Assembly: GCA_028278525.1 (NCBI GenBank)
Contig: JANQEE010000020.1
Location: forward strand, 1 to 64,000
DNA from: Minwuiaceae bacterium
GTDB taxonomy: Bacteria; Pseudomonadota; Alphaproteobacteria; Minwuiales; Minwuiaceae
Length of the DNA: 64,000 nt
Reading direction: 5' to 3'
A program made the translations under genes and the position numbers. Positions 1-64,000 of the stretch are shown here, one piece after another; within the stretch, counting starts at the first letter, position 1; every line of letters begins with the position of its first letter. The notes under the pieces are model-generated. The model did not search any database. It was given only the letters and a program-made list of their open reading frames with translations, and was not told the origin of the DNA.

Positions 1-47
1 AAGCGACTTGATTTATTGTTGGAACGCCGCTAATTCCTACCCGCCGC

Positions 48-122
48 GCTCCCTTCGTCTATCGGTTAGGACGCCAGATTTTCAATCTGGAAAGAGGGGT
101 TCGACTCCCCTAGGGAGCGCCA
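48..122 (+). tRNA. tRNA-Glu (anticodon UUC)
   Basis: Complete cloverleaf. The acceptor stem GCTCCCT pairs with AGGGAGC, the discriminator is G119 and CCA is encoded at 120-122. The anticodon stem CCAGA/TCTGG encloses the loop TTTTCAA with anticodon TTC at 81-83. The T arm carries GGTTCGACTCC. No terminator is visible before the next gene. Confidence 0.97.
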
Positions 123-274
123 ATTAAATCAATGGGTTAGCAGGCGTTCCGCAACCCAGCCTCCGAATCTCCCAGATTAACGAAACAGCCGCGCGGCAAG
201 ATCCGCCGCCCCCGGTGGCGCTCGTCGGCGCTGTCGCCGATAATGCGCCAGGACGTTTCGATGGAGCAGTTACA

Positions 275-1285
275 GTGACCACCACTTCACGCATGATTTC
301 CCCGATTGATTTCGCCAAGGACGGCAAGCAGTGCGACTATCTTAGGCTGCCGCATTCCGTCCACCGCTCGGCCTATGGCTGGCTGCCGCTGCCGCTGGTC
401 TGCATCAAGAACGGCGACGGCCCGACGGTGCTGCTGATGTCCGGCAATCACGGCGATGAGTACGAGGGGCAGGTCACGCTGACCCGGTTGGTTAAGGAAC
501 TGGAACCCGAGGATATCCAGGGCCGCGTCATCATCTTCCCGATGGCCAACTTCCCCGCGGCCAAGGCGGGGCTCCGGACATCGCCGATCGACGACATCAA
601 TCTCAACCGTGTCTTCCCGGGGGACCCCGACGGAACCCCGACGTTACAGATCGCCCATTATATCGAGACCGTCCTGTTGGATATGGCCGACTACATGCTG
701 GATCTACACAGCGGCGGCAGCTCGCTGATGTACCTGCCGTCGACCATTCTGGGGCGCAGCGGAGACGAGGCCGCCTTCGACAAGAAAGTCGGGATGACCA
801 TGGCCTTCGGCGCGCCTTACGCGTTCATGTTCCCCCAGGGTGCGATGGGCAGCCATTCCACTGCCGCGGCAATCCGCCAAAATGTCATCGCCATCGGCAC
901 GGAGGTCGGCGGCGGCGGGACCGTGACGCCGGAAGCTTTGAGGATTTGCGAGCGGGGCGTACGCAACGTGTTGCGCCACCTGGGCGTGCTCAAGACGGGC
1001 GAGATCGAGCCGCCGGAGACGCCGACGCGTATCATCGCGGCAGAAGACCACGAAGCCTTCACCTATGCCGCAGAGGAGGGGCTATTCGAACCGGTCGTCG
1101 ATCTTGGCGCCGAAGTGACAGCGGGGCAGCTTGCCGGCTACATCCACCACCCGGAAACGCCCTGGCGCGAGGCCGAGGAAGTGCGCTTTCAGACCGCAGG
1201 CGTTCTGGTCTGCAAACGGGTGCCAGGCCGCATCGAACGCGGCGACTGCCTGTTTCACACCGGCGCTGACACGACCATCGGCTGA
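275..1285 (+). CDS. DoeB-like zinc deacylase (succinylglutamate desuccinylase/aspartoacylase family)
   Basis: Predicted zinc carboxypeptidase-fold amidohydrolase that removes an acyl group from an amino-acid-like substrate. With the GTG start at 275 the zinc ligands read H59 and E62 in GNHGDEYEG and H145 in DLHSGG. The motif NLNRVFPGDPDGTP and the closing GRIERGDCLFH are typical of the DoeB branch (N-acetyl-diaminobutyrate deacetylase). The GTG is preceded by GGAG at 263-266, spacing 8; an upstream start at 215 and an ATG at 293 are in frame but have weaker ribosome sites. It converges on a peptide-type ABC operon and may act on what that imports. The rest of the ectoine-degradation pathway is absent, so the substrate is open. 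Confidence 0.85.
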   Translation: MTTTSRMISPIDFAKDGKQCDYLRLPHSVHRSAYGWLPLPLVCIKNGDGPTVLLMSGNHGDEYEGQVTLTRLVKELEPEDIQGRVIIFPMANFPAAKAGLRTSPIDDINLNRVFPGDPDGTPTLQIAHYIETVLLDMADYMLDLHSGGSSLMYLPSTILGRSGDEAAFDKKVGMTMAFGAPYAFMFPQGAMGSHSTAAAIRQNVIAIGTEVGGGGTVTPEALRICERGVRNVLRHLGVLKTGEIEPPETPTRIIAAEDHEAFTYAAEEGLFEPVVDLGAEVTAGQLAGYIHHPETPWREAEEVRFQTAGVLVCKRVPGRIERGDCLFHTGADTTIG

Positions 1286-1291
1286 ACGCGG

Positions 1292-2242
1292 TTAGCGCCC
1301 GCGGATTCTCGGATCCAGCGCGTCGCGCAGGCCATCGCCCATATAGTTGACGCTCAGCACGGTCAGCGAAATCGCGAGGCCGGGCCAGAGCACGCGCGAC
1401 GGGGTGATGTTCAGGAACGGCACGCCGTCGTAAAGCAGGCGACCCCAGGTCGGAAAGTCCGACGGGAAGCCGAGCCCGAGGAAACTCAGCGCTGATTCCG
1501 TGATGATCGCGGCGGCGACGCCTAGCGTCGCCGACACCATGATCGGGCTCAGCACGTTGGGGAAGATATGCCGTTTGATGATCCGGCGCTGCCGCGTGCC
1601 GATGGAATGGGCGGCAAGGACGAACTCACGCTCCTTGATCGCCAGCACCTCGCCGCGCACGATACGTGCCGTCTGCATCCAGCTTGTGATGCCAATGATG
1701 AAGACGATCAACAGGAAGATACCGGTCTCCGGCCCGAATGCACTCCGTAATGTGTCCCGGAAGAGCATGATTGCCACAAGCAACAGCGGCAGGATCGGCA
1801 AGGCCAGGAACAGATCGGTCAGCCGCATCAACGGCCCGCCCAGGATTTTGAAATAGCCGGCCAGGACGCCGATCAGCGTGCCGAGGCTGAGTGACAGCGC
1901 CATGGCGGTGACGCCGACCGCGAGCGACGTCCGCCCGCCGGCCAGCACTTGGGCCAGCATATCGCGCCCCAGATTGTCGGTGCCGAACGGGTGCGTCCAG
2001 CTCGGGCCCTGGTTCTTGGCCCGGATGTCCAGATGCTGCGGGTCGATGGTGTGGATGTAGGGCCCGAAGGTCACCGCCAGCACGATGAAGGCAAGCACGC
2101 AGACGCCGACGACGGCGCCCTTGTGGGTGTAGAACTGCTGCCAGACATCGGTCCAGAGCGAGCGGTGGCTCGCGGTTATCGGGGTCGAGGTCCCGTCCAG
2201 GCCGGCGGCCAAATCGGTCTTTTGCCGCATCGTGTCAGTCAT
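1292..2242 (-). CDS. Peptide-type ABC transporter permease (DppC/OppC family)
   Basis: Inner-membrane permease of a nickel/peptide/opine-class importer, last gene of the operon. The N-terminal cytoplasmic stretch contains the family's LWTDVWQQF-like segment. About six membrane helices follow, and the EAA loop is near TESALSFLGLGFPSDFPTWG. The ATG at 2242 overlaps the end of the upstream permease by 8 bases. An in-frame start at 2284 would give a longer overlap and an N-terminus unlike the family. The 316-residue length is normal. It should pair with the DppB-like permease; the substrate is unknown. Confidence 0.93.
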   Translation of the reverse strand: MTDTMRQKTDLAAGLDGTSTPITASHRSLWTDVWQQFYTHKGAVVGVCVLAFIVLAVTFGPYIHTIDPQHLDIRAKNQGPSWTHPFGTDNLGRDMLAQVLAGGRTSLAVGVTAMALSLSLGTLIGVLAGYFKILGGPLMRLTDLFLALPILPLLLVAIMLFRDTLRSAFGPETGIFLLIVFIIGITSWMQTARIVRGEVLAIKEREFVLAAHSIGTRQRRIIKRHIFPNVLSPIMVSATLGVAAAIITESALSFLGLGFPSDFPTWGRLLYDGVPFLNITPSRVLWPGLAISLTVLSVNYMGDGLRDALDPRIRGR

Positions 2243-3248
2243 AGCGAATCCTCGGATCCAGGATGCCGTAGAGCAGATCGGCAATCAGATTGAAGGACAC
2301 GATCAGGAAGGCGAAGATGAACGTCAGGGTCTGGACCAGCGGAATGTCGGCGCCCTGAATGGCGATGATGAGAAGCTGGCCAATACCGTTCACGCGGAAA
2401 ATCTGTTCGGTGATGATCGCGCCGGCAAAGACCTGCGGCAGCCCCAGCGCGATCACGGTCACCACCGGGATCAGGGAATTGCGCAGCACATGGACCAGCA
2501 GCACGACGGACTCGGTCATGCCCTTGGCGCGCGCCGTCCTCACATAGTCCAGGTTCAAGTTGTCCAGCATCGAGGATCGCATGAACCGGCTGAGCTGCGC
2601 TGCGCTGAACAGCGCCAGCACCATGACCGGCATGATGATCTGCTTTAGTTGAGTAACGAAACTGTCGAAGTCAGTGACCACATGGGTCGTGTCGTAAATC
2701 GACGGCAGCCAGCCGAGCTGCGCGCTGAAAATCACGATCATCAGCGTGCCGGTGAAGAAGGTCGGCACGGAAAAGCCGATCATCGACACGAAGGTGCCGA
2801 TCTGATCGAAAACGGAATACTGCTTGTAGGCGGAGATGACGCCGATCGGAACGGCGATGCAGACCGCCACCACATAGGACAGGCCGACGACCCAGAGCGT
2901 CTGCGGCAGACGGCTGATGATCAAATCGACCACAGGGCTCCGCGTCGACCAGGACGTCACCCTGAGCCGCTCGGCCGAATTGCCGATCTCCACGCCCCAG
3001 ATCTGCTCGATCATGTTGAGCGGTTCGTTGACCAGAAACTGTTCCAGCCAGCGGAAATAGCGGATGTGAAACGGTTCGCCGAGCCCCAGGCTGAGGCGGA
3101 TCTGCTCGCGCACCTCGGGCGGGATTGTCAGCGGCAGGTCGCCGGTCGGATCGTTCGGCGCCAAGTCGAGCAAGGCGAAGATGATGAAGCTGACGACCAG
3201 CAGGGTCGGTATGGCGAACAGCAGCCGCCTGACAGTGTACCTGAGCAT
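2235..3248 (-). CDS. Peptide-type ABC transporter permease (DppB/OppB family)
   Basis: Inner-membrane permease, 337 residues. It begins with the classic DppB helix MLRYTVRRLLFAIPTLLVVS and ends NLIADLLYGILDPRIRYD, both family hallmarks. The large periplasmic loop (about residues 40-110) is longer than in DppB of E. coli, as in many Rhizobiales and Rhodospirillales homologues. The ATG is preceded by a GGGGGT ribosome site. It sits between the binding-protein gene and the DppC-type permease and is co-oriented with both. Confidence 0.94.
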   Translation of the reverse strand: MLRYTVRRLLFAIPTLLVVSFIIFALLDLAPNDPTGDLPLTIPPEVREQIRLSLGLGEPFHIRYFRWLEQFLVNEPLNMIEQIWGVEIGNSAERLRVTSWSTRSPVVDLIISRLPQTLWVVGLSYVVAVCIAVPIGVISAYKQYSVFDQIGTFVSMIGFSVPTFFTGTLMIVIFSAQLGWLPSIYDTTHVVTDFDSFVTQLKQIIMPVMVLALFSAAQLSRFMRSSMLDNLNLDYVRTARAKGMTESVVLLVHVLRNSLIPVVTVIALGLPQVFAGAIITEQIFRVNGIGQLLIIAIQGADIPLVQTLTFIFAFLIVSFNLIADLLYGILDPRIRYD

Positions 3249-3345
3249 TCAGGACCCCCTTACGCGATACCGGCATGGGGCGGGGCCCGTGACAGGCTCA
3301 GCGGCCTGCCTCGGACCCCGGGCCCATGCCCGATCGGGCAACGCT

Positions 3346-5055
3346 TTACTTGATGCGATGCCAGTCCTGGATGTTCCAGGGGGTGGCGTCCCAGACGTTC
3401 TGCTTCACGCCGCCCAGGGTGTTGGAATGCGCCGCCACGGCGCCCCGGTGGATTAACGGGATGATCGCGCCATAGTCGATCAGCATGTCGTTCATCTTCT
3501 TGGCGATGACCGCCCGTTCCTCAAGCGCGGCCGTGACCGCCAGTTGCTCGGCCAGCTTGTCGTAAGCCGGGTCGCAATAGCGCGGCATGTTGTTGCCGAT
3601 CCACTGATTGTCCGGCGACGGCATCTTGTCGCAGGTCCACCGCGCCATGTACTTCTCCGGATCGGTGCCGTTGAACAGGTTGGTGTACATCTCGACGTCG
3701 GAGAAGAACTTCTGGAAGGTGTCCGGGCTGGACTGATCGCCGCCGAAGAAGACAGAGGAGGAGATGTTGCGCAGTTCGGTCTCGACGCCGATTTCCTGCC
3801 ACATCTGCTTGATCAGAGCCTGCGTGCCCTGCCGCACCGAGTTGGTCGAGGTTTGATAGAGCAGCGAGAGGCGAACGCCATCCTTCTCCCGCACGCCGTC
3901 GGACCCCCGAGCCCAGCCGGCATCGTCCAGCAGCTTGTTGGCTGCCGCCACGTCCTGGGTCTTGCACCAATCGTTGGCCGTCGACGCGTAGATCGCAGGC
4001 GCCGGCAGCACGTTGCAGGTAACCTGACCGGCCGAACCGTAACCGGCCTCCACCAGGATCTCGCGGTCGATGGCGAGCGATAGGGCCCGTCGCACCGCAG
4101 GGTCGGACAGGAACGGATGCGGATTGTTGCCATCCTGGTAGGTCGCCCGTTTGTCGCCCAACGCCGGGTCCGGGTTGGTCAACTGCACCATGATCCGCTC
4201 GACCGAGGTCCCGAAGGCGGAAATCACCTTGCCCTTACCGGCCGCGGCCATGGTGTTGAGGATTTCCGGCTCCACCTGCAGGTTCCAGGCATAATCGAAC
4301 TCGCCGGTTTCCAGGACCGCCCGGGCCGCCGAAACCGCGTCTCCGCCGCCCTTCATCAAGACGGTTGCGAAGGCCGGCTTGGCCGCATCGCGGTATTTGT
4401 CGTTGGCTTCGTACAGCACGACGTCATTGGCCCGGAACTCGACGACCTTAAACGGGCCGGTCCCGATGGTGCCGAAATTCTGCTCGGTGCATTCCGGGGC
4501 TTTCGCGCCCATGCAGTTCTCGAACTGCGCCTTCTGAATCACCGGCGAGTTCGACCCGACGAACGGGCCATACGGGAACGGTTTCGGCACGTCGAAGGTG
4601 ATCTTGACGGTATGTTTGTCCAGCGCCTCGACCGACTTCACGTCCTCGAAGTTCGGGGCTGCGTTGCAGCCGCCTTCGGGATGCATGCAGTACTCGGCCG
4701 AGAATACAACGTCCGCCGAGGTGAACGGCGTGCCGTCCGACCAGACGATGCCGGGCATCAGATCCCAGGTAATGCTGGTGAAATCCTTCGACACGCCGCC
4801 ATTGGCCACGGTCGGAATCTCGGTCACCAGCGCCGGCACGATCTCGCCGGTCTCGTCGTAGTGGGCCAGCGGCTCGACGATCAGGGACGACGCGTCGATG
4901 TCTTTCGTGCCACCGGAAAGATAGGGGTTGAGTATCGACGGCGCCTGCCAATACAGGATCTTGAGCTGGCCGTCGGTGGCTCGTTCGGCGTGCGCGGCCG
5001 TGGCGACCATCGCCGCGGCGGCCGTCGCCGCAATTAGAAGTCTAGGTTTCAACAT
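3346..5055 (-). CDS. Periplasmic solute-binding protein of peptide-type ABC importer (SBP_bac_5)
   Basis: A 569-residue secreted binding protein. The signal peptide spans residues 1-23 (MLKPRLLIAATAAAAMVATAAHA), with cleavage expected after AHA. The family-5 pattern is present: IVWSDGTPFTSADVVFS, the GTGPFKVVEF segment, PFLSDPAVRRALSLAIDRE and a C-terminal NIQDWHRIK. The start is preceded by GAGAGGACC. Binding proteins of this family take oligopeptides, opines, nickel or sugars, so substrate cannot be read from sequence. It is encoded between the two ATPases and the two permeases of the same operon. Confidence 0.94.
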   Translation of the reverse strand: MLKPRLLIAATAAAAMVATAAHAERATDGQLKILYWQAPSILNPYLSGGTKDIDASSLIVEPLAHYDETGEIVPALVTEIPTVANGGVSKDFTSITWDLMPGIVWSDGTPFTSADVVFSAEYCMHPEGGCNAAPNFEDVKSVEALDKHTVKITFDVPKPFPYGPFVGSNSPVIQKAQFENCMGAKAPECTEQNFGTIGTGPFKVVEFRANDVVLYEANDKYRDAAKPAFATVLMKGGGDAVSAARAVLETGEFDYAWNLQVEPEILNTMAAAGKGKVISAFGTSVERIMVQLTNPDPALGDKRATYQDGNNPHPFLSDPAVRRALSLAIDREILVEAGYGSAGQVTCNVLPAPAIYASTANDWCKTQDVAAANKLLDDAGWARGSDGVREKDGVRLSLLYQTSTNSVRQGTQALIKQMWQEIGVETELRNISSSVFFGGDQSSPDTFQKFFSDVEMYTNLFNGTDPEKYMARWTCDKMPSPDNQWIGNNMPRYCDPAYDKLAEQLAVTAALEERAVIAKKMNDMLIDYGAIIPLIHRGAVAAHSNTLGGVKQNVWDATPWNIQDWHRIK

Positions 5056-5140
5056 CTGGTAGGTCCTCTCTGTTATTGGTTTTTGGGTTGGTTTGAAGCG
5101 TCGGTTTTTTCGAACAGGCGCTTTGGTTTTCCTCTCCTTG

Positions 5141-6148
5141 TCAGGCGTGGTGACAGGCCACGAACTGCCCCGGCTGCGTCTCTCGCCACTCCGGTTCTTC
5201 CCGCTGGCAGAGTTCGGTCGCGATCGGGCATCGGGTGCAGAAGTTGCATCCCTTGGGCGGATTGGCCGGACTCGGCAGATCGCCCTGCAGGATGATCGGT
5301 TTGCGTTCGGCCTCGGTCGCCGGGTTCGGGATCGGAACCGCCGACAACAGGGCCTTGCTGTAGGGATGCTGCGGATTTTCGTAGAGGTCGGCGCGCGACG
5401 CCAGCTCGACCACTTTGCCCAGATACATCACCGCGACCCGATCCGCGATATGGCGCACCATCGAGAGGTCGTGGCTGATGAACAGATAGGTCAGGCCGAA
5501 CTTGTCCTGCAGATCTTCCAGGAGGTTGACCACCTGGGCCTGGATCGAGACGTCGAGCGCCGCGATCGGCTCGTCGCAGACAATGAACTCCGGATTCAGA
5601 GCCAAGGCCCGGGCGATGCCGATCCGCTGCCGCTGGCCGCCGGAAAACTCGTGCGGATAGCGGTTGGCAAAGCGCGGGTCCAGGCCGACCGCGCTCAACA
5701 GTTCCTCGACCCGGTCCTGCTTTTCGCGGCCTTTGACGATGCCGTGCTCGTCGATCGGCTCGGCAACGATGGAGCCGACAGTCATGCGCGGGTTGAGGCA
5801 GGCCTGCGGATCCTGGAAGACCATCTGCATATGCGGCCTGGTCCGCCGCAGCGCTTCGCCCTCCAGCGCGGTGATGTCCTGCCCGTCGATAACGATGCGG
5901 CCGTCGGTGACGCGGTAGAGCCGCAGAATGGCGCGTCCCGTGGTGGTCTTGCCGCAGCCGCTTTCTCCGACCAGGCCCAGGGTCTCGCGCCGCTTGATAT
6001 CGAAGCTAACCCCGTCGACCGCCTTGATCGTCCCGACTTGGCGGCGGATGACGCCTTTATGGACAGGAAAATGCACCTTCAGGTTCTCGACGGAGACCAG
6101 AACCTCGTCCGCCGGAGAGGTCTCGCTGATCGCTTCAACCGCCGACAC
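5141..6148 (-). CDS. ABC transporter ATPase, DppF/OppF type
   Basis: One of two ATPases of the peptide-type importer. Walker A is GESGCGKTT, the signature [15 protein letters not shown], Walker [13 protein letters not shown], and the H-loop ISHDLSMV. The C-terminal oligopeptide-transporter extension has the cysteines [15 protein letters not shown] seen in the family, where some members hold an Fe-S cluster. I place the start at GTG 6148 after AAGGAGAAG, which overlaps the DppD-type gene by 14 bases; an ATG at 6169 is also in frame. A gap of about 85 bases separates it from the binding-protein gene. Confidence 0.93.
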
Positions 6149-7169
6149 GGGCTTCTCCTTCCGCCGCATCCCACCAGCATGCGACCTCGTGGATCAACGC
6201 TTCGTCCCCTGGGTCGTCGACACGGCGAAGCGGCGGATTCTCATTCCAACAGCGGTCGAATGCGTGCCGGCAACGCGGCGCGAAGGGGCAGGCTGTAGGC
6301 TCGGCGCCAAGGCTGGGCGGCTGCCCGGCGATGCTTTTCAGCCGATCCTCGCGTTCCTCGTCCAGGCTGGGCAGGGTTTCCAGCAGGGCGCGGGTATAGG
6401 GGTGCTGCGGCCGCTCGTAGAGCTCAGAGACCGGCGCCTGCTCCACGATCAGGCCGCCGTACATGACAATGACACGGTCCGCGATGCCCGCCACGACGCC
6501 CAGATCGTGGGTGATCCAGACCATCGCCATGCCGAGCTCATGCCGGAGCTTTTTCACCAGATCCAGGATCTGCGCCTGGATCGTGACGTCCAGCGCCGTG
6601 GTCGGCTCGTCCGCGATCAGCACTTTGGGGTCGCAGGCCAGGGCAATGGCGATCATCACCCGCTGACGCATGCCGCCGGAAAACTGATGGGGAAAATCCT
6701 TCAGCCGGTCTTCTGGCGAGGGCAGGCCCACCAGTTCCAGCAATTCGACAGCCCGTTGTCGGGCCTCCGCTTTGCTCAGGCCCAGATGCTTACGCAGCGG
6801 TTCCATCAATTGGAAGCCGACCGTGAAGACCGGGTTGAGCGACGTCATCGGGTCCTGAAAAATAAAGCCGATCTGCCCGCCGCGAACCTCGCGCAACTCC
6901 TTCGTGCTGAGCTTCAGCAGGTCCTGGCCCTCGAACATTACCTGGCCGGCGACGATCTCCGCCGGCGGGCTCGGCAGCAGGCGCAGCAGCGACATCATCG
7001 TCACGCTCTTGCCGGAGCCGCTTTCGCCAACGATGCCCAGCAACTCGCCTTTGCGCAGGTGAAAACTCAGGCCGTTGACGGCGTGAATATTCCCGTCGCG
7101 GGTACCGAAAACCGTCTTGAGGTCCTGTACATCGAGTATCGAACCCCCTGCGGAAACCACTTGATCCAT
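6135..7169 (-). CDS. ABC transporter ATPase, DppD/OppD type
   Basis: First gene of the importer operon, 344 residues. Walker A is GESGSGKSV, the signature [15 protein letters not shown], Walker [13 protein letters not shown], and the H-loop ITHDLGVV. The C-terminal segment [14 protein letters not shown] is the OppD-type cysteine extension. GAGAGGGG precedes the ATG. The promoter should lie in the 292-base gap shared with the divergent hydratase-like gene, where a 17-base palindrome sits at 7243-7259. Confidence 0.94.
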
Positions 7170-7242
7170 TGCCGCCCCTCTCGAAGGGCCGCACCGCCAA
7201 GACCTGATTGTTCATCAGGCCAGCAACGGCACTGTTTTTATT

Positions 7243-7259
7243 TAGGGAAATTTTCCCTA
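7243..7259. promoter_or_regulatory. Palindromic operator candidate
   Basis: TAGGGAAA-T-TTTCCCTA, an 8-bp perfect inverted repeat with a one-base centre. It lies 74 bases upstream of the DppD-type gene and about 200 bases upstream of the divergent hydratase-like gene. The AT-rich setting contrasts with the flanks. It is a good position for a dimeric regulator controlling the importer, but no regulator gene adjoins, so the protein is unknown. Confidence 0.45.
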
Positions 7260-7461
7260 TGTCCGCGCCCCCCAAGGACAAAATGATAACCAAAGCGGCG
7301 AGATTTGAAAGGCTCAATCGATTTGAAGTTTTTTCTTGGTAAACGGCGGTTCTGTTTCGGCGGCTCCGGCCGCCGTAAAGCGTAGCGCAACGTGACGATT
7401 GACCTGGCGACCGGATGGTCGGACACTCCGGCTGGTCCTCTCAAGAATGCAGGGATTTCAC

Positions 7462-8226
7462 ATGACAAGCTCCGGCGACGACCGCGCCCAAGCCGCGGCC
7501 GCGCTCCTTATCGCCGCCCGCCGGTCCGAGCCCGGACCGGCTCTGCCCGAAGCTCTGCGGCCGGCGAGCGAGGCCGAGGCCTACGCCACCCAGGATGCCG
7601 TGGCGGCGGAATTCGGTCCTGTCGCCGGCTGGAAGGTCGGCGCGGCCGGCCCGGAAGCCGAACCGGCCTGCGCCCCGCTGCTGGCCGGTACCCTCTACGA
7701 GTCACCCGCCGAGTTCGATCGGTCTCGCCATCCCCGGCGCGGTATCGAGGCGGAGATCGCCTTCCGGATCGGCCGCGACCTGCCGGCGCGCGAACGTCCG
7801 TATGAACGCGATGAGGTTATCGCCGCTATCGACTGCGCCTTTCCGGCGATCGAACTCTGCGAAAGCCGCTACCAGGACCCGGATGCCATCGACCCCCTGA
7901 GCATGCAGGCGGACAACAATCAGAACGCCGCACTGGTCTTCGGCGCGCCCTGGCGGGACTTCGCCGGTTTGGTCATCGACCGCCAGCCCGTCGCCCTGCT
8001 ATTCGACGACAAACCGGTCGTCGAGGGTAACGGCGGCAACACGGCCGGCGATCTGTTTCGGTTGGTGGTCTGGCTCGCCAATCATCTGCCGGGCCGCGGG
8101 CAGGCGCTGACGCGGGGTCAGGTCGTCACCACCGGCTCCTGGACCGGTATCCGTTTTGCCGGCGACGCACGGACCGTGACCGCGCGCTTCCCCGGCATCG
8201 GCGAGTGTGCGCTGAGCTTCAGCTAG
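7462..8226 (+). CDS. 2-keto-4-pentenoate hydratase-like protein (MhpD/fumarylacetoacetase C-terminal superfamily)
   Basis: A 254-residue protein of the hydratase/decarboxylase branch that acts on 2-keto-4-enoates. Seen: AGWKVGAAGPEAE near residue 54, RRGIEAEIAFRIGRDLP with the metal-binding ExE pattern, and a C-terminal GQALTRGQVVTTGSWTG. The ATG at 7462 has AGGGA seven bases upstream; earlier in-frame starts at 7399 and 7447 are less likely. Its 3-prime end overlaps the convergent dioxygenase gene by 8 bases. No other meta-cleavage gene is near, so the exact reaction is not assigned. Confidence 0.85.
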   Translation: MTSSGDDRAQAAAALLIAARRSEPGPALPEALRPASEAEAYATQDAVAAEFGPVAGWKVGAAGPEAEPACAPLLAGTLYESPAEFDRSRHPRRGIEAEIAFRIGRDLPARERPYERDEVIAAIDCAFPAIELCESRYQDPDAIDPLSMQADNNQNAALVFGAPWRDFAGLVIDRQPVALLFDDKPVVEGNGGNTAGDLFRLVVWLANHLPGRGQALTRGQVVTTGSWTGIRFAGDARTVTARFPGIGECALSFS

Positions 8227-9058
8227 GCCGGTCGCCGGCCAGCGTGATGCGATGCAGAACCCGACGATAGCCATGATAGTCGTTGACCGGATTGTGCTGC
8301 GCCGCCCGATTGTCCCAGAACGCCAGTGAGCCGGGCCGCCAGCGGAAACGGCAGGTGAACTCCGGCCTGGTCTGATGCTGGAACAGGTAATCCAGGATCG
8401 GCGCGCTTTCCCGTTCGGTAAAGCCCTTGAATTTGGCCGTGTGGGCGACATTGACGTACAGCGCCTTGCGGCCGGTTTCGGGATGGGTGCGCACCACGGG
8501 ATGCTCCGCGACCGTCTCCACGTCGCTCGCATCTTTCGGCGCGTCCTTGATCCGGTCTTCCCGGGTGCGAGACACATCCGCTTTCGCCGCGGTATTCACC
8601 GCGACCAGGTCGTCCAGCAACGCCTTCATCCCCGACGACAGCGTCTCGTAGGCCAGATACATGTTGGCGAACAACGTGTCGCCGCCGAACGGCGGCAGCT
8701 CACGCGCGTAGAGGATGGTGCCCATTGGCGGTTCGGGTAGGTAAGCAGTGTCGGAATGCCAGATCCCGCCGAAGTTGACGGTCTCGTGCTCCAGCTTGAT
8801 GACCGGTACGATCAGCGGATAACCGTCCAGGCCGTTCACGAACGGATACTCGATCGGGTCGCCGAACCACCGCGCGAAATCCAGTTGACGGTCCGGGGTC
8901 AATTCCTGGTCGCGAAAGAAGATCACCAGATGGTCCAGCAGCGCCTGCCGGATCTCGGCGATCAGAGCATCGCCCAGGTCGGCCGACAGGTCCGCCCCGA
9001 ACACCTCCGCACCGATTGCCCCCGACAGGGGCCGAACCTCCAACCGTGCGCCACTCAT
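8219..9058 (-). CDS. TauD/TfdA-family Fe(II)/2-oxoglutarate dioxygenase
   Basis: A 279-residue cytosolic dioxygenase. The facial triad is visible as H and D of WHSDTAYLPEPP and the distal H of AQHNPVNDYHGYRR. The 2-oxoglutarate-binding arginine follows in RVLHRITLAG. FGGDTLFANMYLAYETL is standard for the family. Members hydroxylate taurine, alkylsulfates, 2,4-D or other small acids, and the substrate cannot be told here. It stands alone, convergent with the hydratase-like gene. Confidence 0.92.
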   Translation of the reverse strand: MSGARLEVRPLSGAIGAEVFGADLSADLGDALIAEIRQALLDHLVIFFRDQELTPDRQLDFARWFGDPIEYPFVNGLDGYPLIVPVIKLEHETVNFGGIWHSDTAYLPEPPMGTILYARELPPFGGDTLFANMYLAYETLSSGMKALLDDLVAVNTAAKADVSRTREDRIKDAPKDASDVETVAEHPVVRTHPETGRKALYVNVAHTAKFKGFTERESAPILDYLFQHQTRPEFTCRFRWRPGSLAFWDNRAAQHNPVNDYHGYRRVLHRITLAGDRPS

Positions 9059-9146
9059 TCCCGATGCTTCCGTCTTGCTGCCGCCGAACCTCGTTTGAGG
9101 GCATTTTAGGCGGAAGCCAGGCCCGTTCCCAGCCCCAGGGCGACGA

Positions 9147-9728
9147 TCACGCAGGCGCCACCATCAGCAGTATTTCGCCGGTATAGCGGATCAGGTCATG
9201 CGGCACGACGGTCCGCCGATCCGCCACCCTGTATCCGCTGCGCTCGTACAGTCTCACCGCGCCCTGGTTCTGCTCGAAAACCAGCAGGCTGAGCGTGTTG
9301 ATACCGTCGGCACGCGCCTCGGCACGCGCCAGGGCGAGCAGTTCGGATCCGACGCCGCAGCATCGGAAGGCCGGAAAAACCGACATAGACGATATGTATA
9401 AACTGTTCGGGACTTCCAGCTCTGCGAACGGCCGCAGCACCGGGTCCGTCGCTTCCGGATCAGGCTGATCGGCCGCTTCTTCCATTAGGAATGCATGCAT
9501 CATCCCGACAATGTTGCCCTGCCGCACCGCCAAGATGCAGTTCTGGTAGGAGAACGGCGTTTCCTCCCGGGCGTACCGGCGCTCACCCACATCCAGCAGG
9601 GATTCGCCGGGCTCCGCCACTTGCTGCCATATGTAGTCGGCAACGCCGCCCGACGAATGGCGGAACAGTTCCGCGATCGTTCGGCTGTCGGCCGTGTCCG
9701 CGGGACGAAAACAAATATCGGGGTCCAT
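9147..9728 (-). CDS. GNAT-family N-acetyltransferase
   Basis: A 193-residue acetyltransferase. The acetyl-CoA loop follows SMSVFPAFRCCGVGSELLALARAEA (motif A, a Q/RxxGxG/A variant read as RCCGVGS). The C-terminal LLVFEQNQGAVRLYERSGYR is the usual motif B region. The start at 9728 (MDPDICFRPADTADS) puts the domain at the N-terminus. A frame extension to 9899 is proline/arginine-rich and looks non-coding. The acceptor is unknown. Confidence 0.88.
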   Translation of the reverse strand: MDPDICFRPADTADSRTIAELFRHSSGGVADYIWQQVAEPGESLLDVGERRYAREETPFSYQNCILAVRQGNIVGMMHAFLMEEAADQPDPEATDPVLRPFAELEVPNSLYISSMSVFPAFRCCGVGSELLALARAEARADGINTLSLLVFEQNQGAVRLYERSGYRVADRRTVVPHDLIRYTGEILLMVAPA

Positions 9729-9853
9729 GATGTAGCAGTCCTTGGTGTCGGGAGGGCGGTGGAGCCGGGTTCGGCCGCCTTGGCGCGGCGCGGGTTCCGA
9801 GGTCCGGGCACGGCCGCCGGGATGGAGGCGCAGAAGCGGCTTTTTGTCGATGC

Positions 9854-10636
9854 TCATGGGCTTACCGCCAGAACGATCAGGCCGACCAAAATGAGCCATA
9901 GTCCGGCGGCCCGCGTGACGGACCTGTTAAACGGCACGGCTCTCTCGGCAAAGACGAACGCCGCGATACCGGCAACCCAAAACAGATTGAAGGCGCCGCC
10001 GACGACCAGCAGAGCGGCCAGCGGCCAACCGCCGGCAAGGCTGAGCGCACCAAGTTCCTGCCCCGCCAGAAAGGCACCGCCGGCTTGCGGCCGACGTTCA
10101 TCCATCGGTCGGTCCCCGGACTCAATCCGTTTCGGCGGCATAAACTGGTAGACGCCGGCGCCGATAAACAGCAGCGCGCCCAACAGCGGACTGCTGGTAA
10201 CCAATTGCGGCGACAGCAGGTACGACTGGGCCAGAACCCAATGCAGTATCGTCGGTACCATGGCGAAAGTAGCCCAGACGGACGCATAGCCCGCGACGAA
10301 CAGACCGGCCCGCCGCCATGCGCCGCCGCGCCCTCGCCATCTGCCACCGGCGATGTAATCGATTGCGCCGGGCGCGGCACCAGGCAGCATCACGGCTATC
10401 AGCGCGACGTTCCAGAACGCGAAAGCCGCGACGGTATCGCCGGCCGACCAAGGACCCGGCGCGACGGTTCGTACGATCCAATCGGCGCCGCCGTCTGTAT
10501 GGCCGATAACGTACAGATACAGCCAGGACAGTCCGGTGACGGCCCCAACCGGGAACAATGCCACCGTCCGGTCGCTGCTCAAACTTCCGGCTATACGCCA
10601 CATACTGCCGACTGTCTGAAGACGATCACGCGACAT
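9854..10636 (-). CDS. DUF2182 integral membrane protein
   Basis: A 260-residue multi-pass inner-membrane protein. Segments resembling DUF2182 are MLPGAAPGAIDYI, AGYASVWATFAMV, GAGVYQFMPPK and VVGGAFNLFWVAGIAAFVFAER. DUF2182 members are described as predicted metal-binding proteins and, as I recall, usually carry cysteines near the QFTPLK and GxYC positions. This protein has no cysteine at all, so metal binding is doubtful. Start at 10636 is preceded by GGAAGGA; an upstream in-frame ATG at 10747 is less likely. It is divergent from the giant BTAD/cyclase regulator, and the two share an intergenic region with CRP-like sites. Confidence 0.8.
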   Translation of the reverse strand: MSRDRLQTVGSMWRIAGSLSSDRTVALFPVGAVTGLSWLYLYVIGHTDGGADWIVRTVAPGPWSAGDTVAAFAFWNVALIAVMLPGAAPGAIDYIAGGRWRGRGGAWRRAGLFVAGYASVWATFAMVPTILHWVLAQSYLLSPQLVTSSPLLGALLFIGAGVYQFMPPKRIESGDRPMDERRPQAGGAFLAGQELGALSLAGGWPLAALLVVGGAFNLFWVAGIAAFVFAERAVPFNRSVTRAAGLWLILVGLIVLAVSP

Positions 10637-10791
10637 TGCCGATATCCTTCCCGCTGAATCGCCAACCCGTTTGCACGTGCCGTTGCGACGCGTCGTTTTC
10701 CATTCCAAACTGAACTTGACGGCATCGGGGGCCCTCCGAACCGGCACCGATGCCTGTTCTCTGCTAGATAAGAAAGGGGCCTCCGATCCAA

Positions 10792-10807
10792 TGTGACATT
10801 GGTCACG
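10792..10807. promoter_or_regulatory. CRP/FNR-like binding site 1
   Basis: TGTGACATTGGTCACG matches the CRP consensus TGTGA-N6-TCACA at nine of ten positions. It lies 156 bases upstream of the DUF2182 start and about 315 bases upstream of the cyclase-containing regulator. Confidence 0.55.
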
Positions 10808-10832
10808 GAAGCGTTTGGGTACGTGATCCGAT

Positions 10833-10848
10833 AGTGATACGGGTCACA
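10833..10848. promoter_or_regulatory. CRP/FNR-like binding site 2
   Basis: AGTGATACGGGTCACA matches TGTGA-N6-TCACA at nine of ten positions. Its centre is 41 bases from the centre of site 1, close to four helical turns, so two dimers would sit on the same face of the DNA. Confidence 0.55.
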
Positions 10849-10938
10849 ACCGACACCGTTGCGGACCACGCTCTGAACAACCGGCCAGCGGTGCCGGCCG
10901 CACTGAACGCCGACGCAAGAAAAACCACATAACTGACT

Positions 10939-10957
10939 GATATTTATGGAAAATATC
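10939..10957. promoter_or_regulatory. AT-rich palindrome upstream of the giant regulator
   Basis: GATATTT-ATGGA-AAATATC, a perfect 7-bp inverted repeat with a 5-base spacer, about 165 bases before the GTG of the BTAD/cyclase gene. It could be an operator or part of the leader; nothing further supports a function. Confidence 0.35.
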
Positions 10958-11122
10958 GATCCCAAGGTCACCGTCCCCAGCCTTTCTCGAGGGCGGACAG
11001 TACCCGGACGACGTGATCGCACCGTATCGCGGGACGTGAAAAATGCGTGAGAAACCGGTGGACAGAACGAAAATCGCCCCAATCTACCCAGAGTGCCAGC
11101 CGACGATACAGATGGGGAAATC

Positions 11123-14100
11123 GTGGCGACGCTTGATCTATTTCTGCTCGGGGGATTCGGATTAGCCTCTGAATCCGGCAGCGCTATCGCGTTGCCGGCC
11201 AAGAAGGCGCGTGCCCTCCTGGCATACTTGGCACTGCATTCCGGCCGCGCCATACCGCGGGACAAACTGGCCGCGCTTTTCTGGGGCGAGCGGGGCGATC
11301 CGCAGGCGCGCGCCAGCTTGCGCCAAACTCTGTCGTCGATCCGGAAGGCGCGATCCGAATCCGACCCCTGGCTGCTGCTGAGCGATACGGAAACCGTGGC
11401 AATCGCGCCCACCGTCGTTACCGATGTCGCGACATTCGAAAGCCTTGTGGCCGACGGGGACACCGAGTCCCTTGCGCGGGCGGCGACGCTTTACAGGGGA
11501 CACCTGCTGGACGGCTTCCACGCCGAAACACCCGGTTTCGAAGACTGGCTGGCGGTCGAGCGGCAGCGTCTGCACGACCTAGCATTGCAGGCCTTCGAGA
11601 CGCTGCTGGAGGAGGACCTGAAAAGCGGCAACATCGATCGCGGCATCTCCATCGCGACCAAACTACTGACGCTGGATCCGCTTGCGGAGACAGCGCATCG
11701 AGGCCTGATGCGCCTCTATGCGATGCGGGGACGGCACGCGGCGGCGCTACGCCAGTACCGGATCTGTCGGGAGATGCTGGAGCGCGAGTTCGGCGTTCCT
11801 CCGTCTCCCGAAACGGAAAAACTACATAGCGAACTGCTGGATCGGAGCACGGAGAGGGATGAACGGCCTGCCGTCGCCGCTTCCGAAGACCGGGCGGCGC
11901 CTAGGGAGCCAGACCTCGCGATCGCACCGTCCGGGCCGGAACTGCGCCAGGCGACCGTTCTTTTCGCCGACATTTCCGGCTTCAGCCGGCTCAGCAACGA
12001 GCTCGATCCGGAAGACGTGCACGACCTGCTGCAACGATTCTTCCAAACGACGGACCGTCTGATCCGCAGTCATGGCGGGCAGGTTGACAAGCATATCGGC
12101 GATTGCGTCATGGCGGTCTTCGGCGTGCCGGTGGCGCACAGCAACGACCCGGAACGCGCGGTCCGCACCGCGGTGGCGATACACGCGGCATTGCCAGCCG
12201 TGCAGGACGGCGGGAAGGACCCGCTTCGCGCGCATATCGGCATCGCCAGCGGGCAGGTCTTGATCGGCGCGGACGGAATCTCCCGGACCGTCACCGGCAA
12301 GTCGGTCAACCTTGCTGCGCGGCTCACCGATCTGGCCGGGCCCGGAGAGACATTCTTGTCGGATTCGGTCCGGCACGCGATCGGAGATCGGTTGCTGGGC
12401 GTGCCGACCGACAACGCGGCAATCGCCGGCCAGGGCGAACCGGTTACTTACTGGCGGCTACAGGGGCTGGACGGCGACTGTCGGACACAGTCCGGCATCG
12501 AGTATGTCGGCCGCGAAGCCGAACAGGGGCAATTGCAGGAGATCATGGAGACCTGCCTGCGGACCCGCGAGGGGCAAACCGTGCTGCTGCGTGGCGATGC
12601 GGGGATCGGCAAGACCAGACTGATCGAGGTGTTCGGCCGCGCCGCCGAGGAACAGGGTTTTGAATGCCATGTCGGCAGAGCGCTGGATTTCGGCATCGGC
12701 AGCACCGGCGATCCAATACGCGCATTGGTTCGCAGCCTGGTCGGGGTTCACGCATTCGCCGATGCAGAAACCCGCGGCCGGGCGGCGGAGGAAGCGGTGG
12801 CGGCCGGTTTGGTCTCGTCTGCCTTGCGTGCGCCTTTGTACGAATTGATGGACCTCGAGCTGCCATTGGCGCTGAAGCTGGTGAGCAGCGCGATGGATGG
12901 CGACGCCCGCAGGCGTGGCAAGCAGGACGTCATTGCCGGCCTGATACGGGCGCGAAGTGGGCGGCAACCCGCGCTGATCGTCGTGGAGGACGTGCATTGG
13001 GCCGACCCCCTGGATCTGGAGCGTCTTGCCGACATCGCCACAACCGTTCAGGACTGCCCGGCCATCCTGATCATGACGACCCGAATCCAGGGCGATCCCA
13101 TCGGTGCGGCCTGGCGCGCCGCATCCGGGTCTTGCCAATTCACCTCCATTAATCTCGGCCCCCTGGACGAACCATCGGCCATGGCCATGGCGATGCAATA
13201 CGCGGATATAGACGAAGCCTTTTCCTGGGCCTGCGTGACCAAGGCAGAGGGCAACCCGCTGTTTCTGGATCAATTACTACGTCATCGGCAGAATTGTGGA
13301 GACGAACTGCCCGGCTCCGTTCAAAGCCTGTTTTTATCGCGCCTGGATCGGCTCGAACCGTTGGACCGGTCGGCGCTGCAAGCGGCTTCGGTGCTGGGCA
13401 AGCGGTTTTCCCTGTCGGCGTTGCGTCATCTGATCGACCGGCCCGACTATCGCTGCGACACCCTGGTTCGTCATGCTCTGGTAAAAGCGGAATCCGACAA
13501 TTTCCTGTTTTCCCATGCGCTGATTCATCAAGCGGCATACGCGTCGATCCTCAAATCACGCAAGCGCGCCCTGCATGAAAGGGCAGCTGACTGGTATGCT
13601 GAAAAGGATCTCATTCTGCGCGCAGAGCACCTGGATTCCGCCGGCAGCCCCGATGCTCCGCGCGCCTACCTGGAAGCGGCGGAAGCGCAAGCGGAGATTT
13701 TCCGGTACGAGCGGGCGCTTCATTTGGTCGATCAGGCCCATCGGTTGGACGCCGGCCGAGCCCTACAACACGAACTCGCCATCATGCAGGGCAGCCTCTA
13801 TCAACGCCTCGGCGCGGCGCAGAAGGCGATCACCGCATACCGCCGGGCGCTGGATCACGCGGATAACGGGCCCCAGGCCAGCGGCGCCTGGATCGGGATA
13901 GCCGTCGGCATGCGTCTAGTCGATTCCTACGCGGACGCGCTCGCCGCCCTAGACGAGGCCGAACAGTCGCTGGCCGGACATGACCTGCCGGAGATGCTCT
14001 GCAAGATCTACTTCATTCGCGGCAATATCCATTTTCCACTGGGCCGGATCGACGACTGCATGCAGTCGCATGAAACGGCACGCGGCTACGCTCGGCAGGC

Positions 14101-14989
14101 GAAATCGCTGGTCTGCGAAGCCCGGGCGCTGGGCGGCCTCGGCGACGCCTATTATCAACGCGGATTGATGCGGACGGCGTTTCGGCATTTCGACCAATGC
14201 ATGAGCCTCTGCGAGGAAAACGGCTACGGCCAGATCCGCATGGCCAACCTGCCCATGCGCGGCATGATCCGCATCTATCTCGGCGACCCGGTCGGCGCCG
14301 AAAGGGATTGCCGGATGGCGCTGGATCTGTCAGTGAAGGCCGGCAATCACCGCGTCGAGATCCTGTCCCGCGCTATCCTGGGCCTGACGATGCTCAACAG
14401 GGCTGACTGGCGTGGCGCCCTGGCCCAAAGCCAGCGGAGCCTGGCTTTGGCGCGGTACATGAAATCGTCGAGGTTCGAAGCCGAAGAACTGCTTTCGCAG
14501 GCCGTGGCGGTCGGCAACCTCGGTAACCCGGCCGCCGCGCTCGACATGCTGGAGAATGCGCTCGAGATCAGCAAGCGAAGCGGCGTTGCCTATACCGGCC
14601 CGTGGATTCTCGGGTGCATCGCGTACTTCTCCGAGGACGCCGACAAACGGCGCTGGGCGTTGGCCGAAGGTGAACGTCTGCTTGGGCCGGACTGCGTTAG
14701 TCACAACTTCCTGCATTTCTATCCCTTTGCCATCGACGCCGCCGACCGGGCTGGCGACTGGAACGAGATGACGCGGTACGCCGATGCGCTTGCGCACTAT
14801 GGCCGGGAAGAAGCATTCCGCTGGATCGATTTCTTTGCCGCACGGGGCAGGGCGCTGGCCGATCACCGCCGCGGCGTCCGCGACGAAGCGCTTCGCGAAA
14901 CGATGCTGGCGCTCATTCGCGCGGGAACCCAGGCGGGTTATCTGGATACCGTTCGCAACCTCGAACTGGCGGTTGCCGAATACGGATAA
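11123..14989 (+). CDS. BTAD / class III cyclase / AAA ATPase / TPR regulator
   Basis: A 1288-residue signalling protein. Residues about 1-95 form an OmpR-like winged-helix domain (LLGGFGLASE...KKARALLAYLAL). Residues about 95-240 are a bacterial transcriptional activation (BTAD) TPR domain. Residues about 270-440 are a class III nucleotide cyclase with metal Asp283 (FADISGF) and Asp327 (KHIGD), K323, N396 and R400. The usual Asp in G-D-x-V-N is K393, so activity or specificity may differ. An ATPase domain starts at Walker A GDAGIGKT (491-498), with Walker B ALIVVEDVHW. TPR-like helices fill the C-terminal third. The start is GTG 11123 after GGGGA; a GTG at 11093 is also in frame. Confidence 0.88.
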   Translation: MATLDLFLLGGFGLASESGSAIALPAKKARALLAYLALHSGRAIPRDKLAALFWGERGDPQARASLRQTLSSIRKARSESDPWLLLSDTETVAIAPTVVTDVATFESLVADGDTESLARAATLYRGHLLDGFHAETPGFEDWLAVERQRLHDLALQAFETLLEEDLKSGNIDRGISIATKLLTLDPLAETAHRGLMRLYAMRGRHAAALRQYRICREMLEREFGVPPSPETEKLHSELLDRSTERDERPAVAASEDRAAPREPDLAIAPSGPELRQATVLFADISGFSRLSNELDPEDVHDLLQRFFQTTDRLIRSHGGQVDKHIGDCVMAVFGVPVAHSNDPERAVRTAVAIHAALPAVQDGGKDPLRAHIGIASGQVLIGADGISRTVTGKSVNLAARLTDLAGPGETFLSDSVRHAIGDRLLGVPTDNAAIAGQGEPVTYWRLQGLDGDCRTQSGIEYVGREAEQGQLQEIMETCLRTREGQTVLLRGDAGIGKTRLIEVFGRAAEEQGFECHVGRALDFGIGSTGDPIRALVRSLVGVHAFADAETRGRAAEEAVAAGLVSSALRAPLYELMDLELPLALKLVSSAMDGDARRRGKQDVIAGLIRARSGRQPALIVVEDVHWADPLDLERLADIATTVQDCPAILIMTTRIQGDPIGAAWRAASGSCQFTSINLGPLDEPSAMAMAMQYADIDEAFSWACVTKAEGNPLFLDQLLRHRQNCGDELPGSVQSLFLSRLDRLEPLDRSALQAASVLGKRFSLSALRHLIDRPDYRCDTLVRHALVKAESDNFLFSHALIHQAAYASILKSRKRALHERAADWYAEKDLILRAEHLDSAGSPDAPRAYLEAAEAQAEIFRYERALHLVDQAHRLDAGRALQHELAIMQGSLYQRLGAAQKAITAYRRALDHADNGPQASGAWIGIAVGMRLVDSYADALAALDEAEQSLAGHDLPEMLCKIYFIRGNIHFPLGRIDDCMQSHETARGYARQAKSLVCEARALGGLGDAYYQRGLMRTAFRHFDQCMSLCEENGYGQIRMANLPMRGMIRIYLGDPVGAERDCRMALDLSVKAGNHRVEILSRAILGLTMLNRADWRGALAQSQRSLALARYMKSSRFEAEELLSQAVAVGNLGNPAAALDMLENALEISKRSGVAYTGPWILGCIAYFSEDADKRRWALAEGERLLGPDCVSHNFLHFYPFAIDAADRAGDWNEMTRYADALAHYGREEAFRWIDFFAARGRALADHRRGVRDEALRETMLALIRAGTQAGYLDTVRNLELAVAEYG

Positions 14990-15117
14990 CGCCGCACCAA
15001 GTATACGCCTCACACGATCTTGATCGCGCAAGCGCGATTTGCCCCGTGGATAGGGGGCGACGCATTGTCTCGCCATCTTGATATGGCGCGCCGCTTCTTT
15101 ACATATCGATGACTGTT

Positions 15118-15158
15118 TTGTGTCGGCGGACGGGAACCCGCCGACACAAGCGTTTTTT
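15118..15158 (+). terminator. Rho-independent terminator
   Basis: A perfect 12-bp stem TTGTGTCGGCGG / CCGCCGACACAA with an 8-base loop, then six T at 15153-15158, three bases past the stem. It lies 129 bases after the giant regulator and 20 bases before the next start, so it ends the upstream transcript or acts as a leader attenuator. Confidence 0.75.
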
Positions 15159-15178
15159 GCACAAGCCGAGGATCAACC

Positions 15179-15802
15179 GTGAGTCTTCTGCACGATATCG
15201 ATCCGCCGTGGGATCAACGCCTGGCACGCCGCCTCATTCGCCCGTTCGCCGGAACGCGGCTATCGCCGAACCACGTTACCAGTATCAGCCTGGCCAGCGG
15301 CCTGGCTGCCGCCGTCTTTTACGGGATGGGCGGTATCTGGGCCCATCTCGGCGCCGTCCTGTTCGTCTTCTCGGTGCTCGCCGATCATGCGGACGGCGAA
15401 CTGGCGCGGATGAGCCAACGGACCAGCCGGTTCGGTCACTATTACGACGTCATCGCGGGCGGCGGTGTTTATATCTGCCTGTTCATCGGTATCGGCATCG
15501 GTCTGCGCGACGGTTCGCTCGGCACATGGACGATCGTCATGGGCATCGCGGCCGGCATCGCGATCGGCCTGATCTTCGGCGTCCGGCTGGACCATGGCCG
15601 CGACGAATCCGTACCCCAGCCGAGTTTCGCCGGTTTCGAGATCGAGGATGTGCTGTACCTGATCGCGCCGATCACCTGGTTCGGGCTGCTTTTTCCCTTC
15701 CTGGTCTTGACAAGCATCGGCGCCCCGATCTTTCTGGTATGGCAACTTTGGCAGTTTAGAAAAGCGAACGTGTCGAAAACTGCGGCCCTACCGAAGACAT
15801 GA
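15179..15802 (+). CDS. CDP-alcohol phosphatidyltransferase-like membrane protein (fourth Asp missing)
   Basis: A 207-residue multi-pass protein with the CDP-alcohol phosphotransferase signature D-x2-DG-x2-AR-x8-G-x3-D in DHADGELAR...FGHYYD, around residues 69-91. In the family a last Asp follows four residues later and acts as catalytic base; here that residue is Gly (DVIAGG). The protein may therefore be inactive or use another base. GTG start with GAGGA seven bases upstream. It overlaps the next gene by 4 bases, so it is translationally coupled to an HpnA-like epimerase, which suggests a role in membrane lipid synthesis. Confidence 0.85.
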   Translation: MSLLHDIDPPWDQRLARRLIRPFAGTRLSPNHVTSISLASGLAAAVFYGMGGIWAHLGAVLFVFSVLADHADGELARMSQRTSRFGHYYDVIAGGGVYICLFIGIGIGLRDGSLGTWTIVMGIAAGIAIGLIFGVRLDHGRDESVPQPSFAGFEIEDVLYLIAPITWFGLLFPFLVLTSIGAPIFLVWQLWQFRKANVSKTAALPKT

Positions 15803-16788
15803 CCGTCCTGGTCAGCGGCGCCACCGGGTTCGTTGGCTCGGCGGTGGTCCGCCGCCTGTTGCAGCAGGACCGGACGGTTCGCGTACTGGCGCGCCCGAAC
15901 AGCGACCGGCGCAACCTTCAGGATCTGCCCATCGAGGTCGCGGTCGGCGACCTGCGCGACAGTGCTTCCCTGGAACAAGCCGTGCGAGGCTGCGAGGCGG
16001 TCTTCCATGTCGCGGCCGACTATCGTCTCTGGACCCTCGACCCCGAAGAAATGTACGAAGCCAACGTTTCCGGCACCCGCAACCTGATGCTGGCGGCGGG
16101 CGAGGTCGGCGTCCGCCGCATCGTCTATACCAGCAGCGTCGCGACCTTGGGGATCGCCCCCGCCGGCACGCCATCGACCGAGGAAACGCCGTCCGGCCTG
16201 GATGACATGATCGGCCACTACAAGCGCTCCAAGTTCCTGGCCGAGGTGGAAGTCTCCCGACTGGCGGAAGTCGAGGGACTGCCGGTAGTCATCGTCAACC
16301 CATCCACGCCGATCGGGCCGCGCGACATCAAGCCGACGCCGACCGGGCGCATGGTGGTGGAGGCAGCGGCCGGACGCATGCCGGCCTTCGTCGATACCGG
16401 CCTGAACCTGGCTCATGTGGACGATGTCGCCGACGGGCATCTGCTGGCCATGGAGCGCGGCGAGATCGGCGAACGATACATCCTCGGCGGGCAGGACATG
16501 AGCCTGCAGACCATCCTGGAAGAGATTGCCGACATGGTCGGCCGGAAACCGCCCCGCATTCGCATCCCGCACAACGCCATCCTGCCAGTCGCCTACGCCG
16601 TGGAGGGCGCGGCACGGCTGTTTCGGACGCGGGAGCCGTTCGTGACCATCGACGGCATCCGCATGGCCAAGAAGCACATGTATTTCTCGTCGGACAAGGC
16701 GCGCAAGCAGCTCGGCTACAATCCGCGCCCGGCGCGCGACGCGCTGCGTGCCGCAATCGACTGGTTCAGCGAGAACGGTTATCTCTGA
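15799..16788 (+). CDS. hpnA: HpnA-like NAD-dependent sugar epimerase (hopanoid-associated)
   Basis: Extended short-chain dehydrogenase, 329 residues. The nucleotide-binding motif is SGATGFVGSAVVRRLL at the N-terminus. The catalytic YKRSK (Y-x3-K) is in GHYKRSKFLAE, preceded by YTSSVATLG. The segment VNPSTPIGPRDIKPTPTGR is characteristic of the hopanoid-associated HpnA group. It is coupled by a 4-base overlap to the CDP-alcohol phosphotransferase-like gene and followed by an HpnL-like membrane protein. The usual squalene-hopene cyclase genes are not in the window. Confidence 0.88.
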   Translation: MTVLVSGATGFVGSAVVRRLLQQDRTVRVLARPNSDRRNLQDLPIEVAVGDLRDSASLEQAVRGCEAVFHVAADYRLWTLDPEEMYEANVSGTRNLMLAAGEVGVRRIVYTSSVATLGIAPAGTPSTEETPSGLDDMIGHYKRSKFLAEVEVSRLAEVEGLPVVIVNPSTPIGPRDIKPTPTGRMVVEAAAGRMPAFVDTGLNLAHVDDVADGHLLAMERGEIGERYILGGQDMSLQTILEEIADMVGRKPPRIRIPHNAILPVAYAVEGAARLFRTREPFVTIDGIRMAKKHMYFSSDKARKQLGYNPRPARDALRAAIDWFSENGYL

Positions 16789-17809
16789 CCGTCCCGCCAC
16801 ACCGGCCGCCGCGCATCGCCTGAAACTTGCGGCGTCCTTGACCCTGCTGTTCGGCATCGGCCTGTTCGCCGCGCTGGTGCTACACTTTGGCTTCGCCGAA
16901 GTCGCGGCGGCGACCGGCACTATCGGATGGAACCTCGTTTGGGTCGTGCTGATCGGTGTCGCCATCCTGGCGGTCGACACCATCGGCTGGTCGGCGCTGC
17001 TGCCACCGGCAAGTCGGCCCGGGCTCTGGCGTCTGACTTGGATACGCTGGGTCTGCATGTCGGTGAACCGGCTGCTGCCGGTCGCGCAGGTCGGCGGCGA
17101 TGTCGTACGCGCCCGCCTGCTGTCCAGGCATGACGTTGCCGGTGGTGTGGCCAGCGCCAGCGTGATCGTCGATGTCACCGTCGGTGTCCTGACCCTCTCC
17201 GCCTTCGCCGCAACCGGCCTGCTGTTGCTGCTGATCGACGGCGGCGCCACCGACATTGCCGGCCAGGTCGCTGTGGGGCTACTGGTCTTCTGCCTGCTGA
17301 TCGCCGGCTTCGTCATGGTGCAGCGAAGCGGGCTGCTGCGGCGTATGGCGGATGCCCTGCAACACCGCTTGGGCGCGGCCGGTTGGGCCGCGTTCGCCGG
17401 CCATGCTGATCTCATGCACCGGACAATTGCGGCCATATACGCCGACCGGCGCGCTGTCGCCGCCAGTTTCCTCTGGCGCTATCTCGGCTGGTGCCTGGGC
17501 GCCGTCGAGGTCTGGCTGATCCTCAAACTGCTCGGCCACCCGGTCAGCCTGTTCGATGCCTTCGTCATCGAGGCCATCGCCCAGGCGGTTATCGCCGCCG
17601 GTTTCGCCATTCCGGGCGCTCTCGGCGTTCAGGAGGGCGGTCTTGTGGCAATCGGCCTGGTGTTCGGTATCGCGCCGGAGGTGGCTCTGGCGGTCTCCCT
17701 GATCAAGCGGGGCCGCGATCTGCTGCTCGGGTTGCCCGGCCTTGCGTTGTGGCAGGCCGTCGAAGGACGCTGGCTCTGGCTCCGGCGCAATCAGACGCGG
17801 AACACGTAA
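16748..17809 (+). CDS. hpnL: HpnL-like membrane protein (lysylphosphatidylglycerol synthase TM-region family)
   Basis: A 353-residue protein with about eight membrane helices. It has the family motif CMSVNRLLPVAQVGGDVVRARLL and the C-terminal IEAIAQAVIAAGFAIPGALGVQEGG, which match the UPF0104/HpnL group found in hopanoid loci. The reported GTG at 16748 overlaps hpnA by 41 bases and has a weak ribosome site. No better start is visible before the first helix, so the N-terminus is uncertain. Its end overlaps the convergent PhyH gene by 19 bases. Confidence 0.85.
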   Translation: MPQSTGSARTVISDRPATPAAAHRLKLAASLTLLFGIGLFAALVLHFGFAEVAAATGTIGWNLVWVVLIGVAILAVDTIGWSALLPPASRPGLWRLTWIRWVCMSVNRLLPVAQVGGDVVRARLLSRHDVAGGVASASVIVDVTVGVLTLSAFAATGLLLLLIDGGATDIAGQVAVGLLVFCLLIAGFVMVQRSGLLRRMADALQHRLGAAGWAAFAGHADLMHRTIAAIYADRRAVAASFLWRYLGWCLGAVEVWLILKLLGHPVSLFDAFVIEAIAQAVIAAGFAIPGALGVQEGGLVAIGLVFGIAPEVALAVSLIKRGRDLLLGLPGLALWQAVEGRWLWLRRNQTRNT

Positions 17810-18561
17810 GCCTTATCCGCCTCGCGCTCCACATCCGGCGGATAGTTCTTGTGCTTGTCGGCGAAATAGCGAACCCGGTGATCGCCTTCCGACAGGCGGT
17901 TGTAGGTCCAGTACAGAACGCGGCGCGGCGCCGTCGTGTGGTTCGGCATCGACCGGTGCGGCGTGTAGGAATCGAAGAACACCACATCGCCCGGCTCGGT
18001 CGGGCAGGGCACGTAGCCGACCGTCGCCGCATCGCCCTGCAAAGGCTCGAACTCGGCCCCCAGCAGCCCTTCGCGATGCCGGCCGCCGACCAGTTCCAGG
18101 CATCCGTTCTCCACTGTCGACGCGTCGATGCTGACCATCACCGTGACGTAGAAGCCGGCATAGACGTTCCAGCCGGCCTGCGCGTCCTGATGCGCCTTGA
18201 AACCGTCGCCGCCGGGCAGTTTGAAATTGATCTTGTCCTTGAACAGGACCGCTTCCTCACCCAGCAGTTTCGCCACCGGCGCTTTCAGAACGGTATCCAG
18301 GCCGCGAAACCGGCTGTCGAACGGCACGATGTTCTCAATCCGGCAGATCAGGCTCTTGTCCGGGTCCAGTTGGCTGGTTTCCCGATAGACCCAATGTCGG
18401 CCCGGCTCCTCCGGACGCGCGGCCAACGTCTCGGTCCAGGCAGCCAACTGTGCGATGGCCGCCGCGTCGAAGGCGCCACGCAGCACCGTAAAACCGGTCG
18501 CGCGAAACGCGTCCACATGGCTGTCGTCGATGTCCTTCATCGACAGAACCTGTTCCCGCAT
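17791..18561 (-). CDS. Phytanoyl-CoA dioxygenase (PhyH) family protein
   Basis: Fe(II)/2-oxoglutarate oxygenase of about 256 residues. Iron ligands are H and D of AHQDAQAGW and the distal H of TPHRS in FFDSYTPHRSMPNHT. The 2-oxoglutarate-binding Arg is likely in RRVLYWTYNR. KDKINFKLPGGDGF is typical of small-molecule PhyH enzymes. The ATG at 18561 follows GGAAGAGAG closely; in-frame ATGs at 18579 and 18540 are alternatives. Substrate unknown; it is not in an operon. Confidence 0.9.
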   Translation of the reverse strand: MREQVLSMKDIDDSHVDAFRATGFTVLRGAFDAAAIAQLAAWTETLAARPEEPGRHWVYRETSQLDPDKSLICRIENIVPFDSRFRGLDTVLKAPVAKLLGEEAVLFKDKINFKLPGGDGFKAHQDAQAGWNVYAGFYVTVMVSIDASTVENGCLELVGGRHREGLLGAEFEPLQGDAATVGYVPCPTEPGDVVFFDSYTPHRSMPNHTTAPRRVLYWTYNRLSEGDHRVRYFADKHKNYPPDVEREADKAYVFRV

Positions 18562-18680
18562 CTTCTCTCTTCCGGACATGCGTCCGCCGATTTGTGGGGT
18601 CGAGACGGTTGGTTATTTGGTCAGCAGCCCGCCGATTTCAAGCAATACAGCCGGTAACCAGCGCGTGATCGCCGCCGGCG

Positions 18681-19103
18681 TCAACGCATCTTGGCGGCGA
18701 GGATTCCCAGAATAAGGTCTGTGTCCGCCGGGCTGCAGCGATAGTACACGCTCTCCGGCGCACCCGGTTCGATCCGCTGTATCACCAGGTTCCCGGCGCC
18801 GCGGAGCATGACGGTGCTGGCGTAGGCCGGCGCGTCGGGAGGATCTAGGACGATCCTGTCTCCAGGCGTCACGCGCCAGGTTCCTTCGTAGATCGGTTCG
18901 ACTTCGCTGGCGGGTTGCAGGCCAAGGAGCAGGCCCCAGATCTGGCCTTGATCGTCGAACACTTCGACGAACACGCCGCAGTCCGGCTGCCCGGCATCGT
19001 CTATCACGGTGGTCCAGGCGCCGAATAGTGTTTCCGGCTCTATCGCCCAAACCGAACCGGCAAAGAACAGACTGCCAAGCAACGCCAGCATGCGGAGCAA
19101 CAT
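18681..19103 (-). CDS. Exported protein of unknown function
   Basis: A 140-residue protein with a clear signal peptide (MLLRMLALLGSLFFAGSVWA, cleavage after VWA at residue 20). The mature part is mostly beta-type, with tryptophans (FGAWTTV, GTWRV) and two cysteines (PDCGVF, YRCSP) that could form a disulfide. I do not recognise the family. A 16-base palindrome lies 59 bases upstream of the start. Confidence 0.7.
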   Translation of the reverse strand: MLLRMLALLGSLFFAGSVWAIEPETLFGAWTTVIDDAGQPDCGVFVEVFDDQGQIWGLLLGLQPASEVEPIYEGTWRVTPGDRIVLDPPDAPAYASTVMLRGAGNLVIQRIEPGAPESVYYRCSPADTDLILGILAAKMR

Positions 19104-19161
19104 ACCGCGAATCTTTTTCTCTTTGATGCGATAATCAGTCTAGCAGATTTCGATAAACGAG

Positions 19162-19177
19162 GAATACGCTCGTATTC
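19162..19177. promoter_or_regulatory. Perfect 16-base palindrome
   Basis: GAATACG-CT-CGTATTC, 7-bp arms with a 2-base centre, in the AT-rich gap between the exported-protein gene and the CDF remnant. It is suitably placed as an operator for the exported-protein gene (start 19103). Confidence 0.35.
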
Positions 19178-19258
19178 ATACCAATATTTTCGATCTTCAG
19201 TTGCGTTGTCATAATGCAGAGGTTCGCTCGGAAAGACGAAATGCCGAGTTCGCCAGCG

Positions 19259-19441
19259 TCAGGTCTCGTCGGCGACTTGCTGCTCTTCGACGGCACCCAA
19301 CGCGAATATCAGGATCGCCGGGCTGCCGGCATAGGCCGCGGCGGCAAACTTGGTGATCGCGATCAGGAAATTGCCGGCGACGGCGGCGTAAATCACCTTC
19401 TTGCCGACGCCGGCACTTATTTCAGGGTCTAAGGCCCGCAA
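19259..19441 (-). pseudogene. Remnant of a cation diffusion facilitator (CDF) transporter
   Basis: Sixty codons whose middle part (KKVIYAAVAGNFLIAITKF, then AAAAYAGSPAIL) closely resembles the first transmembrane helix of CDF metal transporters. Those normally continue with a Ser-rich motif and HSLVDTGNQ. Here the frame runs instead into ALGAVEEQQVADET and stops, so the other five helices and the metal-binding Asp/His residues are absent. The initiation codon would be TTG with no good ribosome site. It is probably a decayed 5-prime fragment; a functional one-helix microprotein is less likely. Confidence 0.5.
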
Positions 19442-19453
19442 GCAGGCATCGTC

Positions 19454-20512
19454 CTAGCCGGCCTTATCGATCTTCCTCAAGGCGCTGCGCACCTTCTGGC
19501 TCATCGACTGATCCAGCCCAAGCGCCTGCTTTTTCGATTTTGCGTCGGTTTCGGCTTTTTCCTCTTTGGGCGCTTTTTCCTCTTTGGGCACGGTCGACGG
19601 CGTACCGGTGCTCGCCGCTTCGATCGCCGCGGCGGTCTGGCCGTCGATGCTCACCGAATTCATCTCTTCCAGCATGCCTTTCAGAATGCCTTTCATCGAC
19701 GAGATCTTTTCGCTTTCCTGCGGCCCGCCGCCTTCGCCCGAGGCTTCGCCGTCCGCGCCGCCCGCCGATGCACCCGCCTCGGACGGCGCTGCTTCCGCCG
19801 CCTTCATGGCGGCGCTGGCGGCGGTCGTAAGCTCGGTGACATTGGTCGTCACATCCGCCGCCTCATCCGGCACGGAAGCCGCATCGTCCGGCGCCTGGCT
19901 TTCCTCGGCCTGCTGACCGGTGTCCGCCGCAACGGCAAGCAGCGTTTGAACCTGCTGATCCAACGCGGAAACCGCTTCGCCCAGACCGCCCACCTCGTCC
20001 GATTCCACCGCGCCCAACAGAGACGTTACCATCTCCGTGAGTTCCTTGTTTTCGGCTACAAGGTCCGTGTTCTTGGTCGTGACCTCGGTGTTTTCGGCCA
20101 GCAACCGCTCATTCTCCTCCGACAGGCTGCCGTTCAGCGTGGTCAGACTGCCATTCTCTTCGGTCAGCCGGTCGGTTTCCGCGGTCAGGCTCTGGTTCTT
20201 GCTCCTCAGGCCTTCGGTTTCCACCGCCAGACTGTCGTTCTTCTCGACCAGGCCGTCGTTCGCGGCCGCCAGGCTCTGGTTCCGCGACGTGAGGTCGTCA
20301 TTGTCTTGGGTAAGGCTCGCGAATTCGCTCGTCAGCCGCTCGACCTCGCTCGTCAGCCGTTCGATTTCGGCCTGTTTGTGACGCAGGCCGTCTTCGACGG
20401 TTCCGACCAGGCTATCCAGTCTGGAGCCGGATTCGCGGTGCTGTTCTGCCGCCAGTCGAAACTGCTTTTCAGCCTGCTCGACGCGACGCTTCAGTTCATC
20501 GATTTGTGTCAT
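19454..20512 (-). CDS. Long coiled-coil protein with Asn-layered leucine zipper
   Basis: A 352-residue soluble protein of unknown function. Leucine (once valine) occurs every seven residues from L53 to L165, giving 17 positions. The +4 core position is Asn at 71, 78, 85, 92, 106, 120, 127, 134, 141, 148 and 155, and Thr at 99 and 113. The C-terminal half is Ala/Glu/Gly-rich and low-complexity, ending in a Lys-rich helix (SMSQKVRSALRKIDKAG). No signal peptide or membrane helix is seen. It is flanked by the CDF remnant and an 85-residue orphan. It may be a scaffold; no enzyme motif is visible. Confidence 0.75.
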   Translation of the reverse strand: MTQIDELKRRVEQAEKQFRLAAEQHRESGSRLDSLVGTVEDGLRHKQAEIERLTSEVERLTSEFASLTQDNDDLTSRNQSLAAANDGLVEKNDSLAVETEGLRSKNQSLTAETDRLTEENGSLTTLNGSLSEENERLLAENTEVTTKNTDLVAENKELTEMVTSLLGAVESDEVGGLGEAVSALDQQVQTLLAVAADTGQQAEESQAPDDAASVPDEAADVTTNVTELTTAASAAMKAAEAAPSEAGASAGGADGEASGEGGGPQESEKISSMKGILKGMLEEMNSVSIDGQTAAAIEAASTGTPSTVPKEEKAPKEEKAETDAKSKKQALGLDQSMSQKVRSALRKIDKAG

Positions 20513-20605
20513 TGGCTCGGGAGATGATGATTATCGCTTATCCATGATATCTAGACGCCGAACAGCTAACATCCCCTTTGTAACATCGGTTTCGGCCAAC
20601 ACCGG

Positions 20606-20863
20606 TCAATCCGCCGGCAGTTTCAGTGTCCTTGGATCTGGACGTTCTTCTCGGCCGTACAGCCAGGGCCCAAACTCCTCGCCCGCCTGCGCAATCAAAA
20701 CTGCCACCTTCTCCTGAGCCTCCGAAACCGGCTCCTCCGGGTGCATGTCCCGATAGACATTGAGCGCTGCGGTAAATGCCTGCCGTTGGTTCCCGACATG
20801 ACGCAGGCCGTCTCGGAACGATACGGCAACGGCGATCATGGTCGGGTTACGGACTGACGGCAT
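20606..20863 (-). CDS. Small protein of unknown function
   Basis: An 85-residue protein, mostly helical by eye (RDGLRHVGNQRQAFTAALNVYRDM...AQEKVAVLIAQAGEEFG), ending with WLYGREERPDPRTLKLPAD. No cysteine, signal peptide or membrane helix. Codon use resembles neighbouring genes, which is the main reason to accept it. The initiation site could be either of two ATGs, at residue 1 or 9. Confidence 0.5.
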   Translation of the reverse strand: MPSVRNPTMIAVAVSFRDGLRHVGNQRQAFTAALNVYRDMHPEEPVSEAQEKVAVLIAQAGEEFGPWLYGREERPDPRTLKLPAD

Positions 20864-21165
20864 GGCATGCGAGACTCACGAAACGGGCAGGGCCCAGCCA
20901 TGCCAATGCCTACATCAGACAGGGCTTCAAAGCAATTGTCGCGCGCGGATTATCGCAGCCGGTTATCGCCGGAAAGGCGATTTCTCGGATCGGTGTTGCA
21001 GGCGCGCCAAGGCGCCCGCCGGACACAGGCGGTTACAATCCAAACGGACCGAACCAACGCGGTTCGGTCCGTTTGGATGGAATAACTCTACTGTTCAGGA
21101 AGTTACGACCCATACGGCCCGGTGACGGGCGCATGGCGATGCAACGCGGTCGGAAGACTTAAGCG
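20864..21165. other. Gene-free gap with a strong hairpin
   Basis: About 300 bases between two minus-strand small genes. Short plus-strand frames cross it but lack ribosome sites and family resemblance. The only clear structure is the 18-bp inverted repeat at 21038-21078. Confidence 0.55.
21038..21078. repeat. Perfect 18-bp inverted repeat, 5-base loop
   Basis: Arms ATCCAAACGGACCGAACC and GGTTCGGTCCGTTTGGAT are exact complements around AACGC. There is no T-run on either side, so it is not an ordinary intrinsic terminator. It lies about 90 bases after the stop of the 81-residue gene and 175 bases upstream of the 85-residue gene. It could be a large operator, a transcript-end hairpin or a solitary copy of a mobile palindrome. 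Confidence 0.8.
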
Positions 21166-21411
21166 TCAGGCAGGAACGGAATCGCCCATCTGGTAGCGTT
21201 CCGAGAAAGTGGCCATCGCCAAAACGCGCGTGCCCTGTTTCTCGTTACCATACGGGCGCAGATGCGTGACATCGAAGCAAACATGCGGGATGCCCGCGTC
21301 GTCGCTTTCGATAGACACCACCTCCACCTGCTCGATCACGTTAAAATGGTGATCGCGCCGATAAATCGATCCAACCGTGACTTCCGGTTGCGGACGCCGT
21401 TTTCTCAGCAT
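21166..21411 (-). CDS. Small protein of unknown function
   Basis: An 81-residue protein with a beta-rich pattern (EVTVGSIYRRDHHFNVIEQVEVVSIESDD, then HVCFDVTHLRPYG). The family is not recognised. It is short, lacks secretion signals, and could be a small RNA- or protein-binding barrel, but this is a guess. Upstream lies an AT-rich segment (about 21530-21600) that probably holds its promoter. Confidence 0.6.
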   Translation of the reverse strand: MLRKRRPQPEVTVGSIYRRDHHFNVIEQVEVVSIESDDAGIPHVCFDVTHLRPYGNEKQGTRVLAMATFSERYQMGDSVPA

Positions 21412-21593
21412 AGACGGCTACCCCCTATCGGTTCGCACCCACCCCTTCTGCCCCGACCCGGTCATCGACCGGCGGGACCGCGGGCTGTGACGGAGGATAC
21501 CGTCGCCTCGGTTTATGAAGCGTTAGTCGAAGATGTTTTTATTCAATGATATCAAATAGATAAAGAGATATATTTGTCTTGAATTTTAGCTAA

Positions 21594-21609
21594 ATGCGAC
21601 CTGTCGCAT
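21594..21609. promoter_or_regulatory. Perfect 16-base palindrome
   Basis: ATGCGAC-CT-GTCGCAT, 7-bp arms, next to an AT-rich stretch in the 262-base gap upstream of the 81-residue gene. Candidate operator; the cognate regulator is unknown. Confidence 0.35.
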
Positions 21610-21673
21610 AGTCAACCGTTCGCTGCGGCCGTTTGGCCGGGCGATCGTCGTCGAAATTAGGAGGACGCTGCGG

Positions 21674-21949
21674 TTAGCGGCGGTGTGAAAGCGGCGGGAT
21701 CGGAGCCGTGTCTTCACGCAGTTTCAGGCCGTGAATGCGCAGTACCGATTCAATGTGCAGCACGGTCGCCATGTAGATATTCGGCAACATCGCTAGGTCG
21801 CGGCGCGACCAGTTGTTCAGTTCGCCGAGATGACGGATATGCGCCCGCCGTAGAGCGTTGTAGGCACGCTTGTTCAGGCCGCCGGCCTTCCAGGCCCAGT
21901 GCAGCGTCAGAACCCGAATGACCGGTTCGATGGTGCGTTCGTTTGCCAT
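21674..21949 (-). CDS. Free-standing RNA polymerase alpha-CTD-like protein
   Basis: A 91-residue protein whose central part resembles the C-terminal domain of RpoA (two helix-hairpin-helix-like units). LNKRAYNALRRAHIRHLGEL aligns with the RSANCLK...IGDL helix, LPNIYMATVLHIESVL with the TPNLGKKSLTEIKDVL segment, and RIHGLKL with the closing GLSL. By this alignment the DNA-contact residues Arg265, Asn268 and Asn294 of E. coli are kept, while Gly296 and Lys298 become Tyr and Ala. The polymerase-assembly N-terminal domain is absent. It may bind DNA or regulators on its own. Divergent from the deacetylase operon. Confidence 0.65.
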   Translation of the reverse strand: MANERTIEPVIRVLTLHWAWKAGGLNKRAYNALRRAHIRHLGELNNWSRRDLAMLPNIYMATVLHIESVLRIHGLKLREDTAPIPPLSHRR

Positions 21950-22010
21950 GCGGGCAGAATGGCGCAGTAATGGTTAACATTCGGTTTTCGTTCGGTCGGG
22001 GAGGCCCGGA

Positions 22011-22835
22011 ATGTCACGCAATATTGTCTGTTTGAGTTTCGATTTCGACGCCATGTCGGGGATGGTCGCGCGCGGGATGATCACGCCGACGCCCATTTCG
22101 CGCGGCGAGTTCGGCGCGGTCGGCGCGGCGCGCCTGCTGGACCTGCTCGCCAAACGCGGATTGCCCAGCACCTGGTTCGTGCCGGGCGTCGTGATCGGCG
22201 CCTATCCCGATGTCTGCCGACGCATCCATGCGGAGGGGCACGAAATCGGCCACCACGGCTGGACCCACGTGCCGCCGGCCAACCTCAGCCGGGCAGAGGA
22301 GGCGGACGGCCTCGCCCGCGGCAACGATGCGATCGCCGGCGTGACCGGCAAGCCGGCCCGCGGGTACCGCTCGCCGTCCTGGGACCTGAGCCCGCACACC
22401 ATCGACCTGCTGCTGGAGCACGATTTTACCTACGAGAGCAGCATGATGGGACACGACTATCTGCCCTATCGGGCCAGAACCGGCGACGTGGTCGAGACCG
22501 ACGCGCCGTTCTGTTTCGGCCAGGAAACCGCGCTGATCGAAATGCCGATTAGTTGGAGCCTGGACGACTATCCGCATTTCGAATTCGTGCGCACCGCCAA
22601 CAGCGTCCTGCCCGGCCTGGCGCCGGCCAGCGGCGTGTTGGCCAACTGGATCGACGACTTTCTGTACATGAAGCAGCATCTGGATTGGGGCATCATCACC
22701 TATACCTGCCACCCGTTCGTCATCGGCCGCGGCCACCGCATGATGATGCTGGAAAGATTGATCGACCGCCTGGTTGACGAGGGCGCGACGTTCATGACCA
22801 TGGAGGCGGCCGTGGCTGAATTCGCGGCGCGGTAA
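22011..22835 (+). CDS. Polysaccharide-deacetylase-fold (NodB homology) hydrolase
   Basis: A 274-residue cytosolic protein with no signal peptide. Metal motif 1 is SFDFDAMS, motif 2 GHHGWTH (the His pair), and motif 3 GYRSPSWDLSPHT. The lack of export signal and the NodB variant with FDFD point to the branch that hydrolyses small amides or imides (PuuE allantoinase-like, cyclic imide hydrolase-like) rather than cell-wall sugars; that is inference. The ATG is preceded by GGAGG. First gene of a four-gene co-directional run with an amidohydrolase, an alpha/beta hydrolase and a cupin. Confidence 0.87.
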   Translation: MSRNIVCLSFDFDAMSGMVARGMITPTPISRGEFGAVGAARLLDLLAKRGLPSTWFVPGVVIGAYPDVCRRIHAEGHEIGHHGWTHVPPANLSRAEEADGLARGNDAIAGVTGKPARGYRSPSWDLSPHTIDLLLEHDFTYESSMMGHDYLPYRARTGDVVETDAPFCFGQETALIEMPISWSLDDYPHFEFVRTANSVLPGLAPASGVLANWIDDFLYMKQHLDWGIITYTCHPFVIGRGHRMMMLERLIDRLVDEGATFMTMEAAVAEFAAR

Positions 22836-22856
22836 GTTTGTAACCAGAGGACGGAC

Positions 22857-24296
22857 ATGGGCGACGAAACGACAATAATCCGCAACGCGGACTGGGTGAT
22901 TGCCTGGGACGCGGCGGCGAACAACCATCATTACCTGCGCAACGCCGACGTGGCCTTCTCGGGCGACACGCTGACCTATGTCGGCACCGGTTACGACGGA
23001 CCCGCCGGCCGCGAGATTGACGGACGCGGTCGCATGGTCATGCCCGGCCTCGTCAACATCCATTGCCACCCGACGTCGGAGCCGGGCAACAAGGGCCTGC
23101 TCGAGGAACTGGGCAGCCCACGGCTCGGGCAAAGCTCGCTCTATGAGTTCATGCCGGTGTTCCGCATCGAACCGGAATTCGCAACCGCCGCCAGCAACGT
23201 CGCCATGAGCGAGCTGTTGAAAAGCGGCGTCACAACCGTTGTCGATCTCTCGGGTCAGCGTCCTGGCTGGGCCGACGACCTGGCGGCAACCGGCCTGCGC
23301 GCCTTTATCGCGCCGATGTTCCGGTCCGCCGGCTGGTACACCACCGACGGTCACTCCGTCGTCTACGAATGGAACGAGGCGGCCGGCGAGGCCGGGCTGG
23401 AAGCCGCCGTCGAAGCGGTCGAGCAGGCCCGTAAGCACCCGAGCGGCCGCCTCGACGGCATGCTGGCGCCGTCGCAGATCGACACCTGCACCAAGGAGCT
23501 GCTGCAGGCGACCCTGAAAGTCGCGCAGGAGCGGGCCATGCCGGTGCAGATCCACGCCGCGCAAAGCGTCGTCGAGTTTAACGAAATCACCCGCCGCTAC
23601 GGCTGCACCCCGATCGAATGGCTGGACGAAGTCGGCCTGCTTGGCTCGGACACCATTGTCAGCCACGGCATCTACCTCAACGACCATCCCTGGCTGCACT
23701 GGCCGCAGGCCCGCGATTTCGAGCGGCTGGCCGAGTCCGGCGCCGCGGTCGCCCACTGCCCGACCGTGTTCGCGCGGCGCGGCATGGCGCTCAACTGGTT
23801 CTCCCGCTATCGCAAGGCCGGCATCACCATGGGCCTCGGCACCGACACCTTCCCGCTCAATATGATCGACGAAATGCGCATGGGCTGTTACGCGGCAAGG
23901 ATAGTCACCGGCGATTACACGGCCTGCTCTACGGCCGAGATCTTCGAGGCCGCGACGGTCGGCGGCGCTGCCATCGTCCGCCGCGACGATATCGGCCGGA
24001 TCGTAGCCGGCGCGAAGGCGGACTTCAGCGTCGTCGACATGTCCCATCCCTATATGCAGCCGGTGCGCGAGCCGCTGCGCAGCCTGATCTATTCAGCCTC
24101 CGACCGGGCTATCAAAGACGTCTATGTCGGCGGCGAGCAGGTGGTGCGCGATGGCGAAGTGTTGACCATCGATCTCTACCAGGCGTTGCACAATCTAACG
24201 GCGGCCCAATCGGTCGCGCTCAGCGCGGCGCCGCAGCGGGATTGGGCGGGCCGCTCGGTCGACGAGATGTCGCCCATGGTCTTCCCGGTCCACTAG
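22857..24296 (+). CDS. Amidohydrolase (cytosine deaminase/chlorohydrolase-like)
   Basis: A 479-residue metal-dependent hydrolase with a TIM barrel. The first HxH is H69 and H71 in NIHCHPTSEPG. A third His is in PVQIHAAQSVVEF, a fourth in VSHGIYL, and the metal Asp in GLGTDTFPLN. The N-terminal beta-sandwich (NADWVIAWDAA) and the C-terminal DFSVVDMSHPYM complete the fold. Family members deaminate or dechlorinate N-heterocycles. ATG with AGAGGA; 21 bases after the deacetylase gene. Likely works with its neighbours on a nitrogen-containing substrate. Confidence 0.9.
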   Translation: MGDETTIIRNADWVIAWDAAANNHHYLRNADVAFSGDTLTYVGTGYDGPAGREIDGRGRMVMPGLVNIHCHPTSEPGNKGLLEELGSPRLGQSSLYEFMPVFRIEPEFATAASNVAMSELLKSGVTTVVDLSGQRPGWADDLAATGLRAFIAPMFRSAGWYTTDGHSVVYEWNEAAGEAGLEAAVEAVEQARKHPSGRLDGMLAPSQIDTCTKELLQATLKVAQERAMPVQIHAAQSVVEFNEITRRYGCTPIEWLDEVGLLGSDTIVSHGIYLNDHPWLHWPQARDFERLAESGAAVAHCPTVFARRGMALNWFSRYRKAGITMGLGTDTFPLNMIDEMRMGCYAARIVTGDYTACSTAEIFEAATVGGAAIVRRDDIGRIVAGAKADFSVVDMSHPYMQPVREPLRSLIYSASDRAIKDVYVGGEQVVRDGEVLTIDLYQALHNLTAAQSVALSAAPQRDWAGRSVDEMSPMVFPVH

Positions 24297-24302
24297 GCCG
24301 GC

Positions 24303-25274
24303 GTGGGCGCTTCGATGGTGGATCTGGCCAAATTCGGCAGCTTCCATGTCGGCGGACGGCCTGTGAGGGTAGCGGGCCAACCGACCCGTAGAATATTCTT
24401 CGCCGACGCCGTGCCGGATTTCGAATACGACCCGAACGGCGACTTCGTCATAGAGCAAGCCTATGTGCAGTACTTCGTCCCCAGCCGGCCGGTAATGCAG
24501 ACACCGCTGGTACTGCTGCACGGCGGCGGCCTGACCGGCGCCATGTGGGAGACCACGCCGGACGGGCGGCCGGGCTGGCTCAATCACTTGCTCGCTTGGG
24601 GCTTCACGACCTACGTCGTCGACAATGTGGAGAGGGGCCGCGCCGGATGGTGCAGCCTGGACGGCGAATGGGACGGCCAGCCGTTGATCCGAAGCGGCCA
24701 GGAAGCCTGGACCCTGTTCCGCTTCGGCGCCGAGGACGGCTACGGCACCCGCACGCCGTTCGACGGGCAGCGTTTCCCGACCGACAGTTTCGACGCTTTC
24801 ATGCGCGGCTTCGTGCCCCGCTGGACCACGACGGGCGAGGCGTCCCATGCCGCCTTTCAGGACGTCGTCCGACGCGTCGGCCCCTGCGTCGTGATCTGCC
24901 ACAGCCAGGGCGGCGGCTTCGGCTGCCGCGCCGCCGAGGCGCTGCCGGACCTTGTGCGCGGCTTGGTTGCGATTGAACCGTCCGGCCTGTTCGACGGCAG
25001 ACCGTCGCCGGTCTCGCTCGGCGGTAAACCCGTGCTGCTTATGCTGGGCGACTACACGGACGCTTATCCCGTCTGGCAGGAACTGGCGGGCATAATCCGG
25101 GCGACGGCGGCCGACCTGGAGGCGGCCGGCGCCAGTACGACGTTGATGGCCGCGCCCGACGACGGGCTCGCCGGCCATTCGCACATGCCGATGATGGACC
25201 GCGGTTCCGACCGGGTTGCGGCACGGCTCAAAGACTGGCTGCTCGACCACAAGGCGGCCGGCTGTTTCGACTGA
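24303..25274 (+). CDS. Alpha/beta-hydrolase (esterase-like)
   Basis: A hydrolase of about 323 residues. The oxyanion-hole motif is HGGGLTGAMW, the nucleophile Ser is in ICHSQGGGFG, and a likely catalytic His is in GLAGHSHMPM. No signal peptide. The start is uncertain: GTG 24303 and ATG 24315 are both in frame and neither has a strong ribosome site. It begins 7 bases after the amidohydrolase stop, implying one transcript. Confidence 0.87.
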   Translation: MGASMVDLAKFGSFHVGGRPVRVAGQPTRRIFFADAVPDFEYDPNGDFVIEQAYVQYFVPSRPVMQTPLVLLHGGGLTGAMWETTPDGRPGWLNHLLAWGFTTYVVDNVERGRAGWCSLDGEWDGQPLIRSGQEAWTLFRFGAEDGYGTRTPFDGQRFPTDSFDAFMRGFVPRWTTTGEASHAAFQDVVRRVGPCVVICHSQGGGFGCRAAEALPDLVRGLVAIEPSGLFDGRPSPVSLGGKPVLLMLGDYTDAYPVWQELAGIIRATAADLEAAGASTTLMAAPDDGLAGHSHMPMMDRGSDRVAARLKDWLLDHKAAGCFD

Positions 25275-25288
25275 CCGGAGGGCACTAT

Positions 25289-25675
25289 ATGACCACTGAA
25301 ACACGGGGCCTGCCGCAGAGCGCCAAGACCTTCGTCGCGCCCGACGACGTCGCCGCGCAGCCGATCGACAGAATCGAAGGCGCGTTACAATCCAAGGGCT
25401 TATCGGTCAAACCGTTGATAGTAGGTGAGGGCGCCCTGCTCATGGAAGTGCACCGCGAGGCCGGCCTGGTCGACCCGGAGCATGCGCACCCTGACCATGA
25501 ATCGATCTGCTACCTGGTCTCCGGCCGCATGCGCGTGGTGATCGACGGCGACGAATTCATCGCCGAACCCGGCGCCACCTGGATCCACCGACCGGGCGTC
25601 CGCCACTACCACGAGACGTTGGAAGACAGCGTCCAGATCGAGATCAAATCGCCGCCCCGCAAGACGTGGGGATGA
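25289..25675 (+). CDS. Single-domain cupin protein
   Basis: A 128-residue beta-barrel. The conserved cupin stretches are HAHPDHESICYLVSGRM (metal-binding HxH and Glu) and EPGATWIHRPGVRHYHE. Such stand-alone cupins are often isomerases, dioxygenase-like enzymes or small-molecule sensors. Last gene of the hydrolase operon, 14 bases after the esterase. The promoter and sRNA region for the next locus follows. Confidence 0.88.
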   Translation: MTTETRGLPQSAKTFVAPDDVAAQPIDRIEGALQSKGLSVKPLIVGEGALLMEVHREAGLVDPEHAHPDHESICYLVSGRMRVVIDGDEFIAEPGATWIHRPGVRHYHETLEDSVQIEIKSPPRKTWG

Positions 25676-25749
25676 CCGGCGTCCGGGCGTGAATGCTCTC
25701 AATCGGGCGTTCGTCCGGGAAAAGATTCATTAACCTTCCGGTTTAAGAG

Positions 25750-25855
25750 AATCGAAACCGCAGACGAGCTAGGGTTTGGGCGTACGGCATGTGCAAGCCT
25801 CCCCAGACCCTCCCTTGCACTTGGGCCCCGCCCTCTGGCGGGGCCTCTTCTTTTA
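25750..25855 (+). ncRNA. Candidate sRNA with CU-rich hairpin loop and terminator
   Basis: A 7-bp stem GTGCAAG/CTTGCAC (25791-25797 with 25814-25820) exposes the loop CCTCCCCAGACCCTCC, with two anti-Shine-Dalgarno-like tracts. A strong intrinsic terminator follows directly. This layout recalls alphaproteobacterial CU-rich hairpin sRNAs. A possible stress-type promoter, GGAAA-N17-GGTT (25718-25743), lies just upstream. The 5-prime end is a guess from that promoter. No expression data are available. Confidence 0.5.
25824..25854 (+). terminator. Rho-independent terminator
   Basis: Perfect 9-bp stem GGCCCCGCC / GGCGGGGCC with a 4-base loop, then TCTTCTTTT. It is 150 bases after the cupin gene and directly follows the CU-rich hairpin, and it isolates the downstream cobalamin leader. 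Confidence 0.85.
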
Positions 25856-25931
25856 CCGATCCGCGCAACCGAAACAACGCGCCACTCCCCCTTGTGAATC
25901 GGCCGGTCTTGCGTCTACCTTAGGCGCGCGA

Positions 25932-26093
25932 CGGTTCCCGTATGGGAATAATAGGGAACGGGGTGCGGCGCGCGATGCGTCAATGCCCCGGCTGTCCCCG
26001 CAACTGTAGGCGGAAAGCGACCGCTCTTTTTGACCACTGGCTTCGCCGGGAAGGTTGGGCGGCCGCGATGACCCGCGAGCCAGGAGACCTGCC
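25932..26093 (+). promoter_or_regulatory. Cobalamin (B12) riboswitch
   Basis: Recognisable conserved boxes in order: GGGAACGGGGTGCGGC, CCCCGCAACTGTA at 25997-26008, ACCACTGGC, GGGAAGGTTGGGC, CGCGATGACCCGCGAGCCAGG, and the terminal GGAGACCTGCC. Ligand binding would normally shut down the following btuB gene. The 200 bases to btuB contain no gene and form the expression platform, probably acting on translation because no terminator is visible. Confidence 0.93.
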
Positions 26094-26301
26094 GCCGCAA
26101 GCGTCGCCCATCCGTTGAACGGGGCATTCGACGGTGCGGACTCCGTGAGCGGTGACGCGCCAAGCGTGTCGTTGCCGGGCGGGGATCTTCAGTGGGCTTT
26201 CACATCGTTTTCCGATCGATCGCACCTCCTGCCGTGGCGCGGCCTTCACCGTCGATGGCGCGGACCTCGGTCTATAGCCAGCCTCACAGGAGTACACCGA
26301 T

Positions 26302-28236
26302 ATGATCAGACGGATAACCTCTCCGGCTATTTGCATTGCCGCGTTCGCCGCGGTGGCGCCTTTCCCCGCAAACAGCCAGACAACACCGGTCTCAACCTTG
26401 CCGGAGATGGTGGTCACGGCGACGCGGCTGCCGACGCCGCTGGAACAGGTGGCGAGCTCCGTCACCGTGATCACCGCGGAAGACATCGCGCGCAACAATT
26501 ATCGAACGCTGCCGGAGGCCTTACGGACGGTGCCGGGCGTCGACGTCGTCTCCCTGGGGCCGAGCGGCGCGACCACCGCCGTCTTCGTGCGCGGCACCGA
26601 GTCGAACCACACGCTGGTGCTACTCGACGGCATCGAGATCAACGATCCCTCGACCGCGGACGGCGGGTTCGATTTCGCCAACATCATGCTGGAGGACGTG
26701 GAGCGTATCGAATTCCTGCGCGGATCGCAGAGCACGCTTTACGGGTCGGACGCGATCGGCGGCGTCGTCAATATCATCACCAAACGCGGCAAGGGCCCCA
26801 CCAGGGTCTCCGGACGGCTCGAAGGCGGCACGGACTCGACCTTTAACCAGGCCGCTTCGGTAAGTGGCGCCTACGAGAAAGTCGACTACCGCCTGAGCGT
26901 CGAGCGCCTTGATACCGAAGGCCAGTCCATCACGCCGAACCGCAACCGGCCGGACGGCGTCAATTCGGAGAAGGATGGGTTCGAGAACCTGTCGCTCGCG
27001 GCCAGGGGCGGCGTACAGATCACCGAGACCCTGCGCGCCAACGTCGTCACCCGCTATATCGACAGCGAGGTCGAGCTCGACCCCAGCCCTGAAGATCCCA
27101 ACGCGGAGCAGGAAACCGACCAGTTCTTCGGCCGGGTCGAGGTCGAGGCGACGCTGTTCGACGGCTTCTTCGACAACCGTCTCGGCGTCGGCTACACCGA
27201 CTACGACCGCCGGTTCAACAACCCCGCCGACGGCTTGTCCATGAATTTCGCCAACTCCACCTTCGAGGGGCGTAAGCTGAAATTCGACTGGCAAGGAGAC
27301 CTGTATCTCACGGAGACCCAAACACTGACGCTCGGCGCCGAGACGGAGAAGGAGGATGCCGACAGCCGCAGCACCTTTTCCTCCGGTTTCAGCTCGCGCA
27401 CCAACAACGACGTCCGCACCAGCGCCGGGTTCGCCCAGCTTCAGTCAAGCTTCTTCGACCGGCTGTTCAGCACACTCGGCCTCCGCGTCGACGCCCACGA
27501 CCGGTTCGGGACCGAAGTCACCGGCCGCGCCGCCGTCACCTATCTGCACCGCGAGACCGACACCAAACTGAAGGCCTCCTACGGCAACGGCTTCAAAGCG
27601 CCGTCGCTGGAGCAACTTTTCGGCGCCAGTTTCTTCGACCCGTTCGGCCAGACCTTCTCCGGCAACCCGGACCTGAACCCGGAGAGAAGCCATGCCGTCG
27701 AGGCCGGTTTCGAGCAGGCCCTGTGGGAGGACCGCCTGACGGTCGGCGGCACCTTCTTCTACATCGAAATCGACGACCTGATATCGTTCAACGATAGCTT
27801 CACCACGCTGGTCAACGTAGACGAGGCGAAAATCCACGGTATCGAAGCGTTTATCGCCATCCGCCCGCTGCCCGAATTGGGACTCCGCGTCGACTACACC
27901 TTCACCGAAACCGAGGATGAGGAAACTGGCGACAACCTGCTGCGCCGGCCGCGCCATAAGGCGAGCGTCAGCGCCGACCTTCAGGCGACCGAGAGCATCG
28001 ACCTGGCGGTCAACGTGATCTACACCGGCGGCCGTCTGGACATCGATTCCAACACCTTCGCGACGGTGTCGACGACGGACTACGCTCTGGTCAATGTCTC
28101 CGGCAGCTACCGCCTCGGCGAGACTTGGCGGTTCTTCGCGCGGATCGAAAACCTGTTCGACGAAAACTACGAACCGGCGGACGGCTTCAAAGGCCCGGGC
28201 ATCAGCGCGCTGGCCGGCGTCCGCGCGAGGTTCTAG
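26302..28236 (+). CDS. btuB: TonB-dependent outer-membrane cobalamin receptor BtuB
   Basis: A 644-residue beta-barrel receptor. The signal peptide covers about residues 1-27 (ending PANSQ). The TonB box region is PEMVVTATR. The plug domain contains LLDGIEINDPS and GSQSTLYGSDAIGGVVNIIT, typical of BtuB. The barrel ends in the C-terminal aromatic GVRARF. AGGAG precedes the ATG by 9 bases. It is controlled by the riboswitch upstream and heads a btuB-F-C-D-cobU operon. Length is normal. Confidence 0.93.
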   Translation: MIRRITSPAICIAAFAAVAPFPANSQTTPVSTLPEMVVTATRLPTPLEQVASSVTVITAEDIARNNYRTLPEALRTVPGVDVVSLGPSGATTAVFVRGTESNHTLVLLDGIEINDPSTADGGFDFANIMLEDVERIEFLRGSQSTLYGSDAIGGVVNIITKRGKGPTRVSGRLEGGTDSTFNQAASVSGAYEKVDYRLSVERLDTEGQSITPNRNRPDGVNSEKDGFENLSLAARGGVQITETLRANVVTRYIDSEVELDPSPEDPNAEQETDQFFGRVEVEATLFDGFFDNRLGVGYTDYDRRFNNPADGLSMNFANSTFEGRKLKFDWQGDLYLTETQTLTLGAETEKEDADSRSTFSSGFSSRTNNDVRTSAGFAQLQSSFFDRLFSTLGLRVDAHDRFGTEVTGRAAVTYLHRETDTKLKASYGNGFKAPSLEQLFGASFFDPFGQTFSGNPDLNPERSHAVEAGFEQALWEDRLTVGGTFFYIEIDDLISFNDSFTTLVNVDEAKIHGIEAFIAIRPLPELGLRVDYTFTETEDEETGDNLLRRPRHKASVSADLQATESIDLAVNVIYTGGRLDIDSNTFATVSTTDYALVNVSGSYRLGETWRFFARIENLFDENYEPADGFKGPGISALAGVRARF

Positions 28237-28239
28237 GCG

Positions 28240-29082
28240 ATGCGGCCGGGCGGCGCCATCAGCTGGGCGGTTCACTGCGCGATGGGGCTTGCCCTCGCGC
28301 TCTCGCTTCTCGTCCAGCCGGGCGCCGCCCGACCGAACCGCATCGTCTCGCTCAACATGTGCGCCGACCAGTTCGTGCTGATGCTGGCGGATCCGGCGGA
28401 CATCGTCGCGCTCAGCCACTTCTCGAAGAGCGCGGAACGCTCCTATATGGCCGAAGCCGCCGAGCCGTTCCCGATTACCCACGGCCGGATTGAGCATATC
28501 CTGGCCCTGGCGCCGGACCTGGTGCTGACCGGCCCGTTTACCACCGCTACCGTCGGCGCCATGCTGAAACGCACCGGCGTCGCGACCCACGAAGTGCCCG
28601 TCGTCAATAGCCTAGCCGAAATCCGCACTGTTACCCGGACGACCGCTGCGGCGCTCGGCCATCCTGAACGGGGCGAGCGGCTGGTCGCCGAGATGGATCA
28701 CCAACTCGCGACGCTCAAGCCGCGGCCCGGTGCCAGACCGCTCGCCGCGGCATTCGAAGCAAACGCCATCGCCGTGGGCGGCGGCACCCTCATCGACGAT
28801 GTGCTGAATATTGCGGGTTTCGACAACATGGCGACGAAGCTCGGCATGACCGGCTACGCCTATCTCCCGTTGGAAAAGCTGATCGCCGCCCGGCCCGAAT
28901 TCCTTGTCGTCGGCGTCGTCGACCGACGCTACCCCTCGCTCGGCCAACAATTGCTCGACCATCCGGCGCTAAGCCGCGGCGTCAGGCCGTGGCGCACCGT
29001 CACCGTGCCCGGCCGGCTTTGGGTCTGCGGCACGCCGAAAGTAACCGAGGCCGTGCGGCTGCTGACGGAAGCCCGGCGATGA
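28240..29082 (+). CDS. btuF: Periplasmic cobalamin-binding protein BtuF-like
   Basis: A 280-residue helical-backbone (TroA/BtuF) binding protein. Signal sequence residues about 1-30 (ALALSLLVQPGAA). PNRIVSLNMCADQFVLMLADP and ILALAPDLVLTGPF are family marks. Starts 3 bases after btuB; its stop overlaps the permease start by 4 bases. Binds cobalamin in the periplasm and hands it to BtuC/BtuD. Confidence 0.9.
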   Translation: MRPGGAISWAVHCAMGLALALSLLVQPGAARPNRIVSLNMCADQFVLMLADPADIVALSHFSKSAERSYMAEAAEPFPITHGRIEHILALAPDLVLTGPFTTATVGAMLKRTGVATHEVPVVNSLAEIRTVTRTTAAALGHPERGERLVAEMDHQLATLKPRPGARPLAAAFEANAIAVGGGTLIDDVLNIAGFDNMATKLGMTGYAYLPLEKLIAARPEFLVVGVVDRRYPSLGQQLLDHPALSRGVRPWRTVTVPGRLWVCGTPKVTEAVRLLTEARR

Positions 29083-30071
29083 ACGCGTCGCGCTGGCTGA
29101 TCGCCGTCCTCGCCGGACTGGTCGCGCTACTGTTCGTCGGCTCGCTCGCGGTCGGTCCGGAGATGTTTCCGTTGCCTACAGCGCTCCGCGACCTCACGGC
29201 CGGCAATACTTCCATCGCGGCTATCGTCCTGGTCGAGATCCGCCTGCCGAGGGCCGTGCTCGGCCTGATCGTCGGCGCGACGCTCGGACTGACCGGTGCA
29301 GTGCTGCAGGGCCTTTTACGCAACCCGCTGGCGGAGCCGGGCCTGATCGGCATTTCCAACGCCGCCGGGCTCGGCGCGGTCACCGTGTTCTATCTCGGTC
29401 TCGGATCGGCGTTCGCGCTCGCCGTGCCGGTCGGCGGTATTGCCGGCGCCATTGTCGCCGTCGGTGTCGTGTTCCTGCTCGCCGGCCGCGACGCCAGCGT
29501 GCTGACCCTAGTCCTGGCCGGGGTGGCGATTGGTAGCTTCTGCTCTGCGCTGACCGCCCTGATCCTGAACTTCTCGCCCAACCCCTTCGCCGCGCTGGAG
29601 ATCGTGTTCTGGCTGCTCGGCTCCCTCAGCGACCGCAGCCTCGACCACGTCTATCTTGCCGCGCCGCTGATCCTGATCGGCTGGCTGCTGATGGCCGGCG
29701 TCGGCCGCCCGCTCGACGCGCTCACACTCGGCGAGGACACGGCCCAGTCCCTCGGCATCAATCTCCGACAGCTTCGCGCCCGCATCATCGTCGGCACGGC
29801 GCTGGCGGTCGGCCCGGCGGTCGCGGTCACCGGCGGCATCGCCTTCGTCGGGCTGGTCGTGCCGCATCTGCTGCGGCCGTTGGTCGGCTACCAACCGAGC
29901 CGGCTGCTGCCGGTCAGCGCGCTCGGCGGCGCCGCACTGCTGCTCGCCGCCGACATCGCCGTCCGCCTGCTGGCCCGCGGCCCGGAGCTGAAACTCGGCG
30001 TGCTGACCGCCCTGATCGGCGCGCCATTCTTCCTCTACCTGATCCTGAAGACGCGGAGCGCAATGCGATGA
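29079..30071 (+). CDS. btuC: Cobalamin ABC transporter permease BtuC-like
   Basis: A 330-residue inner-membrane permease with about ten helices. LPRAVLGLIVGATLGLTGAV and QGLLRNPLAEPGLIGIS are the FecCD/BtuC hallmarks. The GGIAFVGLVVPHLLRPLVG motif is the coupling region. Start ATG 29079 is part of an ATGA overlap with btuF; an upstream in-frame start at 28989 would lie inside btuF and is not needed. Confidence 0.92.
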   Translation: MNASRWLIAVLAGLVALLFVGSLAVGPEMFPLPTALRDLTAGNTSIAAIVLVEIRLPRAVLGLIVGATLGLTGAVLQGLLRNPLAEPGLIGISNAAGLGAVTVFYLGLGSAFALAVPVGGIAGAIVAVGVVFLLAGRDASVLTLVLAGVAIGSFCSALTALILNFSPNPFAALEIVFWLLGSLSDRSLDHVYLAAPLILIGWLLMAGVGRPLDALTLGEDTAQSLGINLRQLRARIIVGTALAVGPAVAVTGGIAFVGLVVPHLLRPLVGYQPSRLLPVSALGGAALLLAADIAVRLLARGPELKLGVLTALIGAPFFLYLILKTRSAMR

Positions 30072-30865
30072 CCCTGCTTCAGGCAACGGATATCCGCGTT
30101 CGGCTCGGGGACAACGACGTGCTCGCCGGTATCGACGTCGGCCTGAAACCCGGCGAACTGGTGGGACTGATCGGCCCGAACGGAGCCGGCAAGACGACGC
30201 TGCTGCGTGTCCTGGCGCGGCTACTCGATCCCGATACCGGATCCCTCGTCTATGACGGCGCGCCCGTCGCCGGGATCGACCGGCGCGCTTTCGCCCGCGA
30301 GGTCGCCTATCTCGCCCAAAACGCGCCGCTGCACTGGCCGATCACGGTGCGCCGGCTGGTGGCGCTCGGCCGCATTCCCCGCCTCGGCCCCTGGACGCGG
30401 CCGACCCACGCCGACGCGGCGGCCATAGACACCGCGCTGGCGCAGGCCGACATCGCCGATCTGTCAGAACGCATCGTCACCACCCTGTCCGGCGGCGAAC
30501 GCCTGCGCACCCTGCTGGCCCGCGCCCTCGCGACCGAGCCCCGCGTCCTACTGGCCGACGAGCCGATTGCCGCCCTCGATCCCTACCATCAGCTCCACGT
30601 CATGCAGTTGCTGCGGGAACTGGCCGGCCGCGGCGGCGCGGTGATCGCCGTGCTGCACGACCTGACCTTGGCCGCGCGGTTCTGCGACCGCCTGGTCCTG
30701 TTGGACGGCGGCAAGATCGTCGCCGACGGCCCGCCTGACGCAGTACTCAACCCCGCCAACATCGAAACGGTCTACCGGATCGATGCCCATTTCGGCCGGG
30801 TCGGCGACCAGGCTTACGTCGTGCCCTGGACGCGCCGCGCCCCGCCGGGCGACGAACCATGCTAA
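30068..30865 (+). CDS. btuD: Cobalamin ABC transporter ATPase BtuD-like
   Basis: A 265-residue ATPase. Walker A is GPNGAGKTT, the Q-loop LAQN, the signature LSGGERLRTLLARAL, Walker [13 protein letters not shown], and the H-loop LHDLTLA. It overlaps btuC by 4 bases. The order btuF-C-D under a cobalamin riboswitch supports B12 or cobinamide rather than iron-siderophore uptake, which uses similar proteins. Confidence 0.91.
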   Translation: MTLLQATDIRVRLGDNDVLAGIDVGLKPGELVGLIGPNGAGKTTLLRVLARLLDPDTGSLVYDGAPVAGIDRRAFAREVAYLAQNAPLHWPITVRRLVALGRIPRLGPWTRPTHADAAAIDTALAQADIADLSERIVTTLSGGERLRTLLARALATEPRVLLADEPIAALDPYHQLHVMQLLRELAGRGGAVIAVLHDLTLAARFCDRLVLLDGGKIVADGPPDAVLNPANIETVYRIDAHFGRVGDQAYVVPWTRRAPPGDEPC

Positions 30866-30897
30866 ACCTCGCCCTCCCACTCGGACGCGAGGCCTGA

Positions 30898-31410
30898 ATG
30901 GCTCCGATCACCCTGGTCTTAGGTGGCGCCCGCTCCGGCAAAAGCGCCCACGCCGAACGTCTGGCGGCCGACGCGTCGCCACGCCGCGTCTACATCGCGA
31001 CCGCGCAGGCGTTGGACGACGAAATGGCGACACGCATCGCCGATCACAAATCGCGCCGGGATCTCAGTTGGCGGACGGTGGAAGCGCCGCTCGGCTTGAG
31101 CGACGCCATAAAGGCTGCGGCCACACCCGACCACGTCGTTCTGGTCGACTGCCTGACACTCTGGCTCAGCAACCTCCTGTTGGCGGAACATGACATCGAA
31201 AAGGAAGCCGACGGCCTGATTGCCACCCTAACAGACGCCGCTGGACCTTTGATCCTGGTCTCCAACGAAGTCGGCCTCGGCATCGTGCCGGACAACGCCC
31301 TGGCGCGTGCCTTCCGCGACCATGCCGGCCGGCTCAATCAACGCATCGCCGAAGCCGCCGACAAGGTTGTCTTCCTCGCCGCTGGCCTGCCGATGGTGCT
31401 GAAGGGCTAA
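30898..31410 (+). CDS. cobU: Adenosylcobinamide kinase/guanylyltransferase CobU/CobP
   Basis: A 170-residue bifunctional enzyme that phosphorylates adenosylcobinamide and attaches GMP in the lower-ligand branch of B12 synthesis. P-loop GGARSGKS at residues 8-15. RVYIATAQALDDEMATRIADHK holds the guanylylated His region. VLVDCLTLWLSNLL and VSNEVGLGIVP are diagnostic. GAGG before the ATG. Position after btuD suggests salvage of imported cobinamide. Confidence 0.93.
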   Translation: MAPITLVLGGARSGKSAHAERLAADASPRRVYIATAQALDDEMATRIADHKSRRDLSWRTVEAPLGLSDAIKAAATPDHVVLVDCLTLWLSNLLLAEHDIEKEADGLIATLTDAAGPLILVSNEVGLGIVPDNALARAFRDHAGRLNQRIAEAADKVVFLAAGLPMVLKG

Positions 31411-31428
31411 CTAGCTGCGCCCTCGTTT

Positions 31429-31513
31429 GTCATTGCGAGCGAAGCGAAGCAATCTCGACATGCCGCGCCCGGTCTTCACGAGATCGCCGCGGCGCTGCGC
31501 GCCTCGCGATGAC
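31429..31513. repeat. Dispersed palindromic repeat (MITE/REP-like)
   Basis: Imperfect inverted ends GTCATTGCGAG (31429-31439) and CTCGCGATGAC (31503-31513) with CGAAGCGAAGCAATCTC inside. This type of CATTGCGAG...GAAGCAATCTC element is widespread as multi-copy intergenic DNA in bacterial genomes. No transposase is associated; only one copy is in the window. Confidence 0.7.
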
Positions 31514-31544
31514 GAGGCGGACGCCTACCGATTGCCTTTCACGG

Positions 31545-32276
31545 TCACGCCCAGCCGCCGGCGAACGGCAGGACGTGGCCGGTGATGAAGTCCGCGCCGG
31601 GTGAGGCGAGGAAAGCGATGGTCGCGGCCGCCTCCTGCGGCTTGCCCAGCCGGCCGAGCGGGATGTTCTTGACGATCTTCGCCTTGGCCTCCGGGTTGGC
31701 CAGCAGTTCGGCCGGGAAATAGGTCGGGCTCTCCACGAAGTTCGGCGCCAGGGCGTTGACCTGGATGTTGTGGCGCGCGACCTCCTTGGCCAGCGACAGG
31801 GTCAGTGCGTTGGTCGCGCCGCGGCCGGTGACGTACATGGAATAGTTCGGCAGTCCGTGGAACGGCGCCGCCGAAGTCACGAAGATGATCTTTCCCGACT
31901 GCCGCTCCCGCATCCCCGGCAGCACCGCCTGGGCCAGGGCGAACGGCTGAACGACCAGCGCCTCCAGGGTGCGCCGCATGTCCTCCAGGTCCGCTTCCTC
32001 GACCGACGCCCGCAGCGCGGGGAAGGCATCGTTGTTGACCAGCACGTCGACCCGGCCGTAGCGCTCGGTCATGTCGGCCAGCAGGTCGGCCGGCGACTGT
32101 TTATCCGTCGTCTCGACGCCCGGCCGCTCGGCGATGAACGCCTCGCGCGCTGTCGGGTCGACGAAGCTCTCGTCGTGGCAGACCACGCGGGCGCCCTGCG
32201 CCGCCATCTCCTCTGCGGCGGGCCCGCCGACGAAGTGGGTCGCGTGGGTAATCAGAACGATCCTGTTGTCGAGCAT
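31545..32276 (-). CDS. Halohydrin dehalogenase-like short-chain dehydrogenase relative
   Basis: A 243-residue Rossmann-fold protein that lacks the normal SDR features. The NAD-binding T/S-G-x3-G-x-G is replaced by T10-x4-F15-x-G17 (THATHFVG), and the catalytic triad reads S135-x12-Y148-x3-R152 instead of S-Y-K. Both are the published signature of halohydrin (haloalcohol) dehalogenases, which convert vicinal haloalcohols to epoxides without a cofactor. VCHDESF and PFALAQAVLPGM also resemble HheC-type enzymes (ACHDESF, PFALVNAV). Second gene of an operon with an acyl-CoA-dehydrogenase-fold flavoprotein, 2 bases downstream of it. A B12-type MITE lies next to its 3-prime end. Confidence 0.8.
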   Translation of the reverse strand: MLDNRIVLITHATHFVGGPAAEEMAAQGARVVCHDESFVDPTAREAFIAERPGVETTDKQSPADLLADMTERYGRVDVLVNNDAFPALRASVEEADLEDMRRTLEALVVQPFALAQAVLPGMRERQSGKIIFVTSAAPFHGLPNYSMYVTGRGATNALTLSLAKEVARHNIQVNALAPNFVESPTYFPAELLANPEAKAKIVKNIPLGRLGKPQEAAATIAFLASPGADFITGHVLPFAGGWA

Positions 32277-32278
32277 GG

Positions 32279-33451
32279 TCAGAGCATCGCCGTATCCGTG
32301 TCGAGGCCGAGCAGCAGCCTACCGGTCAATTCAAAGGTGGGCGGCGACACCATCATGTGCTGGGTCGCCACATGCACGTCGCGGAAACAGCGCTGCAGCG
32401 GCGATGTCCGAAACACGGCGCTGCCGCCGCCCGCGTTGTACATCAGGTCGACGGCGCCGGCCGCGGCCCGCACCGCATGGCTCGCCGCCAGCCGAAGGTC
32501 GGTCCGCGCCGCCACGCTTATCTCGCCCGCGCCGGCGGCGCTGTCCCACGCTGCTGCCGTCGCTTCGAACAGGAAGGCGCGGGCCGAGCGCAGCATCGCT
32601 TCCGCCTCCGCCAGGTCGGACTGCACGCGGCTCCGTTTGGCGAGCTTGGAGCGGCTGAGCGTCGGCGTCTTGGCCTGCGCCAAATCGATCAATTCGTCGA
32701 TCGACCGCCGCGCGATGCCGAGCGTCACCGCCGCGATCCCCATCGCCAGCAGGCCGAAGATCGGAAACTTGTAGAGCGGCCCGTCCGAGCGCGGCCGGTC
32801 GGTGACAAGCGAGACCGAACGTTCCGCGGGCACGAACCGGTTGGCGACGGCCATGTCGTGACTGCCGGTGCCGCAGAGGCCGGCTGCCTGCCAAGTATCG
32901 ACGATCTCCACCTGGTCGGCCGGAAACAACATCATCCGCGAGTCCGGCATGCCGTTTTCCAACAGCCTCGGCTTGCCGTCGTCAAGGATGACCGAGCCGC
33001 CCATCAGCCAGGCGCAGTTCTGGCTGCCGCTCGCCCATTGCCACCGGCCGCTGACCTCGTAGCCGCCGTCGACGGCCACGGCCTTGCCCATCGGCGCGAA
33101 CACGCCGCCGGTGATCGCGGCTGGATCGGCACCGTAGATCTCCCGCGCCGCCGTCTCCGGCAGGTAGGCGGCGGTCAGCCCGCTGGTCGCGCCAATCATC
33201 ATACACCAGCCCGCCGCGCCGTCGGCTTCAGCCACCGCCTCTATGGCCTTGAGCAGCGTCGCCGGGTCGGCCTCCGCGCCGCCCAGCGAAGCGGGCACCA
33301 GCAGGCGGAATAGACCGGCCTCGGCCATCTGCCGTGCCAGGTCGGCCGGCAATCGCCGCCCGGCCTCGATTTCGTCGGCCCGGTCTCGGATGGTCGGCGC
33401 CAGGGCGCGCGCGGCAGCAAGCGGTTCCGGCGGATGCGATTGAACGGTCAT
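32279..33451 (-). CDS. Acyl-CoA dehydrogenase-fold flavin monooxygenase (HsaA/DszC-like)
   Basis: A 390-residue protein with the ACAD-like N-terminal helical domain (EAGLFRLLVPASLGGAEADP), a middle beta domain (YEVSGRWQWASGSQNCAW) and a C-terminal helical domain. The beta-domain GRWQWASG motif and the absence of the dehydrogenase's catalytic Glu region suggest a group D flavin monooxygenase rather than a dehydrogenase; that is inference. Start at 33451 (MTVQSHPP); an ATG at 33472 is in frame. Stops 2 bases before the dehalogenase-like gene, so co-transcribed. Confidence 0.8.
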   Translation of the reverse strand: MTVQSHPPEPLAAARALAPTIRDRADEIEAGRRLPADLARQMAEAGLFRLLVPASLGGAEADPATLLKAIEAVAEADGAAGWCMMIGATSGLTAAYLPETAAREIYGADPAAITGGVFAPMGKAVAVDGGYEVSGRWQWASGSQNCAWLMGGSVILDDGKPRLLENGMPDSRMMLFPADQVEIVDTWQAAGLCGTGSHDMAVANRFVPAERSVSLVTDRPRSDGPLYKFPIFGLLAMGIAAVTLGIARRSIDELIDLAQAKTPTLSRSKLAKRSRVQSDLAEAEAMLRSARAFLFEATAAAWDSAAGAGEISVAARTDLRLAASHAVRAAAGAVDLMYNAGGGSAVFRTSPLQRCFRDVHVATQHMMVSPPTFELTGRLLLGLDTDTAML

Positions 33452-33549
33452 GCAGCCATCTTCGCCCACCACCGGACGGCGGACAAGCCGTTGTCAGAAT
33501 CGGACGCTCGGTCGATGATGGTCCGACTCAACGGGTAAGGAATCGTCGT

Positions 33550-34356
33550 TTGGAAAGCGTCATTCGCTTGGTGGTGATCGCCGCGGCCGGCTATCTGGTG
33601 ATCCTCTGTCTGATGTTCGCCTTTCAACGTTCGCTGCTCTATTTCCCGGGTGGCACGTTGCCGGGCCCGGCGATGGCCGGCGTTCCCGACATGGCCCCGG
33701 TGACGCTGAACACGGCCGATGGCCTCGCGCTCACGGCCTGGTACAAGGCGCCGCCGCCGGGCCGGCCGGTAATCGTCCTGTTCCACGGCAATGCCGGCAC
33801 CATCGCCAACCGCGCCTTCAAGGCGCGCTTTCTGATCGATGCCGGCTACGGCATGCTGCTGGCATCGTACCGCGGCTACGGCGGCAATCCCGGCAAACCG
33901 ACGGAAGAGGGGCTCTACGCCGACGGCCGCGCCGCGCTCGCCTTCCTGGCGGAGCAGGGCATTGTCGCCGACCAACTCGTCCTGTTCGGCGAATCCCTCG
34001 GCAGCGGCGTCGCCGTCCAGCTCGCCACGGAAACCGAAATCGCCGCCCTTGTCCTGGAGGCGCCGCTCACCTCGGTGCCGGACGTCGCGGCCGCGCATTA
34101 TTTCTATCTGCCGGTCCGGCCGCTGGCCAAGGACCGCTTCGAGTCGGTCGACAAGATCGGCAAGGTCCGCGCGCCGATCCTGGTCTTCCAGGGCGAGAAG
34201 GATGAGGTGGTGCCGGTCCGCTTCGGCAAGGCGCTGTTCGAGGCCGCGCCGGAACCGAAGAAAAGCGTCTTCCTGCCCAACGCCCGGCACAACGACCTCT
34301 ACAATCATGGCGCCGCCGAGATCGTGCTCAAGTTCCTGAAGGATACGTTTCCCTAA
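33550..34356 (+). CDS. Membrane-anchored alpha/beta-hydrolase (BEM46/ABHD13-like)
   Basis: About 268 residues. One N-terminal membrane helix (VVIAAAGYLVILCLMF) is followed by an alpha/beta-hydrolase domain: oxyanion FHGNAGTIANR, nucleophile Ser in LFGESLGSGVAVQLA, Asp in FQGEKDEVVPV and a His in NARHNDLYNHG. I choose a TTG start at 33550 with AAGGA 8 bases upstream, since no ATG/GTG fits; the frame is open further upstream. The stop overlaps the convergent IscU-like gene by 4 bases. Confidence 0.82.
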   Translation: MESVIRLVVIAAAGYLVILCLMFAFQRSLLYFPGGTLPGPAMAGVPDMAPVTLNTADGLALTAWYKAPPPGRPVIVLFHGNAGTIANRAFKARFLIDAGYGMLLASYRGYGGNPGKPTEEGLYADGRAALAFLAEQGIVADQLVLFGESLGSGVAVQLATETEIAALVLEAPLTSVPDVAAAHYFYLPVRPLAKDRFESVDKIGKVRAPILVFQGEKDEVVPVRFGKALFEAAPEPKKSVFLPNARHNDLYNHGAAEIVLKFLKDTFP

Positions 34357-34781
34357 GCGTCCGCGTCCCGCGCCGCCTTCAGCAGGGCGCGAAACGGCAG
34401 CATCACGCATTCGTGCCGGCTTTTCACCTCGCGCACCGGATCGAAGCTCGCGTAATCGGCCCAGTCGCCGTCCGGCGCGGCGCCGTCCTGCTTCAGCATC
34501 GCTTCGACCGTTGTTTCCAGATCCTGCAGCTCGTCCACCGTGCGGCCCGGCGCCTGTTTGCCGAGGATCGAGGCCGATGCCTGGCACAGCATGCAGGCCT
34601 TGGCCTCGTGGCCGATCGCAGCCACCCGGTCGCCGTCCAGCTTCACGTCCAAGGTAATGCGGTCGCCGCAATAGGGGTTGTTGACCCGGACGGAGCCGTC
34701 CGGGTTATCCAGCCGGCCCGCGCCGGTCGCCCGCGCGGCCAGTTTCAACAGGTCTTTCTGGTAGATATCGGCAACCGTCAC
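34353..34781 (-). CDS. IscU/SufU/NifU-N-type iron-sulfur scaffold
   Basis: A 142-residue scaffold for [Fe-S] assembly. The three ligand cysteines are in NPYCGD, ACMLCQAS and RHECVMLPF, with the Asp following the first Cys. Last gene of the cox cluster, sharing a 4-base overlap with the molybdopterin/cytidylyltransferase gene. CoxS needs two [2Fe-2S] clusters, so a cluster-dedicated scaffold is reasonable. General housekeeping use is equally possible. Confidence 0.88.
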   Translation of the reverse strand: MTVADIYQKDLLKLAARATGAGRLDNPDGSVRVNNPYCGDRITLDVKLDGDRVAAIGHEAKACMLCQASASILGKQAPGRTVDELQDLETTVEAMLKQDGAAPDGDWADYASFDPVREVKSRHECVMLPFRALLKAARDADA

Positions 34782-36412
34782 GGCTTACTTACTCCGGCGT
34801 CTCGTTTCAACTCGCTTAAGGCCTCCGGCGTGTCCACGTCGACGAAAATCGCATCGTCGTCGATCGCCACTTCATAGACCGCTTCGCCGTACTCGCCAAT
34901 CAGGTGCTTGGCGCCGACATCGCCGGCGACGCCGCGCATCTCGTCGAAGAACCGTTCCGCGAACAGCACCGGGTTGCCGCGCTTGCCGTCCTTGATCGGC
35001 ACGCAGATGGCGCGGCCCTCGACCGGATTGAAGGCCGCGATCAGCTTGTCGATATGCGCCGGCTTGATGCGCGGCATATCGCCAAGCGTCACCAGCGCGC
35101 CGTCGGTGGCCGCGGGCAGGGCGTCCAGCCCGGCGCGGAGCGACGTGCTGAGCCCGGTCGCGAAGTCGGGATTGTGCACGAATGTCACGTCGCGCTCTTT
35201 AAGCGCCGTCTCCACAGCCTCGCGCTCATGCCCGGTGACCACTACCACCGGTCGCGCCTGGCTTGCCGTTACCGCGTCGACCACGCGGGCTAGCATCGCG
35301 GTGCCGTCGATCTCGGCGAGCAGCTTGTTGGCCTTGCCCATGCGCCGAGACTGCCCGGCGGCCAGCACCACGGCGCCGATGTTCGGGACCCGCGGTGACA
35401 CCGGCGCCTCCTTGCCGTCGCGCGGCTGAGGCCGGCTGACGATCTCTTTCAACAGCCCGCCGCCGCCCATCAGCATGATGTCCTCCGGCCCGACCGCAAC
35501 CCCGGCCAGCAGACGCCGCAACACCCAGTCGAACCCGTTCAGTTTCGGCGACCGCGCGCAACCCGGCGTGCCGATAACCGGCGAACCGTCCAGCCGCCCG
35601 AGAAGCAGCAGGTTGCCCGGATCGACCGGCATGCCGAAATGCTCGACCGTGCCGCCCGCCGCCTCGATCCCAGCCGGGATCACGTCGCGCCGGTCGGTAA
35701 TCGCCGACGCGCCGAAGATCAGGATCGGCTTGCTGCCCTTACCGCGCAGCTCGGTCACCGCCTCGGCCACTGCGTCCTCATGATGGTCGCACCGGATCTC
35801 GGCGGCCAAGTGGCTGCCCAGTGCGTCGAGCCGCGTCTTCACCGTGGCCACGGTCTTGTCGATCACACTTTCCTTGGTCTCCGGCAGGCGCGTCAGGATC
35901 AGCCCCACATCGTGCGCGGCGAACGGCGCGACCCGAACAACCGGTTCCGCACCGGCCACAGCAACGCTTTGTTCCACCACCGCGCGTGGCGCCGCGAACG
36001 GGATCACCTTAACCGTCGCCAACATCTGCCCTGGCTCCACGGCTTCGAAATCCGGCACGGTGGCGATAGTCATGGATTCGTCGATCAGGTTGATGCGGTC
36101 GATCCGCGCACGGTCGATCACGGCCAGCCCGGCGACGTCCGCGTACAGATTGCAGCGGCCGGTAAAGGCGGCGTTGGTCCGCGCACCCGGTCCCCGGCAG
36201 GCGTCGGCCACGGTCTGTGCAGCGACATCCTCGGCCACGTCGTCCGCCTCCAGCCGCGCCGCCATCACGTCCGTCTGGCCGTCGGCGGTCAAAAGGGCAA
36301 CATCCGCCGCGCTTAAGGCATGGCCCTTTTTGAAGCGCCGTCCCGGCACCGCGACGCTGTGCGCCAGGATCGCGCCGACGGCATCGGCGACCGGAATACG
36401 GCCGAACTTCAC
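34778..36412 (-). CDS. Molybdopterin-binding / MocA-like cytidylyltransferase fusion
   Basis: A 544-residue two-domain protein. Residues about 1-335 form a MoeA/MogA-like molybdopterin-binding region (ILIFGASAITDRRDVIPAGI, LMGGGGLLKEI). Residues about 340-544 are a MobA/MocA nucleotidyltransferase with LAAGQSRRMGKANKL and GDMPRIKPAHI. CO-dehydrogenase-type enzymes carry the cytosine dinucleotide form of molybdopterin, so CTP transfer is the probable reaction. It overlaps the xdhC-type gene by 4 bases. The fusion matches a form known in alphaproteobacteria. Confidence 0.87.
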   Translation of the reverse strand: MKFGRIPVADAVGAILAHSVAVPGRRFKKGHALSAADVALLTADGQTDVMAARLEADDVAEDVAAQTVADACRGPGARTNAAFTGRCNLYADVAGLAVIDRARIDRINLIDESMTIATVPDFEAVEPGQMLATVKVIPFAAPRAVVEQSVAVAGAEPVVRVAPFAAHDVGLILTRLPETKESVIDKTVATVKTRLDALGSHLAAEIRCDHHEDAVAEAVTELRGKGSKPILIFGASAITDRRDVIPAGIEAAGGTVEHFGMPVDPGNLLLLGRLDGSPVIGTPGCARSPKLNGFDWVLRRLLAGVAVGPEDIMLMGGGGLLKEIVSRPQPRDGKEAPVSPRVPNIGAVVLAAGQSRRMGKANKLLAEIDGTAMLARVVDAVTASQARPVVVVTGHEREAVETALKERDVTFVHNPDFATGLSTSLRAGLDALPAATDGALVTLGDMPRIKPAHIDKLIAAFNPVEGRAICVPIKDGKRGNPVLFAERFFDEMRGVAGDVGAKHLIGEYGEAVYEVAIDDDAIFVDVDTPEALSELKRDAGVSKP

Positions 36413-37095
36413 GCGGCCTCCTGCCTGAGGTCCTGAGTGATCTGGCCCATGATCGAAACGGCGATCTCCGCCGGCGACTTAGCGCCGATTGACAACCCGA
36501 TCGGGCCATGTATGCGCGCCATATCCTGTTCGGTAAAACCCAGCCTTTCCAGCCGCTGCAGGCGCTTCGCATGGGTCCGCGTGCTGCCAAGGGAGCCAAT
36601 ATAGAAGGCATCGGACTTCAACGCGGCGGCAAGCGCCGGGTCGTCCAGCTTCGGGTCGTGCGTCAGCGTCACCACGGCCGTCCGTCGGTCGGGTTGAAGC
36701 TGTTCCATCGCATCGTCCGGCCATTCGTCGACCAGGTCGACGCCGGGAAAGCGCTCCGCCGTCGCCCAGGCACCGCGCGGATCGACGACCACGACCTGGT
36801 ATCCCGCCAGTTTCGCCATCGGCGCCAGGGCCTGCGAGATATGCACCGCGCCGACTACGATCATGCGAAGCGGCGGGTTGAAGACGTTCAGAAAGACCGG
36901 TCCGTCTACCGTTTCGATGGTGGCCGGCTTGTCACTCGCGAACACCGCTCGTGCCCCGGTCTCGACCTCGGATTGTCCTTCCGCATCAGTCTGGTAGAGC
37001 AGTTTTTGATCGCCGGATGTCAGGTTCGTCGCCAACACGACGGGCCGCTTTGCAGCGCGGTCTTCGTTCAGTTGTTTAAGGACGTCGGGTTTCAT
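36409..37095 (-). CDS. XdhC/CoxI Rossmann-domain protein
   Basis: A 228-residue protein corresponding to the C-terminal half of XdhC. The Rossmann motif is VVGAVHISQALAPMAKLAG. VVTLTHDPKLDDPALAAALKS, YIGSLGSTRTH and IHGPIGLSIGAKSPAEIAVSIM are characteristic. XdhC factors bind and sulfurate molybdenum cofactor before insertion into xanthine dehydrogenase-type enzymes. The N-terminal half is a separate gene 6 bases upstream. Confidence 0.9.
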   Translation of the reverse strand: MKPDVLKQLNEDRAAKRPVVLATNLTSGDQKLLYQTDAEGQSEVETGARAVFASDKPATIETVDGPVFLNVFNPPLRMIVVGAVHISQALAPMAKLAGYQVVVVDPRGAWATAERFPGVDLVDEWPDDAMEQLQPDRRTAVVTLTHDPKLDDPALAAALKSDAFYIGSLGSTRTHAKRLQRLERLGFTEQDMARIHGPIGLSIGAKSPAEIAVSIMGQITQDLRQEAA

Positions 37096-37101
37096 ACCGG
37101 C

Positions 37102-37440
37102 TTAATCCACCCGCTCGACGAACACCTTGACCTTGCCACCGCAGGCGAGGCCGACTTCCCAGGCTTCGTCGTTGCTGACGCCGTATTCCAACAGCCGCGG
37201 CTTGCCGTCGCGCATCGCTTCCAGCGCTTCCTGCACCACCGCGCCCTCGATACAGCCCCCGCTCACCGAACCGATGAACTTGCCAGACCCGTTGACCGCC
37301 AACTGGCTACCCACCGGTCGCGGCGCGGACCCCCAGGTGGTGACGACGGTGGCAAGCGCCACGTCCTGGCCATTCTCTCGCCATTCGGCAGCGGTTTTCA
37401 GGATATCCATATCCCCACTGGCAACCTGTTCGGTGGTCAT
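37102..37440 (-). CDS. XdhC/CoxI N-terminal-domain protein
   Basis: A 112-residue protein equal to the XdhC N-terminal domain. ATVVTTWGSAPRPVGSQLAV and GSVSGGCIEGAV with GLACGGKVKVF hold the conserved cysteines thought to take part in cofactor binding. XdhC is thus split over two adjacent genes. It overlaps the coxE gene by 4 bases. Confidence 0.9.
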   Translation of the reverse strand: MTTEQVASGDMDILKTAAEWRENGQDVALATVVTTWGSAPRPVGSQLAVNGSGKFIGSVSGGCIEGAVVQEALEAMRDGKPRLLEYGVSNDEAWEVGLACGGKVKVFVERVD

Positions 37441-38651
37441 GCTGCGGTCTCCTTGAACATGCTGCGCGGCTCCTCCGCGCGCGGGGCAGGCCGACCCAGG
37501 GCTTCGGCCAATTCCGTCAGACTATCCAGGTTATGGACCGGGCGGAATTCGTCAACATGCGGGAGGATGGCCCGTATCCCCATAGATTTGGGTTCGAACC
37601 CTTCGAAACGCAACAGCGGGTTGAGCCAGATCAGCCGCCGGCAGGACTTATGCAGCCGTTCCATCTCGGCTTCCAGCCCCGCGCCCGCGTCCCGGTCGAG
37701 CCCATCGGTGATCAGCAGCAGCACCGCGCCCTGGCCCAGCACCCGGCGCGACCATTCGTTGTTGAACTGATGCAATGTCGCGCCGATCCGCGTGCCGCCG
37801 GACCAGTCCTCGACCGCCTGGCCGATCTTGTCCAAGGCAATGTCGACATCCTTGTTGCGCAGATGGCGTGTGACGTTGGTCAGCCTGGTGCCGAACAGGA
37901 AGGTGTGCACCCGGTCGCGGTCGTTGGTCACCGCATGCAGGAAATGCAGCAGCATGCGCGAATAGCGGCTCATCGACCCGGAGATGTCGCATAGTACGAC
38001 CAACGGCGGATGACGCCGCTGCCGCGACCGATGCTGCAACGGGATTACGTCGCCGCCGGACCGCAGGCTGGCCCGCATGGTGCGCCGCATGTCGACCCGG
38101 CGGCCGGCCGGGTTCGGCACGAAGCGCCGCGTCTTCACCTCGACGATCGGCAAACGCAGGTTAGCGATCAGCCGCTTGGCCTTGGCCACTTCGTCCGCCG
38201 ACATCGCCTCGAAATCCTTGCTCTGCAGCAGTTCACGGTCAGAGAACGTAAGGGTCGCCTCGATCTCGACTTCTTCCTTCTCCGGCTCTTTGCCGTCCTC
38301 GCCCTGGCCCGGCAGGATGGCATCGGCGACCCTTTGCAGCGTCTTCGGCCCCTCGGGAGACGTCTCCGGCACGCTCATCTGCGGCAGCATCATGGACATC
38401 ATCTTTTCCAGGATCTCCGGGTTGCGCCAGAAGATGTGGAATGCCTGATCGAACAGTTCGCGCTGGTCGCGCCGGTTGACGAAGACCGAATGCAGAGTCC
38501 AGTAGAAGTCGTCACGCCGCTTCAGGCCAGCCGTCTCGACGGCGCGGATCGCATCCAGCACCTTGCCCGGGCCGATGGGCAGCCCGGCGGCGCGCAGCGT
38601 GCGCGCGAAGTACAGGATATTCTGGGCAAACCTGCCGCGCCGTTCCGTCAT
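37437..38651 (-). CDS. coxE: CoxE-type von Willebrand factor A protein
   Basis: A 404-residue VWA protein. The metal-ion-dependent adhesion site is DISGSMS in VVLCDISGSMSRYSRM, and the second loop is WSGGTRIG. The N-terminal half is helical with DxxxR repeats. CoxE works with the MoxR-type CoxD ATPase in inserting the [CuSMoO2] cluster into CO dehydrogenase in the characterised system. It overlaps its neighbours by 4 bases on both sides. Confidence 0.9.
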   Translation of the reverse strand: MTERRGRFAQNILYFARTLRAAGLPIGPGKVLDAIRAVETAGLKRRDDFYWTLHSVFVNRRDQRELFDQAFHIFWRNPEILEKMMSMMLPQMSVPETSPEGPKTLQRVADAILPGQGEDGKEPEKEEVEIEATLTFSDRELLQSKDFEAMSADEVAKAKRLIANLRLPIVEVKTRRFVPNPAGRRVDMRRTMRASLRSGGDVIPLQHRSRQRRHPPLVVLCDISGSMSRYSRMLLHFLHAVTNDRDRVHTFLFGTRLTNVTRHLRNKDVDIALDKIGQAVEDWSGGTRIGATLHQFNNEWSRRVLGQGAVLLLITDGLDRDAGAGLEAEMERLHKSCRRLIWLNPLLRFEGFEPKSMGIRAILPHVDEFRPVHNLDSLTELAEALGRPAPRAEEPRSMFKETAA

Positions 38652-39358
38652 CCCGGTACCTCTGCCGTGTCGAGGATTTCGACCACAACCTTAAGGTCGC
38701 CATAGTCCGGCAGCACCTGGGTCGCACCGACCCCTCTAAGCTCTGCGGCCTTGTCGCCTTCCGCGATGCCGATGAAAGGCAAGGCCAAGTTGCGCGCCGT
38801 CACAACATCCCAGACGCCGTCTCCGATGGATACGACACGGTCGAATGAAGCGACGCCGTGCTCGTCGGCGGCCCGGGAGATGGCCGCGCCGACAATCTCT
38901 TCGCGCGAGGCGAACTCGTGGCCGAACGCGCCCGGCAGATGCCGGTGCACGATCCCGGCGACCTCCAACTTGAACCTGGCCGAGATGCCCCAACCGCCGG
39001 TCGCAAGCGCCACTGCCCAGCCAGCTTCCTCCAACAGATGCGCCAGGACCGCGGCGGCGCCCGGAACCGGCGCGAACGCCGCGGCGTCCGCCGCATGGGC
39101 GGCACGCAGACGCGCGACAAAGTCCTGTTGAATGGCCTCTATCTCCCGCTCCCTCGGCGGCCGTCCGGAAATCCGCTGAAAGATCTCCGCGTTGATGCAG
39201 CGGTCCGTCATGTGGGTGAAATCGCCCCAATGCCGGTCCACCGCCGCCGTGCCCAAACTGGCCGCATGCACCGCCCGGAAATTCACGTTGTCGACATGGT
39301 TGGTCCGGGTCAGCGTGCCATCGATATCGAACACCGCAAGACGGACGGGCGCCGACAT
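38648..39358 (-). CDS. HAD-superfamily hydrolase within the cox cluster
   Basis: A 236-residue haloacid-dehalogenase-fold phosphatase. The nucleophile motif is FDIDGTLT, motif II ALATGG, and motif IV SIGDGVWDVVTA. It belongs to the beta-phosphoglucomutase-like branch. It is tightly packed between coxD and coxE, with a 4-base overlap to the latter. Such a gene is not a known cox maturation factor, so its substrate is open. Confidence 0.88.
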   Translation of the reverse strand: MSAPVRLAVFDIDGTLTRTNHVDNVNFRAVHAASLGTAAVDRHWGDFTHMTDRCINAEIFQRISGRPPREREIEAIQQDFVARLRAAHAADAAAFAPVPGAAAVLAHLLEEAGWAVALATGGWGISARFKLEVAGIVHRHLPGAFGHEFASREEIVGAAISRAADEHGVASFDRVVSIGDGVWDVVTARNLALPFIGIAEGDKAAELRGVGATQVLPDYGDLKVVVEILDTAEVPG

Positions 39359-39361
39359 GGC

Positions 39362-40288
39362 TCAGCCCGCCGCCGCGGCCAGCTCCGCCTTCACCTGATC
39401 AATAATGCGCGCCGCTTCGCTGCCCTGCATCTGCGCGATGTCGTCCTGGTATTTCAACAGCACGCCGAGCGTGTTGTTGACCGTCTCCGGATCCAGGGTG
39501 ATCGCGTCCAACTGCGTCAGCGCCTTAGTCCAGTCGATGGTCTCGGCGACGCCGGGCAGCTTGAACAGGTCCACATTACGCAGTTCCTGCACGAAGCCGA
39601 CGATCTCCTGGCTGAGACGCTTGTCCGCCTCCGGCGCCTTGCGGGCCAGGATCTCCAACTCGCGCGCCGCGTCCGGATAGTCGACCCAGTGGTAGAGGCA
39701 GCGGCGTTTCAGCGCATCGTGGATCTCGCGGGTCCGGTTGGACGTGATCACCACGACCGGCGGCTCGGCTGCCTTGACCGTACCGATTTCCGGGATCGTG
39801 ATCTGGAAGTCCGACAAGACCTCCAGCAGATAGGCCTCGAACGCCTCGTCGGTCCGGTCCAGTTCGTCGATCAGCAGGACTGGCGCGCCGTGACCGTCGG
39901 ATTCCAGAGCCTGCATCAATGGCCGTTTGATCAGGAACTTTTCGGTGAAGATGTCCTGGCCCAGCCGGTCGCGGTCGGCCTGGCCCGCGGCCTCTGCCAT
40001 GCGGATCTCGATCATCTGGCGGGAATAGTTCCACTCGTACACGGCGGAAGCGACGTCCAGGCCCTCATAGCACTGCAGGCGCACCAGCGGTCGGTCCAGC
40101 GTATCGGCCAGCACCTTGGCGATTTCGGTCTTGCCGACGCCGGCCTCGCCCTCCAGGAACAGCGGCCGGCCCATGCCGAGCGACAGGTAGACCACGGTCG
40201 CCAGGCTGCGGTCGGCGACATAGTCGGCCTGACCCAGCAGGTCGGCTGTCTCGTCGATAGAGGCGGGCAGGGGTTTGGTTTGGCTCAT
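39362..40288 (-). CDS. coxD: CoxD-type MoxR AAA+ ATPase
   Basis: A 308-residue AAA+ ATPase. Walker A is EGEAGVGKTE, Walker B PVLLIDELDR, and the sensor region ITSNRTREIHDALKRRCLYHW. CoxD of Oligotropha is needed for the sulfuration step of the Cu/Mo cluster. It follows coxM with a hairpin in the 92-base gap. Confidence 0.92.
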   Translation of the reverse strand: MSQTKPLPASIDETADLLGQADYVADRSLATVVYLSLGMGRPLFLEGEAGVGKTEIAKVLADTLDRPLVRLQCYEGLDVASAVYEWNYSRQMIEIRMAEAAGQADRDRLGQDIFTEKFLIKRPLMQALESDGHGAPVLLIDELDRTDEAFEAYLLEVLSDFQITIPEIGTVKAAEPPVVVITSNRTREIHDALKRRCLYHWVDYPDAARELEILARKAPEADKRLSQEIVGFVQELRNVDLFKLPGVAETIDWTKALTQLDAITLDPETVNNTLGVLLKYQDDIAQMQGSEAARIIDQVKAELAAAAG

Positions 40289-40320
40289 GGACCTTATTTA
40301 TACATCTTTTTCAACAAACA

Positions 40321-40350
40321 ACCGGGGGGAGGCTTTGGCCTCCCCCCGGT
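40321..40350 (-). terminator. Hairpin between coxM and coxD
   Basis: Perfect 13-bp stem ACCGGGGGGAGGC / GCCTCCCCCCGGT with the loop TTTG. In the minus-strand direction it is followed by a T-rich tract (TTGTTTGTTG). It probably acts as a partial terminator or processing stem, lowering coxD-downstream expression relative to coxSLM. Confidence 0.65.
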
Positions 40351-40380
40351 GTCAGGTCGCCCTCGGTTGGGACGGGCTGT

Positions 40381-41172
40381 TCAGCCGCCGGCCTCCGCCA
40401 CCGCGCGGCGCGCCATCACGCCGACCAAGTGGGCGCGGTACGCCGCGGACCCATGGATATCGGCGTTCAAGCCGTCCGCCGACACCGAGATTCCCTCGAT
40501 CGCCGAAGCCCAGAAGTTACCGCCGAGCGCGCTTTCCATCTCGGCGACCCGGAACACGCTTGGGCCCGCGCCGGTCACGGCGACACGAACGCCGCCGCCG
40601 GTCTGCGCCACGAACACGCCGACCATGGCGTAACGGGACGCCGGGTTCGGGAACTTCATGTAGCCTGCCTTCTCCGGCACCGGGAACACCACCTTGGTGA
40701 CGATCTCGTCCTCGGCCAACGCGGTCTCGAACATACCGGTGAAGAAATTATCGGCCGCGATCTCGCGTTTGTTGGTGTGCACCGTGGCGCCCAACCCGAC
40801 CACCGCGGCCGGATAGTCCGCCGCCGGATCGTTGTTGGCGATCGACCCACCGATGGTACCCATATTGCGTACCTGCGGGTCCCCGATCCCCTCGGCCAGC
40901 TTGGCCAAGGCAGGAATGGCGCCCTTCACGTCGGCGGAGTCCGCGACCGCGGCATGCCGGGTCGTGGCGCCGATGCTGACGGAACCGCCGCCGGCGCTGA
41001 TCCCGCTCAACTCGGCGATGCCGCCGATGTCGATCACGGCACTCGGCATGGCAAGCCTTTGCTTCAGGGTCGGGATCAGGGTCTGACCGCCGGCCATCAG
41101 CGTCGCCTCGCCGGAGAGCATGGACGCCGCCTCGCTCAGGCTCGACGGGCGTTGATAGTCGAATTCATACAT
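40381..41172 (-). CDS. coxM: CoxM-type FAD subunit
   Basis: A 263-residue medium subunit of the molybdenum hydroxylase. FAD-binding motifs are LMAGGQTLIP and MGTIGGSIANNDPAADY. The C-terminal CO_deh_flav_C part ends YRAHLVGVMARRAV. The start ATG 41172 has GGGAGAG upstream; a frame extension to 41268 is not needed. It lies 13 bases after coxL in the usual S-L-M order. Confidence 0.92.
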   Translation of the reverse strand: MYEFDYQRPSSLSEAASMLSGEATLMAGGQTLIPTLKQRLAMPSAVIDIGGIAELSGISAGGGSVSIGATTRHAAVADSADVKGAIPALAKLAEGIGDPQVRNMGTIGGSIANNDPAADYPAAVVGLGATVHTNKREIAADNFFTGMFETALAEDEIVTKVVFPVPEKAGYMKFPNPASRYAMVGVFVAQTGGGVRVAVTGAGPSVFRVAEMESALGGNFWASAIEGISVSADGLNADIHGSAAYRAHLVGVMARRAVAEAGG

Positions 41173-41185
41173 CTTTCGCTCTCCC

Positions 41186-43549
<2,364 letters not shown>

Positions 43550-43553
43550 CGCC

Positions 43554-44021
43554 TCAGCCTCCCATCTTGCCGGACGCGTCCAGCACGGCTTTGACAATGT
43601 TGTGATAGCCGGTGCAGCGGCAGATGTTGCCCTCAAGTTCCTCGCGCACCGTCTGCTCGTCCGGGTTCGGATGCCGGTTCACCAGGTCGATCGCGCTCAT
43701 GATCATGCCAGGCGTGCAGAATCCGCATTGCAGGCCGTGGTTTTCCTTGAAAGCCTCCTGCATCGGATGCAGTTCGCCGTTCTGGGCCAGGCCTTCGATC
43801 GTCGTCACCTCGGATCCCGCGGCCTGCATCGCAAGCATCGTGCAGGATTTGACGCTGCGCCCGTCGACATGCACCACACAGGCGCCGCACTGGCTTGTGT
43901 CGCAACCCACATGGGTTCCGGTCAGGTTCAGATGCTCCCTTAAGTATTGGACGAGCAGTGTGCGCGGCTCTACGTCGGCCGACGCGTCCTGGCCGTTCAC
44001 CTTCATGGAAACTGTAGGCAT
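43554..44021 (-). CDS. coxS: CoxS-type iron-sulfur subunit
   Basis: A 155-residue small subunit with two [2Fe-2S] clusters. The plant-ferredoxin-like cluster uses [17 protein letters not shown] plus a later Cys (KSCTM). The second cluster uses CGFCTPGM and CRCTGYHNI. The ATG at 44021 follows GAGGAGGAA. A 235-base gap separates it from coxG, a likely promoter position. Confidence 0.94.
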
Positions 44022-44256
44022 AGGGAGTTCCTCCTCTGTTGACGCCGGGTCGGCCCCGGACCATGTGCGGTGGCCTTGTCGTTGTGCCCCCGGTTGTTTG
44101 CCCCGGAGGTTTTGGAAGTCGAGCCGCATGCTTAGGGAACGGCAAGTTTCCTTGCCTGGAAGTTTCCGCTGCCCGTTGCGGAAGGTCAAGGTGCGAAGTA
44201 CGGGCGCCCGGTTTTTTTGGTCGGCGGCCCGCAGCTTCCGCAGCCGCCCGAAGCCA

Positions 44257-44883
44257 CTATGAACGGCTGAAATAGATCAGGACAAGCACGACGACAAGGA
44301 TCAGGCCACCGACCCAGACCCATGGGTTGGCGCCGCGCGCCTGACGCACTTCCTCCACCGCCCGGTCAGCCGCTTCGAGTGCCGCGGCGGTCACGTCTTC
44401 CGGCGCGGCCTCGACCGCCGCTTCGCCCGCGGTGGGCGCCGTGCCGGCCGCGACGATCTCGTTGAACGTCGTGAAGAAGTCGTCGGCCATTTTTTTGGCG
44501 ACACCGTCGATCAGGCGCGAGCCAATCTGCGCCAGCTTGCCGCCGACCGATGCGGTCACCGCGTAGGAAAGAACGGTGTCGCCACCGTCTTCGGTCAGCG
44601 TCACCTTGGCTTCGCCCTTGCCGAAGCCGGCGGCGCCACCCTTGCCCTCGCCGGAAATCGTATAGCCGTTCGGCGGATCGATATCCGACAGCGCGACGTT
44701 GCCTTTGAACTTCGCCTTCACCGGCCCGACCTTGGCGGTCACGGTCGCCGTGAATTCGGTATCCGATACCTTGTCCACCGTTTCCGCGCCGGGGATGCTT
44801 TGCCGCAGCACGTCCGGGTCGTTCAGCGCCTGCCAGACCGTCTCGCGCGACGCCGCGATGCGTTGTTCGCCCGTCATTTCCAT
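44257..44883 (-). CDS. coxG: CoxG-type SRPBCC protein with membrane anchor
   Basis: A 208-residue protein. Residues about 1-150 form an SRPBCC lipid- or quinone-binding domain ([34 protein letters not shown]). An Ala/Glu linker and a C-terminal membrane helix ([16 protein letters not shown]) follow. CoxG anchors CO dehydrogenase to the membrane and has been linked to menaquinone transfer in mycobacterial Mo-CODH. GGAGG before the ATG. Co-directional with coxSLM. Confidence 0.9.
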
Positions 44884-45025
44884 GGTGAGAGCCTCCCCCC
44901 GTAACGCCAGTGTAACGGGGGACGGTAGCGCTCCGTACGCCTGCGGGCAAGGAGCGTGGTTTACGGCGCATTAACCATCGCCTGCGACCTTAAGACCGTC
45001 CCAAGGTCGTGCAAGGTTGCCATCG

Positions 45026-45643
45026 ATGCCACCGGCAATTCGTTCCGCTCTCGACGCCGCCGCCTGGTTCGAGGCCCGCGCCGGCCGCGACCGGGTCCGC
45101 GTGCCGCCGCTCAAGCTACAGCGGCTGCTCTATTTCGCCCAGGCGTTCTTCGCGGCCCGCCACGGCGGCCGCCGGCTGATGCCGGCGATCTTCGTCGCCG
45201 GCGACCTCGGCCCGGTCGAACCCAACCTTTACCTCATCCTGGAAGGCGGCCTGCCGGACCTGATCGAACCGCCGCTTGCGCCGGAGGCCGAGGACTGCTT
45301 GGAAGACATTTGGCGCCGCTTCGGCACCAAGGATATCGAAGAGCTCGACAAGCTGGTCGAGACCGACGGCCTCTATCGCCCGGCTTTCGAGAAATCCAAG
45401 AACAGTGAGATCGGGCTGGAGGATATGGCGACCGCCTACCGCCGGCTCGGCCGCGGCCGCAAACCCGCTGCCGCCAAGCCGGCCGCAAGAAAGCGCGAAG
45501 CGGCACCGCCGGTCGGAACACCGCCGGAAGACCAGGAAGTGCGCTTTACCGCCGACGGCCGCAGCGTCACCCGCTGGGCGCCGAAACGCCGCGTCGACGG
45601 CCCGACCATCAAGCTCACGACCAAGACGCCGCGCAAAGCCTGA
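45026..45643 (+). CDS. Panacea/SocA-like (DUF4065-type) protein
   Basis: About 205 residues. The N-terminal KLQRLLYFAQAFFAARHGG and FVAGDLGPVEPNLYLIL resemble the DUF4065 (Panacea) domain, found in SocA of Caulobacter and in antitoxins. The C-terminal 65 residues are basic and Pro/Ala-rich with no domain. No toxin-like partner is adjacent: the next gene is an MFS carrier 71 bases later. So an antitoxin role is not shown. Start ATG 45026 with AAGG; a TTG at 45017 is in frame. Confidence 0.65.
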   Translation: MPPAIRSALDAAAWFEARAGRDRVRVPPLKLQRLLYFAQAFFAARHGGRRLMPAIFVAGDLGPVEPNLYLILEGGLPDLIEPPLAPEAEDCLEDIWRRFGTKDIEELDKLVETDGLYRPAFEKSKNSEIGLEDMATAYRRLGRGRKPAAAKPAARKREAAPPVGTPPEDQEVRFTADGRSVTRWAPKRRVDGPTIKLTTKTPRKA

Positions 45644-45714
45644 CGCGGGCGGCTGGACCTCTCGCCGCTATCCGGCTACAGAGGTTCCCTTCCTTCGTCG
45701 GATCCGTCCCATCA

Positions 45715-46968
45715 ATGTCCAGTCAGGACTACCTGCGTTTTGCCCTAGCCAACCGGCGTTTTCTGGCCTTCGGCTTCGCCATGACCTGCGCCTCCAGCAT
45801 CGGGCAGACTTATTTCATCGGCGTTTTCGGCCCTGCGGTGCGGGCCGAATTCGGCCTGTCCCATGGCAGTTGGGGCGTGATCTACATGGCGGGCACGCTC
45901 CTAAGCGCCGCGCTTTTGCCGTGGACCGGCCGGCATATCGACCGAATGCCGCTCCGCACCTACGCCACCCTGGTCTGCGCCGGCCTCGCCGTCGCAGCGG
46001 CTTACATTGCGCTGGTGCCGGACATCCGCTGGTTGATCCTCGCCGTATTCCTGCTGCGCCAGTTTGGACAGGGGCTAGCAAGCCATGTCGGCACGACTGC
46101 CATGGCGCGCTACTTCGACGCTGACCGCGGCAAGGCGGTTGCCCTGGCCTCGTTGGGCTTTGCCGCAGGGGAGGCGCTCCTGCCGTTTCTCGCAGTACTC
46201 GGCATCGCCGCGATCGGCTGGCGCGCAACCTACGTAACGACGGCTCTTTTGCTGGCGATTTGCCTCGTTCCGGCCGTCCGGTGGTTGCTGCGCCATCACG
46301 AGGCGCGGCATCGCGATCATCTGGAAAGGCTGGCAGCGGACGCCGACGGCAAACCCGCGGGACGGTCCTGGACCCGCGCCCAGGTCGCGCGGCACGGGTT
46401 GTTTTATCTGCTGCTGCCGGCGCTGCTGGCGCCGTCGTTCATCAGTACAGCCTTGTTCTTCCATCACCTTGTGCTGGCGGACGTAAAAGGATGGGGTGCG
46501 GTCTGGATTACCGGCAGCTACTGGATCTATGCAATCGGCGCCGTGTTGGCCTCGCTCGCCGCGGGCCCCTTGATCGACCGGATCACGGCGGCCCGCGTGC
46601 TTCCTATCTTCCTCGGTCCCATGGTGCTCGGGTTGTTGATCGTCTGGCAATTCGAGAGCTCGGTCTGGGCGCTGCCCTATCTGTTCCTTCTCGGGCTGAC
46701 CGGCGGCATGGCCTACACGGCAATCACAACTTTCTGGGCCGAGGTGTACGGCGTCCTCCATCTCGGCGCCATCCGCTCGATGGTGGTGGCGCTCTCCGTC
46801 TTCTCGTCCGCCCTCGGCCCCGTCGTCATGGGCGTGGCCATGGATGCCGGCGTCTCGGTGGAGGCGATCTGCGGCCTGTTCGCGCTCTATTGCGTTGCCG
46901 CGACCGGTCTGATGATGCTGGGATTGAACGGATTCAAAAACCTGCGGGCGGTATCGCCAAACGCCTAG
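45715..46968 (+). CDS. MFS transporter
   Basis: A 417-residue carrier with twelve predicted helices. The motif between helices 2 and 3 is GRHIDRMPLRTY, the N-terminal MFS loop, and FGVFGPAVRAEF-like sequence is in helix 1. It belongs to the oxalate/formate-antiporter-like branch by the helix 5 pattern GEALLPFLAVLG; this is tentative. It is in its own unit, and its end overlaps the convergent histidine phosphatase by 4 bases. Confidence 0.88.
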   Translation: MSSQDYLRFALANRRFLAFGFAMTCASSIGQTYFIGVFGPAVRAEFGLSHGSWGVIYMAGTLLSAALLPWTGRHIDRMPLRTYATLVCAGLAVAAAYIALVPDIRWLILAVFLLRQFGQGLASHVGTTAMARYFDADRGKAVALASLGFAAGEALLPFLAVLGIAAIGWRATYVTTALLLAICLVPAVRWLLRHHEARHRDHLERLAADADGKPAGRSWTRAQVARHGLFYLLLPALLAPSFISTALFFHHLVLADVKGWGAVWITGSYWIYAIGAVLASLAAGPLIDRITAARVLPIFLGPMVLGLLIVWQFESSVWALPYLFLLGLTGGMAYTAITTFWAEVYGVLHLGAIRSMVVALSVFSSALGPVVMGVAMDAGVSVEAICGLFALYCVAATGLMMLGLNGFKNLRAVSPNA

Positions 46969-47528
46969 ATTTCCAGCGCCAGCACCTCGCAGTTGGCGAA
47001 CACATGGCCGGTCATGGCGTGGAAGAACATCGAATGGCCGACAACAGCGATCCGCTTCTCGGGTCTCGCCGCAAGCCAGGTTCGGAACGTCGCGATGCGT
47101 TCGTCCAGCACGTCCAGCGGCTCATCCGCCCACGGCCCGTCGACATTGTCTTCGACGTACCACCACGGGTCGTCCAGGTGATCGAATTCCAGTTCGGGAA
47201 AGTCCCGAGCCAGCAGAAGCGGCGAGCGGCCGACGTCGCAACTCGCGCCCAGGCGTTCGCGGTGGCTTGCTTCAACGATGATCGGCAGGCCCCGACCGCC
47301 GAACGCGCCGAGGCAGGTCTGCACCGCACGGGTGAATGGCGACGTCACGACCAGATCGAGCGTCAGGCCGGCGACGTCGCCGCGCAGAGCCACGACCTGT
47401 TCCTCGCCGAGCGGCGACAACGGCGCGTCGAAATACATCGGATCTTCGCCGGCTTCCGCATAGGCGGCGTTGAACGTCGACTGGCCGTGCCGGATCAGGT
47501 GAATCTGTTTCTGGTCGCCCCAGGTCAT
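46965..47528 (-). CDS. Histidine phosphatase (phosphoglycerate mutase-like)
   Basis: A 187-residue protein. The phosphohistidine motif is LIRHGQSTFN, the second catalytic His is in VVGHSMFFHAM, and RAVQTC carries an Arg of the pocket. Close to the single-domain histidine phosphatase superfamily; the substrate cannot be assigned. A DUF4149 gene follows in the same direction. Confidence 0.88.
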   Translation of the reverse strand: MTWGDQKQIHLIRHGQSTFNAAYAEAGEDPMYFDAPLSPLGEEQVVALRGDVAGLTLDLVVTSPFTRAVQTCLGAFGGRGLPIIVEASHRERLGASCDVGRSPLLLARDFPELEFDHLDDPWWYVEDNVDGPWADEPLDVLDERIATFRTWLAARPEKRIAVVGHSMFFHAMTGHVFANCEVLALEI

Positions 47529-47538
47529 GGGGCGCTTC

Positions 47539-47958
47539 CTACCTGACCAGGCGCAGGAATACCACCAGTACGGCGATCATTTGGCAGAGATTGATCAGAA
47601 CGCTCAAACGGTGCAGCAACGCGAACCGCCGCTCGCCCGCAGTACCGCTATCTCTGGCCGCGTTGATGACCGGCAACAGCACCGCCCAGAGGAACAGGAA
47701 TACGATGCCGACAGCCCCCATGATCCAGGCGTCGATCCGGTACCAGATCGGCAGGGCTGCCGCGAGCGAAACGAATCCCATCACCCGGTAATAGACCGGG
47801 AACACTTGCCGAATGAAACCACCCGCCGTTTCCGCCGGCAGCTTGGCGAAGACGAGCGGCGCGAACACGGCCGCGAAAAACGCCATGCCGCCCAGCACCA
47901 GCGCGGTCAGCACCGTCGCCGCGACGTGGAAGGTCAGGAAATCGGGTATGCCCGACAT
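47539..47958 (-). CDS. DUF4149-like four-helix membrane protein
   Basis: A 139-residue integral membrane protein with four helices (LTALVLGGMAFFAAVFAPLVF; VMGFVSLAAALPIWY; AVGIVFLFLWAVLLPVI; MIAVLVVFLRLV). It resembles the DUF4149/TMEM205 family. HRLSVLINLCQM is conserved in that group. Function unknown. It lies 7 bases after the last Mrp gene in the same direction and may be co-transcribed. Confidence 0.75.
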   Translation of the reverse strand: MSGIPDFLTFHVAATVLTALVLGGMAFFAAVFAPLVFAKLPAETAGGFIRQVFPVYYRVMGFVSLAAALPIWYRIDAWIMGAVGIVFLFLWAVLLPVINAARDSGTAGERRFALLHRLSVLINLCQMIAVLVVFLRLVR

Positions 47959-47965
47959 AGCCAGA

Positions 47966-49648
47966 TCAGATGTAGTAGATCACGACATAGACGCCAAGCA
48001 GGATCGCGACCCACAAGACGGTCGAGCCGGTCGGCCAGGTTCGGGCCAGAATACCTTGCGGTCCGTGGTGCCGGTACAGTCCTTCGACGAACCGCCCGAG
48101 CCGGGCCAGGGCGGCCTGTTCCAACTCCTGGCGATGATCGCCGGCGCGGACGGTGAACTCGGTGCCGATCGCCTTGAAGAAACGGCGGTAGAACCAGTCG
48201 AGATCCAGGCTGATCGTCTCGGTCCGCTTCATCATCGGCAGCATCACGAAAAAGGCCAGCCCGGCGAACAGCAGCAGTTGGAACTGCGACACCAGATGAT
48301 CGCCTGTATAGGGCACGTAGTCCACCGGATAGGGCAGGATCGCGTACAGCGGGTCGGTCCAGACGCCGAGCAGGATGCAAAGCCCCGCGAACACGTACAT
48401 CGCCAGCTTCATGTTGAGCGGCGGGTCCGGCGGCCGCATGCCGGAATCCTTCTGGAAGAACACGAACCACGGGAACTTGATGCCGGCATGCAGGAACACG
48501 CCGGCCGAGGCCGCGGTCAGCATCATCCACACGAAGGTCAGGTGCAGGTCCGCCGCCGACTGGTTGATCATGCTCTTGGAGACAAAGCCGGAGGTGAACG
48601 GGAAACTGGAAATCGCGAGCGCGCCGATAATGCCGCAGAACGCCGTCACCGGCATCGACTGGAATAGACCGCCGAGCTCGGTGCATTTCCGTTTGCCGGT
48701 CATCATCAGCACCGACCCGGCGCTCATCAGCAGCAGCGCCTTGTAGATGATGTGCGCGAAGGCGTGCGACGCCGCGCCGTTCAGCGCCATCTCCGTGCCG
48801 ATGCCGATGCCGCAGACCATGAAGCCGACCTGGTTGACGATCGAATAGGCCAGGATGCGCCGCATGTCGTTTTCCAACAGCGCATAGATGATGCCGTAGA
48901 GCGCCATGTAGAGACCGACCCATACCAGGATTTGTTCGCCCGGAAACCCGACCAGCAGAGTGAACACCGCGGTCTTGGTGGTGTAGGCCGACAGGAACAC
49001 GGTACCCGACGGGCTCGCCTCCGGATAAGCGTCCGGCAGCCAGGCTGAGAAGGGCGGAGCGCCAGCATTGACCAGAAAGCCGATCAGAATCAGCCAACGC
49101 GCCAAGCTATCGGCCTGCATCGCCACGAAGTCTATCGAGCCGGTCTCGGCGATATGGCCGACCACGCCGACCATCAGAACCACGCCGCCGAAGATATGCA
49201 CCAGCGCGTAACGCATGCTGGCGGCGTAGGCGGATGCCGTGCCGGCGGCCCAGATCACAACGGTCGAGCCGATCGCCATGATCTCCCAGAAAACGAACAT
49301 GGTGATAAGGTCGCCGGCGAAGGTGACGCCGACCGCGCTGCCGGCATAGCCGAACGCGCCGGCCAGCTCGACCGCACGCGCCTGGTTCATGGCGTACAGC
49401 CCGCCGATCAGCGTCATGACCGTGAACACGGTCGCGAACAGCCGCCCGACGATGCTGCCTTCGACCGGTTCCAGCATGTAACCGAAGAACGGCAGCGTCG
49501 CCTGCACGCCGTCCGGCACCAACCAGATCGCCCAAAGCGTCAGCAGCGGCAGGGCCAACACCAAGCCCTGCCGCACCAGGCCGCTGGTCGCCGGGATCAG
49601 CAATGCGCCGAGGATCAGGATCAGGCCGGGCGGCAGCGCGTCAATCAT
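47966..49648 (-). CDS. Third ND-type proton-translocating subunit of the Mrp/Mbh-like cluster
   Basis: A 560-residue protein with about fourteen helices, related to MrpD/NuoM/NuoL. The half-channel Glu is in VFWEIMAIGS, the Lys in TTKTAVFTLL, and the conserved YGIIYALLENDMRRILAYSIV crosses the second channel. C-terminal extra segment (FYRRFFKAIGTEF) recalls ND5-like subunits. It overlaps the 86-residue gene by 8 bases. Confidence 0.9.
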   Translation of the reverse strand: MIDALPPGLILILGALLIPATSGLVRQGLVLALPLLTLWAIWLVPDGVQATLPFFGYMLEPVEGSIVGRLFATVFTVMTLIGGLYAMNQARAVELAGAFGYAGSAVGVTFAGDLITMFVFWEIMAIGSTVVIWAAGTASAYAASMRYALVHIFGGVVLMVGVVGHIAETGSIDFVAMQADSLARWLILIGFLVNAGAPPFSAWLPDAYPEASPSGTVFLSAYTTKTAVFTLLVGFPGEQILVWVGLYMALYGIIYALLENDMRRILAYSIVNQVGFMVCGIGIGTEMALNGAASHAFAHIIYKALLLMSAGSVLMMTGKRKCTELGGLFQSMPVTAFCGIIGALAISSFPFTSGFVSKSMINQSAADLHLTFVWMMLTAASAGVFLHAGIKFPWFVFFQKDSGMRPPDPPLNMKLAMYVFAGLCILLGVWTDPLYAILPYPVDYVPYTGDHLVSQFQLLLFAGLAFFVMLPMMKRTETISLDLDWFYRRFFKAIGTEFTVRAGDHRQELEQAALARLGRFVEGLYRHHGPQGILARTWPTGSTVLWVAILLGVYVVIYYI

Positions 49649-49901
49649 CGTAGTAGCTGTCCTTCCGCTTCAGGAAGATGCCCAGGATCTTGGCGCCGAC
49701 CACCATGGCAACGCAGGTCAGGAAGCCGTACGCCGCCGGAAAGCCGAACCAGCCGTCGATACCGAAATGGCCGTGCAGCGGTACCGCCAGTTGCACCAGC
49801 ACGGTGACCGCCAGGATCGCCGCGAACAGTATCCACAGCTTGCGGATGGTCGCGGCCCTGACCAGCCAATGCTTGTCGCGGTCGTCGCTCGGCGCGCTCA
49901 T
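49641..49901 (-). CDS. Small two-helix membrane protein in the Mrp-like operon
   Basis: An 86-residue protein with helices KLWILFAAILAVTVLVQLAV and AAYGFLTCVAMVVGAKILGI, and a charged N-terminus (SDDRDKHW). Not a known Mrp subunit. It lies between two ND-type subunit genes, so it is probably an accessory of that assembly. Confidence 0.75.
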   Translation of the reverse strand: MSAPSDDRDKHWLVRAATIRKLWILFAAILAVTVLVQLAVPLHGHFGIDGWFGFPAAYGFLTCVAMVVGAKILGIFLKRKDSYYDD

Positions 49902-49904
49902 AAA

Positions 49905-51371
49905 TCAACCCCCTGCCAATTGCCGGGCCAGCTCCAGCGCCGGTCCGGGGAACAAGAACAGCAGCACGGTCAGTGTCGCCGTCGAGCAGAGCGCCACCAC
50001 GATTGGCCACGGCGCTTCGCCGTGTTCCGTGCCGGGATTGCCGTCGGTCGCTTCCGTCTTGAAAAAGGCCTGATAGACGATCGGCAAGAAATAGGCTGCG
50101 TTCAACAACGTACTGGCGACAATCACCCCGACGGCAACCATCTGCTGAGTCTCCAGGGCGCCAAGCAGCATGTACCATTTGCTTAAGAATCCCGCCGTTG
50201 GCGGCAGCCCGATCATCGATACCGCGCCGACGGCGAACGCGCCCATGGTCCACGGCATACGCCGTCCGATCCCGTCCAACTGGCTGATCCGGTCTTTATG
50301 CGCGGCGGTGTAGATCGACCCGGCCGCGAAGAACAGCGTGATCTTGCCGAAGGCGTGCGCGGCAATGTGCAGCGCCGCCCCAATTACCGACAAGGGACTC
50401 AGGATCGCCGCCGCCAGTACCACATAGGAAAGCTGGCTGACGGTGGAGTAGGCGAGGCGCCGCTTCAGGTTGTCCTGGCGCAGCGCGATGACGCTGGCGA
50501 CGATGATGGTGAAGCCTGCAACGTACAAAAGCCACTGCCCGCTCGGTTCGCCGGCCAGGTAATCGACGCCGAACACATAGACGATCACCTTGACCACCGA
50601 GAACACGCCCGCCTTGACCACGGCCACCGCATGCAGCAACGCGCTGACCGGCGTCGGCGCTACCATCGCCGCCGGCAGCCAGCGGTGGATCGGCATCAGC
50701 GCCGCCTTGCCGATGCCGAACATATAGAGGAACAGCAGCAGCCCGACCTCCGGCCCTTCGATGTTACCGGCCAGGAACCCGCCGGCCACGAACGCCATGT
50801 TCCCTGTTGCGTTCCAGGTCCAGATGATCGCCAGAAGCTGCAAACCGATCGACGTCGAGATCAGGATTCCGAGATACGTCCGGCCCGACTGCATCGCGTC
50901 TTCGGTGCCCTTGTGGGTGACCAGCGGATAGGTACAGAGCGTCAGCGCCTCGTAGAAGATGAACAGAGTGATCAGGTTGCCGGCAAAGGCGACGCCCATG
51001 GTGCTGGCCAATGCGATCGCGAAACAGACGTAGAACCGGGTCTGCTTATGCTCTTTGTTGCCGCGCATGTAGCCGATCGAATAGACCGAGTTGACGATCC
51101 ATAGCAGCGAGGCGACACAGGCGAAGGTCATGCCCAACGGCTCGACCACGAAATTCAGGGACGCCCCGGGGATCACCTCGAACGCATCGACCGCCGGTCT
51201 GGCGCCCGCCAATACCGACGGCGCCAGGGTCCAGACATCGACGAACAGCAGGCTCGCCGTAACCAGTGTCACGGCTTCACGCAGGTTGGGCTGTTTCGCC
51301 GCAAGTACGATGCCGACGGCGCCGATCAGCGGCAGCGCAACGGCCCAGAGGATCTGGTCTTCAGGGCTCAC
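49905..51371 (-). CDS. Second MrpD-like antiporter subunit
   Basis: A 488-residue ND4/MrpD-type transporter subunit. The conserved Glu is in IFYEALTLCTYPLV, the Lys in VVKAGVFSVVKV, and LRQDNLKRRLAYSTVSQLSYV is the second channel loop. It overlaps the preceding subunit by 4 bases. Presence of three such subunits in one operon is more than in standard Mrp. Confidence 0.92.
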   Translation of the reverse strand: MSPEDQILWAVALPLIGAVGIVLAAKQPNLREAVTLVTASLLFVDVWTLAPSVLAGARPAVDAFEVIPGASLNFVVEPLGMTFACVASLLWIVNSVYSIGYMRGNKEHKQTRFYVCFAIALASTMGVAFAGNLITLFIFYEALTLCTYPLVTHKGTEDAMQSGRTYLGILISTSIGLQLLAIIWTWNATGNMAFVAGGFLAGNIEGPEVGLLLFLYMFGIGKAALMPIHRWLPAAMVAPTPVSALLHAVAVVKAGVFSVVKVIVYVFGVDYLAGEPSGQWLLYVAGFTIIVASVIALRQDNLKRRLAYSTVSQLSYVVLAAAILSPLSVIGAALHIAAHAFGKITLFFAAGSIYTAAHKDRISQLDGIGRRMPWTMGAFAVGAVSMIGLPPTAGFLSKWYMLLGALETQQMVAVGVIVASTLLNAAYFLPIVYQAFFKTEATDGNPGTEHGEAPWPIVVALCSTATLTVLLFLFPGPALELARQLAGG

Positions 51372-52858
51372 AGGTCGATCCCCAGCAGCAGGGCGGCGGC
51401 TTGCCGGGCAACGCCAACGGTGAGGTCGGTCTGTACGCCAAAGTAGATGTTCGCGCCGATCAGCAGCCAGGTCGGGATCAGCATGCCGAGCGGCGCTTCC
51501 GTGATCTCGGCGGCGCCGTGCGGCGACGGTTTGAAATACGCGACCTCAACCACCCGCCAGATATAGATGACCGACAGCAGCGAGCTGATCAGCACCGCAG
51601 CTGCGATTGCGAAGCCGTAGCCGCCTTCCTCCAGCGCGCCCAGGATCAAGTACCATTTGGAGATGAACCCGACAGTCAGCGGCACGCCGATCAGGCTCAA
51701 GCCGCCCAGCACAAAGGCAAACATCGTCCACGGCATATGCCGGCCTATTCCGTGCAGGTCCTTTATCTGAACCGAGCCGACGCGCAGCATGATGCAGCCC
51801 ATGACCATGAACAGCGCCGACTTGATCATGGCGTGATTGAACAGATGCACGATGCCGGCGGTCATGCCGTCCAGGCTGTAGAACGAAACGCCCAGCACCA
51901 TGTAGCCGATCTGCGCGACCGACGAATAGGCGAGCAGCCGTTTGACGTCATTCTGGAAGATCGCAACCGTCGATCCGGCCAGGAACGCCAGTACGCAGAG
52001 CGGCATGAGGAATTCGCTGAAATGGAAGTTGGCGATGCCGATATCGACACCGAACACCACGAACTCGAAGCGCAGCAGCACATAGATCGACACTTTGGTG
52101 GCCGTCGCCGCCAGGAAGGCCGACACCGCGCTCGGCGCGTAGGTATAAGCGTTGGGCAGCCATAGATGCAGCGGAAACAGCGCGAACTTCAGCGCGATGC
52201 CGACCGTAATGAACCCGGCGGCGGCGCGGATCGGCCGTGTATTGGCGACGTCCGGCAGCCGCTCCGCCATGTCGGAGATGTTCAGCGTGCCGGTCATCAT
52301 GTAGATCAGGCCGACGCCGATCAGGTAGAAGGTCGCCCCGATGGTGCCGAGCACCAGATACTGGTAGGCCGCCGTCAACGCGCGGCGGTCGTTCGACGCA
52401 GCGATCAGCACGTAGGACGACAGCGACGATATCTCCAGGAACACGAAGACGTTGAACGCATCGCCGGTAATCGCGATGCCGAGCAGGCCGGTCAGGCAGA
52501 GCAGCCACGCCGCGTAAAACAGGTTGTGCTGTTCCGCCGGCACTTCGGCGGTGACGGTATGCCGCGCATAAGGCGTCACGATCGCGCCGATGGCGGCCAC
52601 GATCAGCAACATGAAGGCGTTGATCGTGTCGACCTCGTAGATGATGCCCCATGGCGCCGCCCAGCCGCCCATCTCGTAGATCAAGGTGCCCTCGGACAAC
52701 ACCTGCGCCAGCAGCAGCGCGGCGATCACCAGCACCACCCAGCTCACCAGTGTCGCGAAGCCCCAGGCCACGCCAGGACGGCGCAGCAGCGAACAGAGCG
52801 GCGCGGCGATCAGCGGCAGCGCGACTTGCAGCGCCGGCAGGTGCGCGGCGACGCTCAC
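51368..52858 (-). CDS. mrpD: MrpD-type cation/proton antiporter subunit
   Basis: A 496-residue subunit with about fourteen helices. Glu is in VFLEISSLSSYVL, Lys in TATKVSIYVLL, and FQNDVKRLLAYSSVAQIGYM is the second half-channel. The GTG at 52858 overlaps the mrpC stop as GTGA; a longer open frame to 53302 merely reads through mrpC and is rejected. Direct neighbour of mrpC, as in other Mrp operons. Confidence 0.92.
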   Translation of the reverse strand: MSVAAHLPALQVALPLIAAPLCSLLRRPGVAWGFATLVSWVVLVIAALLLAQVLSEGTLIYEMGGWAAPWGIIYEVDTINAFMLLIVAAIGAIVTPYARHTVTAEVPAEQHNLFYAAWLLCLTGLLGIAITGDAFNVFVFLEISSLSSYVLIAASNDRRALTAAYQYLVLGTIGATFYLIGVGLIYMMTGTLNISDMAERLPDVANTRPIRAAAGFITVGIALKFALFPLHLWLPNAYTYAPSAVSAFLAATATKVSIYVLLRFEFVVFGVDIGIANFHFSEFLMPLCVLAFLAGSTVAIFQNDVKRLLAYSSVAQIGYMVLGVSFYSLDGMTAGIVHLFNHAMIKSALFMVMGCIMLRVGSVQIKDLHGIGRHMPWTMFAFVLGGLSLIGVPLTVGFISKWYLILGALEEGGYGFAIAAAVLISSLLSVIYIWRVVEVAYFKPSPHGAAEITEAPLGMLIPTWLLIGANIYFGVQTDLTVGVARQAAALLLGIDL

Positions 52859-53217
52859 GTCTCTTCGTCCAGTTGCTGGATCTCGTCTTCCTCGACCGTG
52901 CCATACGCTTCGTTGATGCGGACGACCAGGGACAGACCGACCGCGGTGGTCGCCACCCCGACCACGATGGCGGTCAGGATCAGCACATGCGGCAGCGGGT
53001 TGGAGTAGATGACGGTGTCGTCCGCGCCTTCGATCAAAATCGGTGCGGTGCCGCCGAAGATCTTGCCCATGCTGATGTAGAACAGGAACACCGACGCCTG
53101 GAAAATGTTCAGGCCGACGATCTTCTTGACCAGGTTGCCGCGCGCGATCACCACGTAGAAACCGGTCATCATCAGCACGATGAATACCCAGTAGTTGAAT
53201 TGGCCGAGCAGTTCCAC
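52855..53217 (-). CDS. mrpC: MrpC-type subunit (NuoK-like)
   Basis: A 120-residue three-helix protein. LVKKIVGLNIFQASVFLFYI and PLPHVLILTAIVVGVATTAVGLSL are typical. A conserved acidic residue expected in NuoK-like helices is replaced by uncharged residues, as in MrpC. Directly abuts mrpB. Confidence 0.93.
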   Translation of the reverse strand: MELLGQFNYWVFIVLMMTGFYVVIARGNLVKKIVGLNIFQASVFLFYISMGKIFGGTAPILIEGADDTVIYSNPLPHVLILTAIVVGVATTAVGLSLVVRINEAYGTVEEDEIQQLDEET

Positions 53218-53637
53218 CTAGTCGCGCCCTCGCCCGGAGAACATGTAAAAGATCTTCACGATGACGGCGGCGACCGTGATGCCGACGCCGAGTTCGATCC
53301 ACAATATGCCGCGATGCTGGCCGTGCACGGGGTCGTGCGCCAGAACGTCGTAGTCCAGGTAGTTGCCGCCCAGGACGATGCTGGCGAAACCGACTCCCGC
53401 GTAGAGGATCAGACCGGCGGCCACGAAAAACGAGATGACGCCCGCCGGAAACACACGCTGCGCGTGGTCGAGACCGAACAGCATGGCGTACAGAATGAAG
53501 GCCGCTGCGAAGATCACGCCGGCCTGGAAGCCGCCACCCGGGCCGAAGTCGCCGTGGAACTGAACGTAAAGCCCGAACAGCAGAACGAATGGGATCAGCA
53601 GTTTGACGACGACGCGGGGGATCAGATGGTGGATCAT
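53218..53637 (-). CDS. mrpB: MrpB-type subunit
   Basis: A 139-residue four-helix protein (LLIPFVLLFGLYVQFHGDFGPGGGFQAG is the family hallmark). Stop is at 53218, directly before the mrpC start. It overlaps the DUF4040-type gene by 4 bases. Confidence 0.93.
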   Translation of the reverse strand: MIHHLIPRVVVKLLIPFVLLFGLYVQFHGDFGPGGGFQAGVIFAAAFILYAMLFGLDHAQRVFPAGVISFFVAAGLILYAGVGFASIVLGGNYLDYDVLAHDPVHGQHRGILWIELGVGITVAAVIVKIFYMFSGRGRD

Positions 53638-54224
53638 GCCGCGTCCTCGGCTTTTCCGTCTTCCGCCGCCTCGCGCCGCTTCTCGCCAGGCTTCGGCTTC
53701 GCGCGGCGGCGGCCGAGTACCATCATCACGCCGATGCCCGCGGTGAAGATGACCGTGACCTCACCCAGCGTGTCGTAGCCGCGATAACTCGCCAGAACCG
53801 ACGTCACGATGTTCGGCACGCCGACCTCCGTGCCGGACTCGTTGATGTAGCGGGGCGCGACATGGTGATGGATTGGTGCGTTGGGATCGCCCAGCCGCGG
53901 CATGCCCGTGGTCGCATAGATCAGTGTCGCGCCGGTCACCAGCGCCACTATCAACGGCAGAATGCGCGTATGCGTCGGAGCCTTTTCCTGATTCGTGGTC
54001 AGCGACAGCGTACCGAGCATCAGCACGGTGGAGACGCCGGCGCCCACCGCCGCTTCGGTGAACGCAACGTCGACCGCGTCCAGCAATGTGAAAATCACCG
54101 CCATCAGCAGGCTGTAAATGCCGGACAGCATGACCACGCCGAACAGATTGCGTAAGCGCACGATGGCCAATGCAGTCACCACCAGGAACGCCAGCAGGAT
54201 GATGTCGACCACGCTTACCAGCAT
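53634..54224 (-). CDS. DUF4040-type subunit (MbhD/MbhE- or MrpA-C-terminal-like)
   Basis: A 196-residue membrane protein. Residues about 1-85 match the DUF4040 domain (RNLFGVVMLSGIYSLLMAVIF, DVAFTEAAVGAGVSTVLML). Residues about 95-170 match the MbhE segment (DTLGEVTVIFTAGIGVMMVLG). These two pieces correspond to the C-terminal part of MrpA, here as a separate gene. The ATG at 54224 overlaps the mrpG stop by one base (TGATG). Charged tail of about 25 residues. Confidence 0.88.
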   Translation of the reverse strand: MLVSVVDIILLAFLVVTALAIVRLRNLFGVVMLSGIYSLLMAVIFTLLDAVDVAFTEAAVGAGVSTVLMLGTLSLTTNQEKAPTHTRILPLIVALVTGATLIYATTGMPRLGDPNAPIHHHVAPRYINESGTEVGVPNIVTSVLASYRGYDTLGEVTVIFTAGIGVMMVLGRRRAKPKPGEKRREAAEDGKAEDAA

Positions 54225-54556
54225 CAGCCTTCGTCCTCGTCGTCCGCGCCGCGTTTTTGCAACAACGGTTTGACGCCGTCGAACAGCGCGCTGTTGGCCA
54301 GCGCATAGGACGCGGTCGGGCTGGTGAACCAGAGGAACAGCAGGATCAACAGCAGCTTGACGGTAATCAGCGTGAACCCGGCCTGCAGCATCAGCCCGAT
54401 CAGGATCAGCGCCGCGCCGCCGGTGTCTGTCACCCCTGCGGCGTGCATGCGTGTGTACAGATCGGGCAGCCGCAGTACGCCGATGCCGCCGACCACAACG
54501 AAGAAACCGCCGCTCAACAGCAGCGCCCAACTCAGGATGTCGATCGCCACAGCCAT
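54224..54556 (-). CDS. mrpG: MrpG-type subunit
   Basis: A 110-residue three-helix protein (SGGFFVVVGGIGVLRLPDLYTRMHAAGVTDTGG is the diagnostic region). Overlaps the mrpF stop by one base. Confidence 0.93.
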   Translation of the reverse strand: MAVAIDILSWALLLSGGFFVVVGGIGVLRLPDLYTRMHAAGVTDTGGAALILIGLMLQAGFTLITVKLLLILLFLWFTSPTASYALANSALFDGVKPLLQKRGADDEDEG

Positions 54557-54846
54557 CAGTCGACGGCTCCCGGCTCGCGCGCCGGGCCGGCGCTGCCGAG
54601 GTCGCGGTAACGGACGAACTTCAGCACCGCCAGCACGCCGACGAAATTGATCAGCGCGTAAACCAGGGCCAGGTCCAGGAAATCCGGCCGTCCCACCGCG
54701 AAACCGCCGACGGCGATCAGCAGCACCGTCTTGGTGCCGAACATGTTGACCGCCAGAATACGGTCATAGACCGTCGGCCCGGCCACCGCACGCGCGATCG
54801 CCAGCGCCATCGTGATCAGAATGGCGAACACCGCCGCGACGAACAT
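54556..54846 (-). CDS. mrpF: MrpF-type subunit
   Basis: A 96-residue three-helix protein (AVAGPTVYDRILAVNMFGTKTVLLI is typical). Overlaps the mrpE stop by one base. Confidence 0.93.
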   Translation of the reverse strand: MFVAAVFAILITMALAIARAVAGPTVYDRILAVNMFGTKTVLLIAVGGFAVGRPDFLDLALVYALINFVGVLAVLKFVRYRDLGSAGPAREPGAVD

Positions 54847-55319
54847 CAGGCGCCTTCCACGGCGGCTGCTTTGCGGTTCATCGTACCCTCCGCGATGTCA
54901 GCGGCGCCTTCCGCGGAAATCGCGTGCACCGTGATTTCGTCTTCATGCACGTCGACCGATACCGTGCCCGGCGTCAGCGTGATCGAGTTGGCGTAGATCA
55001 CTTTCGCGAGATCGCTCCGTTGCGCCGTCTTGACCTTGATCATGGTCGGGCTGATCGGCAGCGACGGCGACAACACGCGACGGGTCACGTCGATGTTGGC
55101 CTTGAAGATCTCGACAATCAGCCACGGCCAGTAGGTGAGTATCCGCCAGCCGAGTTGGATCGGCACGGCCTCGTGGTCGATCACGTCCATACGCCGCGCG
55201 ATGAACACCACGACCGCGCAGGAAACGGCGCCCAGGCCCATCAGGAACGGCGTGTAAAATCCCGACAGCAGCAGCCAGGTAGCGTACAACGCGATCCAAA
55301 GACTAATCGCGTAAACCAA
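54846..55319 (-). CDS. mrpE: MrpE-type subunit
   Basis: About 157 residues: two N-terminal helices (LWIALYATWLLLSGFY, LMGLGAVSCAVVVFI) and a cytosolic domain (ILTYWPWLIVEIFKANIDV; SITLTPGTVSVDV). I choose TTG 55319 with GGGGGCGAG upstream because the 157-residue length fits MrpE. A start at 55427 would add a non-conserved extension. First gene of the ten-gene Mrp/Mbh-like operon. Confidence 0.87.
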   Translation of the reverse strand: MVYAISLWIALYATWLLLSGFYTPFLMGLGAVSCAVVVFIARRMDVIDHEAVPIQLGWRILTYWPWLIVEIFKANIDVTRRVLSPSLPISPTMIKVKTAQRSDLAKVIYANSITLTPGTVSVDVHEDEITVHAISAEGAADIAEGTMNRKAAAVEGA

Positions 55320-55472
55320 TTGTGACTCGCCCCCGATTAACTTGCATTGCTGCTGTTTTTTAGCCGAATTGCGGAATCGTTCGGCGACAATTGTTATCGC
55401 ATGACAACCGAAGTACGGCAATAGCACACAATAGAACCGGGAATTCTTGTCGCATAAGCCACAGCGGATCGT

Positions 55473-55509
55473 CTTAGTTGCGCGCAGCTAAGTTGTCTAT
55501 TTGTGACAA
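55473..55509 (+). promoter_or_regulatory. Leader hairpins before the cold-shock gene
   Basis: CTTAGTTGC/GCAGCTAAG (9-bp arms, one G-U pair, 2-base loop) is followed at once by TTGTC-N7-GACAA, which ends 6 bases before the GGGAAAAG ribosome site region. Structured leaders are usual for cold-shock mRNAs; that this one senses temperature is inference. Confidence 0.4.
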
Positions 55510-55519
55510 CTGGGAAAAG

Positions 55520-56104
55520 ATGGTAAGAATCCACCTGCCTTATTTGCGAGAAATCGTCATGGTGGGGGAGGAAGAAGGCCTCGAGGAAGATGACAGTGAA
55601 GTTTTCGAGGCTGGTGGAAAAATAAAGTGGTTTAACGCTCTAAAGGGCTACGGATTTATCACGCCAGATAACGAGTCAGGCGACATTTTCTTACATTTGT
55701 CCTGCCTGCGGCAGGCGGGGTACGAGTACCTGGAAGAGGGCGTTACGGTCACTTGTCTGGTCGCACGCCGTGACAAAGGTCTGCAGGCCGTACGACTGGT
55801 CAGCGTCGATGTCTCGACCGCGGACCACGAGCAATCGCCCCGGTCGCCGGCGGCGGGCGGCGTCGGTCCGCGCAATCAACCGCAGGATGTCGAAGAAGAC
55901 TACCGCGAAGCGACCGTGAAATGGTTCAACCGGATTCGCGGCTACGGCTTCCTGACCGAAGGCGAGGGCACACCCGACATCTTCGTACATATCGAAACCC
56001 TGCGCCGGGAAGGCATCACCAACCTGGAGCCCGGGCAGGCGGTCCGGGTGCGCATCGGCCGCGGCGGCAAAGGGCTGCAGGCGGCCGAAGTCCAGATCCT
56101 CTAA
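55520..56104 (+). CDS. Double cold-shock-domain protein
   Basis: A 194-residue nucleic-acid-binding protein with two cold-shock domains. CSD1 is about residues 32-90 (KIKWFNALKGYGFITPD, DIFLHLSCL). CSD2 is about residues 131-194 (TVKWFNRIRGYGFLTEG, DIFVHIETL). Both keep the RNP1 KGYGFI/RGYGFL and RNP2 DIFLH/DIFVH motifs. The acidic N-terminus (GEEEGLEEDDSE) and a 40-residue linker are extra. Start ATG 55520 after GGGAAAAG; ATG 55559 and 55478 are in frame. Confidence 0.9.
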   Translation: MVRIHLPYLREIVMVGEEEGLEEDDSEVFEAGGKIKWFNALKGYGFITPDNESGDIFLHLSCLRQAGYEYLEEGVTVTCLVARRDKGLQAVRLVSVDVSTADHEQSPRSPAAGGVGPRNQPQDVEEDYREATVKWFNRIRGYGFLTEGEGTPDIFVHIETLRREGITNLEPGQAVRVRIGRGGKGLQAAEVQIL

Positions 56105-56120
56105 TTCACTCCAATACGAT

Positions 56121-57068
56121 TCAGTCCAGCGCGACGGCGTAGTCGGAGACCGGCCCCGCCGTTTTAATCAGCCCGTTGTCGGCCAGAAATGCAGCGAAGC
56201 GCGCATAGCGGCCGTTGTCCAGCGCGGCGGGGCGCAGTGCGAAGCGCGGCAGCGTGTCGCGCCAGGCACGCCGGTTCAGTTCGTCGTCCAGTTCCGGGTT
56301 GCCTTTCAGGAACAGGTCCCAACTCTTGTCCGGCCAATTGACCAGGTACTGCACGCCCGCTTCCAGCGCCCACAGGAATTTGACCAGTCGCTTGTCGTCG
56401 AGACGGTTGCTGTTGGCGACGACGATCAGTTCGTCGTAAGCCGGCACGCCTTCTTCCTCGACGAAGAAGGCGCGACCCGGCCGGTCGACGATGTCCATCT
56501 GGTTCAGTTCAAAATTGCGATAGGCGCCGATCACCGCATCGACCTGGCCGGCGATCAGGGCGGGCGACAGCGAAAAGTTCACGTTCACCATCTCGATGTC
56601 GTCGAGGCTGACGCCGTGGCGTTTGAGCATGGTGCCGAGCAACGCGTCCTCGACGCCGCCGACGGAGAAACCGATCTTTCGCCCCTTCAGATCGGCAATC
56701 GTCTTGATCGGTCCGTCCGCCAGGACCACCAGGCTGTTGAGCGGTGTCGCCACCAGCGTGCCGATCCGTTTCAGCGGCAAGCCTTCGGCGACCTGCAGAT
56801 GCAGTTGCGGCTGGTAGGAAATCGCCAGATCGATCTTGCCGGCGGCGACCAGCTTCGGCGGATCGTTCGGATCGGACGGCGCGATCAGGTCGACCTCCAA
56901 TCCCCGGTCGGCGAAATAGCCACGCTCTTGCGCGACGAACAGCGGTGCATGGTCGGGATTGACGAACCAGTCCAGCATCACGGTCAGTTTCTCGGCGGCG
57001 ATTGCCGGGCCGGCAACGGCGGCGATAACGACGGCAACGCAGGCCACTTTGATTGAGCGCAAAAACAC
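56121..57068 (-). CDS. thiY: Thiamine-precursor binding protein (ThiY/NMT1-like)
   Basis: A 315-residue periplasmic protein. Signal peptide residues 1-24 or so (VACVAVVIAAVAGPAIAA). LDWFVNPDHAPLFVAQERGYF and GRKIGFSVGG are typical of ThiY-type pyrimidine-binding proteins. GTG start 57068 with AGGAG. Last gene of a TPP-riboswitch operon that supports a role in importing a thiamine pyrimidine precursor such as formylaminopyrimidine. Confidence 0.9.
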   Translation of the reverse strand: MFLRSIKVACVAVVIAAVAGPAIAAEKLTVMLDWFVNPDHAPLFVAQERGYFADRGLEVDLIAPSDPNDPPKLVAAGKIDLAISYQPQLHLQVAEGLPLKRIGTLVATPLNSLVVLADGPIKTIADLKGRKIGFSVGGVEDALLGTMLKRHGVSLDDIEMVNVNFSLSPALIAGQVDAVIGAYRNFELNQMDIVDRPGRAFFVEEEGVPAYDELIVVANSNRLDDKRLVKFLWALEAGVQYLVNWPDKSWDLFLKGNPELDDELNRRAWRDTLPRFALRPAALDNGRYARFAAFLADNGLIKTAGPVSDYAVALD

Positions 57069-57072
57069 GGAG

Positions 57073-57870
57073 CTACTCCTTTTCGTCGGGATGAGTATCG
57101 GGCTGCCATGGCAAGGCGCGCCGCAGCACGGCATCCAGGCTGAACCACAACACCAGAGAGAAAACCGCCAGCGTCAGCAGGGCGGCGAACATCAGGTCGG
57201 TCTGCATGCGGCCGTTGGCGTGCAGCATCAGGAAACCCAGCCCGCCGCTGGACCCAACCCACTCGCCGACCACCGCGCCGATCGGCGCGAACGCCGCGGC
57301 GACACGGAGGCCGGACGCCAGCGCGGGCAGCGCCGCAGGCACGCGCACGCGGAACAGAATCGCCAGCCGCTGGGCGCCGGCGGTTCGAACGCCGTCCGTC
57401 ATGGTCTTGGCCAGGTCCAGCCAGCCGGGCTCGGTCCGACGCAGGCCGTCCAGGAAGGCCGCAGTGACGGGGAAGTAGATGATCAACGTCGCCATCGCGA
57501 CTTTCGACACCATGCCGTAGCCGAGCCACAGCACCAGCAACGGCGCCAGGGCGAATACCGGGATCGCCTGGCTGATGATCAATATCGGCATCAGCCAGCG
57601 CCGTGCCGGTCTGGAGAACGCGATGATCAGCGCGCTGACCGTGCCGAGCACGGTGCCGAATACCAGCCCCAGCAGGATCTCCGCCGCCGTGATCAGGCCG
57701 TGATGCACGATCACCTCGCGGCGTGCGGCCCATTCCAGCGCCACCTCCAGCGGCGCCGGAAGGATGAACGGCGGCAGTCCGCCCAGCGTCACGATCAACT
57801 GCCAGACGACAAGTAACCCGGCCGCCGTCGCCAGCCCACGCAGCAACCGGTTGGTGCCAAGCCGCGTCAT
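57073..57870 (-). CDS. thiX: ABC transporter permease (ThiX-like)
   Basis: A 265-residue permease of the nitrate/taurine/ThiX class with six helices. The EAA loop is ...GVRTAGAQRLAILFRVRVPAALPALASGLRVA. Its start overlaps the ATPase stop by 4 bases. It lies 4 bases from thiY. Confidence 0.9.
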   Translation of the reverse strand: MTRLGTNRLLRGLATAAGLLVVWQLIVTLGGLPPFILPAPLEVALEWAARREVIVHHGLITAAEILLGLVFGTVLGTVSALIIAFSRPARRWLMPILIISQAIPVFALAPLLVLWLGYGMVSKVAMATLIIYFPVTAAFLDGLRRTEPGWLDLAKTMTDGVRTAGAQRLAILFRVRVPAALPALASGLRVAAAFAPIGAVVGEWVGSSGGLGFLMLHANGRMQTDLMFAALLTLAVFSLVLWFSLDAVLRRALPWQPDTHPDEKE

Positions 57871-58661
57871 CCGCCGCGCTCCGCCAGTCCAAGCCGGGCC
57901 ATCAACTCGCGCTGGACCGGGATCAGGGCAGGGTCGGTCGGATCGCGCGGCGGCGCGCCCGGCAATATCATCGCCCGGTCCAGAACCGCCGGCCGGCCAG
58001 CCATGACATGCACATTGTGGCCGAGCCGGATCGCCTCGTTCGGATCGTGAGTGACCAACAGTACCGTGCGGTCCTTAAGCACCGCCGCCGCCAGGCCCTG
58101 CAGCCGGTACCGGGTAACCGCGTCGAGCGACGAGAACGGCTCGTCCATCAACACGACCGGCCGGTCTTCCATCAGCGTTCGCGCCAGGGCGACCCGCTGC
58201 CGCATGCCGCCCGACAGCGCGGCCGGCCGATCCCGCTCCCGCCCGGCCAGCCCGACCCGCTCCAGCAACGCGGCCGCCCGCGCGGTGTAGGCCGCCATGC
58301 CGCGCAGCCGGGCGCCGATGGTTACGTTGTCCAGAACGCTCAGCCAGGGCATCAGCAGGTCGCGCTGATCCATATAGGCGACCCGTCCAGCCAGCGGCCG
58401 GCCGTCGCCGCATTCCAGCCGGTCGCCCGGCGCCAGCTCTGTCAGCCCGGCCAGCAGCCGGAGCAGGGTGCTCTTGCCCACGCCGCTCGGCCCCAGCAGG
58501 CAGGTGATCCTGCCGGCCTCCAGCGCCACGTCCATGGCTTCGAACAGAGCGACGCCGTCGAACGCCAGCCGCGCCGCATGCAGGGTCACCGACGGCGGCC
58601 CGCCGGCCGGTCTCTCGGCGCTTTCCTGGTCGGTTGGGTCGGCGGCTTTCGCCTGGAACAT
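57867..58661 (-). CDS. thiZ: ABC transporter ATPase (ThiZ-like)
   Basis: About 264 residues. Walker A is GPSGVGKST, the signature [15 protein letters not shown], Walker B VVLMDEPFSSLD, and the H-loop THDPNEA. First gene downstream of the TPP riboswitch. ATG 58661 or GTG 58670 can serve as start; the ribosome site AGGGA is inside the riboswitch 3-prime end. Confidence 0.9.
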   Translation of the reverse strand: MFQAKAADPTDQESAERPAGGPPSVTLHAARLAFDGVALFEAMDVALEAGRITCLLGPSGVGKSTLLRLLAGLTELAPGDRLECGDGRPLAGRVAYMDQRDLLMPWLSVLDNVTIGARLRGMAAYTARAAALLERVGLAGRERDRPAALSGGMRQRVALARTLMEDRPVVLMDEPFSSLDAVTRYRLQGLAAAVLKDRTVLLVTHDPNEAIRLGHNVHVMAGRPAVLDRAMILPGAPPRDPTDPALIPVQRELMARLGLAERGG

Positions 58662-58670
58662 GGAAATCAC

Positions 58671-58763
58671 CCATCCCTACGCCGGCATTACCCGGATCAG
58701 GTTCCTGGGGTCGTCCCGTTGCCGAAACCTCTCAGCCGGCTCGCGCCGGCTCCCCCGTGTGAT
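58671..58763 (-). promoter_or_regulatory. TPP riboswitch (thi box)
   Basis: On the minus strand: ACACGGGGGAGCC, GGCTGAGAGG, then ACCCCAGGAACCTGATCCGG and GTAATGCCGGCGTAGGGA, the standard thi-box order. It ends at the start of the ATPase gene, so TPP binding would hide the ribosome site and block translation of the thiZ-X-Y operon. Confidence 0.95.
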
Positions 58764-58840
58764 CAGACGAGTATAGAGGGGAAGCGGGGTGTAACAAAGC
58801 GGTCATCCGCCGCACACGGGCTAATCCCCTGCGCTTAGTA

Positions 58841-58856
58841 ATTTGCTAACGCAAAT
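58841..58856. promoter_or_regulatory. Perfect 16-base palindrome
   Basis: ATTTGC-TAAC-GCAAAT, 6-bp arms with a 4-base centre, 45 bases before the start of the 119-residue gene. AT-rich setting; candidate operator or promoter element. Confidence 0.3.
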
Positions 58857-58900
58857 GTAGATACAGTCGGCCGTCCGCTCCACATGCGAAGGTGGTGAGA

Positions 58901-59260
58901 ATGATCGTCGACGATATGTCCAGGGAAAAGGAGATAGCCGCCCTGGCTGCCGACAACGGCGAACCGAAATACACGCGCCGGCTTGGCGACAAAATCCTGA
59001 CCGCGTTTACCCATGCCTATTCCGTCGGCCGGCTGGACCTGTCCGAGAAGCTGCTGGACGTGCTCAACAGTTGCAGCGAACAGGACGGGCAGGAGCGGAG
59101 CGGCCCCATCCTGGAACTGGCCAAATGCTGGATGCATTTCGTCCAGGCCCGCAACCGCTTTAACGAGGTCGCGGACGCCAGCGGCGAAGACAGCCCCGCC
59201 GCGGTCGAGGCTTTCCAGGAAATGAAGGACGCCCACCAGAAATGGAAGTCCGTCAACTAG
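58901..59260 (+). CDS. Helical protein of unknown function
   Basis: A 119-residue, mostly helical protein (YTRRLGDKILTAFTHAYSVGRLDLSEKLLDVL; LAKCWMHFVQARNRFNEV). No signal peptide or membrane helix. ATG 58901 is preceded by AAGGTGG; GTG starts at 58892 and 58895 are possible. The family is not recognised. Confidence 0.7.
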   Translation: MIVDDMSREKEIAALAADNGEPKYTRRLGDKILTAFTHAYSVGRLDLSEKLLDVLNSCSEQDGQERSGPILELAKCWMHFVQARNRFNEVADASGEDSPAAVEAFQEMKDAHQKWKSVN

Positions 59261-59324
59261 CGCGACGCACTCCCGCGGCTCGGCGCCGCTAGCTCCAAAG
59301 GACCGATGCCGCTAGTTTGGCGGT

Positions 59325-60437
59325 ATGGTGTCCCGACCCCGCTTCATCGGCAGCGAAATCTACCGGCAGTCCAGCTACGGCCGCACGCATCCGCTGGCCA
59401 TTCCGCGCGTGTCCACGGTGATCGATCTCGGCCGGGCGCTCGGCTGGCTGCCCAACGACGTCTATCTCGACAGCCCAGTCGCCTCGCCGGAACAACTGGC
59501 CCGGTTCCACGAACCCGCCTATATCGCCGCCCTGGCCCGCGTCGAACGGGACCAGAAGGCGACGGCGGACGATGCCGAGCGGCACAATCTCGGCCGCCAC
59601 GAGAACCCGGTTTACCCGGAAGTCTACCGCCGCCCTGCGACGGCATGCGGCGGCAGTTTACTGGCCGCCAGCCTGTTGCTCTCCGGCGACGCCACCGTGG
59701 TCTACAGCCCGGCCGGCGGCACCCATCACGGCCGGTCCGGCCGCGCCTCCGGGTTCTGCTATTTCAACGATCCGGTGCTCGGCATCCTGGCCCTGCTCGA
59801 CGGCGGCCTTGAGCGAGTCGCCTACGTCGATGTGGATGCCCACCATGGCGACGGTGTCGAGGATGCCTTCGCCGCAGACGACCGTGTGCTGACCGTCTCC
59901 GTGCACGAAGCCGGCCGCTGGCCGCTGCGCGGCGCCGGCCCGCAGCGACAGGGTGCGACCGTCCGCAACCTTGCGGTGCCCGCCGGCTTCAACGACACCG
60001 AAATGCGGCTCGCGACCGACGCTCTTCTGGTGCCGTTGGTCGAAGGCTTCCGCCCCGATGCCATCGTGATGCAATGCGGTGCCGACGCCCTGGCCGAGGA
60101 CCCCTTGAGCAAGCTGGCATTGTCCAACAACGCGCTGGTCTATGCCGTCGCGCGCGTCGCGTCGGTGGCGCCCAGGCTGATCCTGCTCGGCGGCGGCGGT
60201 TACAACCCCTGGTCCGTCGCGCGCTGCTGGACCCGCAATTGGGCGGCGCTGAACGGCTTCGCCGCGCCGGACCGCTTGCCGCAGGAAGCCGAAGCGGTGC
60301 TGCGCGGCCTCACCTGGTCGCGCCGCGCCGGGCGCAACCCGCCTGACTCCTGGTTCACCACCCTGGTCGACCCACCGCACGAAGGGCCGATAAGCGACAT
60401 GGTACGCCAAGCGTTGGACTTGGTTCTGGCGGCCTGA
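59325..60437 (+). CDS. Histone deacetylase-family (class II-like) deacetylase
   Basis: A 370-residue arginase-deacetylase-fold enzyme. The catalytic region is YVDVDAHHGDGVEDAF (zinc Asp/His and HH pair), the second Asp is in QCGADALAEDPLSK, and GGGGYNPWSVARCW is a family mark. The bacterial homologues act on acetylpolyamines, acetoin or lysines; here the substrate is unknown. Followed by a DUF192 gene after 25 bases. Confidence 0.9.
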   Translation: MVSRPRFIGSEIYRQSSYGRTHPLAIPRVSTVIDLGRALGWLPNDVYLDSPVASPEQLARFHEPAYIAALARVERDQKATADDAERHNLGRHENPVYPEVYRRPATACGGSLLAASLLLSGDATVVYSPAGGTHHGRSGRASGFCYFNDPVLGILALLDGGLERVAYVDVDAHHGDGVEDAFAADDRVLTVSVHEAGRWPLRGAGPQRQGATVRNLAVPAGFNDTEMRLATDALLVPLVEGFRPDAIVMQCGADALAEDPLSKLALSNNALVYAVARVASVAPRLILLGGGGYNPWSVARCWTRNWAALNGFAAPDRLPQEAEAVLRGLTWSRRAGRNPPDSWFTTLVDPPHEGPISDMVRQALDLVLAA

Positions 60438-60462
60438 CATCGGAACGGGTAAAAATAGATTT

Positions 60463-60942
60463 ATGAAACACTTTGTACTCGTGCGTAACTGGCTGCTCGG
60501 CTTCCTGTTGACAGCCATCATGGCCGCCACCGCGGCGGCCCAATCGCTGCCCCAGTCGTTGCCGACGTCTGAGCTCCGGATCGCGACGAGCCAGACGCAG
60601 CATTTCTTGAAAGTCGAACTCGCCAATACCGACGAAACGCGGGCGCGCGGCCTGATGTTTCGGATGAGCATGCCGCCGAATGTCGGCATGCTGTTCGACT
60701 ACGGCATCGACCAGCAGGTCGCCATGTGGATGAAGAACACCTTTATCCCGCTGGACATTCTGTTCATCGACCGGCGTGGCAAGATCGTCAATATCCACGA
60801 ACGGGCCGTTCCCCTGTCACTAGCCAGCATTCCCTCGGACGGCCCAGTGCGGGCCGCGCTGGAACTGAACGGCGGCAGCGTCGCGCGGCTCGGCATTAAA
60901 CCCGGCGATCAGGTCTTCCACCCGCTGTTCGCCGGCAAGTAG
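60463..60942 (+). CDS. DUF192 exported protein
   Basis: A 159-residue protein. Signal peptide about residues 1-26 (LLGFLLTAIMAATAAA). The DUF192 core is ETRARGLMFRMSMPPNVGMLF, then MWMKNTFIPLDILFID and NGGSVARLGIKPGDQV. DUF192 proteins are periplasmic and of unknown function. Palindromic repeat copy 1 lies 81 bases downstream. Confidence 0.9.
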   Translation: MKHFVLVRNWLLGFLLTAIMAATAAAQSLPQSLPTSELRIATSQTQHFLKVELANTDETRARGLMFRMSMPPNVGMLFDYGIDQQVAMWMKNTFIPLDILFIDRRGKIVNIHERAVPLSLASIPSDGPVRAALELNGGSVARLGIKPGDQVFHPLFAGK

Positions 60943-61023
60943 CCGCCATCGTATCCACCCCGTCCGGCGCGCCGGACGGTTTCATCGGGCGATGGCCTAG
61001 CCGGCCCGAGTCCTTTGTTGCGG

Positions 61024-61104
61024 CTTTGCCGTCCCGCACCCCCACCCGGCCACCCACGAGAATATCCTTGATGGATGGCCGGGTGGGGGCGCGGGACGGC
61101 AAAA
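61024..61104. repeat. Long palindromic repeat, copy 1
   Basis: Imperfect inverted repeat of about 33 bp arms (core GTCCCGC-CCCCCACCCGGCCA with three mismatches between arms) around the loop ACGAGAATATCCTTGATGGA-like centre. It is the same element as copy 2 at 62273-62357 in opposite orientation. Confidence 0.85.
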
Positions 61105-61142
61105 CCTTTCCACATAAGTGGAAAACCCGAAAACGGACTCGC

Positions 61143-61655
61143 TCAGAAGTAATACGCTTCGTTGCTCAAAAGATCGCCGTGGCAGGTGATCCGCTTGCGG
61201 TCGCGTTCGTGGATCGTGCTGACCACCAGGCTGGTGATGCCAGCAATATGGGTTTCTTCCGTCTCCGGCCCGTCCGTGTGACTGTAGCCGATCGGCAGCA
61301 GGAAGCCGTCGATCAAGGTGTTTTCCGAATAGGGCTGCCCGGTGCCGGGATTGATGCCCAGGGTTTTCCGGATTTCGTCGACCAGGGTCTGGCAGCGTTC
61401 CTGCGGCTCGGCTCTTGGCGTCAGGTCCAGCGCGACGATTTCAATGCGGTTGCGCTCCCACTTGTAGCTGACGCCGAGGATCAGGTTTTGGTCCCGCAGC
61501 CGCTCGTTCAGGAAGGTCTCGGTGCGGAACAGGCCGAAGGAGAACAGCGACACCGGCTTGTTCATCAGCCAGTTAACGATGGCATCGGGTTCGGCGCGGG
61601 CCGACGAAATCAAAGCGAAAAAAATCGCTGTGCATGCGACCAACCGCGTGCGCAT
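61143..61655 (-). CDS. Exported protein of unknown function
   Basis: A 170-residue protein with signal peptide (TRLVACTAIFFALISSARA, residues 3-21). The mature part is charged with one C-terminal Cys pair region (ERCQTL, ITCHGD). ATG 61655 follows GGAGGGGAG. The open frame extends upstream to 61910 but the signal peptide fixes the start. Family not recognised. Confidence 0.7.
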   Translation of the reverse strand: MRTRLVACTAIFFALISSARAEPDAIVNWLMNKPVSLFSFGLFRTETFLNERLRDQNLILGVSYKWERNRIEIVALDLTPRAEPQERCQTLVDEIRKTLGINPGTGQPYSENTLIDGFLLPIGYSHTDGPETEETHIAGITSLVVSTIHERDRKRITCHGDLLSNEAYYF

Positions 61656-61833
61656 CAACTCCCCTCCGAAATCGGTCTCCTGTAGGAGACCGGCGCGGGA
61701 ACCTATCACAGCCGGACATTTGAGCAACTGTGGCAAATAAAGGTCATTTTGGTAAACAATTGGTAACGCTGCGGTTGTGCCGAACGGCACGGCGGTGCAT
61801 ATCCTGCGCGTCACCGAACCGAGCGACGCGCCC

Positions 61834-62253
61834 ATGACCGACACGACAATTCCGGACGGATTCCAGGCGATCGAATCGCGCAGTCCCTTCGCCGCGCACA
61901 ACGGCCCCATCTATCAGCGGGAAGAAGAGGACGGCGGTTTCGTCCGCGGCTTCCATGTGCTGGAGACGCACCTCAACGCCGGCCGCATGGCCCATGGCGG
62001 CATGCTGGTCGCGTTCGCCGACGGCGTGCTCGGCCAATGCGCGGGCCGCGCCGTCGGCACGCCGGCGGTGACCTTGCGGCTGACCAGCAACTTCGTCGCA
62101 CCGGCCCGGCCCGGCGATTGGGTGGAGGGCCGGGCCGAGGTGATCCGCCAGGGCCGCAGCACCGTCTTCGTCCGCGGCCAACTGACCGTCCGCCACCGCA
62201 CAGTCCTCACCGCCGACGGCATCTTCCAGCCGATCAAGCCGGCGAAGCGGTGA
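61834..62253 (+). CDS. PaaI-like hotdog-fold thioesterase
   Basis: A 139-residue protein. THLNAGRMAHGGMLVAFADGVLG is the catalytic region of the PaaI/YbgC group (HGG and Asp). TLRLTSNFVAPARPGDWVEG is the beta-sheet part. ATG 61834 chosen; the frame is open from 61777 but that part is not conserved. Likely hydrolyses an acyl-CoA thioester. Confidence 0.88.
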   Translation: MTDTTIPDGFQAIESRSPFAAHNGPIYQREEEDGGFVRGFHVLETHLNAGRMAHGGMLVAFADGVLGQCAGRAVGTPAVTLRLTSNFVAPARPGDWVEGRAEVIRQGRSTVFVRGQLTVRHRTVLTADGIFQPIKPAKR

Positions 62254-62272
62254 GATCTTTTGTCTGAGGACC

Positions 62273-62357
62273 GGCTTTACCGTCCCGCTCCCCCACCCGG
62301 CCACCCATCAAGGATACTCTCGTGGGTGGCCGGGTGGGGGAGCGGGACGGTAAAGCC
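62273..62357. repeat. Long palindromic repeat, copy 2
   Basis: Perfect inverted repeat: 35-bp arms (62273-62307 and 62323-62357) with a 15-base loop. Arm core is GTCCCGCTCCCCCACCCGG. Loop sequence is the reverse complement of part of the copy 1 loop, so the two copies are inverted relative to each other. Confidence 0.92.
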
Positions 62358-62434
62358 GCAACAAGGAATCCCCAGCCTGCTTGCGGCTGGGTGACCCATC
62401 GTGTATCTGGACTCTCGACACTCTCTTCGTTTAT

Positions 62435-62511
62435 CGGGGCGTAGCGCAGGCTGGTAGCGCGGCTGCTTTGGGAGCAGCAGGTCGCTGGTTCGAATCCAGT
62501 CGCCCCGACCA
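62435..62511 (+). tRNA. tRNA-Pro (anticodon UGG)
   Basis: Acceptor stem CGGGGCG/CGCCCCG, discriminator A62508, CCA at 62509-62511. The anticodon stem GCTGC/GCAGC encloses TTTGGGA with anticodon TGG at 69-71 of the 62400 block (62469-62471). An intrinsic terminator follows. Confidence 0.96.
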
Positions 62512-62514
62512 TCG

Positions 62515-62552
62515 AAAACCCTTTCAAGCCAACGGCTTGCGAGGGTTTTTTG
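62515..62552 (+). terminator. Terminator after tRNA-Pro
   Basis: Outer stem AAAACCCT / AGGGTTTT with an inner AAGCC/GGCTT hairpin, followed by T residues. Confidence 0.7.
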
Positions 62553-62577
62553 GTTCCGCGTAAAGCGAGAAGACGAG

Positions 62578-62769
62578 ATGCGAAATCTTTTCTTAGCGGC
62601 CAAGCTGGCCTTTGTCATCGCGCTCGCTTGGAGTCAGGGCCGGGATGCCAGGCATGCGAGAGAGGATAGCGCGCGCTGCGCGGAGCTCGGATTCGCGCGA
62701 GACACCGTCGATTTCACGCTCTGTCGCGTCCAAATGGTGCACCAGCGCCGCACTCGGGAAAACTCCTAA
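62578..62769 (+). CDS. Small exported or membrane-anchored protein
   Basis: A 63-residue protein with an N-terminal hydrophobic segment (LFLAAKLAFVIALAW), then CAELGFARDTVDFTLCRVQM. The spacing C-x3-GF-x2-(G/D)T-x2-F-x2-C recurs in small alphaproteobacterial proteins of unknown function, as I recall. AGCGAGAAGACGAG precedes the ATG. Confidence 0.6.
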   Translation: MRNLFLAAKLAFVIALAWSQGRDARHAREDSARCAELGFARDTVDFTLCRVQMVHQRRTRENS

Positions 62770-62877
62770 AACCAGTCGTTTGCCGAGTGTTGTTTGGCCG
62801 TCACCCGGCTCGGTTGACCAGGATCTCCACTAATACCAATAGACAAGCCCACACTAGAATGTTCTTATTATGTTCTC

Positions 62878-63171
62878 ATGATCGGCCGGCCGAAATATCG
62901 CATCCCCGGGGGCGTGGACATCCACGAACTGCGCACGTTCGGGGACCTGCCGGATAGTACCGCCGCCTACATCCAATGCCGCGATTGCGGCCGGCTCAGG
63001 CGGCTCGACCGCTCGGCCATCGTGCAGTGGCTGGGCCGGCCGCTTTACGACCTGCGCGCGCGCAGCCGCTGCATCGCCTGCGGCAGCAAGCGTGCGCAAC
63101 TGCTGCTGCACGATCAGGCCGCCAGCAGCGACAGGGCCTGGTTTCCCCGTCCGCCAATGCTTACGCGTTAG
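62878..63171 (+). CDS. Small zinc-ribbon-like protein
   Basis: A 97-residue protein with two CxxC pairs (CRDCGRLRR and CIACGSKRA) about 32 residues apart, a layout of small zinc-binding proteins. Basic overall. Function unknown; the next small gene starts 5 bases later. Confidence 0.65.
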   Translation: MIGRPKYRIPGGVDIHELRTFGDLPDSTAAYIQCRDCGRLRRLDRSAIVQWLGRPLYDLRARSRCIACGSKRAQLLLHDQAASSDRAWFPRPPMLTR

Positions 63172-63176
63172 CGATT

Positions 63177-63413
63177 ATGTCGGGCACCAGACGCAGCAAA
63201 AGACAGGGCATTCTCGACCCTTCGGCGGAAATCGAGGCCATGCGCGTCTGCCGCGACGCCATGGTCCGCATCCGCACCGCCTGTCCGATCAACAGCCCGG
63301 AATACAAGGCGGCCTATGAGGTAATGCGCTCGATCGACGACCTGGTCGAGGTGATGACCGGCCGGCGGGAGACACTCTGGGGCCGCTCCCACGGCAGCGA
63401 CAGTTTGTCCTAG
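63177..63413 (+). CDS. Small helical protein of unknown function
   Basis: A 78-residue protein starting MSGTRRSKRQGILD, mainly helical (AEIEAMRVCRDAMVRIRT; YKAAYEVMRSIDDLVEVMTG). No strong ribosome site; coupling with the preceding gene is possible. Family not recognised. Confidence 0.5.
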   Translation: MSGTRRSKRQGILDPSAEIEAMRVCRDAMVRIRTACPINSPEYKAAYEVMRSIDDLVEVMTGRRETLWGRSHGSDSLS

Positions 63414-63492
63414 GCAGTTTTAACGGAAATCACACATGGCTCGGGCATGCTAAAATTGTATTCGTATGAGTTGTTTCCGTAGGCGCGGCGGC

Positions 63493-64000
63493 ATGGACAA
63501 GGCGTATCTGGACCATTACCGCGAGCACGGCTATGCCGTGGTCCGCGGCCTGTTCTCGACGCAAGAGATCGCCGAGCTTTCGGCCGCCTTCGACCGGCTC
63601 TATGCGGAGGGCATGACCCACCGCGCCAGCTATCGCCACCAGAACGTGTTCTTCCGCATCGGTCAGGACGCCAATCTCGGCCGCATCGTCCGCATGGTGC
63701 AATGGCCGTCCTACGTGGACCCGGTCATGAACAGGTTCCGGCTGGACCGGCGCATGGCCGAGGTGCTGACGCCGCTGATCGGCCCGGACATGAAGCAGAT
63801 CATCAATCAGATGCACTGGAAGCCGCCGGGTGCCGAGAACGTCGAGTTCGGCTACCACCAGGACATCCGTTTCCGTCGCCCGCGCGAAGCCTACCGCGAC
63901 CCGGGCACGGCCTACGTGCAAACCGGCCTGGCCGTCGACCCGCACCGCGCCGACAACGGCGCCATGACCGTCTATCCCGGCAGCCACCGGCTCGGCGACC
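63493..64000 (+). CDS. PhyH-family dioxygenase, cut by window edge
   Basis: The first 169 residues of a phytanoyl-CoA dioxygenase-family protein (YREHGYAVVRGLFSTQEIAEL). The iron-binding H-x-D is YHQDIRF. The distal His and Arg lie beyond the window. Start ATG 63493 (an ATG at 63466 is in frame). Substrate unknown. Confidence 0.85.
   Translation, partial: MDKAYLDHYREHGYAVVRGLFSTQEIAELSAAFDRLYAEGMTHRASYRHQNVFFRIGQDANLGRIVRMVQWPSYVDPVMNRFRLDRRMAEVLTPLIGPDMKQIINQMHWKPPGAENVEFGYHQDIRFRRPREAYRDPGTAYVQTGLAVDPHRADNGAMTVYPGSHRLGD

Follow-up and report, generated by a model that had tools for sequence, protein, structure and literature searches.

The locus and its predicted genes

Within the window (the whole stretch of 64,000 nucleotides that was analysed), an intact open reading frame of 243 codons, with an ATG start and no internal stops in its translation, occupies positions 31545-32276. 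It lies on the minus strand, which the original prediction had left unspecified, and very probably encodes a halohydrin dehalogenase (HHDH) rather than one of the short-chain dehydrogenases (SDRs) that it resembles. The gene, its diagnostic segments and its neighbors are as follows.

31545..32276, minus strand: probable HHDH gene of the A/C-type side, 243 amino acids, assigned from the open reading frame, motifs, PDB matches, tree, and model with fold search
32226..32249, minus strand: motif 1, T10-H-A-T-H-F15-V-G17, which replaces the TGxxxGxG dinucleotide loop of SDRs; putative nucleophile (halide) pocket
31821..31874, minus strand: motif 2, S135-x12-Y148-x3-R152, catalytic triad by homology
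31734..31745, minus strand: P178-N179-F180-V181, likely halide-pocket loop, where SDRs have P-G (column counts)
32279..33472, minus strand: flavoprotein of acyl-CoA-dehydrogenase fold in a 397-amino-acid frame, HsaA-like (oxygenase component of a group D flavin monooxygenase), assigned from family models
33334..34356, plus strand: divergent alpha/beta hydrolase with a G-E-S-L-G (serine) nucleophile motif; its true start is probably downstream of 33334
downstream of the HHDH gene and convergent with it, plus strand: cobU, assigned from family models
34353-42274, minus strand: cox/xdhC/moeA-mobA/NifU-like maturation cluster, farther upstream of the HHDH gene

The published HHDH motifs are T-x4-F/Y-x-G and S-x12-Y-x3-R (PMC4989007), the first of which forms the nucleophile pocket where SDRs bind the dinucleotide (PMC4989007, PMC11976700). 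Residues T10, F15, G17, S135, Y148, and R152 are all found in the translation exactly as the original prediction described them. The segments VCHDESF (residues 32-38) and PFALAQAVL (residues 111-119), whose likeness to HheC had also been pointed out, are both present and align with HheC. The classical SDR features (TGxxxGxG loop and S-Y-K triad) do not occur in this protein, which carries F15 and R152 instead.

Gene neighborhood and the upstream flavoprotein

The stop codon of the flavoprotein gene lies 2 bp before the start of the HHDH gene on the same strand, and the two probably form a two-gene operon which, if functional, would offer a handle on a natural role. The flavoprotein scored 213 bits against the NCBIfam model for HsaA (NF045629), below its curated cut-off of 450 bits, so that HsaA proper was rejected and the protein is regarded as related only.

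A scan of named genome contigs yielded 201 confirmed relatives of the HHDH, and the best 80 of these 201 were taken for a comparison of gene neighborhoods with flanks of up to 10 kb. No conserved operon partner was found at these 80 named loci beyond close relatives; conservation of neighbors reaches the genus or family level only (Sneathiella, Reyranella, and Rhodobiaceae-like), and the neighbors include COQ9, hydantoinase B, sulfatase, and acyl-CoA dehydrogenase genes. Since HHDH neighbors at the best 80 of 201 loci are lineage-specific, gene context gives no general natural substrate. Among the genes beside the HHDH of the window, none could be recognised as a dehalogenase, an epoxide hydrolase, or a member of a haloacid pathway, and the nearby alpha/beta hydrolase (33334..34356) is not an obvious epoxide hydrolase.

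Both in the window and at five Rhodobiaceae/Tepidicaulis-like loci (L076, L085, L087, L089, and L095), the cox/xdhC/moeA-mobA cluster is found upstream of the HHDH and shares its orientation. Because genomes of the window's own family retain this cluster without an HHDH, the linkage was attributed to neighborhood history and a functional tie between the two was set aside. On the other side of the HHDH, positions 26302-31410 of the plus strand encode a TonB-dependent receptor, a periplasmic binding protein, an ABC permease, an ATPase, and cobU (the permease and ATPase roles being read from sequence), which together resemble a gene cluster for the uptake and salvage of cobalamin.

Pairing with the flavoprotein is the sole distinctive feature of the HHDH locus, and among the loci examined it is seen in a single genome. 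It could indicate that the HHDH performs nucleophile exchange in a pathway begun by the HsaA-like flavoprotein, in which an epoxide or hydroxylated product would be formed and an anionic nucleophile then added or removed. The 2-bp spacing on a common strand and the resemblance to HsaA are consistent with such a pathway, as is the presence of an HHDH in 12/20 genomes with a flavoprotein match above 300 bits versus 43/385 genomes overall. It should be noted that these are raw counts, which include the window's own genome and ignore both relatedness and genome size, and the co-occurrence is only a lead. The pathway is nevertheless unlikely, as the two genes are adjacent in this genome alone: a flavoprotein of the window type occurs at none of the 80 HHDH loci (best 80 of 201), and no HHDH was found in the stretch surrounding the flavoprotein relatives of 17 other genomes, several of which adjoin enoyl-CoA hydratase or acyl-CoA dehydrogenase genes instead. 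If true, the HHDH-flavoprotein unit would represent a natural HHDH pathway in place of the assumed detoxification. At two further loci (L065, from Marivibrio, and L102) a classical acyl-CoA dehydrogenase lies directly upstream of the HHDH, and it belongs to a different subfamily from the flavoprotein of the window.

Discrimination from short-chain dehydrogenases

Pfam and NCBIfam name solely generic SDR models for the protein, and because both report SDR models only, generic family libraries do not settle whether it is an HHDH or an SDR. In a direct comparison, 27 SDR paralogues encoded by the window's own genome served as the control set and 109 HHDH-like loci from genome searches as the test set. 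Neither HHDH motif occurs in any of the 27 SDR paralogues, and both motifs are present in 104 of the 109 HHDH-like loci; the motif pair is thus far above chance. The same contrast appears in column counts from a joint alignment of 98 relatives with the 27 SDR paralogues. Position 15 is F, W, or Y in 98/98 relatives and G in 27/27 SDRs, position 83 is D in 98/98 relatives and A in 24/27 SDRs, position 152 is R in 98/98 relatives and K in 24/27 SDRs, and position 179 is N in 98/98 relatives and G in 20/27 SDRs. In this alignment residues F15, D83, and N179 of the window protein match HHDH-type residues at would-be nucleophile-pocket positions. By homology to HheC, we take the loop P178-N179-F180-V181 to be part of the halide pocket.

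Sequence searches of the PDB gave the highest score to the HHDH-like entry 6a41 (258 bits), followed by HheC entries (about 162-171 bits) and HheA/HheA2 (158-161 bits), with the best non-HHDH SDR at 114 bits; a profile built from 15 relatives returned the same top matches. Identity to the window protein in the joint alignment is 52% for 6a41, 40% for HheC, 39% for HheD2, 38% for HheA2, and 34% for HheB; no reference HHDH except 6a41 exceeds 41%, and the SDR paralogues range from 24 to 31%. The HheA2 and HheB query letters were compared with PDB entries 1zmo and 4zd6. One HheB residue differed, and there the PDB letter was used in the phylogenetic reconstruction (maximum likelihood, 132 proteins). 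All 27 SDR paralogues lie beyond a 100/100 branch from the HHDHs. One group (98/99 support) unites the window protein with 6a41, HheC, HheA2, and 98 further loci; HheB and two HheD2-like structures make up the opposing HHDH group, and a B/D-type HHDH was rejected on this grouping. The nearest relative of the window protein is L038 from a Rhodospirillales metagenome-assembled genome (65% identity), and 6a41 clusters with Reyranella loci. Because HheC and HheA2 sit on long branches whose exact join is unsure, and the HheE, HheF, and HheG types lie outside the tree, the sequence relationships assign the window protein to the A/C-type side of HHDHs with no finer subtype.

The predicted structure points in the same direction. 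HHDHs are homotetramers; an AlphaFold2 model of the single subunit, based on a 15-sequence alignment, reached a mean pLDDT of 91 and a pTM of 0.90, and ranks 1-15 of a Foldseek search against the PDB were all HHDHs. VIA-align gave 6a41 as the best match (Z 35.6, rmsd 1.7 over 243 residues), with HheC at Z 32-33 and FabG-type SDRs at Z up to 32.2, within 1 of HheC and 3-4 of 6a41. The closeness of these scores arises because HHDHs and SDRs have the SDR-type Rossmann fold in common, and hence the modeled fold supports HHDH membership without deciding it.

If the protein were a normal NAD(P)-dependent SDR whose nucleotide loop is unusual, it would have this fold and the generic SDR assignments in Pfam and NCBIfam. 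However, the 25 best-scoring NCBIfam SDR models all stayed below their curated cut-offs, and four positions carry the residue found in HHDHs, with Phe for the central glycine of the nucleotide loop, Asp for the alanine of NNAG, Arg for the catalytic Lys, and PN for the PG loop. The check proposed with the original prediction, namely whether best matches and tree placement fall inside an NAD(P)-dependent SDR family, was also run: HHDHs rank at the top by sequence and by fold, and the SDRs split off at 100/100. Motifs and tree lead us to reject a dehydrogenase identity, which we consider highly improbable. The reading of the motifs as an HHDH signature thus gains support from their absence in the 27 SDR paralogues and from best matches and a tree that both point to HHDHs.

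Distribution and variants within the family

Matches at E<=1e-40 were found in 43/385 sampled genomes of Alphaproteobacteria (about one in nine). An even phylum-wide sample yielded matches in 2/398 genomes, both Alphaproteobacteria and one of them the window's own genome. The enzyme class, which had been called rare, is therefore rare across the phylum but not within Alphaproteobacteria. Eight other genomes of the same order contained no HHDH at E<=1e-45. The window HHDH sits in a large and diverse clade found chiefly in Alphaproteobacteria, and its gene belongs to a known enzyme family, in which it is unlisted but otherwise unremarkable. A plasmid collection gave a single distant match (38.8% identity), NZ_CP089591.1:6885-7607 from Microbacterium sp. 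J1-1 of activated sludge, which is annotated as a haloalcohol dehalogenase; an epoxide hydrolase family annotation also lies under the match.

Some HHDH-like proteins vary at motif 1, with Trp at the aromatic position in 6/98 or Ser at the Thr position in 3/98 (L014, L019, L020, and relatives; L025, L030, and L039). The published T-x4-F/Y-x-G pattern would miss these variants, which fall at positions described as highly conserved. Likewise, three small genomes of one genus contain tandem pairs of HHDH-like genes (L193:6647-8137, L194:7780-9249, and L195:6860-8337), in which one copy has S-x12-Y-x3-R and the other has Gln in place of Arg and has lost the motif-1 aromatic residue. Each pair possibly combines a catalytic with a degenerate subunit. 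Such degenerate copies, without the Arg and motif 1, provide a precedent for an HHDH paralogue that has lost catalysis or been repurposed and is retained for some other function, but every motif and pocket residue is intact in the window protein, for which this explanation is hardly credible.

Predicted mechanism and cellular role

Taken together, the evidence makes us highly confident that the gene encodes a cofactor-independent HHDH of the A/C-type side, one of a large alphaproteobacterial clade, its activity being predicted from sequence. In known HHDHs, Ser orients the substrate hydroxyl, which Tyr deprotonates with the help of Arg, and the halide exits into a pocket at the NAD(P) site of SDRs (PMC4989007). 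By homology, S135 of the window protein would hold the substrate hydroxyl and Y148, its pKa lowered by R152, would take the proton. The resulting alkoxide would displace the vicinal halide to form an epoxide, with the halide leaving into a pocket lined by T10-F15-G17 and P178-N179-F180 in place of the NAD(P) site. In the reverse reaction, an epoxide would be opened by halide, azide, cyanide, or nitrite. The epoxide product may be passed to hydrolases encoded elsewhere; two EHN-type epoxide hydrolases are present in the same genome, so such a product could be processed.

The natural role assumed for the HHDH family is the detoxification and degradation of haloalcohols (PMC11536340). Consistent with this assumption, the most likely role of the window HHDH, for which we see about an even chance, is that of a stand-alone degrading or detoxifying enzyme that removes natural or xenobiotic vicinal haloalcohols. 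HHDHs are sought-after biocatalysts, and their natural substrates are mostly assumed.

Comparison with known halohydrin dehalogenases

HheB and HheD2 (4zd6 and 7b73; 34% and 39% identity) have the HHDH triad in common with the window protein, but they form a separate clade (100/99), lack the CHDESF segment, and do not share D83. HheA and HheA2 of Arthrobacter and Corynebacterium (1zmo and 4z9f; 38% identity) have the same motifs and the same PNF pocket loop, yet sit on a long branch apart from the window protein in the tree. HheC of Agrobacterium radiobacter AD1 (1pwx and 1zmt; 40% identity) shares the triad, the nucleophile-pocket residues, and the CHDESF and PFAL segments. Its C-terminal extension with Trp249 is absent from the window protein, which ends in GGWA, and on this difference HheC proper was rejected. 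The closest known counterparts are 6a41 and HHDH-like proteins of Reyranella, which show the same motifs and fold (52% identity to 6a41 over the full length) and occupy another sub-branch of the alphaproteobacterial clade; a literature search found no published assay of 6a41, whose PDB label is just 'dehalogenase'. Active A-type HHDHs have been reported from Alphaproteobacteria, namely HheA3 of Parvibaculum lavamentivorans and HheA5 of Tistrella mobilis (PMC4989007), and, judging from their description there, these two enzymes probably fall into one clade with the relatives identified in this analysis.
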